Positions 1-64,000 of a stretch of 64,000 nucleotides of DNA are shown piece after piece. The notes beneath the pieces are model-generated. The model was not told the DNA's origin, ran no database searches, and saw only the letters and a program-made list of their open reading frames with translations. Positions within the stretch are counted from its first letter, which is position 1. Every line of letters begins with the position of its first letter. Made by a program: the position numbers and the translations under genes. Origin of the DNA: Nitrosomonas sp. JL21 (lineage in GTDB: Bacteria > Pseudomonadota > Gammaproteobacteria > Burkholderiales > Nitrosomonadaceae). Where the stretch lies: NCBI RefSeq assembly GCF_009833095.1, contig NZ_QRCB01000024.1, positions 1 to 64,000 of the forward strand. The letters are read 5' to 3'.

Positions 1-1122
1 ATTGCCCGCGCCACCATTCATGATGTCAGCGCCGTTCCACCCCCTCAGCGTATCGTTGCCGGCACCGCCGGTCAGCGTATTACTCTTGGTATCGCCGGTT
101 AAATCATCGTTGAATTTGCTGCCTATCAGATTCTCGATATTGGTCAGTGTGTCCAATCCCGCACCCACGGTATTTTGTTGCGTGGTGATCAACAGTGACA
201 CGCTGACTCCGCTACCGGCCGACGCATAGGTGGCGGTATCATTGGGTGCTGGCGTACCAGTTAGTACATTGTTCCCAGCCGTACTCGCCACCAGCAAACC
301 ATCATTGACGAAAAATGCCGTGTTGCCACCACGTCCGCCAATGAAACCGTCCGTGTCGCCGTCATTATCAATATCTGCGAAACTTAAACTGGCTCTCGAA
401 GCAACATTTGCCAATCCAAATGGTATGCTGCTTGGATCATCAAATACCGGATTGCTTGATGTTCCAATATTTCTATAAAACACTGTACTGCTTGAAAAAT
501 GACTGTCAGCCCCCTCAAAGGCATCCAGGTCGCCATCCTCATCGATATCCACAAACACCAGCTCCGAGTAGTACGAGCTTAACAAACCAAATGCTGTGGT
601 TTCGGCAGTAAATACTGGATTACTGGCTGTTCCTGTATTTCTAAAAAATTGCACCGGGTTATGATAGGAACATATAAAAACATCCAGATCGCCATCGCCA
701 TCGATATCAGCAAATGCGGGTTTCGAATATGAACCCACATCAACCAGGCCGAACGGATTCGTGCTAGGCGCGGCAAATGCCGGACTTCTGGCGTTACCCG
801 TGTTCCTGAAAAACAGTATATTGCCGTCATCATTACCGATCAGCGCATCCAGATCGCCATCATGATCAATATCCACAAAGCTCGGGCTCGATGAAAACCC
901 TACATCGCTTAAACCAAATGGGTTGGTACTCGGGGCTGCGAACACTGGATTGGTAGCCGTTCCGGTGTTTCTAAAAAACAGAGTATTGCCACTGCCATTA
1001 CCTATAAACGCATCCAGATCGCTATCGCCATCGATATCAATAAGATTAGGGCTGGCGTCATCGCCTACATTGCTCAAGCCAAAGGGATTGATAGAACTGA
1101 GGGTAAAATCGGGATCGGCCAT
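1..1122 (-). CDS. FG-GAP/VCBS and RTX repeat protein, C-terminal part beyond the window
   Basis: The reading frame is open from the ATG at 1122 to the left edge (374 codons, no stop), so only the N-terminal part is seen. An AGGAG at about 1131-1135 supports the start. Residues 1 to about 270 hold five FG-GAP-like repeats of roughly 50 residues, each with an NPFGL-type opening, a calcium-loop motif such as DIDGDGDLDAF, and LFFRNTGT. After these comes a stretch shared with the neighbouring paralogue (ITTQQNT, NIENLIGS) and the start of RTX nonapeptides (GGAGNDTLRGWNGAD). No N-terminal signal peptide is visible, which fits type I secretion with a C-terminal signal, not visible here. Likely an extracellular calcium-binding adhesin or matrix protein (inference). 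It lies 36 bases after the TIGR03032-like gene and probably shares its transcript. Confidence 0.85.
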   Translation of the reverse strand, partial: MADPDFTLSSINPFGLSNVGDDASPNLIDIDGDSDLDAFIGNGSGNTLFFRNTGTATNPVFAAPSTNPFGLSDVGFSSSPSFVDIDHDGDLDALIGNDDGNILFFRNTGNARSPAFAAPSTNPFGLVDVGSYSKPAFADIDGDGDLDVFICSYHNPVQFFRNTGTASNPVFTAETTAFGLLSSYYSELVFVDIDEDGDLDAFEGADSHFSSSTVFYRNIGTSSNPVFDDPSSIPFGLANVASRASLSFADIDNDGDTDGFIGGRGGNTAFFVNDGLLVASTAGNNVLTGTPAPNDTATYASAGSGVSVSLLITTQQNTVGAGLDTLTNIENLIGSKFNDDLTGDTKSNTLTGGAGNDTLRGWNGADIMNGGAGN

Positions 1123-1158
1123 GTGAATCTCCTGAAAATAGGTTATTGTTTATGCTTA

Positions 1159-2637
1159 TTATTTAAGATCATGCTGATTTCGCAATGACAAAGGATCAAT
1201 CGCTTTCTGCAAATGCTGATGGAGTTTTCGTTCGATTGATAAATGCCGGTAAGCGGGCAATACATAGGATGATAATAATTCCGCATGCTGATGTTCATCT
1301 TCCTGCCAAGCCTCTGCAATGACCAAGCCAATCAGTTCGCCATCCAACGATGCCGCAATGCCGGTTATTTCACCACGTGGCGGCTGGGATTGCCAGCGTT
1401 TTTGCAGACTCGGTTCAGTCATCGCTTCATAGGGAAGCAGATTTTCGGGAGTCAAATGATAAACCCGCTGGTATTTGACCGGAAGCTCTTCCGCATTTTC
1501 GATCTGCGAAGGCCGTGGCAAACCGGCGGTCTGGGTCGGCTGGCTCAATCCCGGTCGTTTCACGGTAGGTTTAGTGACGATCAAACCGCCGGAACCAGGA
1601 AAAGAAATCAACCGATCGATATCATCGGTCTGAAAACCCAATGCCCGCGGCTGGCGAATTCCCGGCAATACCAAGACGTCAAACAACTCCTCGACCACAC
1701 CATCAATATGCAGCACATGCACGACCGTGCCCGTATTCAAATCTACAACCGCAAGTCCGCACTGGGCCGTCATTTGATCGGCTGCCAAGCGGGTTTCCAA
1801 TGTCAAACCGGTAAATGCCTTGGAACGCAGTTTGGATAACCCGACCAGGGCAAAATTCTTCCAGAACGCTAACCCTCGCACAAAACCCGGGCAAAACGTG
1901 ACCGGCTCGAATCGCTCACCATTCAGATAACCCAGCTCGCCAGTACCGGAATTGAGGACCCACAGCTTGTCCTGATACCAGCGCGGCGAATGAGGCATCG
2001 ACAAACCGCGAGCGATGATTTCACTGCTCGGTATGTGCATCACTATGCCACCGTCGACCCTATGATTGCGCCATCCCGCAGCTTCATCAGTTTCACTGCA
2101 GGCAGTGACATATGTGGGTTTGCCATCTTGCATGGCCAGGCCATTCAAATGGCAACGGTCTTCCGCCGCTAATTTGGTAATGAAAGGTGGCTGCCATAAC
2201 GGAACAAAGCTATATCCAGCCTGGAGCTTGGCCAGGCAGCTAAAATCGGTATTGATGAAGACGATTTCCTGCGCTGCAGTCACGACGACATCATGCACAT
2301 TCAAATCACCGGTAGTGTGCGCCTGGCTCGGTACATACAGGCGGTCGCCATGCTGGTATTGTTCATTGCGACCCAAGCGATTTTCCAATTGCCAGATCTG
2401 ATACCGCGTCGCCAAATAGAGGCTGTCGTCCTTGGCATACAACCCCATCGGCTTATCAAACAAACGCTCATTGACTGCTAAATGGCCATTTTCTTTGCGT
2501 CCGACCAGAAAAAGCCGGTTGGTTTGATAGGTAGTAAACGCTAGGCTGATTTGCTCCTCCTCCAGCCAGTGGTAAAGTCGTGCAGAACCATGCATGGTAA
2601 CGGCAGGCGAAGTATATGGGGATGTTTGTTGGGTCAT
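1159..2637 (-). CDS. TIGR03032 (DUF4915)-like protein with a degenerate GNAT-like C-terminus
   Basis: 492 residues from the ATG at 2637; a TTG six codons upstream is possible, and neither has a clear ribosome binding site. Residues 1 to about 370 resemble, from memory, the TIGR03032 family of unknown function, probably a beta-propeller-like fold (SARLYHWLEEEQISLAFTTY, MPHSPRWYQDKLWVLNSGTG). The last 100 residues look like an acetyltransferase half-domain: a strand-rich part (GEITGIAASLDGELIGLVIAEA) followed by YVLPAYRHLSIERKLHQHL, which sits like GNAT motif A. The usual glycines of the CoA loop are replaced by Ser and Glu, so acetyl transfer is doubtful. The gene lies between two paralogous secreted RTX proteins and may act on or with them (inference). 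No signal peptide is evident. Confidence 0.72.
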   Translation of the reverse strand: MTQQTSPYTSPAVTMHGSARLYHWLEEEQISLAFTTYQTNRLFLVGRKENGHLAVNERLFDKPMGLYAKDDSLYLATRYQIWQLENRLGRNEQYQHGDRLYVPSQAHTTGDLNVHDVVVTAAQEIVFINTDFSCLAKLQAGYSFVPLWQPPFITKLAAEDRCHLNGLAMQDGKPTYVTACSETDEAAGWRNHRVDGGIVMHIPSSEIIARGLSMPHSPRWYQDKLWVLNSGTGELGYLNGERFEPVTFCPGFVRGLAFWKNFALVGLSKLRSKAFTGLTLETRLAADQMTAQCGLAVVDLNTGTVVHVLHIDGVVEELFDVLVLPGIRQPRALGFQTDDIDRLISFPGSGGLIVTKPTVKRPGLSQPTQTAGLPRPSQIENAEELPVKYQRVYHLTPENLLPYEAMTEPSLQKRWQSQPPRGEITGIAASLDGELIGLVIAEAWQEDEHQHAELLSSYVLPAYRHLSIERKLHQHLQKAIDPLSLRNQHDLK

Positions 2638-2909
2638 TGGGTTCGGTTGATTCAATCAAAAAGGCAGGCTACCAGAAATTACCTCCAGGCAACCTTGAAG
2701 TTGAATTAAATAAAGACGATATCGACATTAGTCGTGTTCAATCCAACATCCACGGTGGCAATCTGTGCGTCGCATTGGCGCTTTGCCACTCCTTCGATAC
2801 CGATCAAGCTTAGCGCATCAATACACTTGTACAAGTGATAAAAGCCACACTCCCGGCAATATGGCCTAATCATCACCCCCGGACATCGGGAACCAACTCA
2901 GTTCCTCAA

Positions 2910-5900
2910 TTAAATCACGACAATGTCTGCAGACGTCAATGCCAATCCCGTGCCGACCGCGGCAATCTGCGTGGCGCCACCCGCGCCGTTGCCATTGGCA
3001 TCGTAGATCAGAGCCCCGGTTACGCTGTTGTAGATGACATGGTCGTTGGCATCGAGCGCTTGCGCCCCGATGCGGAATTGGCCAGCCGCCAACGTGCCCG
3101 GCGCAGCCAAAGCGGTGAAAACGCTGTTTTCCAGTTGGATCGTGTCATTGACGGCCTGGTAATCCGTGATTACATCCACCGGCCCCATGCTGGTAAACTT
3201 GAAGATATCGTTACCGGCTCCGCCCGTTAAACGGTTCGCGCCCAGTCCGCCATCCAGCATGTCATTGCCAGCACCGCCGTTCAATGGGTTGTCGGCGGAA
3301 TTTCCGGTAATGATGTTCGCTAATCCGTTCCCGGTACCGTTGATCGCTGTTGTTCCCGTCAGCGTGAGGTTTTCGACATTTGCCGGCAAGGTATAAGTCA
3401 GCCGGCTGCTGACCGTATCGATGCCCTGGTTCGGGCTCTCAGTAACCACATCCCCCACATTCTCGACAAAATAGAGGTCATCCCTGAGCCCACCGATCAT
3501 GGTATCGGCGCCCGACCAACCGGTCAGCGTGTCATTGCCGCCCCCGCCATTTAAAGTATCGTTACCGGCCTGACCATTTAACTGATTGTCGGCATTATTG
3601 CCCGTCAACACGTTAGCCAACTCATTGCCCGTGCCATTGATTGCGCTGCCGCCGGTCAAGATCAGCTTTTCGGCATTGACCGGAAGCGTGTATGTAATGG
3701 TGCTGCTGACGGTATCGATACCTTCATTCGGTTTCTCGATCACGGCATCGCGCGTGTTCTCGACATACATCGTGTCATCGCCCGTACCGCCGATCATCGT
3801 ATCGGCGCCCGACCAGCCGCGCAGACTATCGTTGCCCGCCCTGCCATCCAGAATGTTATAGGTTGTATTGCCGGTCAGGTTATCCGCAAACGCGCTACCG
3901 ATCAGGTTCTCAACCGCGGTGATGGTATCCAACCCCGCCCCGCCGGTATTCTGCTGGGTCGTGATATTCAGAGAAACGGTCACGGCTCCAGTGGACGACG
4001 CATAGGTGATGGTATTGTTGCCTGAAGAAGTGCCCGTCAGAACGGTATTGCCGGGCGTGCTGACCAGCATCACGGTAAAGTCCTTGGTACCGGTAAGCGC
4101 CGGCGCAATGTCATCGCCGACGCTGGCGTTGACCGAGAATTCGCCAACAAAATTGGTTGCCGGCGTAAATACCACCCCCGCCAATAACGCATTGACATTC
4201 GCAACCGCACCGCTGGCTTTCCATTCACCGGTTGCCGCGTTGTAACTCGAAGTCACGCCGCCGGATGTTGCCGTGTTCAGTTTGCCAGCCGCACTATTTG
4301 ATAGTGTCAAACTTACGCTAATAATTGTACTATCAGGATCGGTGACGATAACATCTTTTAGATTCAGAGGGTTATTTTTGGTATACACTTCTGGGATAGT
4401 AAGGTTGACTACATTAGGAGCATGATTATTAATTAGAAATTCATCCCAAGCAAAGCTCGAGGCATACCAGTACATTCCCATCACGTAAACATCCAAATCC
4501 CCATCACCATCAATATCTACAAATGCTTGACCGGTCAAACTACTACGCCCGCCGGGTTCTGGGATATTTAACGGATTGGCTTCACTAGAAAACAAAGGAA
4601 TATTCGATGTTCCTATGTTTCTAAAAAAAGAACCATTGAAACCTAAGGAATCTAAATCCCCATCATCATCAACATCTTTGAAATCAAAATCAGATCCATT
4701 CAAACCAAACGAATTGGCAACAGGCTCAGCAAAAATTGGAATGCTATTAGTTCCAATATTCTCAAAAAAATTGTTATTCACAAATATATCTTGATCATTA
4801 TCAGCATCAATATCTGCAAATACGGGTTTGGCATTAAAGCCAGTACCGCTCAAACCAAATGGACTAAATATGGGAGCATTAAATAACGGAATAGCAGCAG
4901 TTCCACTATTCTCAAAAAATAAAATATTTCCAGTTTCATTTCCTATAAATGCATCCTTATCTCCATCATTGTCGATATCGACAAAAGTTGGCGCGGCAAA
5001 ACTCCCTACATCGATCAGTCCGAATGGATTAGTCAGGGCATTGTCAAAAATTGGTTGAGTCGTTGTTCCAATATTTTCAAAAAATAATGTATCTCCGCCT
5101 GGATCTCCAGGATAGGAATAGCTTTGCCCAACAAAAACGTCTAAATCGCCATCACCATCTATATCAACAAAAGTAGGAATCGGATCATAACTAGTTGTAG
5201 GTAAGTGAAAACTAGCGAATGAAAAATTTTCGCTACTGCCTGTCCCTTCATTTTTGAAAAAAGAAGTGTTACCAAAATAAGTACCTTCAAAAATATCTAA
5301 ATCGCCATCTCCGTCAATATCGGCAAATGTTAAGTTTGTATAGGTACTTTCAGCATTTATGTGGAAAGGATTCAAACCGTGGCGATAGAACACTGGATCT
5401 TGTTGCGTTCCGACATTACGAAAAAACCATGTTCCACCAGTACCGAAATAATGATACCAACTCACAAAGGCATCAAAATCACCATCTTCGTCAATATCGA
5501 CAAAATTGATAGTTGTATATCTACTTATATAATTCAATCCAAATGGGTTAGTTTGAGGAGTAGAAAAAGTAGGGGTGGAAGCGGTTCCTATATTTCTGAG
5601 AAATTCCACAGAACCATCACCACTACCAATAAAAGCATCAAAATCACCATCGCCGTCTATATCAACTAGTGATGGCGTAGCATACGAACCAACGTCAACC
5701 AATCCAAACGGATTTGTTACAGGAGATGCAAAAAAAGGAGTATTGAAAGTCCCTATATTTCTAAAAAAAAGTGTATTCCCTTCGGTATTGCCAATAAAAG
5801 CATCCAGATCATTGTCGCCATCGACATCGACAAACGTGGGATTTGCGTTATCAGTTACATCAGTAATTCCAAATGGATTTGTAATAGGAGTATTAAAAAG

Positions 5901-6083
5901 AGAATCATTGATCGATCCTCCATTCTTGAAAAAGAGCGTATTACCATCGCCATTCCCAACAAAAGCATCTAAGTCTCTGTCTCCATCAATATCAACCAAG
6001 GTTGGAGCAGCAAAATTTCCTACATCACTTAATCCAAACGGGTTAACACCAACATAAGAAAAAACGGGATCAGATTGCGCCAT
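2910..6083 (-). CDS. FG-GAP/VCBS, cadherin-like and RTX calcium-binding secreted protein
   Basis: 1057 residues from the ATG at 6083, preceded by GGAG 9 bases upstream; a longer TTG start is less likely because the paralogue begins at the matching residue. Order of parts: ten FG-GAP-like repeats (residues 1 to about 560, loops such as DIDGDGDLDAF), a cadherin-like domain (about 565-690, opening NHAPNVVNLTIPEV), two or three RTX nonapeptide blocks (GRAGNDSLRGWSGADTM and similar), then a C-terminal region of serralysin/RTX type (NDIFKFTSM) ending in the hydrophobic DIVVI. This is the layout of a type I secretion substrate; no ABC exporter genes are seen in the window. The 5' half is strikingly A+T-rich and the 3' half G+C-rich, suggesting a chimera. 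Confidence 0.9.
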   Translation of the reverse strand: MAQSDPVFSYVGVNPFGLSDVGNFAAPTLVDIDGDRDLDAFVGNGDGNTLFFKNGGSINDSLFNTPITNPFGITDVTDNANPTFVDVDGDNDLDAFIGNTEGNTLFFRNIGTFNTPFFASPVTNPFGLVDVGSYATPSLVDIDGDGDFDAFIGSGDGSVEFLRNIGTASTPTFSTPQTNPFGLNYISRYTTINFVDIDEDGDFDAFVSWYHYFGTGGTWFFRNVGTQQDPVFYRHGLNPFHINAESTYTNLTFADIDGDGDLDIFEGTYFGNTSFFKNEGTGSSENFSFASFHLPTTSYDPIPTFVDIDGDGDLDVFVGQSYSYPGDPGGDTLFFENIGTTTQPIFDNALTNPFGLIDVGSFAAPTFVDIDNDGDKDAFIGNETGNILFFENSGTAAIPLFNAPIFSPFGLSGTGFNAKPVFADIDADNDQDIFVNNNFFENIGTNSIPIFAEPVANSFGLNGSDFDFKDVDDDGDLDSLGFNGSFFRNIGTSNIPLFSSEANPLNIPEPGGRSSLTGQAFVDIDGDGDLDVYVMGMYWYASSFAWDEFLINNHAPNVVNLTIPEVYTKNNPLNLKDVIVTDPDSTIISVSLTLSNSAAGKLNTATSGGVTSSYNAATGEWKASGAVANVNALLAGVVFTPATNFVGEFSVNASVGDDIAPALTGTKDFTVMLVSTPGNTVLTGTSSGNNTITYASSTGAVTVSLNITTQQNTGGAGLDTITAVENLIGSAFADNLTGNTTYNILDGRAGNDSLRGWSGADTMIGGTGDDTMYVENTRDAVIEKPNEGIDTVSSTITYTLPVNAEKLILTGGSAINGTGNELANVLTGNNADNQLNGQAGNDTLNGGGGNDTLTGWSGADTMIGGLRDDLYFVENVGDVVTESPNQGIDTVSSRLTYTLPANVENLTLTGTTAINGTGNGLANIITGNSADNPLNGGAGNDMLDGGLGANRLTGGAGNDIFKFTSMGPVDVITDYQAVNDTIQLENSVFTALAAPGTLAAGQFRIGAQALDANDHVIYNSVTGALIYDANGNGAGGATQIAAVGTGLALTSADIVVI

Positions 6084-6198
6084 GAAGTCATCTCCGATGA
6101 AAGTTATAACTGCTGAATTGATCAATAGCTAACTTGAAATTGGTACAAACAGAAACTTGTCACTCTGCTGAGGGGAAAATGGTCGGCAAGCAATCAAC

Positions 6199-7305
6199 TC
6201 ATTTCAACCCCAGACTTTCCAATGCCTTCTGATGATCCCATTTGCCATGAAATAACAATCCTTTTTTCTCAGGCGTGCGATCGCTGGTCCAGGTGATATA
6301 GTTGCCATCAGGGGTAAACACCGGCAAACCGTCGAATCCTTCTTTGTCGGTCACGCGGACAGGGGCTTTTTCGCCGTCGACGTCGACGATGTAGAGTTCA
6401 AAATTGCGGTGGCCATGCAGATTGGTGGCAAATATGATGTATTTGCCGGAGGGATGATAAAAAGGCGCCCACGACATTGCGTTGAGGCGCGTAATTTGTT
6501 TTTGGTCGGTGCCGTCGATGTTCATCGTGAAAATCTCGGCTTCCCGACCGCTTTCGGTAAACCGGCGCCAGACGATCCGCTTCCCATCCGGACTGAAGAA
6601 CGGGCCGCCATCGTAGGTGTTGGTGTCGGTCAGACGTTTCACGTTCGAGCCATCGGCATCCATGATGTAAATATCGATCATGGACGACGGATTGGTTTTG
6701 AATAGTGCAGCTTCCTCATCGGTCAACTTATTGGCATAGGCTCTGCGGTTGGAAGCGAATGCGATCAATTTCCCGTCCGGCGACCACGATGCTTCGGCGT
6801 CGTAGCCCAGGGTCTTGGTCAGATTGCGGATGTTGTTGCCGGAAAAATCGGTTTCATAGATATCGTAGAATTCATCATAATCCCACGCATATGACTGCCG
6901 TTCGCCGGATTTCCTGCGTTCGATCTCGGCGAGCATTTTGGCTTTTGCACCCGCATCTTCATGCGTAGACGAAAACAGCACTTTTTCTTGCGAAGGATGA
7001 ACCCAAGCGCAGGTCGTTTTGCCCTGTCCGGGCGAGACTTGCTGCACCGCCCCGCTGTCGATATTTTTCAGGAAAATCTGGTAGAACGGGTTGTCGTCGG
7101 CCACTTCAGCCTGATAGATCATCCATTTCATGTCCTGGCGATAGTAGGCTTCCCCGGCCCTTTTTTCCTTGACGGAAAGTTGCTGTTCGGCGGTGATGAA
7201 ATCTGTTGCATGCGCTGGCACACCATTGAATGCAGCTAACGAAACGAAGCTGCTGACTGCTAACGAGGCGCTGCTCAGAAAAGGGGTTGGAAGAAAATTT
7301 CTCAT
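6199..7305 (-). CDS. TolB/PD40-type beta-propeller protein, exported
   Basis: 368 residues. The N-terminus has a signal peptide (basic start, hydrophobic stretch, VPAHA cleavage site around residues 29-33). The body contains PD40/WD40-like repeats with the TolB signature SWSPDGKLIAFASNRR near residue 175, then FFSPDGKRIVW, YHPSGKYIIFATN and FTPDGNYITWTSDR. These form a periplasmic propeller like TolB or the propeller of dipeptidyl peptidase IV. No hydrolase domain follows, so a binding or scaffolding role is likelier than catalysis. It is not the Tol-Pal TolB by context, since no tolQRA or pal genes are near. It lies upstream of and in line with the RTX gene (115 bases) and is divergent from the large peptidase gene, so a shared extracellular role is possible. 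Confidence 0.8.
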   Translation of the reverse strand: MRNFLPTPFLSSASLAVSSFVSLAAFNGVPAHATDFITAEQQLSVKEKRAGEAYYRQDMKWMIYQAEVADDNPFYQIFLKNIDSGAVQQVSPGQGKTTCAWVHPSQEKVLFSSTHEDAGAKAKMLAEIERRKSGERQSYAWDYDEFYDIYETDFSGNNIRNLTKTLGYDAEASWSPDGKLIAFASNRRAYANKLTDEEAALFKTNPSSMIDIYIMDADGSNVKRLTDTNTYDGGPFFSPDGKRIVWRRFTESGREAEIFTMNIDGTDQKQITRLNAMSWAPFYHPSGKYIIFATNLHGHRNFELYIVDVDGEKAPVRVTDKEGFDGLPVFTPDGNYITWTSDRTPEKKGLLFHGKWDHQKALESLGLK

Positions 7306-7452
7306 TGCGGTAAATGTCCGGGTTAAAAGAAACCATTAGAACATAGCCGCAAAAAGAAAGTAAACACGCAATGTTATAGAATGCAGGCTGTGAAAATCGA
7401 CCCTGTCGACTGCCATCATTCCATCAAAAATTACTCGATGAGAACTTGAATA

Positions 7453-10400
7453 ATGCCCAAATCATTAAAATTTTTTGCCGCCTGCATCCTCGTCCTGAAC
7501 GGTTTGCTCTTCAGCCTCAGCGTCTTGGCTGGCGAACAGACCATACACCACCGCATGGAAATCATCCTGACTCCTGCAACCTCGGAACTTCAGGTAACGG
7601 ATCACATCCGCGTTCCCGAGCATGTCCGAAACCAGAATGGCGCAACCACGCTCGAATTCAGCCTGCATGGCGATTTGACGATCACGGACAGTCAGGGCGT
7701 CCGCATCCTCGCGCGAGAAAATGATCGATCGTCGAATGCCGGCCCTGTTCCGCTCAAGTACTACACACTCACGCTGGCGCCGCAGCAGACCGAATTCACC
7801 GTGCATTACCGGGGAAAAATCAATCATGCCTTGAAAAATCCCGGCGAAGACTATGCGCGCAGTTTCAGTTATACCCCTGGCGTCATTTCCAGCGAAGGCG
7901 TATTTCTGGCCAATTCCAGTCATTGGTATCCGCAATTTGCGGATGCGCTGGTGTCCTTCCATATGGCTATCGAAGTACCACCGGATTGGGATGTCGTCAG
8001 CCAAGGTGTGCTGGTAAACGAGCACAAAACCGCAGAAAATCACATCGTGATCTGGGAAGAACAGCAACCGCAGGATGATATTTATCTCGTTGCTGGCCGC
8101 TATCATCGCTACACGCAATCCGCAGGCGCGGTCAATGCCCTGGTTTACCTGCGCAGTCCCGATGATGCGCTGGCTCAGAAATATCTCGACACCACCGCGC
8201 AATACATCGGAATGTACAACAAGCTGCTGGGCCCCTACCCGTACACCAAGTTTGCGCTGGTCGAGAATTTCTGGGAAACCGGCTACGGCATGCCCTCATT
8301 CACGCTGCTGGGCCCCAAAGTCATCCGCTTTCCATTCATTTTGCATTCGTCCTATCCGCATGAAATCCTGCACAATTACTGGGGCAACGGTGTTTTCGTC
8401 GATTATGCCAAAGGCAACTGGGCAGAAGGATTGACGGCCTATCTCGCCGACCATCTCGTCAATGAACAGCGCGGTAAGGGTGAGGAATATCGACGCGACG
8501 TATTGCAGAAATATGCCGACTTTGTCAGCAAGGAAAAGGATTTTCCGCTGATTCAATTCGTATCACGGCATAGCGCCAGTTCGGAGGCCATCGGCTACGG
8601 CAAGACCATGATGTTCTTCCACATGCTGCGCCAGGAACTGGGCGACGAGACATTCGTACGCGCGTTACGGCAATTGTACAAGCAGTTCAAGTTCAAACAG
8701 GCGACGTTCGACAATGTGCAAACCACGTTCAGCACGGTAGCCGGGAAGGATTTCAGTCGGCATTTCGACCAATGGGTACGCCGTGCCGGTGCGCCGAATC
8801 TGGTATTGCGCCAAGCAGACCTCGAACCGACTCCGCAAGGTTTCAAGCTCAAAGCGCAGATCGAACAAACCCAGCCCGGCGAACCGTATGATCTGATCGT
8901 GCCGGTGTTTGTATCCTTGCAGGATGAGGAATCGGCGAGCCGAGCGGATGTCAGCATCACCCAGAAAATGCAGACCGTTGAAATGAACTTCCCTGCCCGT
9001 CCGGTGCGCATCGATATCGATCCGCAATTCGATCTGTTCAGGCGCCTCGATGACCGGGAAATTCCATCGGCGTTGTCCCAGGGCTTCGGCGCCGAAAAAC
9101 CGTTGCTGGTGCTGCCTGCAAAAGCCGACTCATCGTTATTGCAAGCCTACCGCGCGCTCGCCGCGCAATGGCAAAAAACCCAATCCATGGTGTTGGAAGT
9201 CATCGCAGATGATCAATTGGAAACGCTGCCGGCGGATCGAACCGTATGGTTGATGGGCTGGCAGAATAAATTCGGCCCTGAATTTCTGAAGGCGGCTGGC
9301 AGGCAGAATCTCGCTTACCGCGACCATTCATTGCAATTGGAACAGCACCAGTATGCGCAAGCAGAACATGCCGTCGTGCTGACGGCGCGGCAACCCGCGC
9401 GCAGCGATAAGACATTGTTGTGGGTCGCATCCGACAATGCCAAGGCCATTGCCGAGCTCACCCATAAATTGCCGCACTACCGCAAATACAGCTATCTGGT
9501 GTTCAAGCATGGCGATGAGCTGACCAATATCAACAAAGGCCAGTGGCCAGTCAGCGAGTCGCCGCTGACCCGGATCATCGATCCCGACGGCAATGCCGCA
9601 ATTCCGCTTCCTGCGCTCAATATCAAGCCACGCCGAGCGTTGGCGGAACTGCCGCCAATATTCTCGGAAAGCCGCATGATGGCCGATATCACCCATCTGG
9701 CCAGCGCAGCGTTCAAGGGGCGCGAATTGGGCACGCCGGAGCTGGATACCGCGGCTGATTATATCGCCGCGCAATTTCAGCAGATCGGCCTGCAGCCTGG
9801 TGGCGACGGCGGTAGCTATATTCAAGCCTGGCAACAGGATGTCGGAGCTCCGAAAGGCAAGATTGCGTTGCGCAATGTCATTGGCATTCTGCCCGGAATC
9901 AATCCGCAACTATCGGGCCAGAGCCTGATCATCGGCGCTCATTACGATCATCTCGGCCTGGGCTGGCCGGATGTGCGTTCGGCGCATCAGGGGAAAATTC
10001 ATTTTGGCGCAGACGATAATGCCAGCGGCATCGCCGTGATGCTGGAGCTGGCGCGGCAGATTGTGCCGAAATGGCAACCGGAGCGCAGCATCATTTTTGT
10101 CGCATTCACTGGTGAGGAAGCCGAACTGCTCGGTTCCAGGCATTACCTCAAGGTAGCCAGCACGTATCCGCGCGACAAGATCGCCGCGATGCTGAATCTG
10201 GATACGGTCGGACGGCTTGCCACTCATCCGGTCACCGTATTCGGCGCTGGCAGCGCGCGCGAATTGGTGCATGTCTTGCGCGGCGCGGGGTTTGTGACCG
10301 GCATCGCCGTCAATGCCGTACAAGATGATTTCGGCTCCAGCGACCAAGCCGCATTCATCGAAGCCGGCATCCCGGCCGTACAATTTTTTGCCAGCGCCCA

Positions 10401-10839
10401 TGAAGATTTTCATGCGCCGGGAGATACCGTCGATAAAATCGACTCCGCCGGATTGGTCAAAATCGCCGCCATTCTGAAGGAAACCGCCGAATATCTGGCA
10501 AATCGCATCGAACCGCTGACGGTTGCGTTGCCGGCGAATACCGCTCAACCGGCACCACCCGCAGCCAAACAAAAACGCACCGCCAGTCTGGGCACCGTTC
10601 CAGATTTTTCCTATCAGGGTAAAGGAGTTCGCGTGGACAATGTCATTGCTGATTCCCCGGCGCAACAGGCAGGATTACAGACGGGAGACATCTTGACGCG
10701 GCTAGCCGGCCAGCCGATCAGCGATCTTGCGTCGTATGCGAGCATTTTACGCACGCTGAAAGCCGGCGAAAAAGTGGAATTACAGTTTCAGAGAGACAAC
10801 GAAATAAAAACGGTTGATGTTACGTTGACTGAACGCTGA
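7453..10839 (+). CDS. Exported fusion peptidase: M1 domain, M28 domain and PDZ domain
   Basis: 1128 residues with a signal peptide (hydrophobic residues 7-25, then VLAGE). Residues about 30-500 form an M1 aminopeptidase-like part: zinc motif HEILH at 303-307 followed by NYWGN, and Glu325 in NWAEG, one residue closer than in classical M1 enzymes. Residues about 730-1020 are an M28 aminopeptidase domain: GAHYDHLG (His830, Asp832), GADDNASG (Asp854), TGEEAELLG (Glu888/889), DTVGRL, and His987 in HAPGDT. Residues about 1045-1128 are a PDZ domain ([14 protein letters not shown]). The region 500-700 is a linker without a recognised motif. Both metal sites look intact. It is probably a periplasmic or outer-surface peptide-degrading enzyme. 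The combination of two metallopeptidase folds in one chain is unusual. Confidence 0.88.
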
Positions 10840-10855
10840 TGTTTGCATCCAGAGG

Positions 10856-10890
10856 CAGGGCAGCCGAAGAATCTCAACCATGCTGCCCTG
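10856..10890 (+). terminator. Inverted repeat after the peptidase gene
   Basis: A nine-base perfect stem (CAGGGCAGC at 10856-10864 and GCTGCCCTG at 10882-10890) with a 17-base loop lies 16 bases after the stop codon. No T-run follows, so it may be a transcript end processed by other means or an RNA-stabilising hairpin. Confidence 0.4.
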
Positions 10891-10998
10891 ATTGAATTCA
10901 TGCGTCCGGCCAGTATCGAAGACCACCGACCACAAGAACAGCAATGCCAAAGGCCGTGCTTGTTGAAATCAACCGCGGCTTGCGGCAAAAAGCACTAA

Positions 10999-11724
10999 CT
11001 ATGAAATTCTACGGCGACGCGACAGCGCAGCCATCAATCCAAGACCTGCAAGCAACATCATGTAAATCTCGGGTTCAGGTATGGCTTGCGCAACATGGAT
11101 ACTAATTGCCCCGCTATTATTCACCCATTCAGTGCCATCCATTGTGCCCAGGAAAAGACGGGTAGCAGCGTCAGGAATAAGAAATTGCTGGATGACATTC
11201 CCCGATGTCATGCCATCTCCAATGAAGAACACCTGCTGGATCTGAGGTGACAGCGTAGTAAAATTGAGTCCGAAGGTTTGAAAATCCAATCCTGCGGGCG
11301 CAGGCGACAAATTGGGAACGCTATCGGTTAAAAATACGCCAATTAATGAATTGATCGGTGCGCGGATATCGGATATGCCATTTTGGGCGCCTGCTTCATG
11401 ATCCCAAAATAGCGTGCCATTATATACGTTGCCGTCTATGGAACTGCAATTGGTATCTACGCATGCAGGGGTATTGCTCACGCCTCCGATAGCTCCTGAG
11501 AATGTAAGGATTCCACCGGTTGAAAGACTCAATCCTTTGACCTCTATGGGGGATTGATCAGGAGCTTGGTCAGGCGGCGCTGTCGATCCGTCCGGCATCC
11601 CCGCGAGGTAAGGGTTGGCATTACCAGGAACAGAAACAGACACTGCTTGCGCAAAGCCGCAAAAACTCATCAACAGGATAATGAACGAATGGTTTCTTAA
11701 AGAAGTGATTATTCTCATTTTCAT
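10999..11724 (-). CDS. PEP-CTERM-sorted exported protein, PA-IL lectin-like middle
   Basis: 241 residues; start supported by GGAG eight bases before the ATG. A signal peptide spans residues 8-27 (IILLMSFCGFAQA). The C-terminus is a textbook PEP-CTERM signal: IPEPE, a hydrophobic helix (MMLLAGLGLMAA), then SRRRR. Such proteins are exported, cut and anchored or released by an exosortase system tied to exopolysaccharide; no exosortase gene is in this window. The part around residues 165-210 (FFIGDGMTSG, LFLGTMDG, NNSG) resembles the PA-IL-like galactose-binding fold seen in some PEP-CTERM proteins, so carbohydrate binding is plausible but unproven. A sigma-54 site in front was looked for and not found. 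Confidence 0.85.
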   Translation of the reverse strand: MKMRIITSLRNHSFIILLMSFCGFAQAVSVSVPGNANPYLAGMPDGSTAPPDQAPDQSPIEVKGLSLSTGGILTFSGAIGGVSNTPACVDTNCSSIDGNVYNGTLFWDHEAGAQNGISDIRAPINSLIGVFLTDSVPNLSPAPAGLDFQTFGLNFTTLSPQIQQVFFIGDGMTSGNVIQQFLIPDAATRLFLGTMDGTEWVNNSGAISIHVAQAIPEPEIYMMLLAGLGLMAALSRRRRIS

Positions 11725-12104
11725 CTTTCTATCTCCAATTAAAGTTTATTGTTGGGTTCGTAAAGAATCTGCTAAGAAATGAGGATCAACTACCAAAAAT
11801 GCCCGCATCCCTCCAAGACAAGGATAGGCAATGGGTTTTTGGTTTTGCGTTATGGGACGTTTAACTGAATGGAGTAAAACCCACTTCAACCGGAGGCATG
11901 TATAAAGGCGGGTCTATATGTTTCGTTCTGAAACAACACTCGCCTTCACGTATAGAAGTATTTCCCCTGTAGAAGCGCTGCATGGCCTTACCTATTTCAT
12001 TTTTACAGCACTTCTCCACGCAATGCTAACAGGCGAAGATCAATCCTACAATAGCAGCGCGCAATAAATAACACCAAGTCTGAGTTGATTCACATCCCGA
12101 CCAA
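11725..12104. other. Intergenic region with no recognised gene
   Basis: 380 bases upstream of the PEP-CTERM gene. Apart from that gene's ribosome binding site, I see no convincing reading frame, RNA gene, long inverted repeat or sigma-54 type promoter on either strand. Confidence 0.6.
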
Positions 12105-12248
12105 TCAATCATAGCTGTGAAAAACGCGTCCACACGTATCTGTCGGCAATATGTGATCAAGATAGCTGGCATGTGCTTTTCCTGACATTTGCAGTCCGGC
12201 TCCCATCAATACCAAGAATAACAAATGAATGAATCTGATTTTGCGCAT
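12105..12248 (-). CDS. Small exported peptide candidate, 47 residues
   Basis: The ATG at 12248 has GGAG six bases upstream. The product begins with a clear signal peptide (MRKIRFIHLLFLVLMGAGLQ, then a KAHAS cleavage site), leaving a mature peptide of only about 20 residues (YLDHILPTDTCGRVFHSYD). A ribosome binding site plus a textbook signal peptide in so short a frame argues for a real gene. No family is recognised. It lies between the PEP-CTERM gene and a lipoprotein gene on the same strand. Confidence 0.4.
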   Translation of the reverse strand: MRKIRFIHLLFLVLMGAGLQMSGKAHASYLDHILPTDTCGRVFHSYD

Positions 12249-12513
12249 GATTGACTCCATTCGATCCGGAAATATTCGAAAACTTTGCTTGATTCGGACA
12301 TTCGTCGAATGACGGTTCGCGTTGCGTGTCAATCAATACGAAAATTGCCGATGTGTGCCGATGGTTCATTGAGTCTGAATGCACCAGCACTTGCCATTGT
12401 AAGCGTGGCGGCACGGCAGCCATGTAAGGAATTGAGTACTGTTTGGGCGGCTAACCAGGGATTTGAATCCACAACGCCACATCTAGAACTACTGCGCCTT
12501 AGGCGCAGCTACA

Positions 12514-13779
12514 TCAGTGCTGTCTGATTTTGATATTGATTTCGGGCGTGGGATACGGCGCAGTAGAAGACAATCGGTTGAATCCAAGCACAGTCACCCG
12601 ATGGGTTGCGTTGAAACTGGGAGCGCCATCCTGGTCACGCAATATCGAGGAGACTTTGTATTCCATGCTTTGCGAAACGGGGTCAAAACGAACATCATGA
12701 ACCCAGATTCCAGCCCGCTGTACGCGTTGTTGCCCGCATTCATAGGACAGATCCCAACCGGTCAGCAGCGGTACAGCATAATTGTAAGGTAATTCGTCGA
12801 TACGAAATGTCTGGGTACGCACCGCGCCATCAGAATTTTTGCGGCAATTTCCAGCATTGGCGGAACGGGGATTCAATACCAGAAAGTCGGGGCGCACTTT
12901 GATGCTGCTGCCGCGAATCACTGCCGCCCGCGTTTTGACCCCATGCGTCCGCGTGCCGTTGTCCTTGAATATGGTTTGTGTAGCCCAATGCGGGCTGCCA
13001 TCCTGGCTCGGCGATACGCCGGTCTGGGAAAGACTGTAAGCCATCTGCAACAGAGGATAATCGACCCGATCGCCCCACTTGCACGGCGATAAACGGAATT
13101 CGCACTCGAAGGCATCGTCGTAACGGAACTCGAAGCCGCGCGGAATGATCGCAATCGCATCATGGCGCTTGAGCGTGCCTTTATTGCCGGTATTCTCCAG
13201 CGTCGTCACCGCGCCCTGATTCTTTTTCTGCTGCACGGCAGCTTCAATCCCGTTGTAATCACTTTCCATCGCCGCATCGAACCATATCGACGAATACCCG
13301 AATGCAGTATAAAAGACGCAAAATTCAAACGGTTCTTTGCCATTCTGGTCGTCCAACTTTCCTTGTATTTCGAACATCAGCATCGCTGATCCGGCATTTT
13401 TTACCAGTTTGCTGTGCGTGATATCGGCCCGCATTGAGTTGACTTCGCGTTCCTGGTGCAGGTAGCGCAAATCCCATCCATTCAGTACGATGGAGCCATT
13501 ATCCACATAATGCGGCATTTCAATCCAGGCAACGACGGTAGCCGCTTCGGCCCCGCTGTCGCGCTGCACACATTTGGTTCCTTCCATCAGAATGAATCTG
13601 CCGTTGTCTTCAAATGACGTTCTGGCGGTGGTTTTCAACGAGAGCTGTTCAAATGGCGTGGCAGCTTTTGCCCGATCCGATGCATCCGGTGATTTCTTCT
13701 GCTGGGCCTTGGATGCGCAAGCCGAAAGCACCGCCAAGATGCCGAGTAACACTAGCCACCAGAGCGCGCGTCGAATCAT
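12514..13779 (-). CDS. Lipoprotein of unknown function
   Basis: 421 residues from the ATG at 13779, which has GGAG seven bases upstream; a longer start 18 codons earlier lacks this. The N-terminus is a lipoprotein signal (MIRRALWWLVLLGILAVLSAC) with Cys at residue 21, followed by KAQQKK, so lipid anchoring in the envelope is expected. The mature part has several Cys residues (for example CVQRDSG, CEFRLSPCKWG, YECGQQRV) that could form disulfides, and reads as mostly beta structure. No family is recognised. It is followed on the same strand by the small exported peptide and preceded by spoT. Confidence 0.75.
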   Translation of the reverse strand: MIRRALWWLVLLGILAVLSACASKAQQKKSPDASDRAKAATPFEQLSLKTTARTSFEDNGRFILMEGTKCVQRDSGAEAATVVAWIEMPHYVDNGSIVLNGWDLRYLHQEREVNSMRADITHSKLVKNAGSAMLMFEIQGKLDDQNGKEPFEFCVFYTAFGYSSIWFDAAMESDYNGIEAAVQQKKNQGAVTTLENTGNKGTLKRHDAIAIIPRGFEFRYDDAFECEFRLSPCKWGDRVDYPLLQMAYSLSQTGVSPSQDGSPHWATQTIFKDNGTRTHGVKTRAAVIRGSSIKVRPDFLVLNPRSANAGNCRKNSDGAVRTQTFRIDELPYNYAVPLLTGWDLSYECGQQRVQRAGIWVHDVRFDPVSQSMEYKVSSILRDQDGAPSFNATHRVTVLGFNRLSSTAPYPTPEINIKIRQH

Positions 13780-13865
13780 ACATGTTCTCCATTGAAAATC
13801 TGATGCGAAAAAAGCAGTGTTGCACATTCCCATCCGTAACGATCATATCATGCAGTCACGTTCGG

Positions 13866-15971
13866 CTAACCTTTGACCCGACTGATTTTGGCAATTTCCT
13901 TAATGTGCCTCAAGCTACGTAGAATTTGGGCCAGATGCTGACGGTTATTGACTTGCAGGATGAAACGCATTTGCGTGTAATCCCCATCGCCTTCCATCGC
14001 GATATCGTCGATATTGGACTCGGCTCTGGCTATTTCTGCTGCAATACGGGCCAATACACCTTGCTTGTTGATCGCAGTAACCTTGATGCATGCTTCGAAA
14101 GTTCTGCTGATGTCTTTACCCCAGGCAACGTCGAGATAATTCTCGGCGTTCTTGTGATTGCTGGAAATGACCGAGCAATCATGGGCATGAATCACTAGAC
14201 CATAATCTTTCTTGATCAATCCTACAATGGCGTCGCCGGGAATCGGACGACAGCATTTTGCAAATTGCACGGTCAATCCTTCGGTGCCTAATATCGTAAT
14301 GGGACCTGCTGCCTGTTCGTTGGAAACGGATTCCAGTGGCGCTGTCAGGCGCTTAGCCACCACGGCGGGAAGCTGCTTGCCAAGCGCCATCTCGGCCATT
14401 AATTCGTCTTTCGATTTGACGCCGCTGTCACGCACCAGTTTATCCCATTGCGCTTCGGTAACCAGATCCGGATTGATATTAAAAAATAGCAGCGCCTGAT
14501 TTAACATGCGCTCGCCCAATTTCACCGATTCATCATATTGAATATTCTTCAGGAAATAACGGATATGCGAGCGCGCCCGGCCGGTTGCGACGTAGCTCAG
14601 CCAAGCCGGATTCGGATTGGCATATGGTGCTGTGACGATTTCAACGCGATCGCCACTTTTCAGTTGCGTGCGCAAGGGCGCATTCTCACCATTGATTTTC
14701 ACGGCAACACAGCAATTACCAACATCGGAATGCACGGCATAGGCAAAATCAACGGCGGTAGAACCTCTAGGAAGCGTGAGAATTTTTCCTTGCGGCGTGA
14801 ATACATACACGTCGCCGGGGAAAAGATCGATTTTCAGATGTTCCAGAAACTCCAGTGAATCGGTTGAACCACTGAGTGTTTCCAGTAAGCTTTGCAACCA
14901 TTGGCTGGTCTTCAAATGCAGGTCATTGAAATCGCCATCGGTGGCTTTATAGAGCCAGTGCGAAGCTACGCCATTTTCCGCAATCCGATGCATCTCGGCG
15001 GTGCGAATCTGGATCTCGATCGGAAGACCAAACGGCCCCAGCAGAGTGCTATGCAAGGATTGATAGCCATTGCTTTTGGGAATCGCAATATAGTCCTTGA
15101 ACTTGCCGGGAATCGGTTTGTAGAGACTGTGCAACATGCCCAAGGCCACATAACACGCCGGAATATCCTTGACGATGACGCGAAATCCATAAATATCCAA
15201 CACCTCGGAAAACGACAGATGCTTGTCCACCATTTTGGAATAAATGCTGTATAGGTGTTTTTCACGGCCGGAAACTTCAGCTTCGACGCCTGATTCTTTC
15301 AGTTTATGGTTGATTGCTTCAAGGATCTTTCCGACCACTTCGCGACGGTTTCCACGCGCGGCTCTGGTCGCTTTAACCAGTACCTTGTAGCGAGTCGGAT
15401 AGGAATAGCGAAAACCTAATTCCTGTAATTCCTGATAGATATTGTTCAAGCCCAGGCGATGCGCAATCGGCGCATAGATCTCCAGCGTCTCGCGGGCGAT
15501 ACTGCGTTGCTTGGCTGGATGCATCGCCTCGAGGGTGCGCATGTTGTGCAATCGATCGGCCAGCTTGATCAGAATGACGCGCACGTCCCGCGCCATGGCC
15601 AGCAACATTTTGCGGAAATTCTCGGCTTGCGCTTCTTCCTGGGTCTGAAACTCGATTTTGGTGAGTTTCGAAACGCCGTCAACCAGTTCCGCAACGGATT
15701 CGCCAAACCGTTCGCTGATCTCGGCCTTGGAAATGTCCGTATCTTCTACGACATCATGCAGCAACGCAGCCGTCAATGTCGGCACATCCAGATGCAATTT
15801 GCTCAAAATTCCGGCTACTGCCAGAGGGTGCGAAATATAAGGCTCGCCCGATTTGCGGAATTGCCCCGAATGTGCGCCCTGGCCGAATAGATAGGCATTC
15901 TTGAGCTGAGTAACGTCCTCCGGCTTCAGATAATGGGATGTTTCAGAAAATAGAAGTTCTGCTTCAGGCAT
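13866..15971 (-). CDS. spoT: Bifunctional (p)ppGpp synthetase/hydrolase SpoT
   Basis: 701 residues, normal length for the long RelA/SpoT family. HD hydrolase domain near residues 45-145 (LLHDVVEDTDIS and KLADRLHNMRT, both intact), synthetase domain about 235-350 (YGFRVIV, SNGYQSLHSTLLGP), TGS about 385-445 (YVFTPQGKILTLPRGSTAVD), and an ACT domain at the end. The motif separating bifunctional from synthetase-only enzymes, usually RxKD, reads KFKD here, closer to bifunctional SpoT than to RelA. The cytosolic enzyme makes and breaks the stringent-response alarmone. It lies downstream of gmk and rpoZ as in other proteobacteria, but a 416-base gap separates it from rpoZ. Confidence 0.96.
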   Translation of the reverse strand: MPEAELLFSETSHYLKPEDVTQLKNAYLFGQGAHSGQFRKSGEPYISHPLAVAGILSKLHLDVPTLTAALLHDVVEDTDISKAEISERFGESVAELVDGVSKLTKIEFQTQEEAQAENFRKMLLAMARDVRVILIKLADRLHNMRTLEAMHPAKQRSIARETLEIYAPIAHRLGLNNIYQELQELGFRYSYPTRYKVLVKATRAARGNRREVVGKILEAINHKLKESGVEAEVSGREKHLYSIYSKMVDKHLSFSEVLDIYGFRVIVKDIPACYVALGMLHSLYKPIPGKFKDYIAIPKSNGYQSLHSTLLGPFGLPIEIQIRTAEMHRIAENGVASHWLYKATDGDFNDLHLKTSQWLQSLLETLSGSTDSLEFLEHLKIDLFPGDVYVFTPQGKILTLPRGSTAVDFAYAVHSDVGNCCVAVKINGENAPLRTQLKSGDRVEIVTAPYANPNPAWLSYVATGRARSHIRYFLKNIQYDESVKLGERMLNQALLFFNINPDLVTEAQWDKLVRDSGVKSKDELMAEMALGKQLPAVVAKRLTAPLESVSNEQAAGPITILGTEGLTVQFAKCCRPIPGDAIVGLIKKDYGLVIHAHDCSVISSNHKNAENYLDVAWGKDISRTFEACIKVTAINKQGVLARIAAEIARAESNIDDIAMEGDGDYTQMRFILQVNNRQHLAQILRSLRHIKEIAKISRVKG

Positions 15972-16387
15972 GGATGAATGGTGATTTTTTTAAAACACGT
16001 TATATTCGATGGACAGCAGAGATTGTAAATGATGCGCCGACATTCACAATCTCTGCCATTCTCTACAAAATAGAACGATTATATGCTGGGACTCAGTTGG
16101 AATGAAAGCTGCCCATGCCAGAAGGCCTATGAAAGAAAACTCGGACTGTGAAACTTTCCAGCAGCGGTCGTGCGATGTACTGCACAGTATCACCCCATCT
16201 TCTGGCAAATTAATCAGTAAAAAGGCAAAGGAATTTTTGAAAAAACAGAGACGTTAATCCGGCAAAACGAGAAGGTGAAACAGCACGATCTATGAACGAT
16301 CAAGGAGCGTTGTGAAGTAACTTCAACGCCGCAAGATCAATCAAATCATTTTCCCAGAGCTTCCTCGGCATGAAAGCGTGCCTGGGT
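15972..16387. other. Gap between rpoZ and spoT containing a long inverted repeat
   Basis: 416 bases where rpoZ and spoT are usually close together. It contains an 11-base perfect inverted repeat (GCAGAGATTGT at 16016-16026 and ACAATCTCTGC at 16046-16056, 19-base loop) in the untranslated leader of spoT. A 51-codon plus-strand frame (16102-16257) has a basic C-terminus but no good ribosome binding site, so I do not call it a gene. Nothing else is recognised. Confidence 0.6.
16016..16056 (-). promoter_or_regulatory. Inverted repeat in the spoT leader
   Basis: An 11-base perfect stem with a 19-base loop lies about 45 bases before the spoT start codon. As RNA it would form a stable hairpin; it could attenuate or protect the transcript, or be an operator. 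There is no T-run after it on the minus strand, which argues against a simple terminator. Confidence 0.45.
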
Positions 16388-16594
16388 TTACAGACTTCTT
16401 GGATTGAGAATATCCATCCCTACTTTACCTTGCGCCACTTCGCGCAGCGCAATGACGGTCGGTTTGTCACGCGCGGCTTCTACGAGCGGAGCCGAGCCGA
16501 TGGCTAATTGTCTCGCCCGTGCTGTTGCTGCGAGCGTCATATCGAATCGGTTGGGAATTCTTTTTAAACAATCTTCGACGGTGATTCTTGCCAT
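16388..16594 (-). CDS. rpoZ: RNA polymerase omega subunit
   Basis: 68 residues, typical omega length. It begins [19 protein letters not shown] and has the conserved RARQLAIG and [15 protein letters not shown] segments. GAGG seven bases before the ATG supports the start. Omega binds the beta-prime subunit, helps assemble RNA polymerase and, with DksA, contributes to ppGpp binding. Its placement between gmk and spoT is the standard proteobacterial arrangement. Confidence 0.97.
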
Positions 16595-16745
16595 GGTAGT
16601 TACCTCAAAAGTTAAAAATTGTAAATGTGGAGTTCATGAATCCGGGATTATAAGCGAATGTCATGTTCTGGAAAATCGGGAAAAGGCACTGCAAAAGCTG
16701 CAACTCCAACGCAATCCGACCGGGTGCACAGTATTTCAGCGCTTG

Positions 16746-17363
16746 TTAGGATAGCTGATCCATCAACGACCGGTGTTTCAGTAGCTGCCGATCCCTTCTC
16801 AAGCGTTCAGCTCTGATGATGCACAGTAAATCGCCGAGCGCTTTATCGAGATCATTATTAACAATGACATAGTCAAATTCATGGATATGACTCACCTCTT
16901 CACGCGCAGCCGCGAGTCTTTTCTGAATGACATCCGGATTATCCTGACCACGGGTTTTTAACCGCATCTCAAGCGCATCAATCGATGGCGGAAGTACGAA
17001 AATTGCCACAGCGCATGGAAAAATCCGCTGAACCTGGTGGGCTCCCTGACAATCGATCTCAAGCAGAATATCCTGTCCTGCCGCTACCGCTTCGTTGATC
17101 CATTTTTGCGAAGTGCCATACAAGTTGCCGTATACCTCGGCACTTTCGAGAAATTCTCCATTACCGAGCATGGTCTGGAAGATGTCCATACTCACGAAAT
17201 GATAGTCCCGGCCATTCACTTCTTCCGAGCGCGGCAACCGTGTGGTATGCGAAATCGATAAGCTGAGGCTGAGACCCGATTGCAGCAGCGCTCTCACCAA
17301 ACTGGTTTTACCGGCGCCAGAAGGCGCACTGATGATAAATAATGACCCGGTAGTTTCTGTCAT
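16746..17363 (-). CDS. gmk: Guanylate kinase
   Basis: 205 residues, normal length. It has the P-loop SAPSGAGKTSLV (residues 12-23), the GMP-binding segment SHTTRLPRSEEVNGRDYHFV, and ILLEIDCQGAHQV. It phosphorylates GMP to GDP in the cytosol, feeding GTP and ppGpp synthesis, which suits the gmk-rpoZ-spoT grouping. The ribosome binding site is modest (CCGGAA). About 150 bases separate it from rpoZ. Confidence 0.97.
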   Translation of the reverse strand: MTETTGSLFIISAPSGAGKTSLVRALLQSGLSLSLSISHTTRLPRSEEVNGRDYHFVSMDIFQTMLGNGEFLESAEVYGNLYGTSQKWINEAVAAGQDILLEIDCQGAHQVQRIFPCAVAIFVLPPSIDALEMRLKTRGQDNPDVIQKRLAAAREEVSHIHEFDYVIVNNDLDKALGDLLCIIRAERLRRDRQLLKHRSLMDQLS

Positions 17364-17443
17364 GTCATTTTCCGGTAGCGGTCTTGAGTGAAAATAATTC
17401 GAAATTCAGAGCGTATGCGTCGAAACTCCTCGCATGAACCGGC

Positions 17444-18082
17444 TTATTTTTCACTGCGCACTTTGGTAATCAGCGCATCCAATGTTCTGATCGTATCCTG
17501 CGGTGTGCCGCCCATTCTTCCGCTGGTCAGATATTTGCCGTTCACAACCAATGCTGGGACGCCGCTCAGTTGATATTGCCGCGTCAGTTGAGTCGACCTT
17601 GATACCTGATTCTGAACGGAGAATGAATTATACGTGGCCTCGAATTTCTTTTTATCGATGCCTTGTTTTTCAATCCAATCGAACAATACGGTTTCGTTAT
17701 TCAAATCAATTTTGTCCCGATGAATGGCATCATAGACCTTATCGTGCAGATCGTTCGTGATTCCCATCGCTTCGATCGCATAAAATATTTTGGCAGCAGT
17801 AACCCAGTTAGGCCGCAATATTGCCGGAACGTAGCGGAAGCTGACATCGCTGGGCACATTGGCCAGCCAGGATTTCAAGTGAGGATGGAGGCTATAGCAA
17901 TGGGGGCAACCGTACCAGAAAAATTCCAGCACTTCGATTTTGCCGCTATCCTGCGTCGGTTGGGGATTCTTCAGAATGGTGTAGTCTTTACCGTCGACAA
18001 CCTCGGCATGCACTCCCGACATTGCGATCCAACTCAAACATACTATCAAAAAGAAAACTGCTAGAGACTTGCGTTGACTCAT
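17444..18082 (-). CDS. dsbA: Periplasmic thiol:disulfide oxidoreductase DsbA
   Basis: 212 residues from the ATG at 18082, which has AGGAG five bases upstream; a longer frame upstream lacks one. A signal peptide (hydrophobic residues 6-24, VHAE) is followed by a thioredoxin fold with active site CPHC in FFWYGCPHCYSLHPHL, the classic DsbA dipeptide, and the cis-Pro loop SGVPALVVNGKY. It introduces disulfides into exported proteins; several cysteine-bearing exported proteins are encoded in this window. The order argS, SPOR-domain gene, dsbA on one strand with short spacing suggests an operon. Confidence 0.95.
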   Translation of the reverse strand: MSQRKSLAVFFLIVCLSWIAMSGVHAEVVDGKDYTILKNPQPTQDSGKIEVLEFFWYGCPHCYSLHPHLKSWLANVPSDVSFRYVPAILRPNWVTAAKIFYAIEAMGITNDLHDKVYDAIHRDKIDLNNETVLFDWIEKQGIDKKKFEATYNSFSVQNQVSRSTQLTRQYQLSGVPALVVNGKYLTSGRMGGTPQDTIRTLDALITKVRSEK

Positions 18083-18173
18083 TTTAGCTCCTTTAAAAAT
18101 CATCTGATGGATTATTGGATTTCTTGATAAATCAAAATTCTGCACATCTTGAGTCTAACAAACCCCTGACTCG

Positions 18174-18962
18174 CTAGGGCGTTCTGACGAACTGAGCAGC
18201 AATACCATTTTCTCGCAGCGAAGCGCTTGCTTCGTCGAGTTCCTCCTTTTTATTGAATGGACCAATCCGCACCCGGTACCACACGCCTTTATCCGCCAAA
18301 TTGATCGGCTGTATCGAGGCATACATCCCCAGCAGCGCCAGTCGCGCTTTGAGGTTTTCCGCATCATCATTGTTCTTGAAGGAGCCAGCCTGCAGAAAAT
18401 ATTTTTCAGCAGGTTTCGTATGCTTGGTCTGCGGCGGTAACGAAGTTTGGGCCGTGTCGGGCGCCATACTGCGCGGTTGGATTGAAGCAAATTGCTGTTT
18501 CTGATCGACGGCATTGACTGTTGGTTGATTTACGACAGCAGGTGGCGAGGTATCTACCGGTTTATGGCTAATTTCCGGAACCTTGGCAGTGGCGGAGGAT
18601 GGCACAGTGGGACGTTGTTCGGGCCGCTTGTTACTAGGATCGATTTCTGGTTCATCGATACCTGGGAGGATTTTATAAAAATCGAACCGTGGTTTTTCTT
18701 CAACGACGCTGACGAGTTCTTCCTGGGCAGGCTTTACTGGTGTTTTGGACTGTTCGGCGACCGGACGGATTTCGTTCTTATCGGTGGGTTGAGTGGCTTT
18801 GTCAGTAGTCAAGAAAGGACTGGGTGCATAGCTGATATATAACCAAATCCCGATGGCGCTCATCAAACCCAGCGCATAGCCGACAAATCCACCGAAGAAT
18901 GCTGAACCGCCTTTTCCATTCGCTGATTTCGAAGAATTTGGAGATTTATAATCGCGACTCAT
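18174..18962 (-). CDS. SPOR-domain membrane protein, FtsN-like
   Basis: 262 residues. A short cytosolic N-terminus (SRDYKSPNSSKSANGKGG) precedes one membrane helix (residues about 21-45, FFGGFVGYALGLMSAIGIWL), then a long Pro/Lys/Glu-rich linker, and a C-terminal SPOR domain from about residue 185 (EKYFLQAGSFKNNDDAENLK ... VWYRVRIGPF). SPOR domains bind denuded glycan strands at division septa, so a division role like FtsN is likely. AAGG before the ATG supports the start. It lies 24 bases after argS and 91 bases before dsbA, a common neighbourhood in betaproteobacteria. Confidence 0.9.
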   Translation of the reverse strand: MSRDYKSPNSSKSANGKGGSAFFGGFVGYALGLMSAIGIWLYISYAPSPFLTTDKATQPTDKNEIRPVAEQSKTPVKPAQEELVSVVEEKPRFDFYKILPGIDEPEIDPSNKRPEQRPTVPSSATAKVPEISHKPVDTSPPAVVNQPTVNAVDQKQQFASIQPRSMAPDTAQTSLPPQTKHTKPAEKYFLQAGSFKNNDDAENLKARLALLGMYASIQPINLADKGVWYRVRIGPFNKKEELDEASASLRENGIAAQFVRTP

Positions 18963-18986
18963 GAATGTCCTTATGCACTAATTGGG

Positions 18987-20744
18987 TTACATTTTATCAG
19001 GCGCACTCACGCCCAATAACCTCAGTCCGTTGCTCAATATCTGCTGTATCGAGGCAATGAGCGCCAACCGAGCATGTTGCACTGAAATCTCAGGCACCAG
19101 AAAGCGTGTAGAATTATAATAACTATGAAATTCACTGGCCAGTTCTCTGAGATAAAAAGCGATCAAATGAGGCGATAATTCTTTCGCGGCAATTTCAGTC
19201 ACATCCGGATAATCGATGATTTTTTGCAGTAATCCCAATTCTGCTGGATTGATCAGCGCTGCGGCATCCACCTCAGCTAGATCGGCTCGATCGCCGTCCC
19301 ATTGTGCCAGCACGCTGCACACGCGGGCATGCGCATATTGAACGTAGTACACGGGATTCTCGTTCGTCTGAGACGTGGCCAGATCCAGATCAAAATCCAG
19401 ATGCTGATCGCTTTTGCGCATCACGTAAAAAAAGCGGGCCGCATCCTTGCCGACTTCCTGGCGCAATTCGCGCAAAGTCACAAACTCACCCGCGCGCGTC
19501 GACATCGACGCTTTTTTACCATTCCGGTACAGCACCGCAAACTGTACCAGAGCAATCTCCAGTTTGGCCGGATCCACTCCCAGCGCCTGCAACGCGCCTT
19601 TTACGCGCGGAATGTAGCCATGATGGTCTGCGCCCCAAATATTGATGACCTGGTCAAAACCGCGCTCGAATTTGTTCAGGTGATACGCAATGTCGGAAGC
19701 AAAATAGGTAAACTGACCATTTTCCCGTTGCACGACGCGATCCTTTTCATCGCCGAACCGGGTCGAGCGAAACCAGGTTGCGCCATCCTGCTGATAGAGA
19801 AAATGCCTTTTATCCAGCAACTCGATCGTATGCGCCACCAATCCATTGTCGAATAATGATTGCTCCGAGAACCAGGTATCGAATTCCACGCCGAACTCCA
19901 TCAGATCATTGCGGCAATCCCCCAATTGTTCCGTCAACACGAAATTATGGATATAGGCATAATCCTCTCCGAGGATTTTTTTGGCGTTGGCAATCAATTG
20001 ATCCAGGCGCTCATCGGTATCCATCTCTGCGCCCTGTGCGGCAATGGGCATATCCTGCAGCAAGGATTCTGGTTGATGCACATAACGCTGTCCATGCGCC
20101 TGATAAATTAGTTCGGCCATGGCTTTGACATAATCCCCTTGATAAGCATTGGACGGGAAAGGAATCTGGATGTTATCGAGCTCGAGATAGCGCAGCCATG
20201 TGGAAAGCGTCAGGATATCCATCTGCCGACCGGCATCATTGACGTAAAATTCCCGCGAAACGGCGTATCCTGCGGCCGACAGTATATTGGACAGACTAGC
20301 GCCGATCGCCGCTCCACGTCCATGCCCCACATGCAAGGGACCGGTTGGATTGGCTGAGACGAACTCCACCTGAACTTTTTTTCCATTTCCGAGTGTACTA
20401 TGACCAAACATTTCTCTGCTTTGCAGCACATACTTCAAATACTGCTGCTTGGCAGTATTCTTGAGAAATACATTGATAAACCCTGCGCCGGCCACTTCAA
20501 TCTTTTCGATATACGGCGAATCAGGCAGATGAGCAATCAATGATTGCGCGATTTCGCGTGGATTGTTGTGCAACGATTTGGTCAATTGCATCGCCAAATT
20601 ACACGAGTAATCTCCATGACTGGCCTGCTTGGTACGCGCAAGTTCAACGCGCAGCGTTGGCTCCACTGCGGTGATTGCGCTGGCTGCCTGATGGAAAAGC
20701 TCCGCAAAATGCGTTTTAAAGTGGGGAGGGATCGATAAGTCCAT
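18987..20744 (-). CDS. argS: Arginyl-tRNA synthetase
   Basis: 585 residues, full length. Class I signature HVGH in NPTGPLHVGHGRGA (residues about 130-143), the KMSKS equivalent KKASMSTRAGEFV (about 390-402), and a C-terminal anticodon-binding domain (RLALIASIQQILSNGLRLLG). The N-terminal Add-1 domain common to ArgRS is present. It charges tRNA-Arg in the cytosol. It is the first gene of the argS / SPOR / dsbA group. No strong ribosome binding site is seen. Confidence 0.97.
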   Translation of the reverse strand: MDLSIPPHFKTHFAELFHQAASAITAVEPTLRVELARTKQASHGDYSCNLAMQLTKSLHNNPREIAQSLIAHLPDSPYIEKIEVAGAGFINVFLKNTAKQQYLKYVLQSREMFGHSTLGNGKKVQVEFVSANPTGPLHVGHGRGAAIGASLSNILSAAGYAVSREFYVNDAGRQMDILTLSTWLRYLELDNIQIPFPSNAYQGDYVKAMAELIYQAHGQRYVHQPESLLQDMPIAAQGAEMDTDERLDQLIANAKKILGEDYAYIHNFVLTEQLGDCRNDLMEFGVEFDTWFSEQSLFDNGLVAHTIELLDKRHFLYQQDGATWFRSTRFGDEKDRVVQRENGQFTYFASDIAYHLNKFERGFDQVINIWGADHHGYIPRVKGALQALGVDPAKLEIALVQFAVLYRNGKKASMSTRAGEFVTLRELRQEVGKDAARFFYVMRKSDQHLDFDLDLATSQTNENPVYYVQYAHARVCSVLAQWDGDRADLAEVDAAALINPAELGLLQKIIDYPDVTEIAAKELSPHLIAFYLRELASEFHSYYNSTRFLVPEISVQHARLALIASIQQILSNGLRLLGVSAPDKM

Positions 20745-20832
20745 AATTTAAAATAATGATAAGATTTTCATAACTGCGCGCTGGTAACGATTCCGCTGGC
20801 GATAGTTCTGAAGTCAGGAAAACGCTGAAAAA

Positions 20833-21579
20833 CTACCGCGTCCGCTCATGCTGACGATGCATTTCAAACAGGCATATCCCGACGGTCACCGATATATTCA
20901 AGCTCTCGACACTACCCGCCATCGGAATACGCACCAACTGGTCACATACTTCCCGCGTCAGCCGCCGTATGCCCTTTTCTTCCGAACCGAACACCCAGGC
21001 GACTGGCATATTGATCTGGAAATGGGTCAGATCATTATCTGCATTCCCAGCAGTGCCAATAACCCAGATTCCCCGCTCTTTCAATTGCCGCAAGGTACGG
21101 GCCAGATTTGTGACGGCGATATAAGGAACGGTATCCGCCGCTCCACTGGAAACCTTGTAGACCGTTGACGTCAACCCAACCGCCCGGTCTTTGGGCGCAA
21201 TCACCGCATGCACGCCAAAGGCATCGGCCACACGCAAGCACGCACCCAGGTTATGAGGATCCTGAATGCCGTCCAGCACCAGCAAACGAGCCGGTTCCGT
21301 CAAGGTATCGAGCACATCGTCGATGTCGATATGAGTACGCGAAATATCGATATTAGCGACCACGCCCTGATGGCGATCGGTCCCGGTCATACTGGTCAAT
21401 GTCGAACCTTCACAGGATGTCAGGCGAATTTTCCGGTTTTCCGCTAAATTCATCAGTCCCCGCGCACGTTGATCTGCCCGCGCAGCATCAATAAAGATTT
21501 CCTGAATACTGTCAGGATTCTGCCGCAACCGGCTCGTCACGGCATGAAAGCCGAAGATCAGGCGTGTGCTCGAGGCCAT
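20833..21579 (-). CDS. rlmB: 23S rRNA (guanosine-2251-2'-O)-methyltransferase
   Basis: 248 residues, typical for RlmB. It has an N-terminal L30e-like substrate-binding domain (GFHAVTSRLRQNPDSIQEIF) and a C-terminal SPOUT domain with the three TrmH motifs: LLVLDGIQDPHNLGACLRVA, AWVFGSEEKGIRR, and IPMAGSVESLNISVTVGICL. It methylates the ribosomal P-loop G2251. It lies between rnr and argS on the same strand; rnr followed by rlmB is a common RNA-metabolism pairing. Confidence 0.95.
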   Translation of the reverse strand: MASSTRLIFGFHAVTSRLRQNPDSIQEIFIDAARADQRARGLMNLAENRKIRLTSCEGSTLTSMTGTDRHQGVVANIDISRTHIDIDDVLDTLTEPARLLVLDGIQDPHNLGACLRVADAFGVHAVIAPKDRAVGLTSTVYKVSSGAADTVPYIAVTNLARTLRQLKERGIWVIGTAGNADNDLTHFQINMPVAWVFGSEEKGIRRLTREVCDQLVRIPMAGSVESLNISVTVGICLFEMHRQHERTR

Positions 21580-21793
21580 TCTTCTTCAAACACTGCAAAT
21601 TCTTGCTCGGCAATAAGTACCATAGCGGATACAGGCATAATCACATAGAAAAAATAATCTCGGACGTTCTCGACGTTATTTGTCACGCCATTTTTCTTAA
21701 ATCCGTTATTGTAAAACAAATTGGCTGCTAAGAAAGCTCAGATAGAATTACTGTGCTCGACCCGTACCGCGTAGAAATCAAGCACAAGGCAGC

Positions 21794-24112
21794 TTATTTA
21801 GGGGATGTTGACTGATTTTTATCCGCCTTCGTTTTGTCTGATGATCGCTTGCTGCGTTTGCTTGCTACCGTTTTCAGAGCATCATTTTGCTGAGCGCGAT
21901 TCTGACGATGGGATAATCTCTCTGCTCGGACAGAACGGACTCCTTTTAGGGAAGGTTCAGCCAATACGAAATCGATTTTGCTGGTTTCCAAATCGACACG
22001 TACCAATTTGACGCGTAATCGATCCCCCAGGCGATACTGCATGCCACTGCGTTCACCGAGCAAGCAATGTTTGGTGGCGTCAAAATGAAAATAATCGCTC
22101 GGCAATTCGGAAATATGCACTAAACCCTCCACATACACATTGTCCAATGCCACAAACAACCCAAACCCGGTCACTGCGCTGATGACGCCATCAAAACTCT
22201 CACCGATTTTATCCTGCATATAGAAGCACTTTAACCACGATTCGACTTCACGTGTCGCTTCATCGGCACGCCGTTCCGTCATGGAACAATGCTTACCGAG
22301 TTCCTGCCAATCGCCCGGTTGATAACTTCCGCCGTTGAGCACCGCCTTAATGGCGCGGTGCACCAGCAGATCAGGGTAACGACGTATGGGTGAAGTAAAA
22401 TGCGTATAGGATTCGTACGCCAAACCGAAATGGCCGGTGATAACCGGACTGTAGATGGCCTGTTGCAACGATCTGAGCATGACGGTCTGCAATAATTGCG
22501 CATCGGGTCTGCCATAAATCTTCAGCAGGGTCTGAGCATAATCCTTGGCGCTGGGTTTTTCTTTGCCGCCCAGTTGAATACCGAATTCCTTCAGAAAATT
22601 CCGTAATGCAATGATTTTCTCAGGAGAGGGGTCTTCGTGAATGCGATAAAGCGTCATTTGACCGTGCTTCTGCAAGAAATCAGCCGCGCATACGTTGGCC
22701 GCCAGCATGCATTCTTCGATCAAGCGATGCGCATCATTACGCTGCACCGGTTCAATCCGATCAATCTTGCCCTGTTCATTGAAAAACATCTGGGTTTCAA
22801 TCGTTTCAAAATCGATGGCACCTCTTTTTTTGCGCGTTTTCAGCAATGACTTGAACAGTTTATTGAGGATCAGCACGTGCGGCAATAATGCTGAATATCG
22901 TTTGGCTTCAGGTCCTTTTGGTTTGGCCAGCATTGCAGCAACTTCGGTATAAGTCAAACGCGCATGCGAGCACATCACCGCAGGATAGAATGCGTATTCG
23001 ACGATCTCACCGTTTTTCTGAAACTCGATCTCGCATATCATGCAAAGCCGCTTTTGCTCCGGATTCAAGGAGCACAGCTCATTGGATAATGCTTCCGGCA
23101 ACATCGGTATCACCCGACGCGGGAAATACACGGAATTACCACGGTTCAACGCTTCTTGATCAATAGGATCATGCGGTTTGATGTAATGGCTGACATCCGC
23201 AATCGCCACGTATAAACGAAATCCCTTATCCTCCTGCTGGCAATATACGGCATCGTCAAAATCACGAGCAGTTTCGCCATCGATGGTCACCAGCGGCAAA
23301 TGACATACATCCTCGCGGCCTTTCAATTCTCTTTTTAAAACATTCTTGGGAAATTTAGCGGCTATTTTTTGGATCTCCGGTGAAAATACATGCGGAAGAT
23401 CATGCTTCCTCAATGCGATTTCGATTTCCATGCCAGGCGCTGTGTAGTCTCCCAAAATCTCGATGATCTTGCCGATGGGCTGCGCATACTTGGTCGGCTG
23501 CTGGATGATCTCCACCATGACTATCTGCCCGGCTTTCGCTTTGAGGGAATGTTCGCGCGCAATCAAAATATCCTGGCTGATGCGTTTATTCTCGGCAACC
23601 ACCAGCAAAATGCCATGATCGATATGCAACCGACCCACCAATCGGGTATTGGCGGATTCCAGCACCTCCACGATAGTTGCTTCCTTGCGACCGCGACGAT
23701 CCAATCCAATCTCGCGCACCAGTACCTTATCACCGTGCAAGGCTTTCTGCATTTCTTTGGCGCTCAAATACAAATCATCGCTGCCATCATCCGGAATCAA
23801 AAACCCAAACCCATCGGGATGGCCTTGAACGATGCCTTTGATCAAATCCAGCTTTTCCATCACGCAAATGTCGCCTTTGCGGTTGCGAAAAATCTGCCCT
23901 TCCCGAATCATAGCCGCCAATCGTCGATTGAACAGATCGTGTTCGTTCTTGGTAATACTCAGCATTTTATGCAGGCTATGCTCTGCAATCGGAATTCCCT
24001 CTTGCTGTAATAATTGCAAAATAAATTCACGACTTGGCAAAGCATGTTTGTAGCGCTCTTTCTCGCGCTTAAGAAACGGATCTAAATTTCTCAGCTTTTG
24101 ATTCTTCTTCAT
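21794..24112 (-). CDS. rnr: Exoribonuclease R
   Basis: 772 residues from the ATG at 24112; a TTG two codons upstream is better spaced to an AGGAAA and could be the true start. Order: helix-turn-helix region (residues about 25-85), two cold-shock domains, the RNB catalytic domain with the acidic cluster ITIDGETARDFDDAVYC (about 270-285), an S1 domain (IGESFDGVISAVTGFGLFVA), and a Lys/Arg-rich tail (SKRSKRSSDKTKADKNQ) typical of RNase R. It degrades structured RNA 3' to 5', including faulty rRNA and mRNA. Its start overlaps the -35 box of the divergent tRNA-Leu promoter. Confidence 0.95.
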   Translation of the reverse strand: MKKNQKLRNLDPFLKREKERYKHALPSREFILQLLQQEGIPIAEHSLHKMLSITKNEHDLFNRRLAAMIREGQIFRNRKGDICVMEKLDLIKGIVQGHPDGFGFLIPDDGSDDLYLSAKEMQKALHGDKVLVREIGLDRRGRKEATIVEVLESANTRLVGRLHIDHGILLVVAENKRISQDILIAREHSLKAKAGQIVMVEIIQQPTKYAQPIGKIIEILGDYTAPGMEIEIALRKHDLPHVFSPEIQKIAAKFPKNVLKRELKGREDVCHLPLVTIDGETARDFDDAVYCQQEDKGFRLYVAIADVSHYIKPHDPIDQEALNRGNSVYFPRRVIPMLPEALSNELCSLNPEQKRLCMICEIEFQKNGEIVEYAFYPAVMCSHARLTYTEVAAMLAKPKGPEAKRYSALLPHVLILNKLFKSLLKTRKKRGAIDFETIETQMFFNEQGKIDRIEPVQRNDAHRLIEECMLAANVCAADFLQKHGQMTLYRIHEDPSPEKIIALRNFLKEFGIQLGGKEKPSAKDYAQTLLKIYGRPDAQLLQTVMLRSLQQAIYSPVITGHFGLAYESYTHFTSPIRRYPDLLVHRAIKAVLNGGSYQPGDWQELGKHCSMTERRADEATREVESWLKCFYMQDKIGESFDGVISAVTGFGLFVALDNVYVEGLVHISELPSDYFHFDATKHCLLGERSGMQYRLGDRLRVKLVRVDLETSKIDFVLAEPSLKGVRSVRAERLSHRQNRAQQNDALKTVASKRSKRSSDKTKADKNQSTSPK

Positions 24113-24139
24113 TGACAAAACATCGGTTTCCTATAGAAT
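24112..24139 (+). promoter_or_regulatory. Sigma-70 promoter of tRNA-Leu
   Basis: A perfect -35 TTGACA (24112-24117) and -10 TAGAAT (24134-24139) are 16 bases apart, followed by a G+C-rich discriminator (ACGCG), as in stable-RNA promoters under stringent control. The tRNA begins 37 bases after the -10. The -35 box overlaps the first codon of divergent rnr. Confidence 0.75.
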
Positions 24140-24176
24140 TACGCGTTCTTCAGCAGTCTGTTCAGGCTGCTACATC

Positions 24177-24261
24177 GCCCAGATGGCGGAATTGGTAGAC
24201 GCGCATGGTTCAGGTCCATGTGCCTTCGGGTGTGGAGGTTCGAGTCCTCTTCTGGGCACCA
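24177..24261 (+). tRNA. tRNA-Leu (anticodon CAG)
   Basis: 85 bases with encoded CCA. The acceptor stem GCCCAGA pairs with TCTGGGC, the D-loop is AATTGGTAGACG-type, and the anticodon stem CATGG/CCATG encloses TTCAGGT, giving anticodon CAG. A long class II variable arm (TGCCTTCGGGTGT) marks a leucine tRNA, and the T-arm contains GGTTCGAGTCC. The structure is complete. A 1.3-kb degraded region follows its 3' end, the kind of place where elements integrate, but I saw no duplicated tRNA end. Confidence 0.97.
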
Positions 24262-24888
24262 TGAGCATACAACAAACTGTAACTTAACTTCGAAATATTA
24301 CTCAAGCACTTAATCCCGGGATGAGTCAACTTCTCCCAAAACACCGCACCCTTTCCAGAAGAAGCATAATTTTGATGTGATTAGCTATTGTTATCACTAA
24401 GTTAACATATCTTAATTACTGCAGAACCACGGATAGGAAAATAAACCACATTTCATCAAAATAAAGCACCCCGCCGCAAGCGGTGAGGTATTTAAATTCG
24501 CTCTTCAAGCTGCTGGTTTTCAACCAGTTTACGCCCCAAGGAGCGAGGAATTGAACCCGGTAGAGATTAAAATATAAATTTCAGAATGTTATGAATTATA
24601 CTAAATAGCAGCGCTGCTTTCTAACTAGTATATCAATGTTAGAGCATCTTCTGCTGAGTATTGGCGCCGGGTTGCTCGGCATATATCGCATACGATCTTC
24701 TCGGCACTACGGTTTTGATGGTTCTTCTCTGTCATCATCGTTCCTTTTTAGAGTTACGATGAACCAAAAATACTCTCTTACGCAATCACATCATTTTGTC
24801 CAACTGGCGCTGACGGGATATAGTCCAATAGAAACTCGCTTTAGTATTATTCCTAACGAAATACCTGAGGGGCAATTTGGAGTCAGGT

Positions 24889-24922
24889 AAAAAAAGCGCG
24901 TTGCTCTGATGAGAAACGCGCT
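24889..24922 (-). terminator. Rho-independent terminator, minus strand
   Basis: An eight-base stem (AGCGCGTT at 24895-24902 with AACGCGCT at 24915-24922, 12-base loop) is followed on the minus strand by seven Ts. It would end transcripts coming from the LOV operon about 690 bases away, or from something now lost between them. Confidence 0.7.
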
Positions 24923-25117
24923 GAAGGAATCATAAACATGAAATACACCCGGTTATCCAGTGGAGGCAATTCAAATAACCGAGAAGTCTACCTTTGTCAA
25001 AGGGAATTAAGCAGACGAAAAAAGTATATCAACCCAATTATGAAGATTTTGTGATAAACAGGGAAAATATAGAAATTTTTTAAAAAAACATTTCCTCCAT
25101 TCTTTGGACAGATAAGC

Positions 25118-25132
25118 TGAGACCTTTGCAAA
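25118..25132. mobile_element. Possible IS5-type terminal-repeat remnant
   Basis: GAGACCTTTGCAAAA matches, from memory, the terminal inverted repeat of many IS5-group elements. No matching second end and no transposase frame were found in the next 500 bases, so at most one end of a decayed element remains. Confidence 0.25.
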
Positions 25133-25607
25133 ATCAGAAAATTTTCTATTTCCCTATGATTTTGATTTATTTGCTCGTCATGAGGATCCTTAAGCTGCTA
25201 GCCCTTATTCCGCAGGTCTATCTGCATTATTACGCCCCATATACAGCTGGTACAGCTCGGCAGGGTTGGACGCTTGCCGCGGACATATGGACCTCCTGCT
25301 CCTATTCTGTCAGTCATACAAAAACTCCAAATCCAGTAGCTTATCGGCCTTCCTTAATAGATGATCTTTAGGAATAAACTCTCCAGATCTATCGAACTGC
25401 AATTTTTCTCGAGATTGGGTATTTTATTTGACTCAGACGCGCGGCTTTTCAGTTGTAGTCATTCCTCAATACCATGGCAATGATCTTCGCGAGCCGCATG
25501 AATCTCGCTTTTAGAATCTTCCCATGTATGAAATGCGAGAAAGTACGTAATAAACTCTGCTTCGGCCAATAGCTGCCAAGATTCAGTATAACTAAGATAA
25601 TCAGAGT

Positions 25608-26060
25608 TTATTTTTGCAATTTTGCCAATTGCTCCTTGAGGAATTTGATTTCTTTCGCCGCAAGAATTTGAGGTGTCACATCAAATTGCACGCCCAAAAA
25701 ATACAGCAGATCTCCATGAGAATCAAACAGCGGTGACATTTTCAAATGGTTGTAAAATAGTTCGCCATTTTTTCGGTAATTACGCAATGTTACTTCCACG
25801 GGTTGCCTATTTTTGATTGCATCGCGTAATTGGCTCAGTCCCACTTGGTCATGTTCCTGGCCTTGTAAAAAGCGACAATTTTTGCCGATTATTTCCGCCA
25901 ATGTATAGCCCGTGATAGTTTCAAACGCTTTATTGACATATACCAAAGGCATATCTTCTTGATCAGGATCAGCCAGGGACACGCCATTCACACATGAATC
26001 AAGAATCTTGGACAATACTTGTGGAATCAATCCAGGGTCTTTCTCAACGATAAAATCCAT
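25608..26060 (-). CDS. Short LOV blue-light photoreceptor
   Basis: 150 residues: essentially one LOV (PAS) domain plus a terminal helix. The flavin signature GKNCRFLQG is exact, with the photoactive cysteine at residue 62. The other FMN-contact positions look right: Asn94 in TLRNYRKNG, Asn104 in FYNHLKMSP and Gln125 in FLGVQFDVT. This is known for LOV proteins: blue light forms a reversible Cys-FMN adduct. No effector domain follows, only a helix (KEIKFLKEQLAKLQK) that in short LOV proteins serves as dimer element. GGAG before the ATG supports the start. It is the last gene of a three-gene group with an SRPBCC protein and an NDH-2-like flavoprotein, so its output may act on those partners (inference). 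Confidence 0.92.
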   Translation of the reverse strand: MDFIVEKDPGLIPQVLSKILDSCVNGVSLADPDQEDMPLVYVNKAFETITGYTLAEIIGKNCRFLQGQEHDQVGLSQLRDAIKNRQPVEVTLRNYRKNGELFYNHLKMSPLFDSHGDLLYFLGVQFDVTPQILAAKEIKFLKEQLAKLQK

Positions 26061-26114
26061 GATTTTTCTCCAGGTTAAGAACTTGTTGCTTAATAAATGT
26101 GCATCAGACGATTG

Positions 26115-26594
26115 TTAAGCGATGTCAACACGTTCGGTTTCAATGATTTTCTTGATATTTTTGACTGTTCGATCAGTTCCTTCCTGGATCGCAATCCGCA
26201 CCAGCTTCTCAAACGGCCTCACATGCAAATCAAGGCTGAGTAATTCAAAAATAAAGGTTAATCGGCTATCGGAAGAATTAAGAGGTTCAATCAGATAATC
26301 GCATCGGTAGGGATTTGAAACACCCTCAAAACAAATACGCGATCCCGCATCAAAAATTTTAACCTTGAAAGTCGATTCGGATCGATTACCCTGATCAATT
26401 CGAACTTGACGACAAACAGTTCCGATCTTTACCGGGCCGTCGGTTAGTTTCTCCAATTCCTTGACTTCGGGAGACCACTTGGGATAGTTAATCAACAAAT
26501 CGTTGCCGATAAAATTAAAAAGCATGTCATTGGGGCTTTGAATGACGGTACTTGCCTTACCAACCACGGGGCTATCTTTGAATAAACCGAGCAT
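26115..26594 (-). CDS. SRPBCC/START-like small-ligand-binding protein
   Basis: 159 residues from the ATG at 26594, which has the strong ribosome binding site GGAGG seven bases upstream; the longer frame to 26639 would run into the preceding gene. The sequence has the pattern of polyketide-cyclase/Bet v1-like folds: an opening strand with SPNDMLFNFIGNDLLINYPKW, then TVCRQVRID, TFKVKIFDAG, YRCDYLIEPLNSSDSRLTF, and a long final helix (LVRIAIQEGTDRTVKNIKKI). Such proteins bind hydrophobic ligands such as quinones or lipids. It lies 25 bases after the NDH-2-like gene and 54 bases before the LOV gene. The ligand is unknown; a quinone would suit the neighbour. Confidence 0.7.
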   Translation of the reverse strand: MLGLFKDSPVVGKASTVIQSPNDMLFNFIGNDLLINYPKWSPEVKELEKLTDGPVKIGTVCRQVRIDQGNRSESTFKVKIFDAGSRICFEGVSNPYRCDYLIEPLNSSDSRLTFIFELLSLDLHVRPFEKLVRIAIQEGTDRTVKNIKKIIETERVDIA

Positions 26595-26619
26595 CTTCTT
26601 GCCTCCTGCATAAACTTTG

Positions 26620-27777
26620 TTAAACCCAATAGGTATCAATTCCTGCTAACAGCAAATCATATTGCGCTTCAATGAGTTCCTTCAGTGTCAGTGCTGGCAG
26701 ACCGGTAACCAGATTGTTTTCAATTCCTATCCAACCCACTGCATCCGCCGATCCCAGACTAACCACGTACCCCAGATCGGGGCGCAGGTGTGGTTCAAGT
26801 AATCCCGGCAACCCTGAATGACGCAGAATATTACGCGCCACGAGCTGGCCTTTACGAACAGCGGATTGGGCTGTCAAGGTATTAGAACCCACGGATTGAT
26901 AGACAGAACAATCCCCTGCTACAAAAATATTCGGCAGAGGTTTTTGGTCGATAAGGATCTGACCAAAAGCATTAGCAATGTGCGAAGCGCGTTGCGCTTT
27001 TCCCAAAAACAAAATGGACAAACTGGACGATAACTCAATGTGTTTCTGCGTATGCTTCTCTGTTAATAGAATACTGTTCGAATGCTGGTCACGATAATAA
27101 GTATTAGGATAAAACGCGATATCTAATTCCTGCATTCGGGATTGCACATAAGTATCGAATCCACGAGGAAATTGCTCCAATACCCGCTCGCCTGAATGGA
27201 TTAAACGCAAGGAAGCTTTGCTTTTTATACGGCTGAGAAATTGCTTGATCTCAAATAAAAACTGTATCCCCGTCGCGCCTCCTCCAACAACTGAAATCGA
27301 TTGTTCTGACTGATAATTGCTCGCGAGTAGGCGATTGAATAATTCGGAGCCTGCCGAAGCAACAAAATCCTGCAAACCTAACACATTTTCGGCGTGATCC
27401 AAGATTCTGTTTTCACATCCCGAAGCAATCAATAAATAATCAAAAGGTATGGTTTCATCGTTGATGATCAGTTGCTTGGTTTGCTGGCACAACTGTAGCT
27501 TTTCGGTATCGAAATGTACGGATGCAGCGATATGACGACAACCGTAGCGTTTTTCGATGTCGGCGAAGGATACTAGCAGGTCAGATAATGGGAAGCGGAA
27601 CGTTTCATGCAAATGGGTAATCTTTACATGATGTGTTCTTGGGTCGATCAACGTAATGCAGCTATCCGGTGCATGCTTCAAAAGCGCCGTCATTGCTGCG
27701 ATGCCGGCATATCCTCCGCCGACGATAACTATTTCCAATCTTTTTTGCTTCGATATATAAAATGGTAAAAAAGCCAC
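26620..27777 (-). CDS. NDH-2-like FAD-dependent NAD(P)H dehydrogenase
   Basis: 385 residues from a GTG at 27777 with AGGAG five bases upstream. It has two dinucleotide-binding motifs: VIVGGGYAGIAAMTAL (residues about 17-32, FAD) and SVVGGGATGIQFLFEI (about 160-175, NADH), then the C-terminal FAD motif NIFVAGDCSVYQ. This is the plan of type II NADH:quinone oxidoreductase and related flavoproteins; the family passes electrons from NADH to quinone without pumping protons. The closing helix (LIEAQYDLLLAGIDTYWV) could touch the membrane. It is the first gene of the group with the SRPBCC and LOV genes. The substrate is not proven by sequence. Confidence 0.82.
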   Translation of the reverse strand: MAFLPFYISKQKRLEIVIVGGGYAGIAAMTALLKHAPDSCITLIDPRTHHVKITHLHETFRFPLSDLLVSFADIEKRYGCRHIAASVHFDTEKLQLCQQTKQLIINDETIPFDYLLIASGCENRILDHAENVLGLQDFVASAGSELFNRLLASNYQSEQSISVVGGGATGIQFLFEIKQFLSRIKSKASLRLIHSGERVLEQFPRGFDTYVQSRMQELDIAFYPNTYYRDQHSNSILLTEKHTQKHIELSSSLSILFLGKAQRASHIANAFGQILIDQKPLPNIFVAGDCSVYQSVGSNTLTAQSAVRKGQLVARNILRHSGLPGLLEPHLRPDLGYVVSLGSADAVGWIGIENNLVTGLPALTLKELIEAQYDLLLAGIDTYWV

Positions 27778-27868
27778 CTTGTCTCCTTCATCGCATGACG
27801 AGAGAATATCAGGTTATTCACGATTATCGCTGAAATTTAATTGCTGAAAAAATTTCTCAGCTCTCGTC

Positions 27869-28747
27869 TTAATGCGGAATGCGATTCTTTTGCCAGTTTT
27901 TAAAAGCCCACTGCCAAAAAGAAGCAATGGTTCCTTCGATAATCTCCGCTGGCGGTGCTTGGCCTAAGAACCTTACTGCATCCACTAATTGCTGCAATCC
28001 ATCCGAGACATCGATTGGAGCGGCATGGGTTTGTTTACTGAGCTTTTCTCCTCTTTCATTCGTCACGATCGGTAAATGCATGTACTGAGGCGTGGGGTAT
28101 CCGAGCAATTGTTGCAAATAGATTTGCCGTGGCGTCGAAGAAAGTAAATCTGCGCCTCGCACCACATGCGTAATGTGTTGCTGGGCATCATCGACAACCA
28201 CGGCCAATTGATAAGCAAATAGGCCATCCGAACGTCGCAGCACGAAATCGCCGACTTCGCGTTGCAAACGTTGGGAATGCAAACCTTCCAGCACATCCTT
28301 GAACTCAATGGCGTCATCATGAGTACGAATGCGAAGTGCATGTGCTTCAGAGGGAAAATATCGTGTATCACGGCAAGTTCCGGGATAAACGGGTCCCTGC
28401 AAACCCATAATGCTCGAATCAGAAATTTCTTTTCTTGAACACGTGCAAGGATAGATCAACTCCATACTTTGCAGCACATGTAGCGCATCTTGATAAAGAT
28501 GCGTGCGGTCACTTTGATGAACGATTTCCCCATCCCACTCCATACCCAGCCGCTCTAACGTTTTCAAAATCTCCGTTGCCGCTCCAGGCACCTCACGTTG
28601 CCGGTCGAGATCCTCAATTCTGACCAGCCATTCACCTCGATTGGATTTGGCATCCAAATAACTGCCTACGGCAGCGACCAATGATCCAAAATGTAACGGC
28701 CCAGTTGGCGAGGGCGCAAATCGGCCGCGATAGTTCATTGTTTTCAT
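27869..28747 (-). CDS. gluQ: Glutamyl-Q tRNA(Asp) synthetase
   Basis: 292 residues: a glutamyl-tRNA synthetase catalytic core without the anticodon-binding half, the hallmark of GluQRS. Signature HFGS in GRFAPSPTGPLHFGSLVAA (residues about 7-25), zinc-ligand-like Cys pair CTCSRKE, and KLSKQ for KMSKS. It attaches glutamate to queuosine in the anticodon of tRNA-Asp. A second ATG three codons in is possible. It is divergent from mpl and about 90 bases upstream of the NDH-2-like gene. Confidence 0.93.
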   Translation of the reverse strand: MKTMNYRGRFAPSPTGPLHFGSLVAAVGSYLDAKSNRGEWLVRIEDLDRQREVPGAATEILKTLERLGMEWDGEIVHQSDRTHLYQDALHVLQSMELIYPCTCSRKEISDSSIMGLQGPVYPGTCRDTRYFPSEAHALRIRTHDDAIEFKDVLEGLHSQRLQREVGDFVLRRSDGLFAYQLAVVVDDAQQHITHVVRGADLLSSTPRQIYLQQLLGYPTPQYMHLPIVTNERGEKLSKQTHAAPIDVSDGLQQLVDAVRFLGQAPPAEIIEGTIASFWQWAFKNWQKNRIPH

Positions 28748-28934
28748 TGGACTCTATTTATATTTTCCTGAAAATTGAATTACAATAGTTGGCAAGATTA
28801 GCCTATGGTACCAACCACCATCAACGAAAATCCGTGATCACCTTACATATGGCCTGATTCAATCGACTATAATTCTAAATGAATACGCTGCTGACTTTGT
28901 CGGCAGCCAATAATGATGGCTTTTTGGGACAATA

Positions 28935-30320
28935 ATGCATATACACATCCTCGGAATTTGTGGCACCTTTATGGGCGGTATCGCAGTGTTAGCGCGGGAA
29001 TTCGGGCACCGGGTGACAGGGTGCGATCATGGCGTTTATCCTCCCATGAGCATACAACTTGAGTCCCAGGGAATTGAATTGATCTCCGGCTATTCGCCTG
29101 AGCAGGTCAAACTTCAACCCGATCTATTCGTCATCGGTAATGTCGTTGCACGAGGCAATCCGCTAATGGAGGAAATCCTCAATCAGAATCTGCCCTATAT
29201 CTCGGGCCCTCAGTGGCTTTCCGAGAATATCTTAAGGAACCGCTGGGTTCTTGCTGTAGCCGGTACTCACGGCAAGACGACGACGAGCTCGATGCTGGCA
29301 TGGATTCTAGAGTATGCAGGATTATATCCGGGGTTTTTAATTGGCGGCATTCCTGAAAATTTCGGTGTCTCTGCACGAATTGGTAGGGTTCCAACAGCAC
29401 AACAAGACTCGGAGACCGATGAGACTTCTCCCTTTTTTGTGATTGAAGCGGATGAATATGACACGGCTTTTTTTGATAAGCGCTCAAAATTTGTTTACTA
29501 TCATCCCAGAACAGTCATTTTAAATAACCTCGAGTTTGATCATGCGGATATCTTTCCTGATCTCTCAGCCATTGAGCGTCAATTTCATCATCTGATCCGC
29601 ACGATTCCCAATAATGGCTTGGTCATCCAGAATGCCATGGATAACAACTTAGAGCGCGTACTGCAGCAGGGTTGCTGGACGCCCATCGAAAAATTCGCAA
29701 CAAACGAGGGATGGCATTCCGTCGCGCGAGCCGATCATGACATTGATATTTTCTTCAAAGATCACCACGAAGGTTGCTTACGATGGGATTTGATGGGCGA
29801 GCATAATCGCATGAATGCTCTGGCCGCGCTGAGTGCTGCCCGGCATGCAGGGGTGCCTGCCCAAGTTGGCATTGAAGCACTCATGCAATTCAAAAATGTC
29901 AAGCGCCGTATGGAAAAACGCGGCGTCATCGACGGCATTACTGTTTATGATGATTTTGCTCATCATCCGACCGCAATTGAGGTAACGTTGCAGGGGTTAC
30001 GTGCTCATGTCGGAAAACAGAACATTATTGCTGTCCTCGAACCTCGCTCAAATACGATGAAATTGGGAGTATGGCAGCATCATCTTGCTGATAGCCTGGC
30101 CGAGGCGGATGATGTGTTTTGCTTCAGCCGCGATGCTCAATGGGCAAAGGATGCGCTTCAGGAACTCGGCACTAAAGCAATCTGTCATGATCAATTGGAT
30201 ATATTGATTCAAGATATCTCTAAAGCCTCCCAAGCGGGTAGTCATATTGTCATCATGAGCAACGGTAGCTTCGAAGGGATACACGAAAAGCTGTTGTCAA
30301 TTTTACAGAATCGCCAATGA
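28935..30320 (+). CDS. mpl: UDP-MurNAc:L-alanyl-gamma-D-glutamyl-meso-diaminopimelate ligase
   Basis: 461 residues, typical for Mpl. It opens with MHIHILGICGTFMGGIAVLA, has the Mur-ligase ATP loop VAGTHGKTTTSSML (about 113-126), the acidic site FVIEADEYDTAFFDKRSKF, LNNLEFDHADIF, and the late motif YDDFAHHPTAIEVTL. It rejoins recycled murein tripeptide to UDP-MurNAc in the cytosol, bypassing MurC, MurD and MurE. It is convergent with apt, which ends 30 bases later. Confidence 0.96.
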   Translation: MHIHILGICGTFMGGIAVLAREFGHRVTGCDHGVYPPMSIQLESQGIELISGYSPEQVKLQPDLFVIGNVVARGNPLMEEILNQNLPYISGPQWLSENILRNRWVLAVAGTHGKTTTSSMLAWILEYAGLYPGFLIGGIPENFGVSARIGRVPTAQQDSETDETSPFFVIEADEYDTAFFDKRSKFVYYHPRTVILNNLEFDHADIFPDLSAIERQFHHLIRTIPNNGLVIQNAMDNNLERVLQQGCWTPIEKFATNEGWHSVARADHDIDIFFKDHHEGCLRWDLMGEHNRMNALAALSAARHAGVPAQVGIEALMQFKNVKRRMEKRGVIDGITVYDDFAHHPTAIEVTLQGLRAHVGKQNIIAVLEPRSNTMKLGVWQHHLADSLAEADDVFCFSRDAQWAKDALQELGTKAICHDQLDILIQDISKASQAGSHIVIMSNGSFEGIHEKLLSILQNRQ

Positions 30321-30349
30321 ATACTGGATATTCAATTGCTTCCTAAAAT

Positions 30350-30877
30350 TCATCCGCCTTCAAACTCACATAACGAAAATACCGTGCATCCCAATTTCTC
30401 CAGACGCACCCTGCCTCCTATGTCTGGAAGATCAATGACAAAACAGCATTCCACTACCACTCCGCCCATCTCCCGTATCAGCATCACGGCAGCTTCTGCC
30501 GTTCCACCAGTCGCGATCAAATCATCCACAAGCAGTACCTGATCACCGGGTTGAATGGCATCGACATGAATCTCGATACGATCAGTGCCATATTCCAATT
30601 CATAATCTCTACCCACAGTTTCAGCCGGTAATTTATTTCGTTTGCGAATAGGTACAAAACCTTTACCTAACTGATAAGCAACCGGAGCGCCAATGATAAA
30701 GCCACGTGATTCAATCCCGATAACCTTGTTGATGTCAACGTTCTGGTAACGCTTGGAGATTTCCTGAATGGTCGTTCTTAAACCGATAGGATCTTTTAAT
30801 AATGTGGTGATGTCACGAAACATAATCCCTGGATGAGGATAATGAGCAATCGTGCGAATGTGAGATTTAATCGACAT
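30350..30877 (-). CDS. apt: Adenine phosphoribosyltransferase
   Basis: 175 residues from the ATG at 30877; a TTG three codons upstream is possible. PRPP-binding motif [17 protein letters not shown] near residues 120-136 and the flexible loop with [20 protein letters not shown]. It salvages adenine to AMP in the cytosol. The start has no clear ribosome binding site. The nirK terminator lies just upstream of it. Confidence 0.95.
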
Positions 30878-30908
30878 ATAATACAAACCATTTTATTCTG
30901 ATCAATAA

Positions 30909-30942
30909 AAAAAGCCTCAACCTGAACAGGTTGAGGCTTTTT
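30909..30942 (-). terminator. Rho-independent terminator of nirK
   Basis: A 15-base stem, including AAAAAGCCTCAACCT (30909-30923) and AGGTTGAGGCTTTTT (30928-30942), encloses a GAAC loop, 32 bases after the nirK stop. The T-run lies on either strand, so it may also stop plus-strand read-through. Confidence 0.92.
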
Positions 30943-30973
30943 GAATAATTGCGATAGTTACACTATCAACCGC

Positions 30974-32074
30974 TTAGTGATCCATTGCAGCTTTTGCGTC
31001 AAAGCTTTTCGGTGCTTTAACTTGGGTCATGAGATCGTCGTCCCATTTACCTTCGACATTCATATGAAGAGCCGCACCCAGTAATACAGCTTCAATCAGG
31101 TTATGACTGAGGTATACGTATAAACCAGGTTGTTTGAATTCATACGCTGCAGCAACGGCACCACCTGCTGCAATAAACCAGGTTTCTTGGTTGGTCAGAG
31201 GAGTATCGTTGAACGAGCCTTCTGCCCAGAACAGATCAGCATGGCCACCGATCAGGTGCGGATAGGATGGGCGGTTTGATTGTGAATGAATGAACAATAC
31301 TTTTTCGCCTACTTTAGCTTTCAGAGCATTGTCTCCGGTAATCGCGCCAACGGCACCATTGAATACTACGTGTGAAGGAATAAGCCCTTTGGCCGTTTCC
31401 AGCATGTCGGCCATACCTTCAGCTGGTGAACCGTATGTTTTGAATTTGCCGCTAGCATCTTTTGGCAGATAGAAATCTTGTTCACCGATGTAAAATGCTT
31501 TGTCGTATTTATAAGGTTTACCTTTGGCATCTTTCAGACCATCTTTAGGTAATACCATAACTGCGCCATTCATGCCTGAAATCACATGGAATGGAATCAT
31601 CGTTCCACCAGGTGCGCAGTGATAAACGAAAACGCCCGGTTTAACAGCTTTCCAGCGCAATACCACATCTTCCCCAGGTTGAACCAATGTTAAGCCTGCA
31701 CCACCCAATGCGCCGGTAGCAGCGTGGAAGTCCACGTTATGCGCTAAAGTGCTGCTTTTTGGATTAGATAAGGTCAATTCAACATAGTCACCTTCATGAA
31801 CTACGATGAGCGGGCCAGGAATACTACCGTTGAAAGTCAAGCCCCATACTTTTGCACCAGGAGCTACTTCCATTAATTTTTCTTGAGTTTCCATACGGAC
31901 TTCAACAATTTTTGGTCCTTTAGAAACTTGATCGTGTACAGGTACATTTGGTGGAGCCACCAGTTCCTGCTTCACACGAGGTAATTTAGAAATGTCAGTT
32001 GCAGCAACAACAGCTTGTGTTGCGCCCAAACAGAGCAATCCTAATCCAACAACTGCCTGAACAGCTTTAATCAT
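30974..32074 (-). CDS. nirK: Copper-containing nitrite reductase, AniA/NirK type
   Basis: 366 residues from the ATG at 32074, which has GGAGG seven bases upstream, better than an ATG four codons earlier. Signal peptide residues 1-25 (VVAAT). Type 1 copper ligands: His112, Cys153, His163 and Met168 ([27 protein letters not shown]). Type 2 ligands His117 and His152 plus a His in YLSHNLIEA; catalytic Asp115 and a His in [10 protein letters not shown]. All sites look intact. It reduces nitrite to nitric oxide in the periplasm; in ammonia oxidisers it contributes to nitric oxide handling and nitrite tolerance. It stands alone here with its own promoter and terminator; the ncgABC genes that precede nirK in N. 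europaea are absent. Confidence 0.95.
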
Positions 32075-32160
32075 ATCTCCCTCCATAAAAGATGAATTTT
32101 GCGCTTATTGTTGCGCCATTCTAATCTGCTGTGTAATCACCAAGACTACCTCAACATCGA

Positions 32161-32180
32161 CCCTTTCTTAGAGCAAAGGG
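32161..32180 (-). promoter_or_regulatory. Hairpin at the 5' end of the nirK transcript
   Basis: CCCTTT (32161-32166) pairs with AAAGGG (32175-32180) over an eight-base loop. It would lie at the very 5' end of the mRNA started by the proposed promoter, where such hairpins can slow decay. Confidence 0.35.
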
Positions 32181-32190
32181 CGGAACGGCG

Positions 32191-32219
32191 AATATACACT
32201 TTATGACCCAAGCTGTCTA
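32191..32219 (-). promoter_or_regulatory. Putative nirK promoter
   Basis: On the minus strand TAGACA (-35, 32214-32219) is 17 bases from TATATT (-10, 32191-32196), giving a leader of roughly 110 bases before nirK. A small inverted repeat, CTATT-GTT-AATAG (32217-32229), overlaps the -35 box and could be an operator. No NsrR- or FNR-like box was recognised. Confidence 0.5.
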
Positions 32220-32256
32220 TTGTTAATAGCCTATTATCATGATCATAGGAGGGTTA

Positions 32257-34230
32257 TTAACCTTGTATCAATTTGATCTCAGCGGCGGCTAAATTTTCTT
32301 GTGTTCCCTTGAGTACGAGTACGTCGCCGGTGACTAAGGTAGTGTCATCGGTCGGCAATAATCCGCGAATATTCCGCCTTCTCACTGCAGTCACTTCCAC
32401 AGCCAAACTGGCTAAGTTGATATCGCCCAAGGTTTTATTGACGGCAGCTGCTCCGGGAATCAACGTAATGGTCAGTAAACGCGGTAAGATTTTCTCGCTG
32501 CTGCTATCATCGATGGCATCCGTCGTTCCATGATAAAAACCTCTCAGCAAATTATAACGTTGCTCTCGAATTTCTCGGATACGCCGTAAAATTCGTCCGG
32601 TCGATATATCGACAAACATCAGCGCATGAGATGCGAGCATCAAGCTGCCTTCCAGGATCTCTGCGACGACCTCGGTTGCACCTGCTTCTTTCAATATATC
32701 GATATCGGAGTCATCATTCGCTCGCACTACCACCGACAGTTCCGGACGAAGATCCTGAACATGCCGAAGAATTTTTATGGCTGACACGGTATCGGCATAA
32801 CTTACCACCAAAACTTTTGCGCGCATCAGTCCTGCCGCAACCAGCACTTCGCGTCGGGCAGCATCCCCATACACGACGGATTCGCCGGCGCTGACCGCTT
32901 CTTGGATGCGCTTGGGATCCAGATCGAGCGCTATGAAGGGTATCGATTCTTGTTCCAGAATACGGGCAATGTTTTGACCACTTCGTCCATAGCCACAAAT
33001 GATGACGTGATTTTGTGTCGCCATCGTTTGTGCTGCAATCGAGGTTATTTGCATGGCGCGGTATATCCAGTCCGAGCTGTAAAAACGTTGAATCAATGGC
33101 TCGCTGTATTCAATGATGAAAGGCGCTACAAACATCGATAACACCATGGCCGCAAGCACGGGTTGCAGAATTGAATGCTCTATCAATCCTATGCCACTCG
33201 CCAGTGCCAACAGCACAAACCCAAATTCACCCGCTTGCGCCAGATTCATTCCAGTGCGAATTGCTGTGCTGGAATCTGTACCGAACAATCGTGACAATTC
33301 AGCAATTACAATTATTTTTGTTATCACAAGTCCGGTCAATATCATGAATACCCAAAGAAAATTTTCTATGACGACGCGCATGTCCAATAACATACCGATG
33401 GTCACAAAAAATAACCCCAGCAACACATCCCGGAAGGGTTTGATATCGTCTTCAACTTGGTAACGATATTCAGTCTCGGAAATCAACATGCCGGCGAGAA
33501 ATGCTCCCAACGCCAACGACAGGCCAGCCATCTCAGTCAACCACGCCAGACCTAAAGTGATCAACAATACATTCAGAACAAAGAGTTCCGAAGATCGTTG
33601 ATGAGCTACGACATGCAACCATGGACGCATGAGTTTCTGTCCAAAAAACAAGATGATGGCAAGTACAATGCATACCTTCACGACAGCCACTACAAAATCG
33701 CTGGTATCGCTATCGATTTCAGTCGCCAATGCTGGCACGATAATCAACAAAGGAATCACCATTAAATCCTGAAAAAGCAATACGCCAATGACTTGCCGTC
33801 CATGCAATGAGTTTAATTCCAAGCGTTCAGCCAGCATCTTTATCACAATTGCGGTGGAAGACATGGCCAAAGCCCCGCCCAATACAAAACCAACTCGCCA
33901 ATCGAGGCCCAGCATCCATGTAATGATCATCACCAGCAGAATACTGATGACGACCTGGGCAGTACCAAATCCAAATACCAGGCGTTTCATGGCAACCAAT
34001 TTGGGCAAGCTGAATTCCAGTCCTATGCTGAACATCAAGAAAACCACTCCGAATTCAGCCAGATGGCGCGTATCCTCCGAGTCTGCAATCCAGCCCAATG
34101 CGTGAGGACCAATGACGACGCCTGCCAGCAAGTACCCCAGCATGGGCGGCAATCGCAACAGACGAAACACAACGACCGCCAGCACAGCGGTCATCAACAG
34201 AATTAAGACAGGTTGTAATGGGTTACTCAT
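32257..34230 (-). CDS. Kef-type monovalent cation:proton antiporter with RCK domains
   Basis: 657 residues. Residues 1 to about 390 form a CPA2 antiporter domain with a dozen membrane segments (MLGYLLAGVVIGPHALG, FGVVFLMFSIGLEFS, LGAFLAGMLISET). Then a TrkA-N (RCK) nucleotide-binding domain near 410-530 (HVIICGYGRSGQNIARILEQ; DLDPKRIQEA) and a TrkA-C domain at the end (DTTLVTGDVLVLKGTQENL). This is the KefB/KefC or YbaL plan: potassium efflux coupled to proton entry, gated by the RCK part. KefB-type glutathione gating is possible and gshA starts next door on the other strand, but the sequence alone does not settle it. Confidence 0.9.
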   Translation of the reverse strand: MSNPLQPVLILLMTAVLAVVVFRLLRLPPMLGYLLAGVVIGPHALGWIADSEDTRHLAEFGVVFLMFSIGLEFSLPKLVAMKRLVFGFGTAQVVISILLVMIITWMLGLDWRVGFVLGGALAMSSTAIVIKMLAERLELNSLHGRQVIGVLLFQDLMVIPLLIIVPALATEIDSDTSDFVVAVVKVCIVLAIILFFGQKLMRPWLHVVAHQRSSELFVLNVLLITLGLAWLTEMAGLSLALGAFLAGMLISETEYRYQVEDDIKPFRDVLLGLFFVTIGMLLDMRVVIENFLWVFMILTGLVITKIIVIAELSRLFGTDSSTAIRTGMNLAQAGEFGFVLLALASGIGLIEHSILQPVLAAMVLSMFVAPFIIEYSEPLIQRFYSSDWIYRAMQITSIAAQTMATQNHVIICGYGRSGQNIARILEQESIPFIALDLDPKRIQEAVSAGESVVYGDAARREVLVAAGLMRAKVLVVSYADTVSAIKILRHVQDLRPELSVVVRANDDSDIDILKEAGATEVVAEILEGSLMLASHALMFVDISTGRILRRIREIREQRYNLLRGFYHGTTDAIDDSSSEKILPRLLTITLIPGAAAVNKTLGDINLASLAVEVTAVRRRNIRGLLPTDDTTLVTGDVLVLKGTQENLAAAEIKLIQG

Positions 34231-34352
34231 GAATCAACAACAAAAAATTGCTCACAATGAATTCAATCGCAACGATACTTGAGGATGGCTTGAATCACAA
34301 TCGATGCGGCACATAATGGTATAATCGCGGTGACTTATTACTTGATAATTAA

Positions 34353-35660
34353 ATGCCAGTACCTCATCTCTCAACCGCATTGCGCGGCCCCATTCTTGAT
34401 TTAGAAAATCGTATCATCACCGCCATGCCCTCCATCGAACATTGGCTGAGAAGCAAATGGCGCGAACATACCGTACCTTTTTATTGCTCGGTTGATTTAC
34501 GCAATAGCGGGTTCAAATTGGCTCCCGTCGATACTAATCTGTTTCCGGGCGGATTCAACAATCTGAATCCCGAATTCATGCCACTGTGCGTCCAGGCCAT
34601 GATGAATGCGATCGAGAAAATCTGTCCCGATACGCAAAGCGTGTTGTTGGTTCCAGAAAATCATACCCGCAACACCTTTTATCTGCAGAACATCGCGACG
34701 CTGCAAAGTATCATGCAACAGGCCGGACTCAATGTCCGCATAGGTTCGTTATTGCCTGAAATTACGGCAGCCACTACCATTGATCTTCCCGATGGCCAAG
34801 CAATTACGCTTGAACCGTTGATACGCAAAAACAATCAGTTGGGCGTCAAAAACTTTGAACCATGCGCAGTCATTCTTAACAATGATCTATCCACGGGAAT
34901 TCCGGATATCCTGCAAAACTTGAGTCAGGCCATCATTCCACCCTTGCATGCGGGATGGGCGACACGCCGAAAATCCGTTCATTTTTCCGCTTATGATCAA
35001 GTTGCACAGGAATTTGCGGAATTGATAGGAATCGATCCTTGGTTGATCAATCCGCGTTTTACCTCATGTGGAGAAATCAATTTCCGCGAAAAACAAGGTG
35101 AGGATTGCGTCGCCAGCGCTGTCAACCGCATCATTGCAGTCATTCAGAAAAAATATCAGGAATACGGCGTCAAAGAAGACCCTTTTGTGATCGTCAAGGC
35201 CGATTCGGGTACCTATGGCATGGGTATCATGACTGTCAAGGATGGCGCTGATATCTATAAGCTCAATCGCAAACAGCGCAACAAAATGGCTGTAGTCAAG
35301 GAAGGCATGCAAGTATCCAATGTGCTGGTGCAAGAAGGCGTTTACACGTTTGAGAATATCAATCAGGCTGTCGCCGAACCTGTCATCTACATGATAGACC
35401 GGTACGTTGTCGGCGGGTTTTACCGGGTGCATACCGGCCGCGGCATCGATGAGAATCTCAATGCCCCGGGTATGCATTTTGTGCCGCTCGCGTTCGAAGC
35501 CTCTTGTCTGCTGCCAAAAAATTCGGCGCAAACGCATTCGATTCCTAACCGCTTTTATGCGTATGGTGTGGTCGCGCGTTTAGCGTTATTGGCTGCAGCA
35601 CTGGAACTGGAGCAGGAGCAAGCCGGACTGAATACCCCTGCCCCACTCCCAGCGGATTGA
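34353..35660 (+). CDS. gshA: Glutamate-cysteine ligase, proteobacterial type
   Basis: 435 residues. It matches, from memory, the glutamate-cysteine ligase family first described in Acidithiobacillus ferrooxidans and found in many betaproteobacteria (TIGR02049), distinct from the E. coli enzyme. Recognisable parts are VPHLSTALRGPILDLE at the start, DTNLFPGGFNNLNPEFMPLC, VKADSGTYGMGIMTV and YRVHTGRGIDENLNAPG. It makes gamma-glutamylcysteine from glutamate, cysteine and ATP. gshB begins one base after its stop, so the two are surely one transcript. Confidence 0.93.
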   Translation: MPVPHLSTALRGPILDLENRIITAMPSIEHWLRSKWREHTVPFYCSVDLRNSGFKLAPVDTNLFPGGFNNLNPEFMPLCVQAMMNAIEKICPDTQSVLLVPENHTRNTFYLQNIATLQSIMQQAGLNVRIGSLLPEITAATTIDLPDGQAITLEPLIRKNNQLGVKNFEPCAVILNNDLSTGIPDILQNLSQAIIPPLHAGWATRRKSVHFSAYDQVAQEFAELIGIDPWLINPRFTSCGEINFREKQGEDCVASAVNRIIAVIQKKYQEYGVKEDPFVIVKADSGTYGMGIMTVKDGADIYKLNRKQRNKMAVVKEGMQVSNVLVQEGVYTFENINQAVAEPVIYMIDRYVVGGFYRVHTGRGIDENLNAPGMHFVPLAFEASCLLPKNSAQTHSIPNRFYAYGVVARLALLAAALELEQEQAGLNTPAPLPAD

Positions 35661-35661
35661 C

Positions 35662-36648
35662 ATGAAGCTTGCGTTCATCATTGATCAACTCGACTCGATC
35701 AAGACAGCGAAAGATTCCAGCTTCGCAATGATGTGCGAAGCAAACACCCGAAATCATCAGATCTACGTACTGTACCAGCATGATATCTTTCTGCTCGATC
35801 ATAGGGTCGCTGGGCATGCACGCGCTTTGACCCTTAAGGATGCGCCTCATCGGGATAGTCACTGGTATTCAATTAGCGACGTTGAAACAGTACCACTCAA
35901 TCGGTTTGATGCCGTACTCATGCGCAAGGATCCGCCGTTCGATCTGGAATATGTCTATAGTACCTATTTGCTGGAACTGGCTGAGAATCAAGGTGCGTGG
36001 GTCATCAATGATCCAAGCGCGATCCGCGATCATAATGAAAAACTGGCGATTACCCAATTTCCACAATGGATAGCTCCAACCTTGGTTACCAGCCAAGGAC
36101 CGTTGATCCATGACTTCCTGGACATGCATCTCGATATCATTCTAAAACCATTGGATGGCATGGGAGGAGCCAGCGTGTTTCGGGTGCATCGTACCGATCA
36201 CAATCTCAATGTCATTCTCGAAACACTCACTCATTATGGAACCCGAACTATCATGGCTCAACGATTCATTCCAGAAATCGTTCAGGGAGATAAACGCATT
36301 CTGTTGATCGATGGCAAAGCTGTGCCTTTTGCATTGGCGCGTGTTCCAAAACCGGGAGAAACTCGGGGCAATCTCGCTGCCGGAGGAATCGCTCAAGCGC
36401 AAACCTTGAGCACACGTGACCTGGAAATTGCAGAATCCATCGGACCAGAATTGACGCAGCGGGGTCTGATGTTAGTGGGATTGGATGTCATCGGTGACTA
36501 TCTGACAGAAATTAACGTGACCAGTCCAACAGGCATGCAGGAAATTACCCGAGAAACGGGCTTTAATGTTGCCGGGATGATGCTGGATGCGATCGAGGCG
36601 AGTCGATCAGATCGAAAAATTCACTTTCAGGCGCATAATAAGATGTAG
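35662..36648 (+). CDS. gshB: Glutathione synthetase
   Basis: 328 residues, usual length. MKLAFIIDQLDSIKTAKDSS opens the family's N-terminal domain; RKDPPFDLEYVYSTYLLE, ILKPLDGMGGASVFRV and the late metal-binding GLDVIGDYLTEINVTSPTG are the ATP-grasp signatures. It adds glycine to gamma-glutamylcysteine. It directly follows gshA, and a strong bidirectional terminator follows it. Confidence 0.97.
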   Translation: MKLAFIIDQLDSIKTAKDSSFAMMCEANTRNHQIYVLYQHDIFLLDHRVAGHARALTLKDAPHRDSHWYSISDVETVPLNRFDAVLMRKDPPFDLEYVYSTYLLELAENQGAWVINDPSAIRDHNEKLAITQFPQWIAPTLVTSQGPLIHDFLDMHLDIILKPLDGMGGASVFRVHRTDHNLNVILETLTHYGTRTIMAQRFIPEIVQGDKRILLIDGKAVPFALARVPKPGETRGNLAAGGIAQAQTLSTRDLEIAESIGPELTQRGLMLVGLDVIGDYLTEINVTSPTGMQEITRETGFNVAGMMLDAIEASRSDRKIHFQAHNKM

Positions 36649-36665
36649 TACAGACAATGTCAGCA

Positions 36666-36715
36666 AAACTCAGCGGACCGGAATGAAATTAATTTTTCAC
36701 AGCCGCTGAGTTTTA
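36666..36715. terminator. Bidirectional terminator between gshB and the CADD-like gene
   Basis: A 12-base perfect stem (AAAACTCAGCGG at 36666-36677, CCGCTGAGTTTT at 36704-36715) with a 26-base loop lies between two converging genes. The A-run on one side and T-run on the other suit termination in both directions. Confidence 0.8.
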
Positions 36716-36745
36716 TTACATTTCTAAACTGATTCGAATTACAAA

Positions 36746-37483
36746 TTAATGTACGGTTGCAGCTTCTTTCTGCTCGCAGATCAAATTAGCGCAGTAGGTT
36801 TCATGAATACCATCCAAGAAACCCCATAGCGCGTCGCAGGCTTCCTGAGTCGCCGCGAGTACTTCAGCCTGTTTTTCAGGCGTATCGGCAAAGCGTTCAA
36901 TAATCGACCACTCAGCTTGCGAATGATAAACATCGGCTTTTTCATGAACTGAGAAAAACTCATAATCTTGCGGATTTTTCATGCCATAGAATTTGGCCAA
37001 GCCATCGATTTTCACCGCAGCGATGTCGGGCACTTGCGATTCGAATGCATGCAATGCAGCCAACCCCGCATAAAATGGACGGTTCAAGCAAATATCGCGG
37101 AAGGTCGAAACGAGATGCTCAGTCGATGGCAATGCGGCTGCATTGGTTAAGCTTTTGTCATTGGCTCCCAATGCAAAGGCAAAATTTTTCCATAGCGCAG
37201 GATGGTTCTTGTCGCCATGTTCTTCATCGATCAGATTTCTCAGTACTTCCTGGCGCACGCTGATATCGCCACTATTGGTTTCCGAGTGCATATGCGGCGT
37301 ATTGAAGTGTACAGCGCTTAAATAAGTAGGCTCGGCCAATACATTATAAAAATATTGTTCAGCGTAATGACGCAATTGTTCTTTGGTCAATTTTCCTTCT
37401 GTCCAGGCAATGTAAAATGGGTGCTTGAGCAGATGCTTCTCGCCAATAATGGCAGTAATTTTTTGCTTGAGCATTGTTGTCAT
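36746..37483 (-). CDS. CADD-like di-metal oxygenase, probable p-aminobenzoate synthase
   Basis: 245 residues; AAGGAG five bases before the ATG supports the start. The sequence is a TenA/PqqC-like helical bundle of the CADD family (named after the Chlamydia death-domain-associating protein). Putative metal ligands: the Glu/His of DEEHGDKNH, the Glu of ALHAFESQVP, and His, Asp and His of VHEKADVYHSQ. Members of this family, including one from Nitrosomonas europaea, are reported to supply p-aminobenzoate for folate, in Chlamydia using a tyrosine of the protein itself; Tyr24 here may correspond. The gene lies 52 bases downstream of metE on the same strand, joining folate precursor synthesis to a folate-dependent enzyme. 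Confidence 0.88.
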   Translation of the reverse strand: MTTMLKQKITAIIGEKHLLKHPFYIAWTEGKLTKEQLRHYAEQYFYNVLAEPTYLSAVHFNTPHMHSETNSGDISVRQEVLRNLIDEEHGDKNHPALWKNFAFALGANDKSLTNAAALPSTEHLVSTFRDICLNRPFYAGLAALHAFESQVPDIAAVKIDGLAKFYGMKNPQDYEFFSVHEKADVYHSQAEWSIIERFADTPEKQAEVLAATQEACDALWGFLDGIHETYCANLICEQKEAATVH

Positions 37484-37535
37484 GATAACTCCTTAAAAAC
37501 CGTGATGGATAAGACGCCATATCATCGCTAATTAA

Positions 37536-39851
37536 CTACTGCAAGTCAAATGCCGAAGACTTGAATTCAGTTGAGACATGGCTGGATAGATACCGGCTAG
37601 CCGTAACCATATTTTGAAGCGCCGGTTTGACTTCTTCCCAGTTGCGCGTTTTCAATCCGCAATCGGGGTTCACCCATAAACGTTCTGGCGGTATCCGCTG
37701 TGCAGCTTTCTTCATTAATTGAATGATGGATTCGACGGATGGGATATTGGGTGAATGAATATCATACACGCCAGGTCCAATTTCGTTCGGATACTGAAAT
37801 TGATCGAAAGCATCCAGTAATTCCATGTTCGAACGCGATGTTTCAATGGTAATGACATCTGCATCCATACCCGCTATCGCTTCCATGATGTCGTTGAATT
37901 CCGAATAGCACATGTGCGTATGAATCTGGGTTTCATCCTTTACACCTTTTGCGGTGATGCGAAAAGCGCGGGTAGCCCAGTCCAAATAACCCTGCCACTG
38001 TGATTTCCTCAGCGGCAACCCTTCGCGCAACGCCGCCTCATCAATCTGAATCATTTGGATACCTGCTTTTTCCAAAGCCAGTACTTCATCGCGAATCGCA
38101 AGTGCTAATTGCATACAGGTCTCAGCGCGTGATTGATCATCGCGCACAAAAGACCAATTCAACATCGTCACCGGTCCCGTCAGCATGCCTTTCATCGGTT
38201 TGCGAGTCAATGATTGGGCATACTGAATCCATTCCGTGGTAATCGGTTTTGGATGCGCCACATCGCCAAAAATAATCGGCGGCTTGACGCAGCGCGACCC
38301 ATATGATTGCACCCAGCCAAATTGAGTAAACGCAAAGCCGTCCAAATGCTCGCCGAAATACTCCACCATATCGTTGCGCTCCGGCTCGCCATGCACCAAC
38401 ACATCCAAGCCTAGTGTTTCCTGTTCACGCACACACACCTCAATTTCTTGTTGCATCGCTTGACGATACTCCTTTTCCGCTAATTGGCCGGTACGGAAAT
38501 CGCGGCGTAATTGACGGATTTGCTGTGTTTGTGGAAATGACCCAATCGTGGTGGTGGGAAAAAGCGGTAACCGGAATCGATTGCGCTGTATGATCGCTCG
38601 CTGATGGTAAGGTGAACGGCGATTGCCCATTTCATCGGCAATTTCCAGCATGCGTGCTTCGACATCCGATCGGTGCACCTGTTTCGATTGCTCGCGGCTG
38701 GCGATTGCAGTTTGATTGTCTGCCAGTAATTCCGCAACACTGGCTCGACCATGATTCAATGCTTTTGCCAATATCTCGACTTCATCGAGCTTCTGGATTG
38801 CGAACGCCAGCCATGAATGAATATCCGCATCGAGTTTTTTTTCACTACTCAAATCAACCGGGACATGCAGCAGAGAGCAGGAAGGCGCCAGCCACAACCG
38901 ATCTTGCAAACGTGTATGCACCGGTTCCAACCAATCCAGCGCTGCGGTTAAATCGGTTTTCCAGATATTACGGCCGTTTACGATACCCAGAGATAAGATT
39001 TTATGGCTAGGCAACCAGTCGATTACTTTGGGTATTTCATCGGGTGCACTGACAGCATCCAGATGTAATCCAGCCACCGGCAGCTCGCAGGCCAATTGCA
39101 AATTATCCTGCAACTGTCCAAAATAAGTCGTCAATAGCAGTTTGACTGACGAAGCTTGCAATTGGTAATACGCCGTGCGCAATGCGTGCTTCCATTGTTG
39201 CGATAATTCCATGACCAGTACCGGCTCGTCTATTTGTACCCATTCAACGCCGGCATTTTTGAATTCACTCAGTAATTGCGCGTAAACCGCCAATAAGTTA
39301 TCAAGCAAATCAAGTCGTTCGCTACCGTCTTTAGCTTTTCCCAGCCACAAATAGGTAACTGGTCCCAGGATAACTGGTTTAACGTGTTGATGGATTTCCT
39401 GAGCCTGATTGATCTGTTCAAGTATGCGGCTGGCATGCAATGAAAAATGGGTATTTTTATCAAACTCCGGCACGATGTAATGGTAGTTGGTATCGAACCA
39501 TTTCGTCATTTCGCCGGCGTTAACGCAGCTACACGAAGAGGTATCCGCAGCCGAGCGTCCCCGCGCAACACGAAAGTAATTGTCAATTTCACTCCCGGCT
39601 AATGTGCTGACCCGAGCTGGAATGTTACCCAGCATAAAGCTCGTATCCAGTACATGATCGTACAATGAGAAGTCACCTACCGGCATCCAATCCAGTTTCA
39701 ACTGATCATGCCAGTGCTGCTGCCGGAGCGTGTCAACCGTACTGAGCAAGGTCTGTTCTGAAATCTCGCCTTTCCAATATTTTTCCAACGCAAATTTCAA
39801 TTCCCGGTTTCTGCCGATTCGAGGAAAGCCCAGATTATGTATCGTTACCAT
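37536..39851 (-). CDS. metE: Cobalamin-independent methionine synthase
   Basis: 771 residues, full length. Two (beta/alpha)8 domains: the N-terminal one opens with [19 protein letters not shown], the C-terminal catalytic one with [14 protein letters not shown]. Zinc ligands are visible in [10 protein letters not shown] (His and Cys), a Glu in the ITIET segment and Cys in NPDCGLKTR. It transfers a methyl group from 5-methyltetrahydropteroyl-polyglutamate to homocysteine. It is divergent from metR, its usual activator, over a 105-base intergenic region, and is followed by the CADD-like gene. Confidence 0.97.
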
Positions 39852-39903
39852 CTTTCAATCACCACTCAAAGATTAATTAAAGTGACCCAATTGTATGGAA
39901 AAT

Positions 39904-39931
39904 TAATAATGAGTAATAATGATAAATTTCA
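39904..39931. promoter_or_regulatory. Possible MetR binding region between metE and metR
   Basis: Two copies of TAATAATGA start exactly 10 bases apart (39904-39912, 39914-39922), and the palindrome-like TGATAAATTTCA (39920-39931) is close to, but one base shorter than, the MetR consensus TGAA-N5-TTCA. The position between divergent metE and metR suits control of both. Confidence 0.35.
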
Positions 39932-39956
39932 ACATTCCAATAAGATTTCCTAATAA

Positions 39957-40856
39957 ATGATCGAACACAGTCATCTGAAAATCATCCAAGCGCTGCATAC
40001 CAATGGCACGTTGACTGAAGCTGCCAATGCGCTTTGCCTGAGTCAACCTGCGCTATCACATCAGATCAGTTATCTGGAAAAGAAACTTGGTATCAAGTTG
40101 TGGGAACGTGAAGGTCGCAACCTGCGCCTGACTCAAGCCGGAACATTGCTACTAGATGTTGCCAATCAAATACTCCCAGTTTTGGCGCAGACTGAAAAGA
40201 CGTTGCAAGCCTATAGCGAAGGCCGCCAAGGCATTTTGCGCATCGGCGTCGAATGCTACCCCTGCTTTGAGTGGCTGACCGGCATGATCGGCCAGTACAT
40301 GCGGCAAATGCCCAGCATCGATGTCGATATCGTGCAGAAATTCCAGTTTTCCGGATTGGAAGGTTTGTTGAATCGCCACATTGATGTATTGATCACGCCT
40401 GATCTGGTCAGAAAAGACAATATCGCATACGAAATTCTGGCGGAGTATCAATTGGTGTTGTTAGCCGCAGAACATCATCCAATGGCTGGTCTGCAGCACA
40501 TCACTCCGGAACTGCTCAGCAAGGAAACCCTATTGACCTTTCCTGTACCGCTGGAACGGCTCGACATCCTCACACATTTCCTCACTCCCGCCCAGTTCGA
40601 GCCGGACAAGCTGAAACCCATCGAATCGCTTGACATCATGCTGCAAATGACCGCCCTCAACCGCGGCGTATGTGTGCTGCCGGAATGGCTCGCCGATCTC
40701 AAAAACAAGGATTTGAATCTCAAGAAAATTCGGATCGGCGACTCAGGACTTTTTCAGAAATTGTATTTGGCGATGCGAGATGCGGATGAGGCGGTTTCAT
40801 ACATCCGGGAATTTATTGCAATAGGCCAGCAAACAGCTAAAAGTTCATCCATTTAA
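39957..40856 (+). CDS. metR: LysR-family regulator MetR
   Basis: 299 residues. The N-terminal winged helix (HLKIIQALHTNGTLTEAANA, LCLSQPALSHQISYLEKKLG) is followed by a LysR substrate-binding domain (LRIGVECYPCFEWL) that in MetR senses homocysteine; that ECYPCFEWL segment is typical of MetR. Divergence from metE is the classic arrangement. It expects to activate metE and repress itself. It converges on the unknown gene at 40892. Confidence 0.93.
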   Translation: MIEHSHLKIIQALHTNGTLTEAANALCLSQPALSHQISYLEKKLGIKLWEREGRNLRLTQAGTLLLDVANQILPVLAQTEKTLQAYSEGRQGILRIGVECYPCFEWLTGMIGQYMRQMPSIDVDIVQKFQFSGLEGLLNRHIDVLITPDLVRKDNIAYEILAEYQLVLLAAEHHPMAGLQHITPELLSKETLLTFPVPLERLDILTHFLTPAQFEPDKLKPIESLDIMLQMTALNRGVCVLPEWLADLKNKDLNLKKIRIGDSGLFQKLYLAMRDADEAVSYIREFIAIGQQTAKSSSI

Positions 40857-40891
40857 ACTATTGAAAATAGATTTCAATTGAGAAAATTTCT

Positions 40892-42637
40892 TCAAGAAAA
40901 CCCGACTTGTTTATCACCAGCAGCGTTATCCATCAGCGAATACCAAAACACAGGTGGCACAGGAGTTGAAAAATGTCGGTACGCGATAAAATCAAGAGCC
41001 ATTAGACCAGATTGCGCTGCTGGAGATTCAAGAAGTACCTTTCCAAACCCCGATTCACAAATCATTTGCATTTGTTGCCGGTATTCACTTGCAGTTGCTG
41101 GCAATTGAATTGGTGCTTCGGCTACACCAGATTCAGAATGTGCGGGCTGGAAGTAAAGATGTTGATATAAATCTTTCTCAGGGTGCCAGAGTTGTATACA
41201 TACTCCTGGATACTGATCGCGTACATTCTGAGCTAACACTTCATACATCTCATCCATCCCCAAAATAACACTCCAACCGGCAAAAGTTGCCAACATCCAG
41301 GATGTTTCCGTCATGCGTTCAGTTGCTTGTCCCCCAAGCCACCCCCCCTCCTCCACCAGATCATCCAAAGAATCTGTAGCGATAGGTACAAATTTCTTTG
41401 CTTTCAAGGCGTAATCTACATTGCGAAACAGCTTCTTTAACCATTCCTTAGCTGTTTCTGTTCGACTTAATCCAAGCAGCGCTATTAATGCCAGATGAAT
41501 GTCTTGACTTTGCCGATCGAGGCATGGGGAACTGCTAGCCCCGTTATTTTGTAGCCATGACTCCAAAGTTTGTATCACTATATTGGCATTTTCTTCCCAG
41601 AAAGTATTTTTTTCATCTGTTTTTTTGCTTCCTTCAGAGATTGCAGAAAATATCTGAAATAGCGCAATACTTGCCAGAATACCGATCTGCTCAAATGCAA
41701 TTAACGACGATTCCACGCCATTCGAAGCATATCGGATTATGCTATTTTCCACGAAACAATACGGTTGAATTCTTGCATGATATTGAACTGTAAAACGATA
41801 GTAAATCCACCATATTTGACGAAGAGGACCAACTATTGCACTTTGTTTGTCTCTTTCATCAGCGAGGCAAATACGGTGCCAAGTCCACAACGTAGCACGC
41901 TCGACCGCACAGAGGCCTTGGCGAGTATCACCGTCATCACGCAGCGTCCAATAAGCAAACATTTGAGCTGATAGATTAACAATTCGCAAAGCTTTCAATA
42001 AAGCTTTCCCCGTCTTAGGCTTGTCGGTTAATCGCCCTTCATCATTCAAATCCAAGGAACGTTTAAATAGACGATATAAGTCTTGCCGGTCATACTCGCT
42101 ATCACCAGATAATGCCAGTGCCCGTCGCAAATCGCGGCGATCTTCGTCAAGAAAAATATGCTCATCTAGAAGATGAATTTCGATCAGCTTAGCAATAGTA
42201 TCGGCTCCCCAAAATTCGATACATGCCCTAGCTTTGTTATCAATGACGAATCCACTCCAATTGGAGTGCACAGTTTGTTTCAACTCTCCGTTAGTTGCAA
42301 CTACAATGCGAATACTACGATCATGATCTTGCGGTTCGAGGTGAGACTTCAAATAAACATCAAAAATCTCGTTGATACTTTGGCGCACAGATTGATTGCC
42401 ACCATCCCATTCGGTACGGCCTATATCTCCTTGCTTGACTACAACAAGCAGTAATTCATCTAAACCAGACTCAGAATCTCTCCCCCTGAATGCAATATCG
42501 ACACCATATTGTCTATTACCAGTTTGTGGGCGAGCCACAGGAATATAATCCATTTCCACCAATAAATCAGGCAACAAGCGATCCAATTCATCTCGCTCTT
42601 TGAGTGAGCGCAAATACTCAGCAATAACCAGCTTCAT
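40892..42637 (-). CDS. Large protein of unknown family with PD-(D/E)XK-like N-terminus
   Basis: 581 residues. I do not recognise a named family. Residues about 15-100 look like a restriction-endonuclease fold: an early helix with Glu29, Asp47 in YGVDIAF, then the hydrophobic strand ELLLVVVKQGD ending in Lys68, followed by a helix (SVRQSINEIFDVY). The usual acidic or Gln residue two before the Lys is Val66, so the active site is variant or lost. Residues 110-165 form another alpha/beta part (IRIVVATNGEL, ACIEFWGADTIAKLIE). The remainder is helical and rich in Trp, with no membrane segment I trust. Its ATG overlaps the stop of the upstream 658-residue gene (ATGA). A 60-base line inside the gene (41581-41640) counts 32% G+C, against 57% in metR (40561-40620). 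Confidence 0.7.
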   Translation of the reverse strand: MKLVIAEYLRSLKERDELDRLLPDLLVEMDYIPVARPQTGNRQYGVDIAFRGRDSESGLDELLLVVVKQGDIGRTEWDGGNQSVRQSINEIFDVYLKSHLEPQDHDRSIRIVVATNGELKQTVHSNWSGFVIDNKARACIEFWGADTIAKLIEIHLLDEHIFLDEDRRDLRRALALSGDSEYDRQDLYRLFKRSLDLNDEGRLTDKPKTGKALLKALRIVNLSAQMFAYWTLRDDGDTRQGLCAVERATLWTWHRICLADERDKQSAIVGPLRQIWWIYYRFTVQYHARIQPYCFVENSIIRYASNGVESSLIAFEQIGILASIALFQIFSAISEGSKKTDEKNTFWEENANIVIQTLESWLQNNGASSSPCLDRQSQDIHLALIALLGLSRTETAKEWLKKLFRNVDYALKAKKFVPIATDSLDDLVEEGGWLGGQATERMTETSWMLATFAGWSVILGMDEMYEVLAQNVRDQYPGVCIQLWHPEKDLYQHLYFQPAHSESGVAEAPIQLPATASEYRQQMQMICESGFGKVLLESPAAQSGLMALDFIAYRHFSTPVPPVFWYSLMDNAAGDKQVGFS

Positions 42638-44610
42638 TGATCTCCTCGTTTAGCAGATCTAAAGCCCAGATTTTTAATTTCATCATTGAGAGGGTCAACC
42701 ACGTATTGTGCTGGCAATGAGATAAAACAAGAAAACGAACCAAGACGGTTGATATCACTGATTTTCCCTTGGAAAAGCGAAAAGCAACCTGTCCCAGCTT
42801 TTAACGAAACTGTTGTACAGAGTTGTCGCAATATCGATTTTTCATTTGCTTTATCTCTTGCCTCTCGGTGCTCTCTAGATTTTTTCAATGCAATACCATG
42901 TCTTATGCGTGTTGGAATTGGCGGACGAAATTCGTGTCGGACAGGCAATTGCTTAATTGCCTCTGTGTAAGTAAGCAAACCCGTTTGCACCTGTTCTAAT
43001 AATTGTTTTTCCTCGGGCGAAGAAGCGTCATTCAATTTTTCCTGAATAGCTTCCAACGTGGATTGAGGATAATTCCGTCCCGCTTCTTCAACCAACAATG
43101 TATAAGCAAGATTAAAGGTTCTTTGCTGAGCATTTTGGGTATTCAGTAATGAAAATATTAACGAAAGCAATGCTTCTTCATGAAACACCCAACCCAACAA
43201 GCGCCGTGCGAGATATTTAAAATCATCAGCGGTTAAAGTATCGAGAATATCTTTCGCAAAAACAGGCTGCCTCACTTCATGAACCCACAAATGACCAATT
43301 AGGTCACGAAAAGCAACACCAAGAATCCTGTCATCAGAAATCAACCAGCGGGTAATCAACTCATGTAACAAGGGCTTGCCGACTAATTCCCTTATGCTAT
43401 GGGCAAAACATGAACCCAATTTTTCATCCGAATTCCTACTATCGTAGTGCTTAACCACCCAAGTTGTTAAGCTGTTATATACCAATTCATCGTGCGTATT
43501 GACTTCAATCAATTGCGACAGAACATAATCAAAATTATTTTCTCGATCCGCATCTAAGCCGGTCAAAGCATCTAAAATTTCTGCAAAACTTGAATGATCT
43601 TTTGCTAATTTGAAATTCATAAAAGCAAAATCGCTAAGTACTAGTAATGCACTCTGATTGTTTGGCTGCGCATGTTTCAAAAGCTCAGTAACTAATTCGG
43701 GCTGTGAAACAGCGGCATTCGCGAGAGCTCTCCAGGCTTGGAGACTAACGTTGGAATCTGAATGATGCCCCACCGCCTTTAAAACTTGCTGCACCCGATT
43801 TTTTAATTCCGATTCTTTTTCCCAATAATCTTTCAAGCAGCCCAATGCCCACAAAGCAGCAGCTAAAAGATCAGCAAATTCAGATGCAGTATCACTCAAA
43901 ACAAGCTCAGTAACATCGACAGAATGACCAGCTCTTGCCATACCGATTAAGGCGGAACCATACAGACCGGTATTCTCAGTTGATATTTGATTTCGAACTA
44001 AAGTGTATAGCTCTCTAGCGAAATCAGGATGATTCGATAGATAATTATTCAATTGATTGAAAAACATACCAGCGGCAAAGTCTCTTGAAGTTTTTAGATA
44101 CTGCGCTTCCACCAAATCAACCAAGCTCTGGCTTTTTATTTCTTTAAGAAACGGTAGTGCATTGCCTATATTTCTCAATACACTAAAAACATAATGAGCA
44201 TCCGAAGCATTAATAGCTTCAATCCCAGTCTTTAAAACATCAATTTTCTGAGAAATTAATCCTAAAAATCGACCGCTGGCGAAGTCAGTATGTCCAATTT
44301 CATCAATCTCCAATTGATGCGCTTCATCAAAAATTTCCTGAGCATTCAAGAGCGCATCAGAGTTTCCAAGTTTCTGGAAACTGTGCACTGCTGTACAGTA
44401 ATTTCTTGCTGCAATTGAAATAAATCTTAGTTCACTATCTTCAATGTAAAAAAGCCCATCAATAATGTGTTTTTCTGAAAGGAAATCAGAACTTGAAATT
44501 TCGATCACTAAATCCATAGTACGCCGACTATGAAGTTCGGATGCAAGTCTCGAAATATCCTCAGGAATTTCTTCAAATTTCAAATCAAAAACAGGAATAC
44601 TGCTATTCAT
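42634..44610 (-). CDS. Large alpha-helical repeat (HEAT-like) protein of unknown family
   Basis: 658 residues, no recognised family. Nearly the whole chain reads as paired helices of 30-45 residues, as in HEAT or ARM solenoids: for example ALIGMARAGHSVDVTELVLS, LLAAALWALGCLKDYWEKES and SLQAWRALANAAVSQPELVT. The last 80 residues differ: a basic stretch (RIRHGIALKKSREHREARDK) and a beta-rich tail (CFSLFQGKISDINRLGSF). No signal peptide or membrane segment is seen, so it is probably cytosolic. It is translationally coupled to the downstream PD-(D/E)XK-like gene. A line inside it (44041-44100) counts 28% G+C, while yqaA next door (45001-45060) counts 63%, a sign of transfer. Confidence 0.68.
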   Translation of the reverse strand: MNSSIPVFDLKFEEIPEDISRLASELHSRRTMDLVIEISSSDFLSEKHIIDGLFYIEDSELRFISIAARNYCTAVHSFQKLGNSDALLNAQEIFDEAHQLEIDEIGHTDFASGRFLGLISQKIDVLKTGIEAINASDAHYVFSVLRNIGNALPFLKEIKSQSLVDLVEAQYLKTSRDFAAGMFFNQLNNYLSNHPDFARELYTLVRNQISTENTGLYGSALIGMARAGHSVDVTELVLSDTASEFADLLAAALWALGCLKDYWEKESELKNRVQQVLKAVGHHSDSNVSLQAWRALANAAVSQPELVTELLKHAQPNNQSALLVLSDFAFMNFKLAKDHSSFAEILDALTGLDADRENNFDYVLSQLIEVNTHDELVYNSLTTWVVKHYDSRNSDEKLGSCFAHSIRELVGKPLLHELITRWLISDDRILGVAFRDLIGHLWVHEVRQPVFAKDILDTLTADDFKYLARRLLGWVFHEEALLSLIFSLLNTQNAQQRTFNLAYTLLVEEAGRNYPQSTLEAIQEKLNDASSPEEKQLLEQVQTGLLTYTEAIKQLPVRHEFRPPIPTRIRHGIALKKSREHREARDKANEKSILRQLCTTVSLKAGTGCFSLFQGKISDINRLGSFSCFISLPAQYVVDPLNDEIKNLGFRSAKRGDQ

Positions 44611-44793
44611 CTTACTTCGTTCTCAAACATTTTTGCCAATGGAAGATAGTTAAATAAAAGAATCATCTTTCAAATTTTGTTGGTTAATCTCAATAAGTAT
44701 ATTCTATTACCTGACTCTAAATTTTCACTATCAATTTCCATCGCACTTCCAATATCCCGCTAAACTATCGTCCTTCTAATCTCACTCATTACC

Positions 44794-45213
44794 ATGGACG
44801 AACAATCCAGCCTCCTGGCATTATTCACCAGCAGTTTCCTAGCCGCTACTCTTCTTCCCGGCGGCTCAGAAGCGGTGCTCGTGGGGGTATTGGTGACTTA
44901 TCCGGATTTACACTGGCAAGCACTCATTTTAGCGACGATTGGTAATACGTTCGGCGGGATGAGTTCTTATCTGATTGGACGGTTGCTGCCCGATGAAAAT
45001 GCTGTGCTGAAGAAAGCGGGAGGCAGTGCTCGGGGACTGGATTGGGTTAGGCGGCATGGGGCCCCAATTTTGTTGTTATCGTGGGCGCCCTTGATTGGAG
45101 ATTTGTTGTGCGTTGCCGCCGGATGGTTACGAACCCATTGGGGATGGGCATTGTTATTTATTGCTATCGGAAAATTTGCGCGCTATTGGGCGATTGCGGC
45201 AGCCATAGGGTAA
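44794..45213 (+). CDS. YqaA/DedA-like small membrane protein
   Basis: 139 residues, with three or four membrane segments. It opens with FTSSFLAATLLPGGSEAVL and continues with ATIGNTFGGMSSYLIGRLLP and WAPLIGDLLCVAAGWLR, the pattern of the YqaA branch of the SNARE-associated/DedA membrane proteins. The Pro-Gly-Gly-Ser-Glu and later Gly-Asp positions match those thought important in DedA relatives. Some DedA proteins handle lipid carriers; the function of YqaA itself is unclear. It stands alone, divergent from the unknown operon and convergent with grxD. Confidence 0.85.
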   Translation: MDEQSSLLALFTSSFLAATLLPGGSEAVLVGVLVTYPDLHWQALILATIGNTFGGMSSYLIGRLLPDENAVLKKAGGSARGLDWVRRHGAPILLLSWAPLIGDLLCVAAGWLRTHWGWALLFIAIGKFARYWAIAAAIG

Positions 45214-45295
45214 GGATAGAAGATAATTAGTGGGCGATCCAGCTCATTTGCATGTCGAATCAAACGAACTGAACCGCGCTGATAATGAATCTATT

Positions 45296-45604
45296 TCAAT
45301 TTTCGAATAATTTTTGCAGTTCGCCGCTTTGATACATCTCCGTCACAATATCCGAACCACCAATGAATTCACCATTCACATATAACTGAGGAATGGTGGG
45401 CCAGTTGGAATAATCCTTGATGCCCTGTCTGATTTCCGGATCTGCCAGTACATCGACGGCATAAATATTATCGACACCACAAGCCTTGAGAATATTCACC
45501 GCATTTGCGGAGAAACCGCATTGCGGCTGATCTAATGAGCCTTTCATGTAAAGAACTACCGGATGAGTGCTAATTTGTTGCTCGATTAAATCTTCAACAT
45601 TCAT
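45296..45604 (-). CDS. grxD: Monothiol glutaredoxin GrxD
   Basis: 102 residues. The monothiol active site CGFS lies in QPQCGFSANAVNIL (about residue 29), with the glutathione-binding segments WPTIPQLYVNGEFIGGSDIV. Proteins of this class carry a glutathione-ligated 2Fe-2S cluster and deliver it in iron-sulfur assembly, often with BolA. GGAG lies 12 bases before the ATG, a little far. It is next to prmC in the same direction, and glutathione synthesis genes lie elsewhere in the window. Confidence 0.96.
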   Translation of the reverse strand: MNVEDLIEQQISTHPVVLYMKGSLDQPQCGFSANAVNILKACGVDNIYAVDVLADPEIRQGIKDYSNWPTIPQLYVNGEFIGGSDIVTEMYQSGELQKLFEN

Positions 45605-45669
45605 AGTGTTAATTTCTCCAAAAAATCATTCCAAAAATTTTGTACCTTAAAACGTTGTCAAGTGCCTTA

Positions 45670-46530
45670 TCAGTTGCTGCTATTGCTGCCTGAATGAAAA
45701 GCCGTTGCCTGACCGCCGCTGACGCGCATTATGCCAGCCAAATCCGGATAGGAACAAATATTACTAAAATCTGCATCACGCAACAATCGCCTGCATTCCT
45801 CGGCTTGATCATATCCGTGCTCGAACAGCAACCAACCTGCATTCACGAGAAAGCCAGAAGCCATGCTGATAATATGTTGAATACACGTCAATCCATGAGT
45901 CCCTGCAGATAGCGCCAGCCGTGGTTCGAACCTCAAATCCCCTTGCTGCAAGTGAGGATCGGCTTCTGCCACATAGGGGGGATTGGATACTATCAGATCG
46001 AAGGTATCGGATGAAAGTTCATCAAACCAACTTGCAGTGATGCAGCGAAGATTATTGACGCGTAAATTGCTGGCGTTGCTCCGGCACACTGTAATTGCAT
46101 CGCTGGAAACATCGACAGCCGTCACCTGGGCGTAAGGTCGGTGCTTGGCAATGGTAATCGCAATGGCGCCGCTTCCCGTCCCCAGATCCAGTATTTTCAA
46201 TGGCTTATCAGCGGGGATATGCTGCAAGGCCAGATCCACCAATAATTCGGTCTCCGGGCGCGGAATCAACACGGCATCGGAAACTTTGAAGGTCAGATCA
46301 TAGAATGCACGCTGTCCGGTTAAATAAGCAACCGGCACACCTTCCATGCGCCGTTGGATCAGATTCAAGAAATTCGCGTGCTGCTGCTCAGTGAGTATTT
46401 GTTCGGGGTGAGTCAATAAAAAGGCGTGTTCGACATCAAGCACATGCTGCAGCAACATCTGCGCATCGACTTTATCAACGATTGCTGCTGTTGCCAGCGC
46501 TTCTGCAATGGTGCTGGGGTATATCGCCAT
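45670..46530 (-). CDS. prmC: Peptide chain release factor glutamine methyltransferase
   Basis: 286 residues from the ATG at 46530. The N-terminal helical bundle is followed by a Rossmann methyltransferase core: LIPRPETELLVDLAL, KILDLGTGSGAIAITIAKH (S-adenosylmethionine loop, about 112-130) and the catalytic NPPY in LIVSNPPYVAEADPHL. It methylates the GGQ glutamine of release factors 1 and 2. prfA, its common upstream partner, is not seen here; grxD follows, as often in betaproteobacteria. Confidence 0.95.
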   Translation of the reverse strand: MAIYPSTIAEALATAAIVDKVDAQMLLQHVLDVEHAFLLTHPEQILTEQQHANFLNLIQRRMEGVPVAYLTGQRAFYDLTFKVSDAVLIPRPETELLVDLALQHIPADKPLKILDLGTGSGAIAITIAKHRPYAQVTAVDVSSDAITVCRSNASNLRVNNLRCITASWFDELSSDTFDLIVSNPPYVAEADPHLQQGDLRFEPRLALSAGTHGLTCIQHIISMASGFLVNAGWLLFEHGYDQAEECRRLLRDADFSNICSYPDLAGIMRVSGGQATAFHSGSNSSN

Positions 46531-46629
46531 CAATGAGTCAATCCCATGCCACAGCGTCCGCGCCGGTACAGCGCACGATGCTCCAATTGATCAGATCAAT
46601 TGGAGACCGTTTTTGAAGACACACCCACA

Positions 46630-47421
46630 TTACTCAGTGGATAATAATGCGCGCCCGTTGACTTCCTGAGCAGCTCTTGCGTTGGAGGTATAGAAGGTTT
46701 TCAATTGATCAAGCTGCGCTGCCGAAATTGTGATGGTTTGCGGTAACAAATACCATTGCACGCCTTCGCTGCACGGTGGGGTAGTCAGTGAGCCGGCCAA
46801 GGTGTAGTACTCGAGGTTGGCAGGATCAAGCGCCGGTAATAATTGCGTTGGATTCAACTGGATGCCGGTGGTCGCATTTTCTTGCCCTTCATCTGGAGGC
46901 ATGTTATCCAAAATAGTTTGGATAACCGGATGTTCGTTTCCGACATCAATCGCGACACCGAGCACGATGATCCGTCCATCTTCATTGATATGAACGAAAT
47001 GCAATTCAGCAGGAAAATTTCTTCCTGCAACGACATGTTCGCTGGGTTCATGAAAATGAAACTGGATCAGCGGAAAGGACTCCTCTCCGATTTTCAGCGC
47101 GCCCGTGTAATTTTCCGATGTATTGACTTGCACGGCATGACCGGTATTGAAAAAACTCGGCGTATCAACATCATAGACCGTTTGTAAACGACTCAATGGC
47201 TTGCTGCTGTTGATCGGTGTGACTGCAAGATCGATCGGCGATTGATGCTTGCCAACCCCGCATTCCGCGTATGGATATTTCATCGGCACCACCTGCGTCG
47301 TATCCTCGACTGCCCACCACGTAGATTGTTCCTCATGAGTCCAATGAGGTGCTGCAATGACCGTCGTTGCATAACAAGTAAAAATTACAGAAGCCAGATT
47401 TCTTATTATCGTAGTTTTCAT
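46630..47421 (-). CDS. Periplasmic alpha-carbonic anhydrase
   Basis: 263 residues; CGGAG seven bases before the ATG. Signal peptide residues 1-23 (TVIAAP). The zinc ligands are the two His of FHFHEPSEH and the His of AELHFVHINED; the proton-relay and substrate region LAGSLTTPPCSEGVQWYLL is complete, with the Thr-Thr-Pro-Pro of alpha class. GVGKHQSPIDL is the usual opening. It interconverts CO2 and bicarbonate in the periplasm, useful for an autotroph. A small secreted peptide gene lies 30 bases upstream on the same strand, so the two probably share a transcript. Confidence 0.95.
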   Translation of the reverse strand: MKTTIIRNLASVIFTCYATTVIAAPHWTHEEQSTWWAVEDTTQVVPMKYPYAECGVGKHQSPIDLAVTPINSSKPLSRLQTVYDVDTPSFFNTGHAVQVNTSENYTGALKIGEESFPLIQFHFHEPSEHVVAGRNFPAELHFVHINEDGRIIVLGVAIDVGNEHPVIQTILDNMPPDEGQENATTGIQLNPTQLLPALDPANLEYYTLAGSLTTPPCSEGVQWYLLPQTITISAAQLDQLKTFYTSNARAAQEVNGRALLSTE

Positions 47422-47451
47422 AAATTAACTCCGAATGTGGTAAATATTCGA

Positions 47452-47706
47452 TTAACAGGTGTGTTTTTTACAATACTCAACCATGGGAGGTTTTGGATCA
47501 GAGCCGGAACCGGAACCTTGTGATGATTGCGGATTTCCCTGATTCACTGACGGCGCCGATTGAGAGGATTGGCTTTTTTGTTTGGCATCGGAAGACCTGT
47601 TTTGTTGACTACTATCAATCAGTGCGTTTGATTTGCGATCCCCTGTGTCAGCAAAACAGGAAACGCTGGAACTTAATACAATAATTAGAAAAAGTTTTTT
47701 AAGCAT
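47452..47706 (-). CDS. Small exported Ser/Gln-rich peptide
   Basis: 84 residues, with GAGG before the ATG. A signal peptide (MLKKLFLIIVLSSSVSCFAD) is followed by a low-complexity region rich in Ser, Gln, Asn and Gly (SQQNRSSDAKQKSQSSQSA) and an end with two cysteines (YCKKHTC). The cysteine near residue 17 could also make it a lipoprotein, but VSCFAD is a better peptidase I site. No family is recognised. It precedes the carbonic anhydrase gene by 30 bases, and a short inverted repeat lies just before it. Confidence 0.65.
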   Translation of the reverse strand: MLKKLFLIIVLSSSVSCFADTGDRKSNALIDSSQQNRSSDAKQKSQSSQSAPSVNQGNPQSSQGSGSGSDPKPPMVEYCKKHTC

Positions 47707-47735
47707 GATTTTCCTCGTCTATAAAATATCTTAAT

Positions 47736-47754
47736 CACATTGACAAGCAATGTG
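47736..47754 (-). promoter_or_regulatory. Inverted repeat before the carbonic anhydrase operon
   Basis: CACATTG-ACAAG-CAATGTG: a perfect seven-base stem with a five-base spacer, 30 bases before the start of the small peptide gene. It could be an operator or an mRNA hairpin; the position is suitable for either. No T-run follows. Confidence 0.45.
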
Positions 47755-47929
47755 CTGGTCAAGCTAGCATATGAAATGTCAAGAAAATGTGGACAGAAAC
47801 AATTATTAGAAGTAATGTTATTGGAAAGAGTATTTGATAACTAATTGTTTATATGTATGTATAAATAGAATTCTCTCTGCTGAAAAATATAAAATTCAGA
47901 ATAATCTTTCTATCAATGTCGACAAAATC

Positions 47930-48454
47930 CTACAATGAAATAACTTTTTCCAGATATTCAATCGTCAATCCGTTAACTTTTGGAATACCAATACCCGACT
48001 GCACAGGATAAGGTTCGATCCGGTCAGTATGCAGGTAGCCTCTGCGCTCATAAAACGCGATCAATTCCGATCGTTGAGACACGACGAACATCAGAAATTT
48101 AGTTTTCTTCAGATGATTTTGGGCAAAAGACTCCGCATACTCCAACATATATTTGCCCAATCCCTTTCCTTGCAAATCTGGATGAACCGAGAAAAAACCG
48201 ATATACGCATGATCCTTTTCCTTAGCGACGTAAATACACGATATCAGCATACTTTCTTGATAAATCACAAAAAAATATCCTTCAGGGTTTGACAGTGCAG
48301 TAGTTATTTCATGCGGATTTGTTCTATCGCCTCGAATGATATGATTTTCGCTCGTCCACCCCAAATCACCGCGATAGGTCAGGTTAATCAGTTTGGATAT
48401 GTCCTGGGCTTGCGTGAGATCAGCCCTTTTGATGCATAACCGGGAAAAGTCCAT
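47930..48454 (-). CDS. GNAT-family N-acetyltransferase
   Basis: 174 residues from the ATG at 48454; a TTG eleven codons earlier is also possible. It has the GNAT core: KRADLTQAQDISKLINLTYR at the start, and motif A AYIGFFSVHPDLQGKGLGKYMLEYAE with the full Q/R-x-x-G-x-G/A CoA loop (QGKGLG). FYERRGYLHTDRIEP is the typical last part. The substrate is unknown. It is preceded 42 bases upstream by the SirB-like gene, so co-transcription with the two membrane-protein genes is possible. Confidence 0.85.
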   Translation of the reverse strand: MDFSRLCIKRADLTQAQDISKLINLTYRGDLGWTSENHIIRGDRTNPHEITTALSNPEGYFFVIYQESMLISCIYVAKEKDHAYIGFFSVHPDLQGKGLGKYMLEYAESFAQNHLKKTKFLMFVVSQRSELIAFYERRGYLHTDRIEPYPVQSGIGIPKVNGLTIEYLEKVISL

Positions 48455-48496
48455 AGACTTATCGTTGAATGTGCTAGTGTGATTCAAACGGACCCG

Positions 48497-48880
48497 TTAA
48501 TTCATTCCCAACCAAGGATTCTTGGTCAGCGCAACCAACACAATGTACACAAACACGCACTCGGCTGCTACCCACGCAGTGATCTTTAACTGCCGGGTTT
48601 TTCCAAATCGCATCGCAATGAGTCCAAGGCCAATATACACCAAAAGGCCAATGACCTTAGCCGTCAACCAGGCGTGCTCCAGTGGATTTTGTTGAATGGT
48701 CATTGCCAAAGCAATCGCGCTGCCCAGTAACAGCGTATCGACGATATGGGGCAATACTTTCACCCAGCGCTGGCGCAAATTTTGGGAATTCTGCAACAGC
48801 CAGATGCCTCGCAGGAAAAACAATGTAAAACTGACGATGACGCTGCCGACATGGATCATTTTCAAAACGGAATAACTCAT
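48497..48880 (-). CDS. SirB-family membrane protein
   Basis: 127 residues from the ATG at 48880 (the frame extends further upstream into the preceding gene). Four membrane helices are seen: KMIHVGSVIVSFTLFFLRG, HIVDTLLLGSAIALAMTI, AKVIGLLVYIGLGLIAM and AECVFVYIVLVALTK. SYSVLKMIHVGSV with its His, and LPHIVDTLL, are typical of the SirB2 family, whose molecular function is unclear. It begins four bases after the stop of the four-helix protein upstream, so they are coupled. Confidence 0.83.
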   Translation of the reverse strand: MSYSVLKMIHVGSVIVSFTLFFLRGIWLLQNSQNLRQRWVKVLPHIVDTLLLGSAIALAMTIQQNPLEHAWLTAKVIGLLVYIGLGLIAMRFGKTRQLKITAWVAAECVFVYIVLVALTKNPWLGMN

Positions 48881-48884
48881 CGGA

Positions 48885-49367
48885 TTACATTCCCACGAGC
48901 CAGCCATGACTACCCGCGACGGCACCCGCAATGGTTATCAAACTCAGAATGAGTAAAAACAAATGCTTACGTTGAATTCGCGTAAACGTATCAGGTGAAA
49001 TAGGAACAGCCGCCGATTGCGGAGTCTGGTGTCGCCGGCTGCGTGGCTCCTGTATAAACAGCATCACGCTGAACAATAGCCAAATAGCTACCATCGCATG
49101 CATCCACCAATACTGCCATTGCAAGAATCTCTGCCAGGCGTTCAACTCATACACCATATAAAACCCGGATATACCCACCACCAAGGTCGTAATTCGCGCC
49201 TGCGCCGCAAAGCGCCGCCTGAATTGCTGGAAGAAGGCCATCGCTTCAGACATCGATTGCATTCGCATCAATGTAGGCAGTAATACCGATGTGACCATCG
49301 AGACTCCGCCGATCCATAGCACTACTCCCAGCACATGCAACAAGCGGGCAAACACTAAATCATCCAT
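48885..49367 (-). CDS. CopD-like four-helix membrane protein
   Basis: 160 residues with four membrane segments (LLHVLGVVLWIGGVSMV, ITTLVVGISGFYMVYEL, WMHAMVAIWLLFSVMLF, LLILSLITIAGAVAGSHGW). The repeated His in helices (LLHVLGVVLWIGG, WWMHAMVA) resembles CopD/YchJ-type integral proteins that may bind heme or copper, but no exact family was identified. It is directly upstream of the SirB-like gene with four bases between them. Confidence 0.65.
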   Translation of the reverse strand: MDDLVFARLLHVLGVVLWIGGVSMVTSVLLPTLMRMQSMSEAMAFFQQFRRRFAAQARITTLVVGISGFYMVYELNAWQRFLQWQYWWMHAMVAIWLLFSVMLFIQEPRSRRHQTPQSAAVPISPDTFTRIQRKHLFLLILSLITIAGAVAGSHGWLVGM

Positions 49368-49438
49368 GTATGAAAATCTCTAAAATTGATTGAGAATCTG
49401 GATAGATGGCACGACAATGCCACCAACGCCCCGTTTAA

Positions 49439-49795
49439 TCATTCCACTAGGTCACTCGAAGCCCATTGCTCGGCTTCGTCGTAATCATGGAACACGGAGA
49501 CATTGGCATTGACGAACAGATTGAATACCCAAGCGCCCCAGGCTTGCCACTCGTCATCGGTAACAACTGCCACTCGATTAAAATCACTGCCATGCTGGCG
49601 TATGAATTTTATTTCTTCCCAAGCAACATCGACGGTGTAATCGAGCATATCGCGCCAGTCAAACAACAGATTGGCTTTACCATCAAAATGAGATTGGTAG
49701 AGCACTTGCTGTTCAAACTCTTTATAGTCCACTAGCGTGAATTCCCCAATGACTGCGACGATGATGAGATTATTTTTTTTCTGGATAGTAATCAT
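49439..49795 (-). CDS. SpoIIAA-like STAS-domain protein
   Basis: 118 residues from the ATG at 49795, which has GAGG seven bases upstream; the longer frame is not supported. It reads as a SpoIIAA-like STAS fold: MITIQKKNNLIIVAVIGEFTLVDY, then KANLLFDWRDMLDYTVDVAWEEIKF, RVAVVTDDEWQ and FHDYDEAEQWASS. Related small proteins occur alone in many proteobacteria, where their role is not known; the classical SpoIIAA is an anti-anti-sigma factor, but the phosphorylated Ser of that class is not evident here. No kinase or sigma partner is adjacent. Confidence 0.75.
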   Translation of the reverse strand: MITIQKKNNLIIVAVIGEFTLVDYKEFEQQVLYQSHFDGKANLLFDWRDMLDYTVDVAWEEIKFIRQHGSDFNRVAVVTDDEWQAWGAWVFNLFVNANVSVFHDYDEAEQWASSDLVE

Positions 49796-49882
49796 GATCG
49801 GACCTCGTGTGATAACTGGCACATCATAGGTAAATAAACCGCAGGGTGCAAATTCTACAGTCAAAATGACCGCTGCTGGATA

Positions 49883-50746
49883 TCATTTCTGGGCAGCCGA
49901 AGCCGGCAATTTGATACCAAGAATTCCGCTCAGTGATCCGCCCAGAATGATCAAACCCATACCCAGCCATGCAATGGGTGGTAATACTTCATCCCAAACC
50001 AGCATTCCCCACAAACAGGCAAATATGACAGTGCTATAACCCAGCGACGTTACGACAAGCACTGCGCCACGATGATAGGCCCGGGTCATCGCCAATTGGG
50101 CCAATGTTGCTGTCATGCCGATACTCACCAGCAATACCAGGCCGTTTGCGGTAATGGGGTGGAAAGAAGTAAACGCCAGCCATCCCCCCGTCATTACCGT
50201 ACTGATCAACGTAAAATAAAATACCACGTGCCATTCCGTTTCACCCAAGTTGCCCAATTGCTTGACATTCATATAAGCAATGGCGGCAAAGAAACCAGAA
50301 GCAATGCCAAGTAAATTGGCATCCCAGCTATCATCGGGTAAAGTCGGCCGCAGCAAAAGAATGACACCGATAAAACCGATCCCGATAGCTCCGATCATTA
50401 GCCAATGGTTGTGCTCTTTCAAAACCAATGTCGTCAACAACGCGACAAATAGCGGCCAGGTGTAATTGAGCGAAATCGCTGTCGCCAAAGGCAGATGAGT
50501 CAGGCAGTAAAAAAAGAGTAGCAGGCTGATAAGGCCCGACACTCCGCGCCAGCAGTGAATTCTCCAATGCGGTGTGCGAAGAGGAAGGCGGTGATGATGG
50601 ATGATCATATACGTCATCCATACACCGAATAGCGAACGGTAAAATACCAGCTCGGTACTCGAAAAATAAGGAGCGCTCAGTTTGACCAATACGCCCATGC
50701 ATGCAAACATAAAGGCTGCGAGTACCATCCACATTGACCGCATCAT
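49883..50746 (-). CDS. EamA-family (DMT) transporter
   Basis: 287 residues with about ten membrane helices in two repeats of the EamA type (AAFMFACMGVLVKLSAPYFSS, LPLATAISLNYTWPLFVALL in the first; IASGFFAAIAYMNVKQLG, ILGGSLSGILGIKL in the second). The YRSLFGVWMTYMI and FYCLTHLPLATA segments are usual in the family. It is probably a metabolite exporter of the inner membrane; the substrate cannot be told. It precedes the STAS gene on the same strand by about 90 bases. Confidence 0.9.
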   Translation of the reverse strand: MMRSMWMVLAAFMFACMGVLVKLSAPYFSSTELVFYRSLFGVWMTYMIIHHHRLPLRTPHWRIHCWRGVSGLISLLLFFYCLTHLPLATAISLNYTWPLFVALLTTLVLKEHNHWLMIGAIGIGFIGVILLLRPTLPDDSWDANLLGIASGFFAAIAYMNVKQLGNLGETEWHVVFYFTLISTVMTGGWLAFTSFHPITANGLVLLVSIGMTATLAQLAMTRAYHRGAVLVVTSLGYSTVIFACLWGMLVWDEVLPPIAWLGMGLIILGGSLSGILGIKLPASAAQK

Positions 50747-50930
50747 GAATTATTCCAATTGGTATTGAAGGGATAAAAAAGAAATAAGACGAAGAAAACG
50801 CTGAAAAACTCCTGCGCCTAGACCGGTTGTAGTGAAATCAGGCTCAATATGCTGTCCATGCTAACATTCAATTGCGTTTTCACCTGATTCCACCTTGCCG
50901 GCCAAAGCTTGCTGTTTTTTCAGAATTTAC

Positions 50931-52040
50931 TTAAAGATGCGGTTCCATTTCACGCCGCAGAAATTGATGAAAGTGCTTCATTCCAGCTTCCATCGGCATT
51001 TGATAAGGTCCTACTTCATTCAATCCCTGCTCATGAAGTGCTCTGCGTCCCTCAGTCATCAATCTGCAGATTTCATCATCTTCCAACGCAGTTTCCTGGT
51101 AGGCTGCCTGTTCCGCTTCAACAAAATCACGCTCAAACAAGGCAATTTCTTCAGGAAAATAAAATTCAACCACATTGGTGCAGCTTTCAATACCTGTAGG
51201 AATCAAAGTGCTGATGACCAATGTGTGCGGATACCATTCCACCATGATATTCGGGTAGTACAACAGCCAGATGGCGCCATGAGATGGCATTTCCCCTTCA
51301 GTTTGTTGTCGCAGCACCTGTTCGTGCCATTTTGCATAGACAGGGCTACCCGGGCGTTGCAAACGCCCACTATCGATCGCAACCGTCTGGACGCTGTACC
51401 AATCATCGAATTCCCAGTCGAGTTTCTCGGTATTGACAAAATGCCCCAGCCCGGGATGGAAAGGATCGACATGGTAATCCTCCAGATAAACTTCGATGAA
51501 GGTTTTCCAATTACAGAGATAGTGATCGATCTGGATTCGATCCAATACATGACCGGAAAAATCAAACTCACTGAGCATGCTGAACTTGGCCATATCGTGC
51601 GATACATTCCGCGCCCCGCTGAAGAGCAGGCCATTCCAGTTTTGCAGCGGCGTCTTATTTAAATTAAGGCACGGGTTCTGTTCAAAATGCGGAGCCCCAA
51701 GTAATTTGCCTTCCAATGAGTAAGTCCAGCGATGAATCGGACAGACAATGTTTTTGATGTTGTCGCGCCCTTTCAGGAGCAGTGCTTGCCGATGACGGCA
51801 GATGTTCGAAAGCAATTCAATGCCGTGCTCATGTCGTACCAGAACCTTGGCATTATTCATCCCCTCTGGCACATAATAATCGCCCACATTGGGCACCATC
51901 ATTTCATGTCCGATATATCCTGGACCTTTATCAAATAAAATTCGTTTTTCAATCTCTAGGATCTTTGGATCCAAGTACCAGTCAACCGGAAGTTGCACCG
52001 ACATCCCCGTCAGTTGTGAGATTTCAGCCAAGTTAGACAT
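50931..52040 (-). CDS. Rieske non-heme iron oxygenase, alpha-subunit type
   Basis: 369 residues. The Rieske 2Fe-2S centre is CRHRQALL ... CPIHRWTY (Cys-X-His, then Cys-X2-His). The mononuclear iron site is in VYLEDYHVDPFHPGL (His-X4-His), with Glu in the place of the bridging Asp found in naphthalene dioxygenase. The layout is that of ring-hydroxylating or choline/betaine-type monooxygenases; the substrate is not evident. No ferredoxin, reductase or small-subunit gene is adjacent, so it must borrow an electron supply. No signal peptide; cytosolic. Confidence 0.87.
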   Translation of the reverse strand: MSNLAEISQLTGMSVQLPVDWYLDPKILEIEKRILFDKGPGYIGHEMMVPNVGDYYVPEGMNNAKVLVRHEHGIELLSNICRHRQALLLKGRDNIKNIVCPIHRWTYSLEGKLLGAPHFEQNPCLNLNKTPLQNWNGLLFSGARNVSHDMAKFSMLSEFDFSGHVLDRIQIDHYLCNWKTFIEVYLEDYHVDPFHPGLGHFVNTEKLDWEFDDWYSVQTVAIDSGRLQRPGSPVYAKWHEQVLRQQTEGEMPSHGAIWLLYYPNIMVEWYPHTLVISTLIPTGIESCTNVVEFYFPEEIALFERDFVEAEQAAYQETALEDDEICRLMTEGRRALHEQGLNEVGPYQMPMEAGMKHFHQFLRREMEPHL

Positions 52041-52228
52041 ATCGATACCTTACACTCTCCCAAAAAATTAGCGGCGAAAATACCCGAAAAAACAAAAAAA
52101 TAAAACTCCCTTCAGCAACGAAGAAAAGAAAACTTGTTTGCTTGGTTATAATAGCAATGTTGATAGTACAATACGGTACCCATTTACCGAGCAATTTAAC
52201 CAATATTAATCAAAAAGAGAGCATCTTA

Positions 52229-53650
52229 ATGAAAGAGATACATCAGTTAAGAAAACATTCATGGGCATATCTATTATCCTCGTTGATGATCGCAGGACTG
52301 ACTGCATGTGGCGATGGCAGTGAAAAAACCCAAGCGGCATCGTCCGACTCGTCATCTGTAGCCACCGCCAAACGTACAACTCAAACCGGCCCTGCAGTCG
52401 GTATTTTAGTCGATTCACCCGTCTCTGGCATATCTTATGCAGCAGGATCGGGGAAATCGGGCATCACTGATGAGCAAGGTAAATTCAATTTCAATCATGG
52501 TGATAAGATTGAATTCAAATTGGGAAATTTGACACTCGGTAATATTCAGGGTTCACAAATCCTCACCCCCATTGAGCTGGCCGGAGATAATCCCAATAAA
52601 CTTCAGAATTTACTGGTTCTGCTGCAATCATTGGATTCTGATGCCAATCTGTCCAATGGCATATCGATTTCGAGTGACACAGCCGCAGCAGTCAAGAATT
52701 CCATCAATCTCGACAGCGATCCAGCAGGATTTGCGGATGCTGCAGGATTAAAAGGCATCATGGAAGCCAGCGGAATTACAGGAGGAGTAAGAACGCCTGA
52801 AGAAGCACGCACTCATTTCTTGTCACAAGGCGTCGCACTGCTCAGCGCCCAAATCTGGGTGAGCTATACTGACAAAACAGCCAGCGTATTGCGAGTAGCT
52901 TCAGACATCAGTGGTGAATATTTGCAAGGCGATGCCCGTCCTGATGACTCGTGTGATGAAAACCGGGTCTGCGGCGGAAAGACCGTGTTCCAATCCGGTG
53001 TTGAATATGGCATTGCCAAAGCTGAAGAATTCGATAGCCGTGGCTTTAAATTAATAGGGACACCGAGCATCGATACCAACATCAAGGCCGGGCTGTCCAA
53101 TCCGAATCCAACCCGGCGAGTGCGCACCGATGGGTTTGAGCTGATCAACTCCGATATCGTGACCGTTCAACGAGCACGCGCAGAAACCAGTGTATTCGGT
53201 GAGTTGTTCCATATCGCCAAGCCGATTCAGTTAAGCGATGAAAACGAAGTGGCCGAGAAAGAAGTCAAAGAAACCCGTTACGCGAAAATCGATAACGATG
53301 CGAATGGCATTGTCGGCGCATGGGCATACGACAGTACAGCGATTCAAACCCCGACGCTGGTTTTCTTTCCCAATGGGAAATTCTTCATGATCGATCCGAC
53401 CGGAACCACTCAACGTGCAGATCAAGCGAAATGCGCCAAACCCGGTGTTGAATTTTCATCCTACAGTTATGACAAGGGCAGCAGCAAGCTCAATTTTTCG
53501 AGCTTTACCTACAACACCAATGGCTGTGCCGGTTTTTCCGACTTGGATAACAATACCGCCATCGGTTTCTCGATCAATGCCGATGGAAACTCAGCCAAGC
53601 TGGACAAGCAAGGCGAAGAATCCGTCACCGTATATCGAGTTTCGAAATAA
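52229..53650 (+). CDS. Lipoprotein of unknown function
   Basis: 473 residues from the ATG at 52229; the frame is open further upstream but the lipoprotein signal begins here. Signal KHSWAYLLSSLMIAGLTAC with lipid-attachment Cys at residue 27. The mature part starts Ser/Ala/Thr-rich, then has a beta-sandwich-like segment (GILVDSPVSGISYAAGSG, GITDEQGKFNFNHGDKIEFKLGNLTLG) of the kind found in carboxypeptidase-regulatory-like domains and in surface adhesins. The middle has two Cys near CDENRVCGG and two further Cys late. No family name is certain. It lies alone on the plus strand ahead of priA. Confidence 0.72.
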   Translation: MKEIHQLRKHSWAYLLSSLMIAGLTACGDGSEKTQAASSDSSSVATAKRTTQTGPAVGILVDSPVSGISYAAGSGKSGITDEQGKFNFNHGDKIEFKLGNLTLGNIQGSQILTPIELAGDNPNKLQNLLVLLQSLDSDANLSNGISISSDTAAAVKNSINLDSDPAGFADAAGLKGIMEASGITGGVRTPEEARTHFLSQGVALLSAQIWVSYTDKTASVLRVASDISGEYLQGDARPDDSCDENRVCGGKTVFQSGVEYGIAKAEEFDSRGFKLIGTPSIDTNIKAGLSNPNPTRRVRTDGFELINSDIVTVQRARAETSVFGELFHIAKPIQLSDENEVAEKEVKETRYAKIDNDANGIVGAWAYDSTAIQTPTLVFFPNGKFFMIDPTGTTQRADQAKCAKPGVEFSSYSYDKGSSKLNFSSFTYNTNGCAGFSDLDNNTAIGFSINADGNSAKLDKQGEESVTVYRVSK

Positions 53651-53768
53651 TTTCAATACGCATGCTGAACCGAGCCACTCATCGGCATCATCGATCGCGA
53701 TGAGTGGCTTACTTTCCGAACCAACTCAACCGCAATCGCGAAACTCACCTGATCTTCGCTAGGTAAGT

Positions 53769-55952
53769 ATGCCGATCATTCAGGTCGCACTGAACGTTCC
53801 TGTCGACACAGTGTTTGATTACTACGCAGACGACGCCAGCACCGCCGATATTGGTCTACGCGCCTGTGTTCCGTTTGGTAAAAAACTTCTGACCGGCATC
53901 ATCATTGCCGTCATTGCCGAAACCCAGGTGCCTTCAGCCAAACTTCGATCAGCCCAATTCATTTTCCGAGAAATCAAACCGTTATCGCAAGAATTACTGC
54001 AATTGTTCAATTTTTGCAGCCGTTACTATCATTATCCCCTCGGGATGGTGATCATGAATGGATTGCCGATCAAATTACGCAACAACCAGCCAATACAACT
54101 CAAGAAAAATCTGACAGAGCAACGCTATGGCCTGACGCCAGCGGGCGCCTTAATAAAAATATCGGACATCCCAGCAAAGCAACGAATAGCTCGGCGTTTA
54201 TTCAAGGAATTCCATGACTCGACGGAATTGAGCCATCACCAAATCCAACAGATCTCTCCCCGGGCCATCCATGTGCTCAAGGATTGGCTGGCGCAAGATT
54301 GGGTAGCATCAATCACCACTGCCGATAAACCCATTGAAGCCAATTCAGGTCCACCGCTGACTACCGAACAAGCGCGCGCAGTTGCTTTAATGACCGCCAC
54401 ACCAAATCAGTTCAAGGCTTGGTTGCTCCATGGCGTGACGGGCAGTGGAAAAACAGAGGTTTACTTGCGGATTATTGCCACAGTGTTGGCGCAGAACAAA
54501 CAATCGCTCGTTCTGATCCCTGAAATCAATTTGACGCCGCAATTGGAAACCGTATTTCGTGCCAGATTTCCGGCTACGTGCCTGGTGAGTTTGCACAGTG
54601 GTTTGAACGACACCGAGCGATTGATGAATTGGCTACAAGCACAAAATGGTGAAGCGAAAATCATCTTGGGTACGCGCCTGGCGGTCTTCACGCCTCTTCC
54701 AGATCTTGGACTGATCATCGTCGATGAAGAACACGATGCATCGTTCAAACAGCATGAAGGGCTGCGATATTCCGCACGCGATCTGGCCATTTTTCGCGCC
54801 AAGCAGGCCAATATTCCCATTCTGCTCGGTTCTGCAACTCCTTCGCTGGAAAGCTACCATAACGCCCTCATCCATCGATATCACACTGTTCGATTGACAT
54901 CTCGCGCCATTGAGAACGCAGCGCTACCTTCGATCGAATGCATCGATACTCGAGCCGACAAACCCCGGGAAGGATTATCGAAGGCGCTGCTTGCAGCAAT
55001 TGACCGATGCCTGGCGAACAAACATCAAAGTCTCATCTTCATCAATCGGCGCGGCTACGCGCCGGTATTACTCTGCCGGTCTTGCGGTTGGACAGCGGCT
55101 TGCCATCGATGCTCCAGCCGGTTGGTTGTGCATTTGCGGGATAAAAAATTATGTTGCCATCATTGCGGCCACGATGAACATTTCCCTCGCGCCTGTCCGG
55201 ATTGCGGCAATCAGGATATCGCTCCGTTTGGACAAGGCACGCAACGCATAGAAGAAACACTGGCAACACACTTTCCTGCGGCGCGGATTGCGCGCATCGA
55301 TCGCGACTCCACCCGGCGCAAAAATGCCTGGAAAGATATTCTGCAAGCGATTCATACACAACAAATCGATATCCTCGTCGGCACTCAGATTCTTGCGAAA
55401 GGACATGATTTTCCGAACCTTTCATTGGTTGGCATACTGAATGCGGACACTTCGCTGTACAGTACCGATTTCCGCGCCAGCGAACGATTATTTGCGCAAT
55501 TGATGCAAGTCGCAGGGCGCGCCGGGCGCGCTGAAGTTCCAGGTCATGTCCTGATCCAAACTGAATTTCCTGCCCATCCCCTCTACCACGCATTGCAACG
55601 CCAAGATTATGATTCATTGGCACAGGCTTTGCTGGCGGAAAGAAAAACGGCTAAATTTCCTCCTTTTGTTCACCAAGCATTACTGCGCGCTGAATCACAC
55701 GTCATGCAGGATGTGATGAATTTTCTGACTCAGGCATCTCATCTGATTGCTCACTCAGACTCAATCGAAATGTTCGATCCAGTTCCAGCCCAAATAGTGC
55801 GTTTGAAAGGACTGGAGCGCGCCCAATTGTTGGTACAATCCGCTTCACGCAGTCAGTTGCAAGAATTTCTGGGCAAGTGGTATATCGAAATCAATCGATT
55901 AGCCACTCATAAAATTCGCTGGATGCTGGATATCGATCCTGTTGAATTCTAA
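53769..55952 (+). CDS. priA: Primosomal replication-restart helicase PriA
   Basis: 727 residues. N-terminal DNA-binding domain (IIQVALNVPVDTVFDYYADD), then a superfamily 2 helicase with Walker A GVTGSGKTEVYLR, Walker B IIVDEEHDASFKQHEGLRYSARD, and the GSATPSLESY motif. The zinc module has eight cysteines (CRSCGW, CHRCSS, CHHCG, CPDCG). The third part includes VGTQILAKGHDFPNLSLVG and QVAGRAGRAEVPG. It reloads the replisome at stalled forks. The start at 53769 lacks a clear ribosome binding site. Confidence 0.96.
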   Translation: MPIIQVALNVPVDTVFDYYADDASTADIGLRACVPFGKKLLTGIIIAVIAETQVPSAKLRSAQFIFREIKPLSQELLQLFNFCSRYYHYPLGMVIMNGLPIKLRNNQPIQLKKNLTEQRYGLTPAGALIKISDIPAKQRIARRLFKEFHDSTELSHHQIQQISPRAIHVLKDWLAQDWVASITTADKPIEANSGPPLTTEQARAVALMTATPNQFKAWLLHGVTGSGKTEVYLRIIATVLAQNKQSLVLIPEINLTPQLETVFRARFPATCLVSLHSGLNDTERLMNWLQAQNGEAKIILGTRLAVFTPLPDLGLIIVDEEHDASFKQHEGLRYSARDLAIFRAKQANIPILLGSATPSLESYHNALIHRYHTVRLTSRAIENAALPSIECIDTRADKPREGLSKALLAAIDRCLANKHQSLIFINRRGYAPVLLCRSCGWTAACHRCSSRLVVHLRDKKLCCHHCGHDEHFPRACPDCGNQDIAPFGQGTQRIEETLATHFPAARIARIDRDSTRRKNAWKDILQAIHTQQIDILVGTQILAKGHDFPNLSLVGILNADTSLYSTDFRASERLFAQLMQVAGRAGRAEVPGHVLIQTEFPAHPLYHALQRQDYDSLAQALLAERKTAKFPPFVHQALLRAESHVMQDVMNFLTQASHLIAHSDSIEMFDPVPAQIVRLKGLERAQLLVQSASRSQLQEFLGKWYIEINRLATHKIRWMLDIDPVEF

Positions 55953-56128
55953 TGAAATGGTTGTGAGTGAAAATGGATCAGAAGAACCAGCAAACAATAA
56001 AAACAGCGTGTGTTCAACGCCATGCAATTGACACCACAGCAGCCGTTCAATGCTGTCTTTCATTCCCGATTCCAACTTCTGGAGTAAAAGTTTCAAGCAG
56101 AGCTTGCCAGCAGTGATCAGTGATTTCC

Positions 56129-57241
56129 TTATTCCGAAAAGAACTCCCGTGCCTTGTCCATCCACGATTTAGCTCGGGGACTATGACGCGATCCATCCTT
56201 CAGGCTGATCGCTTCGAGTTCTTCCAATAATTCTTTCTGGCGCCCTGTTAATTTAACAGGAGTCTCCACCACGACGTGACACAACAAATCGCCTTTATCA
56301 TGACTGCGTACGCCCTTGATGCCTTTACTCCGCAAGCGGAAAATTTTGCCAGTCTGAGTTTCAGCAGGAACCTTGATCTTTGCGTGTCCTTCCAATGTAG
56401 GCACTTCGATTTCTCCCCCCAGAGCAGCCACGCTGAAGCTGATCGGTATTTCACAATGCAAATGATCGCCTTCACGGCGGAAAACCGGATGTGCAGACAA
56501 ATGAACCACGACATAGAGGTCGCCGGACGGTCCGCCATTGATGCCCGCTTCACCTTCCGCAGAAATACGGATGCGGTCGCCGTCATCCACACCGGCCGGA
56601 ATTTTCACATTCAACGTCTTATGTTGCTTGACCAACCCGACACCATGACAGGCATTGCAAGGCTGCGCAATGATCTTGCCGCTGCCCTGGCATTTGGGAC
56701 AGGTTTGCTGAATCGAAAAGAATCCCTGCTGCATCCTGACTTGCCCATGACCATTACAGGTCGGACAGGTTTTCGGCGAAGTCCCGGGTTTTGCGCCACT
56801 GCCGCTACAAGGTTCACATTTGACCATCGTCGGAATGCGGATTTTTGTCTCAGTTCCGTGCGCCGCCTGCTCCAACGAAATCTCCAGGTTATAGCGTAAA
56901 TCGGCACCCCGATGCATATTCGAACGCCCACTTCTGCCGCCACCGAAAATATCTCCAAAAATATCGCTGAACGCGTCGCTGAATCCTTGGGCTCCCGAAC
57001 CGCCTGCTGAACCCCCATTCACGCCGGCATGGCCAAATTGATCATAAGCAGCACGTTTGTTGCTATCTGTCAGAATTTCGTAAGCTTCCTTGGCTTCCTT
57101 GAACATCTCTTCCGATTTTGCATCGCCGGCATTCCGATCAGGATGATATTTCATTGCCAATTTGCGATAGGCTTTTTTGATGGTGTCCTCATCGGCATCA
57201 CGGCTAACACCGAGAATGTCATAGTAATCGCGCTTACTCAT
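56129..57241 (-). CDS. dnaJ: Chaperone DnaJ
   Basis: 370 residues from the ATG at 57241. J domain with HPD in [11 protein letters not shown] (residues about 31-35), Gly/Phe-rich stretch ([11 protein letters not shown]), four CxxCxGxG zinc repeats ([42 protein letters not shown]), and C-terminal substrate-binding domains. It delivers unfolded proteins to DnaK and stimulates its ATPase. It is the last gene of grpE-dnaK-dnaJ. Confidence 0.97.
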
Positions 57242-57315
57242 ATTCAATTCCTGCTGCTAAGATAAATGTAAAGTACGTCATAGAATGAATGTCCAGTTTC
57301 TCTTAAACACTAAAA

Positions 57316-57363
57316 CGCAGAGTGCCCGGAAAAGACTGTTAAATCCCTTCCGACACCTCTGCG
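57316..57363. repeat. Inverted repeat between dnaK and dnaJ
   Basis: CGCAGAG (57316-57322) and CTCTGCG (57357-57363) form a seven-base stem around a 34-base loop, with A and T runs outside it. It could be an attenuator or mRNA-processing hairpin that sets the dnaJ to dnaK ratio. Confidence 0.4.
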
Positions 57364-57391
57364 CTTTGTCAGCTTTCGCTGTTGCAACAAA

Positions 57392-59332
57392 TTATTTTTT
57401 GTTTTTAACTTCCTCGAACTCAGCATCAACGACTTCACCTTCAACTGGTTTCTCACCTTGATTTGATGAAGGACCGGCTCCAGCTCCGGTTTGCCCCTGT
57501 TGATCCGGCTGATCTTTTTGCTGATACATTTTTTCAGCTAATTTATGCGCAGCTTCCGTCAATGCCTGTGTTTTGGCGTCGATCTCATCCTTTTTATCGG
57601 TTTTGAGCACATCCTCAGCATCCTTCAATGCCGCTTCGATTTTGGCTTTTTCCTCGCCATCGAGTTGATCGCCGTACTCTTTCAAGGATTTCTTGACTGA
57701 ATGAATCATCGCATCGCATTGATTGCGGCTGGAAACGAGTTCCAGCGTTTTATGATCCTCTTCGGCATGCGCTTCCGCATCTTTCACCATGCGTTCGATC
57801 TCATCATCGGACAACCCTGAACTGGCCTGAATTTTGATCTTATTTTCCTTGCCGGTGGCTTTGTCTTTCGCTGATACATGCAAGATGCCATTCGCATCGA
57901 TATCAAAGGTCACTTCAATCTGAGGCATTCCGCGAGGTGCAGGTGGAATATCGCTCAAATTGAACTGACCCAGGCTCTTATTTCCGGATGCCATTTCGCG
58001 CTCGCCTTGCAGTACGTGAATAGTGACAGCCGTTTGACTATCCTCTGCAGTTGAAAATACCTGCTGAGCTTTGGTTGGAATGGTGGTGTTTTTCTGAATC
58101 AATTTCGTCATCACGCCGCCCAATGTCTCGATACCGAGCGACAATGGAGTCACATCCAATAGCAACACATCTTTGACATCGCCCTGCAACACGCCTCCCT
58201 GGATTGCCGCGCCCACTGCAACAGCTTCATCCGGATTCACATCCTTGCGTGGTTCTTTGCCAAAAATCTCCTTCACTTTTTCCTGCACTTTGGGCATGCG
58301 GGTTTGGCCGCCGACCAAAATAACGTCATCGATATCCGACGCAGTCAGTCCGGCATCTTTGATCGCAGTGCGGCATGGTCCAGCGGTGCGTTCGATGAGT
58401 TCCTCGACCAGACTCTCCAATTTGGCACGCGTTATCTTGACTGCCAAGTGTTTTGGTCCTGACGCATCAGCAGTGATGTACGGTAAATTTACTTCGGTTT
58501 GCTGGCTGGAAGATAATTCGATCTTGGTTTTTTCTGCGGCATCTTTCAAGCGTTGTAAAGCCAGCATGTCTTTTTTCAGATCAATACCGGATTCTTTTTT
58601 GAACTCATCAACCAGATATTCGATGACGCGCGAATCGAAATCCTCGCCGCCGAGGAAAGTATCGCCATTCGTTGCCAACACTTCGAATTGGTGTTCACCT
58701 TCAATTTCGGCGATCTCAATGATCGAAATGTCAAATGTACCGCCCCCCAAGTCATACACGGCAATTTTCCGGTCGCCTTCTTTTTTGTCCAAACCAAATG
58801 CCAAAGCGGCTGCAGTAGGTTCATTGATGATGCGCTTTACTTCCAAACCGGCAATACGCCCGGCATCCTTGGTTGCTTGACGCTGAGAGTCATTAAAATA
58901 GGCAGGCACCGTGATGACCGCTTCGGTGACGGTTTCTCCGAGATAATCCTCGGCGGTTTTTTTCATTTTCATCAGGACTTGCGCAGAAACCTCCGGCGGT
59001 GCAATTTTCTTACCGCGCACTTCCACCCAGGCATCATTATTGTCGGCTTTAACGATGCTGTAAGGCACCATTTTGATATCGCGTTGCACCATATCTTCGT
59101 CGAAGCGGCGCCCGATCAGTCGCTTAACTGCAAATAAGGTATTTTTAGGATTGGTGATCGCCTGACGCTTGGCCGATGCGCCGACTAAAATTTCATTATC
59201 TTCCGTGTAAGCCACGATCGAAGGGGTCGTACGCGCGCCTTCAGCGTTTTCGATAACCTTGGGTGTCCCACTTTCCATCACTGCTACACAGGAATTCGTG
59301 GTACCCAAGTCGATACCAATAATTTTTGCCAT
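57392..59332 (-). CDS. dnaK: Chaperone DnaK (Hsp70)
   Basis: 646 residues, full length. Phosphate loop [17 protein letters not shown] at the N-terminus, [35 protein letters not shown], and the substrate domain signature [14 protein letters not shown]. The acidic end [16 protein letters not shown] is the usual DnaK tail. ATP-driven folding of cytosolic proteins with DnaJ and GrpE. It lies between grpE (58 bases) and dnaJ in an operon driven by a sigma-32-like promoter. Confidence 0.98.
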
Positions 59333-59390
59333 ATTTAGATCCTTTTAAAGATAATCAATTGGTTTGAAGGTAGTGATAGAGAGAAAAAAT

Positions 59391-59984
59391 TCAAGTGCCG
59401 GTAGCTTTGGAAACCGATACGAGCGCAGGGCGAATGATGCGATCATGCAATTTATATCCTTTCTGCATCACTTGAATCACCGTGTTGGGAGCAAGCTCCG
59501 AGTCTACGGTACACATCGCCTGGTGTTGGTGCGGATCAAATTTTTCTCCCGCAGGATCAATTGCAGTAATACCAAATTTTTCAAAGGCGCTTATCAATTG
59601 TTTCTGGGTGAGTTCCATTCCGTTTTTATAGTTTTCCAGGTTCGCATTCTCAACCCCTAGCGCTGCATCCAAACTATCCATCACAGCAAGCAGTGCTGTA
59701 GAAAAATTCTCAATGGCGTATTTGTGTGCATTGGCAACATCGGCTTGCGCCCGCTTCCGAATATTCTCGGTTTCTGCTTTTGCGCGTATCCACGCATCGT
59801 GGTGCTCCGCCGCTTTTATTTCAGCTTCTTTCAGTAAATGTTCGAGATTGGGTGACGGATCTTTTTTCGCTCCGGTTTGAATAGTGGCATCGTTGCTTAT
59901 GCCAGTTATTTTATCGTTATCAGCAGCAACCGAAGCCTCTGTGGGATTCAATTCTGATTGATCAGGATGTTCTGAGCTCTGCAT
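59391..59984 (-). CDS. grpE: Nucleotide exchange factor GrpE
   Basis: 197 residues. N-terminal disordered region (residues 1-45), then a long coiled coil (LEHLLKEAEIKAAEHHDAWI RAKAETENIRKR in two parts) and the C-terminal beta domain (KFDPHQHQAMCTVDSELAPN, VMQKGYKLHDRIIRPALVSV), the GrpE signature. It releases ADP from DnaK. It is the first gene of grpE-dnaK-dnaJ; GAGGAG lies just before its ATG. Confidence 0.96.
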   Translation of the reverse strand: MQSSEHPDQSELNPTEASVAADNDKITGISNDATIQTGAKKDPSPNLEHLLKEAEIKAAEHHDAWIRAKAETENIRKRAQADVANAHKYAIENFSTALLAVMDSLDAALGVENANLENYKNGMELTQKQLISAFEKFGITAIDPAGEKFDPHQHQAMCTVDSELAPNTVIQVMQKGYKLHDRIIRPALVSVSKATGT

Positions 59985-60013
59985 TATTTCTCCTCGTAAA
60001 CTTTTGAAAACTT

Positions 60014-60041
60014 ATATGGTGCTGTATTCCGCAATTTCAAG
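60014..60041 (-). promoter_or_regulatory. Sigma-32 (heat-shock) promoter of grpE-dnaK-dnaJ
   Basis: On the minus strand CTTGAAA (-35, 60035-60041) is 13 bases from CACCATAT (-10, 60014-60021), close to the RpoH consensus CTTGAA/CCCCAT. It is 30 bases before the grpE start and is the expected control for this operon. Confidence 0.75.
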
Positions 60042-60119
60042 CTTTTCATCATGAATAAATTACATTAGTAAATTTAATGAGTAGAATCACTGGAATATCA
60101 AAATAATTACAGAAAAAAT

Positions 60120-61827
<1,708 letters not shown>

Positions 61828-62145
61828 TTATAGCCAGTTAGGACCTTTTTGCTTGCTTTTAGCTGGGTGACCGCTGACATTATTAATCGAGTCCCCTTTT
61901 GTTCCAGGAAATAATTTTTCATGAATCTGCTGCAACACATGAATTTCCTGTAATACTTCTAGCGGGAATCCATGTCTATTTCTTTCCTTCTCGACCAATA
62001 ATAATTTATTCAGATAGGAATAAATTTCAGAATATCCCCATTGCAATTGAATACTTTGGGCAATTCTTTGATAGTTTGTATCGAGAACCGAGTCTTTATC
62101 CCCCAGATAGGCTTTAAATTCTTTGATCGAGTTTTTGAGTGACAT
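61828..62145 (-). CDS. Small protein of unknown function
   Basis: 105 residues, with AAGGA before the ATG. It is mainly helical (SIKEFKAYLGDKDSVL, YQRIAQSIQLQWGYSEIYSYLNKLLLVEKERNRHGFPLEVLQEIHVLQQIHEKLFP, written here in separate helices), with a polar tail (HPAKSKQKGPNWL). No signal peptide, membrane segment or cysteine. I do not recognise a family. It is cytosolic by appearance and stands alone between purB and the phosphatase gene. Confidence 0.6.
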   Translation of the reverse strand: MSLKNSIKEFKAYLGDKDSVLDTNYQRIAQSIQLQWGYSEIYSYLNKLLLVEKERNRHGFPLEVLQEIHVLQQIHEKLFPGTKGDSINNVSGHPAKSKQKGPNWL

Positions 62146-62355
62146 GCTACATCCTTTGCTATGTATAGTTACGTTAGAAGCACGGAATAATTGGCTTTCG
62201 CAGCCATTAATGATTGAATTACGGTTTAAATGCTATAAAATTCAGTTATTCTGAAATAATATTTCACTGCTTCTAAGCGCTGTAATTAGTCACCCCGAAA
62301 ATACCAAGCGCATAAATAACTTAACAACCTAATTCTCTGTATATCACTCCACCAA

Positions 62356-62853
62356 ATGACTATGGATAAAATCAAAAAAATAAAAGTTCTATTTGTCTGC
62401 ATGGGCAATATTTGTCGCTCCCCCACGGCAGATGCCGTATTTAGGCACTTCGTCAAAGAAGCCCGGGTTGATCACCTGATCGAAGTGGACTCTGCTGGAA
62501 CGCACGCCTACCACATCGGTAATCCGCCTGATCATCGTACCCAGCACACTGCATCGAAACGCGGATATGCTATGCATGAATTACGCGCGCGCGCCGTTCA
62601 AACGAGCGATTTCGAAGAATTTGACTATATTCTCGCGATGGACAAGGAAAATCTTTCGCTGTTACATCAACGCAGCCCGCGGCAACACCTCGACAAAATA
62701 CAGCTATTCATGCAGTACAGTCAAAATGCCGGCCTGGATACTGAAGTACCTGATCCCTATTTTGGCGGAGATCAAGGATTCGAGTTGGTTCTGGATATGG
62801 TTGAAGATGCCAGCCGAGGCTTACTCGCTCATTTATGCACTCACAATTCTTGA
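62356..62853 (+). CDS. Low-molecular-weight protein tyrosine phosphatase
   Basis: 165 residues. The active site loop CMGNICRSP (Cys-X5-Arg-Ser, cysteine about residue 15) is intact, and the general acid loop DPYFGG near residue 133 is present. The rest (GYAMHELRARAV, FDYILAMDKENLSLL) is the usual family plan. It may act on phosphotyrosine in exopolysaccharide kinases or on small substrates; no kinase is adjacent. A second ATG two codons in is possible. adhC follows after 12 bases, so co-transcription is likely. Confidence 0.93.
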   Translation: MTMDKIKKIKVLFVCMGNICRSPTADAVFRHFVKEARVDHLIEVDSAGTHAYHIGNPPDHRTQHTASKRGYAMHELRARAVQTSDFEEFDYILAMDKENLSLLHQRSPRQHLDKIQLFMQYSQNAGLDTEVPDPYFGGDQGFELVLDMVEDASRGLLAHLCTHNS

Positions 62854-62865
62854 CAAGGGAAACGA

Positions 62866-63972
62866 ATGAAAACAAGCGCTGCAGTTGCATGGCAAGCCGG
62901 TCAGCCTCTGACGATCGAGCAGGTCGATCTGGAAGGGCCTAAATCCGGTGAGGTATTGGTTGAAATCAAGGCCACGGGCATTTGCCACACCGATTACTAC
63001 ACCTTGTCCGGTGCCGATCCTGAAGGCCTATTCCCGGCTATTCTGGGTCATGAAGGCGCAGGCATCGTCGTCGATATCGGCCCCAACGTCAAATCCCTGC
63101 GCAAAGGCGATCATGTGATCCCGCTATATACGCCGGAGTGCCGCGAATGCAAGTTCTGCTTGTCTAAAAAGACCAATCTTTGCCAGGCTATCCGATCCAC
63201 TCAAGGCAGAGGTCTCATGCCAGACAGCACGTCACGGTTTTCGCTCGATGGTAAACCGCTATTTCATTACATGGGGACTTCGACATTCGCGAATTTCACA
63301 GTAGTACCGGAAATCGCATTGGCCAAAATCCGTGAAGATGCGCCTTTTGACAAAGTGTGCTACATCGGCTGCGGCGTCACCACCGGCCTGGGTGCGGTCA
63401 TCTACACCGCCAAAGTCGAGGCCGGGGCGAATGTGGCTGTGTTCGGTCTCGGCGGTATCGGCTTGAATGTCATTCAGGGCGCACGCATGGTTGGCGCCGA
63501 CAAGATCATCGGCATCGATCTCAATCCGGAACGAGAAGCGATGGCACGCAAATTCGGCATGACCCACTTCATCAATCCCAACGATGTGCCGAATATCGTC
63601 GATGCCGTGGTGCAACTGACCGATGGCGGCGCGGATTATAGCTTTGAATGCATCGGCAATACCAAGGTCATGCGACAAGCATTGGAATGCACTCACAAAG
63701 GCTGGGGACGAAGCATCATCATCGGTGTGGCCGAGGCTGGCGCAGAAATCAGCACGCGGCCGTTCCAATTGGTGACCGGCCGAAAATGGGAAGGATCTGC
63801 TTTTGGCGGAGCCCGCGGCCGAACCGACGTACCCAAGATCGTGGATTGGTACATGGAAGGAAAAATCGACATCGACTCATTGATCACGCACACGTTGACA
63901 CTGGATAACATCAATGAAGGCTTTCATTTAATGAAAACCGGCGAATCGATTCGTTCAGTAGTGGTTTATTGA
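62866..63972 (+). CDS. adhC: S-(hydroxymethyl)glutathione dehydrogenase (class III alcohol dehydrogenase)
   Basis: 368 residues; AAGGG before the ATG. Catalytic zinc: Cys in TGICHTDYYT and His in LGHEGAGIVV; structural zinc: the cysteines of CRECKFCLSKKTNLC. The NAD loop is FGLGGIGLNVIQGARM. The segment GRGLMPDSTSRFSLDGKPLF is typical of the glutathione-dependent class III enzymes (FrmA/AdhC/FlhA). It oxidises the formaldehyde-glutathione adduct and can reduce S-nitrosoglutathione, which would matter in a nitric-oxide-making cell. Confidence 0.96.
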   Translation: MKTSAAVAWQAGQPLTIEQVDLEGPKSGEVLVEIKATGICHTDYYTLSGADPEGLFPAILGHEGAGIVVDIGPNVKSLRKGDHVIPLYTPECRECKFCLSKKTNLCQAIRSTQGRGLMPDSTSRFSLDGKPLFHYMGTSTFANFTVVPEIALAKIREDAPFDKVCYIGCGVTTGLGAVIYTAKVEAGANVAVFGLGGIGLNVIQGARMVGADKIIGIDLNPEREAMARKFGMTHFINPNDVPNIVDAVVQLTDGGADYSFECIGNTKVMRQALECTHKGWGRSIIIGVAEAGAEISTRPFQLVTGRKWEGSAFGGARGRTDVPKIVDWYMEGKIDIDSLITHTLTLDNINEGFHLMKTGESIRSVVVY

Positions 63973-63977
63973 TCGCG

Positions 63978-64000
63978 ATGACGATGGAAACCCGCAGCCT
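63978..64000 (+). CDS. Start of a gene cut by the window edge, possibly S-formylglutathione hydrolase
   Basis: An ATG at 63978, five bases after the adhC stop, opens MTMETRS before the sequence ends. S-formylglutathione hydrolase (fghA/frmB) usually follows this dehydrogenase, so it is the likely product, but seven codons cannot prove it. Confidence 0.3.

Follow-up and report, generated by a model that had tools for sequence, protein, structure and literature searches.

The interval between metR and yqaA in Nitrosomonas sp. JL21 holds two long genes on the minus strand, and the question is what they encode and how they came to lie there. A sequence-only reading of the window (the whole stretch of 64,000 nucleotides that was analyzed) had described them as an unassigned island that was probably acquired and looked defensive, in which a gene for an alpha-solenoid protein and a gene for a nuclease-like protein overlap by ATGA. 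The layout proved to be as described (Table 1), with flanking ORFs at 39957..40856 (metR) and 44794..45213 (yqaA), both on the plus strand; the names metR, yqaA, and metE were assigned by eye. Rfam gave no match across positions 39800-45700.

Table 1. Features of the locus, with positions in the window
Feature	Position	Strand	Basis
metR-yqaA interval; insertion hotspot of the genus, with Olokun as its occupant here	40857..44793	.	genus-wide comparison
oloA, 658 aa; HEAT/ARM alpha-solenoid protein (Olokun subunit A)	42634..44610	-	ORF; PADLOC OloA match; structure model
OloA residues 88-555; HEAT/ARM solenoid	42946..44349	-	structure model, fold matches
OloA residues 606-658; small C-terminal part with short strands	42637..42795	-	alignment, structure model
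ATGA overlap of oloA stop and oloB start, 4 bases	42634..42637	-	ORF list
oloB, 581 aa; restriction-endonuclease-like N-terminal domain and helical domain (Olokun subunit B)	40892..42637	-	ORF; PADLOC OloB match; structure model
OloB residues 1-159; PD-(D/E)XK (restriction-endonuclease) fold	42161..42637	-	structure model, fold matches, profile comparison
OloB Asp19 codon, 88/88; aligned with Glu of first Mrr helix	42581..42583	-	alignment, profile comparison
OloB Asp47 codon, invariant (88/88)	42497..42499	-	alignment
OloB Lys68 codon, invariant (88/88)	42434..42436	-	alignment
OloB Glu90 codon, helix after Lys68 strand; candidate relocated acid	42368..42370	-	alignment, structure model
OloB residues 160-570; mostly helical	40928..42160	-	structure model; structural matches are varied helical proteins
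AATATCCCGCTAAACTAT, short block adjoining yqaA	44751..44768	+	by-eye comparison of printed sites

Match of the gene pair to Olokun

We compared both proteins with collections of protein family models. The upstream product matched the PADLOC-DB OloA model PDLC03925 (E value = 2.8e-91; residues 87-656 against model positions 14-595 of 596), and the downstream product matched the OloB model PDLC03926 (E value = 1.4e-152; residues 1-570 against 1-555 of 556). The locus thus contains an OloA homolog and an OloB homolog in adjacent genes, in the order A then B. Both proteins fit their models almost end to end, OloA differing in about 70 extra residues ahead of its model-matching part. Judged by these matches, the pair is almost certainly Olokun, a known antiphage system of bacteria that a study of Escherichia coli hotspots credits to Millman et al. 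(2022, Cell Host Microbe 30:1556; PMC10121019). We therefore abandoned the reading of the locus as a new system, and the label "unassigned" no longer applies. The earlier statement that neither protein belongs to a recognized family stood for Pfam-A, where both gave only subthreshold matches (including HEAT_2 in OloA), and for NCBIfam, where neither gave any, but it failed for PADLOC-DB. A Pfam CK1gamma_C match in OloB (E value = 0.014, under the cutoff, in 3 of 81 members) was put down to chance. Among the titles listed in literature searches under the names OloA and OloB, none was relevant.

Next, we looked into whether the two genes travel together. A scan of species genomes yielded 146 OloB relatives, whose record titles included Proteobacteria, cyanobacteria, Paenibacillus, Bacillus, Anaerolineales, and others; 80 of these were taken further and, with 4 plasmid and 4 viral-contig loci, made up a set of 88 loci. 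An OloA relative lay upstream of OloB in all 88 (85 as ORFs on the first pass), and the same 4-base overlap recurred in 64. At locus L004 OloA lay further upstream, beyond a transposase pair; at L034 it was in broken pieces, and at L052 it was a fragment at the contig end. Further copies, such as those at L081, L039, and L049, were split between frames. The PADLOC models were matched by 81/81 OloB rows and 73/73 OloA rows of the final alignments, and the structure alignments covered 80 (OloB) and 72 (OloA) of the loci. In a survey of 274 genomes from the class, full-length copies of the two proteins were encoded in the same two genomes, that of the window and one other, by adjacent genes in both; one short OloB match (E value = 7.9e-4, model positions 387-471) was excluded from this count. 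Among the 15 class genomes that the OloA profile matched, 13 had only short matches (68 to 182 model positions, E values of 1.6e-7 to 8.6e-4), which were read as HEAT-repeat cross-matches. By tblastn, OloB matched 34 of 72,556 plasmid records, 4 IMG/VR loci, and none of 50,697 phage records. OloA matched no plasmid record in such a search, yet it adjoined OloB on all four plasmids fetched; the search likely missed these copies because OloA diverges faster (mean column identity in the alignments, 25% versus 41% for OloB).

Predicted folds and the candidate active site of OloB

The structure model of OloA (pLDDT = 91.3) is an alpha-solenoid of HEAT/ARM repeats, as the sequence-only reading had proposed for the first protein; in the small C-terminal part, G606 was invariant in a 73-row alignment. 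For OloB (pLDDT = 88.5), the model predicted the alpha-beta core of the PD-(D/E)XK superfamily in the N-terminal domain, the restriction-endonuclease fold for which structure prediction had been proposed as the check. The closest folds included MspJI, and Avs4 was also among the fold matches. A PDB sequence search with OloB returned no match up to an E value of 10.

We then aligned 88 OloB sequences, the window protein and those of 87 of the 88 loci (L034, with its start missing, was excluded), with the first residue set to M. Seven positions were invariant: E14, D19, G40, G45, D47, K68, and R74. Residues 1-9 and 17-26 had served in finding the relatives, which makes part of their conservation a product of the search; D47, K68, R74, and E14 lie outside those stretches, and D19 was checked separately on 24 sequences that did not match the second search pattern. 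The conserved Asp and Lys of the PD-(D/E)XK motif are thus present as D47 and K68. None of the 88 sequences had an acidic residue two positions before Lys68, residue 66 being S in 44, V in 27, T in 15, and C in 2. The alignment and model therefore confirmed what had been read from the single sequence, namely, Asp47, the strand LLLVVVKQG with Lys68, and Val66 at the usual acidic position. Position 90 was E in 73 sequences, Q in 9, D in 5, and S in 1.

A profile of OloB residues 1-165 scored 26.6 against 30 Mrr_cat sequences (P value = 7.7e-4, probability of 25%), and 40 column-shuffled controls scored 17.7 or less. In this alignment, D19 pairs with the Glu of the Mrr helix and D47 with the Mrr Asp, and V66 and K68 fall on the Gln and Lys, respectively, of QxK; Mrr_cat (PF04471) itself was absent from the Pfam matches of OloB. 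Cap4_nuclease, a comparison that was set aside, had matches in 4 of the 150 genomes from the order. OloB resembles the Mrr/MspJI/FokI-type PD-(D/E)XK restriction nucleases in its predicted fold and in the order of first helix, Asp47, and Lys68, but it carries a 400-residue helical part and is partnered by a solenoid protein, and two residues before Lys it has S, V, T, or C in place of the Q of the aligned Mrr sequences printed. When the N-terminal domains of Avs4 and LmuA (Lamassu) are taken for comparison, the difference lies in the partner, which for OloB is a HEAT solenoid without a recognized enzymatic domain; Avs4 and Lamassu act with ATPase parts.

Like OloB, restriction enzymes of the CCGG family (Cfr10I, PfoI, and others) have their acid outside the E-x-K position. 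As set out in a passage on this family, its motif runs in the order PD...K...D/E and its Glu can be replaced by Gln or Asp; in PfoI, active-site glutamates occupy yet other positions, one of them on an N-terminal helix, and removal of that one lowers activity about 50-fold (PMC6344858). The choice of Glu, Gln, or Asp resembles that at the partly conserved position 90 of OloB, in the helix after the Lys68 strand. The likeness concerns active-site layout, with 22 residues from Lys68 to Glu90 in OloB. Since these enzymes relocate the acid, its absence two residues before Lys68 does not by itself imply a dead enzyme, and we read OloB as a probably active nuclease with a relocated acid.

The same residues bear on the possibility that the N-terminal domain is a dead nuclease fold that binds only nucleic acid or its partner, with protection arising otherwise, such as through sequestration of a phage or host factor by OloA-OloB. 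The acid missing from all 88 sequences and the incomplete conservation of position 90 would suit such a domain. However, Asp47 and Lys68 persisted even at 23% identity with the window protein, a conservation not required of a dead domain, and the CCGG-family enzymes are active with their acid elsewhere; we consider a dead fold unlikely, if still worth weighing.

Olokun could also be a modification-dependent (type IV-like) restriction system, in which OloB, as an Mrr/MspJI-type enzyme, would cut modified or otherwise recognizable phage DNA directly while OloA aided target recognition. MspJI among the closest folds and a weak profile match that is to Mrr_cat point this way, as does the lack of a recurrent third gene among 593 flanking ORFs of at least 100 aa at 79 of the 80 loci: in BLAST clustering at an E value of 1e-8, which would miss more distant families, the largest family reached 4 of 80 loci, and its members shown were integrases by eye. 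On the other side, the weak Pfam matches of 81 OloB members included no DNA-reading domain (although the helical part has no assignment), Avs4 is also among the fold matches, and the usual ligands of HEAT/ARM solenoids are proteins. Direct restriction of this kind thus seems rather improbable.

The metR-yqaA interval as an insertion hotspot

Of 125 genomes in the family, 3 carried OloB, all of them Nitrosomonas, so that it is not a core gene, and all three copies sit between metR and yqaA. In 85 genomes of the genus, metR was located in 53 and yqaA in 82. Of these 53 genomes, 32 had the two genes within 20 kb of each other; 5 had them on one contig but far apart, and 16 had them on separate contigs. 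Where the genes were within 20 kb, 12 genomes had a gap of 79 to 157 bases, two had gaps of 324 and 355 bases, and 18 had gaps of 1.0 to 13.3 kb. We compared 17 occupied sites besides the window and 3 of the 12 near-adjacent ones; of the 43 cargo ORFs, ten were searched against PADLOC and Pfam models, and the other 33 were compared with these ten by blastp.

The 18 occupied sites held Olokun in 3 cases (in genome G086 with a SoFic-like Fic protein alongside), DSR1 in 3 (one split into two ORFs), other SIR2 proteins in 4, Fic without Olokun, DSR1, or SIR2 in 3 (one in two pieces), a PDC-S15/FRG protein in 1, and CoiA-nuclease-like proteins without a PADLOC match in 2. The remaining two held a 221-aa protein without matches and a 13-kb stretch of ten ORFs compared by blastp only. 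PADLOC matches in the SIR2 group were partial (E values of 1e-6 to 5e-16), with Pfam SIR2_2 above the cutoff. Overall, a PADLOC-matching protein or a close relative of one was present at 14 of the 18 sites. A AATATCCCGCTAAACTAT-like block next to yqaA was seen by eye at 3/3 empty (near-adjacent) sites and at 5 of the 8 occupied sites printed, the window included. These results indicate that the interval is an insertion hotspot in the genus, with varied defense genes as its occupants. Among the titles listed in a literature search on Nitrosomonas and defense, none dealt with a metR-yqaA hotspot; the search was too slight to call the hotspot unreported.

The base composition of the pair had been estimated at 28 to 32% G+C against 57% in metR and 63% in yqaA. 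These values were off: the two genes have 39.0% and 43.2%, metR has 49.2%, and the whole window has 47.3%, with 34 to 45% in 500-base windows of the island and 50.8% in the one over yqaA. The direction of the contrast was right, the GC3 values of the pair (0.316 and 0.357) being the lowest among 42 selected window ORFs of at least 150 aa. Among the three carriers, dS was 0.24 to 0.49 for oloB and 0.29 to 0.48 for oloA, versus 0.71 to 1.26 for metR and 1.04 to 1.31 for yqaA, and dN was below dS throughout. On the simplest reading of these sequence comparisons, the last movement of the cassette postdates the divergence of its flanks, and purifying selection acts on the cassette; alternatively, the lower dS may reflect different synonymous rates in genes of different composition. 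The sporadic presence in the family, the varied cargo at the site, the low GC3, and a dS below that of the flanks together support the horizontal acquisition that had been thought likely.

We also evaluated the genes beside Olokun pairs elsewhere, taking on either side the nearest protein of 150 to 1,200 aa that lay no more than 3 kb away (137 proteins, L008 and L009 excluded) and dropping 9 of more than 900 aa to leave 128. These matched 399 PADLOC families at an E value of 1e-10 or better, and 38 of the 40 other selected window ORFs, used as controls and all from one region, matched 2; the counts are of families, not members, and give no rate, because PADLOC models overlap and ATPases cross-match. 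Among the 25 families listed of the 399, GajA, PtuA, and AriA models, which we take to belong to Gabija, Septu, and PARIS, were matched by 3, 3, and 4 of the 128 neighbors for the best such models. This suggests that defense genes are enriched beside Olokun pairs. The defensive look noted from the operon alone is thus borne out by the PADLOC match, the defense-type cargo at the same site, and the defense-model matches among neighbors. A role outside defense, such as DNA repair or met gene regulation, would suit a pair adjoining metE and metR, but it is very improbable given the sporadic distribution, the strand opposite to that of metR, the exchange at the same site with DSR1, SIR2, Fic, and FRG proteins, and these neighbors.

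A possible mechanism and its implications

The reading that we favor, with some confidence, is that Olokun travels on a small mobile cassette and that OloA senses or docks while the OloB nuclease is unleashed upon infection. OloA, as a HEAT/ARM solenoid, would most likely be the sensing or docking subunit and would form a complex with OloB. The nuclease domain would use Asp47, Lys68, the helix acid Asp19, and probably Glu90 in place of the absent E-x-K acid. Upon infection, the complex would free the nuclease on phage DNA or, as in abortive infection, on all DNA; on this nuclease-effector step we are evenly divided. More tentatively, Olokun may be a two-subunit, solenoid-gated nuclease whose OloB represents a PD-(D/E)XK subclass marked by Asp19, Asp47, [S/T/V/C]-x-Lys68, and Glu/Gln90 and lacking the E-x-K acid in all 88 sequences.

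In print, the mechanism of Olokun is listed as unknown in a review table (PMC12926258), and one passage describes the system as not thoroughly characterized (PMC12592470). In another table, which covers mechanisms either predicted or validated by experiment, it appears under "Nuclease Activity-Nucleic Acid Degradation" (PMC10855318), so that nuclease action is already in the literature. Olokun is concentrated in one genomic-island hotspot in Pseudomonas, according to a passage of PMC12629846, and is merely listed in passages of PMC12390725 and PMC13268207.

The locus studied here is an ordinary but well-placed Olokun member whose predicted active site can be tested. Residues D19, D47, K68, R74, and E90 of OloB offer a direct mutational test of mechanism. 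Moreover, the metR-yqaA interval is a compact defense hotspot in an ammonia oxidizer, and because part of its cargo is CoiA-nuclease-like without a PADLOC match, it may aid the discovery of further systems.

The interval between metR and yqaA

The interval between metR and yqaA, which holds the Olokun pair in the window, is an insertion hotspot within the genus. Among the 32 Nitrosomonas genomes having both genes close, 18 carried 1-13 kb between them and 12 had 79-157 bases. The cargo at occupied sites comprised DSR1, other SIR2, Fic, FRG/PDC-S15 and CoiA-nuclease-like proteins, as well as Olokun. At one site (L108), two ORFs fit the two halves of the PADLOC DSR1 model; they may be a broken gene or subunits made separately.

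Coordinates of the hotspot and of features at related loci
Feature	Location	Strand	Details
metR-yqaA insertion hotspot	window 40857-44793; loci L092-L111 (sites in other genus genomes)		
CoiA-nuclease-like protein	L101:673-1983		matches CoiA nuclease-like, DUF6035, DUF7830
CoiA-nuclease-like protein	L106:690-2006		assigned through 77% identity to L101 protein
DSR1 as two consecutive ORFs	L108:4117-8052		704 and 605 aa; PADLOC
Two Mrr_cat matches	window's own genome (G000), contig C4, 6689-7032	minus	overlapping, frames differ
ISAs1-family transposase pair	L004 (Tolypothrix plasmid) 4808-5895		between oloA and oloB

Observations outside the hotspot

The Mrr_cat matches possibly represent a frame-broken Mrr nuclease gene. 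In the Tolypothrix plasmid relative of the Olokun pair (L004), oloA and oloB are separated by the transposase pair. Among 38 control ORFs outside the pair (window 1162-63969), the PADLOC models mad2 and PDC-S33 each had one match (E values of 1.2e-22 and 5.1e-16, respectively), and these ORFs may be housekeeping relatives.

CoiA-nuclease-like cargo

In two genomes (L101 and L106), the sole cargo at the hotspot was a CoiA-nuclease-like protein of 437-439 aa. A PADLOC scan of the L101 protein gave no match. We regard the gene at these two sites as a candidate defence gene.
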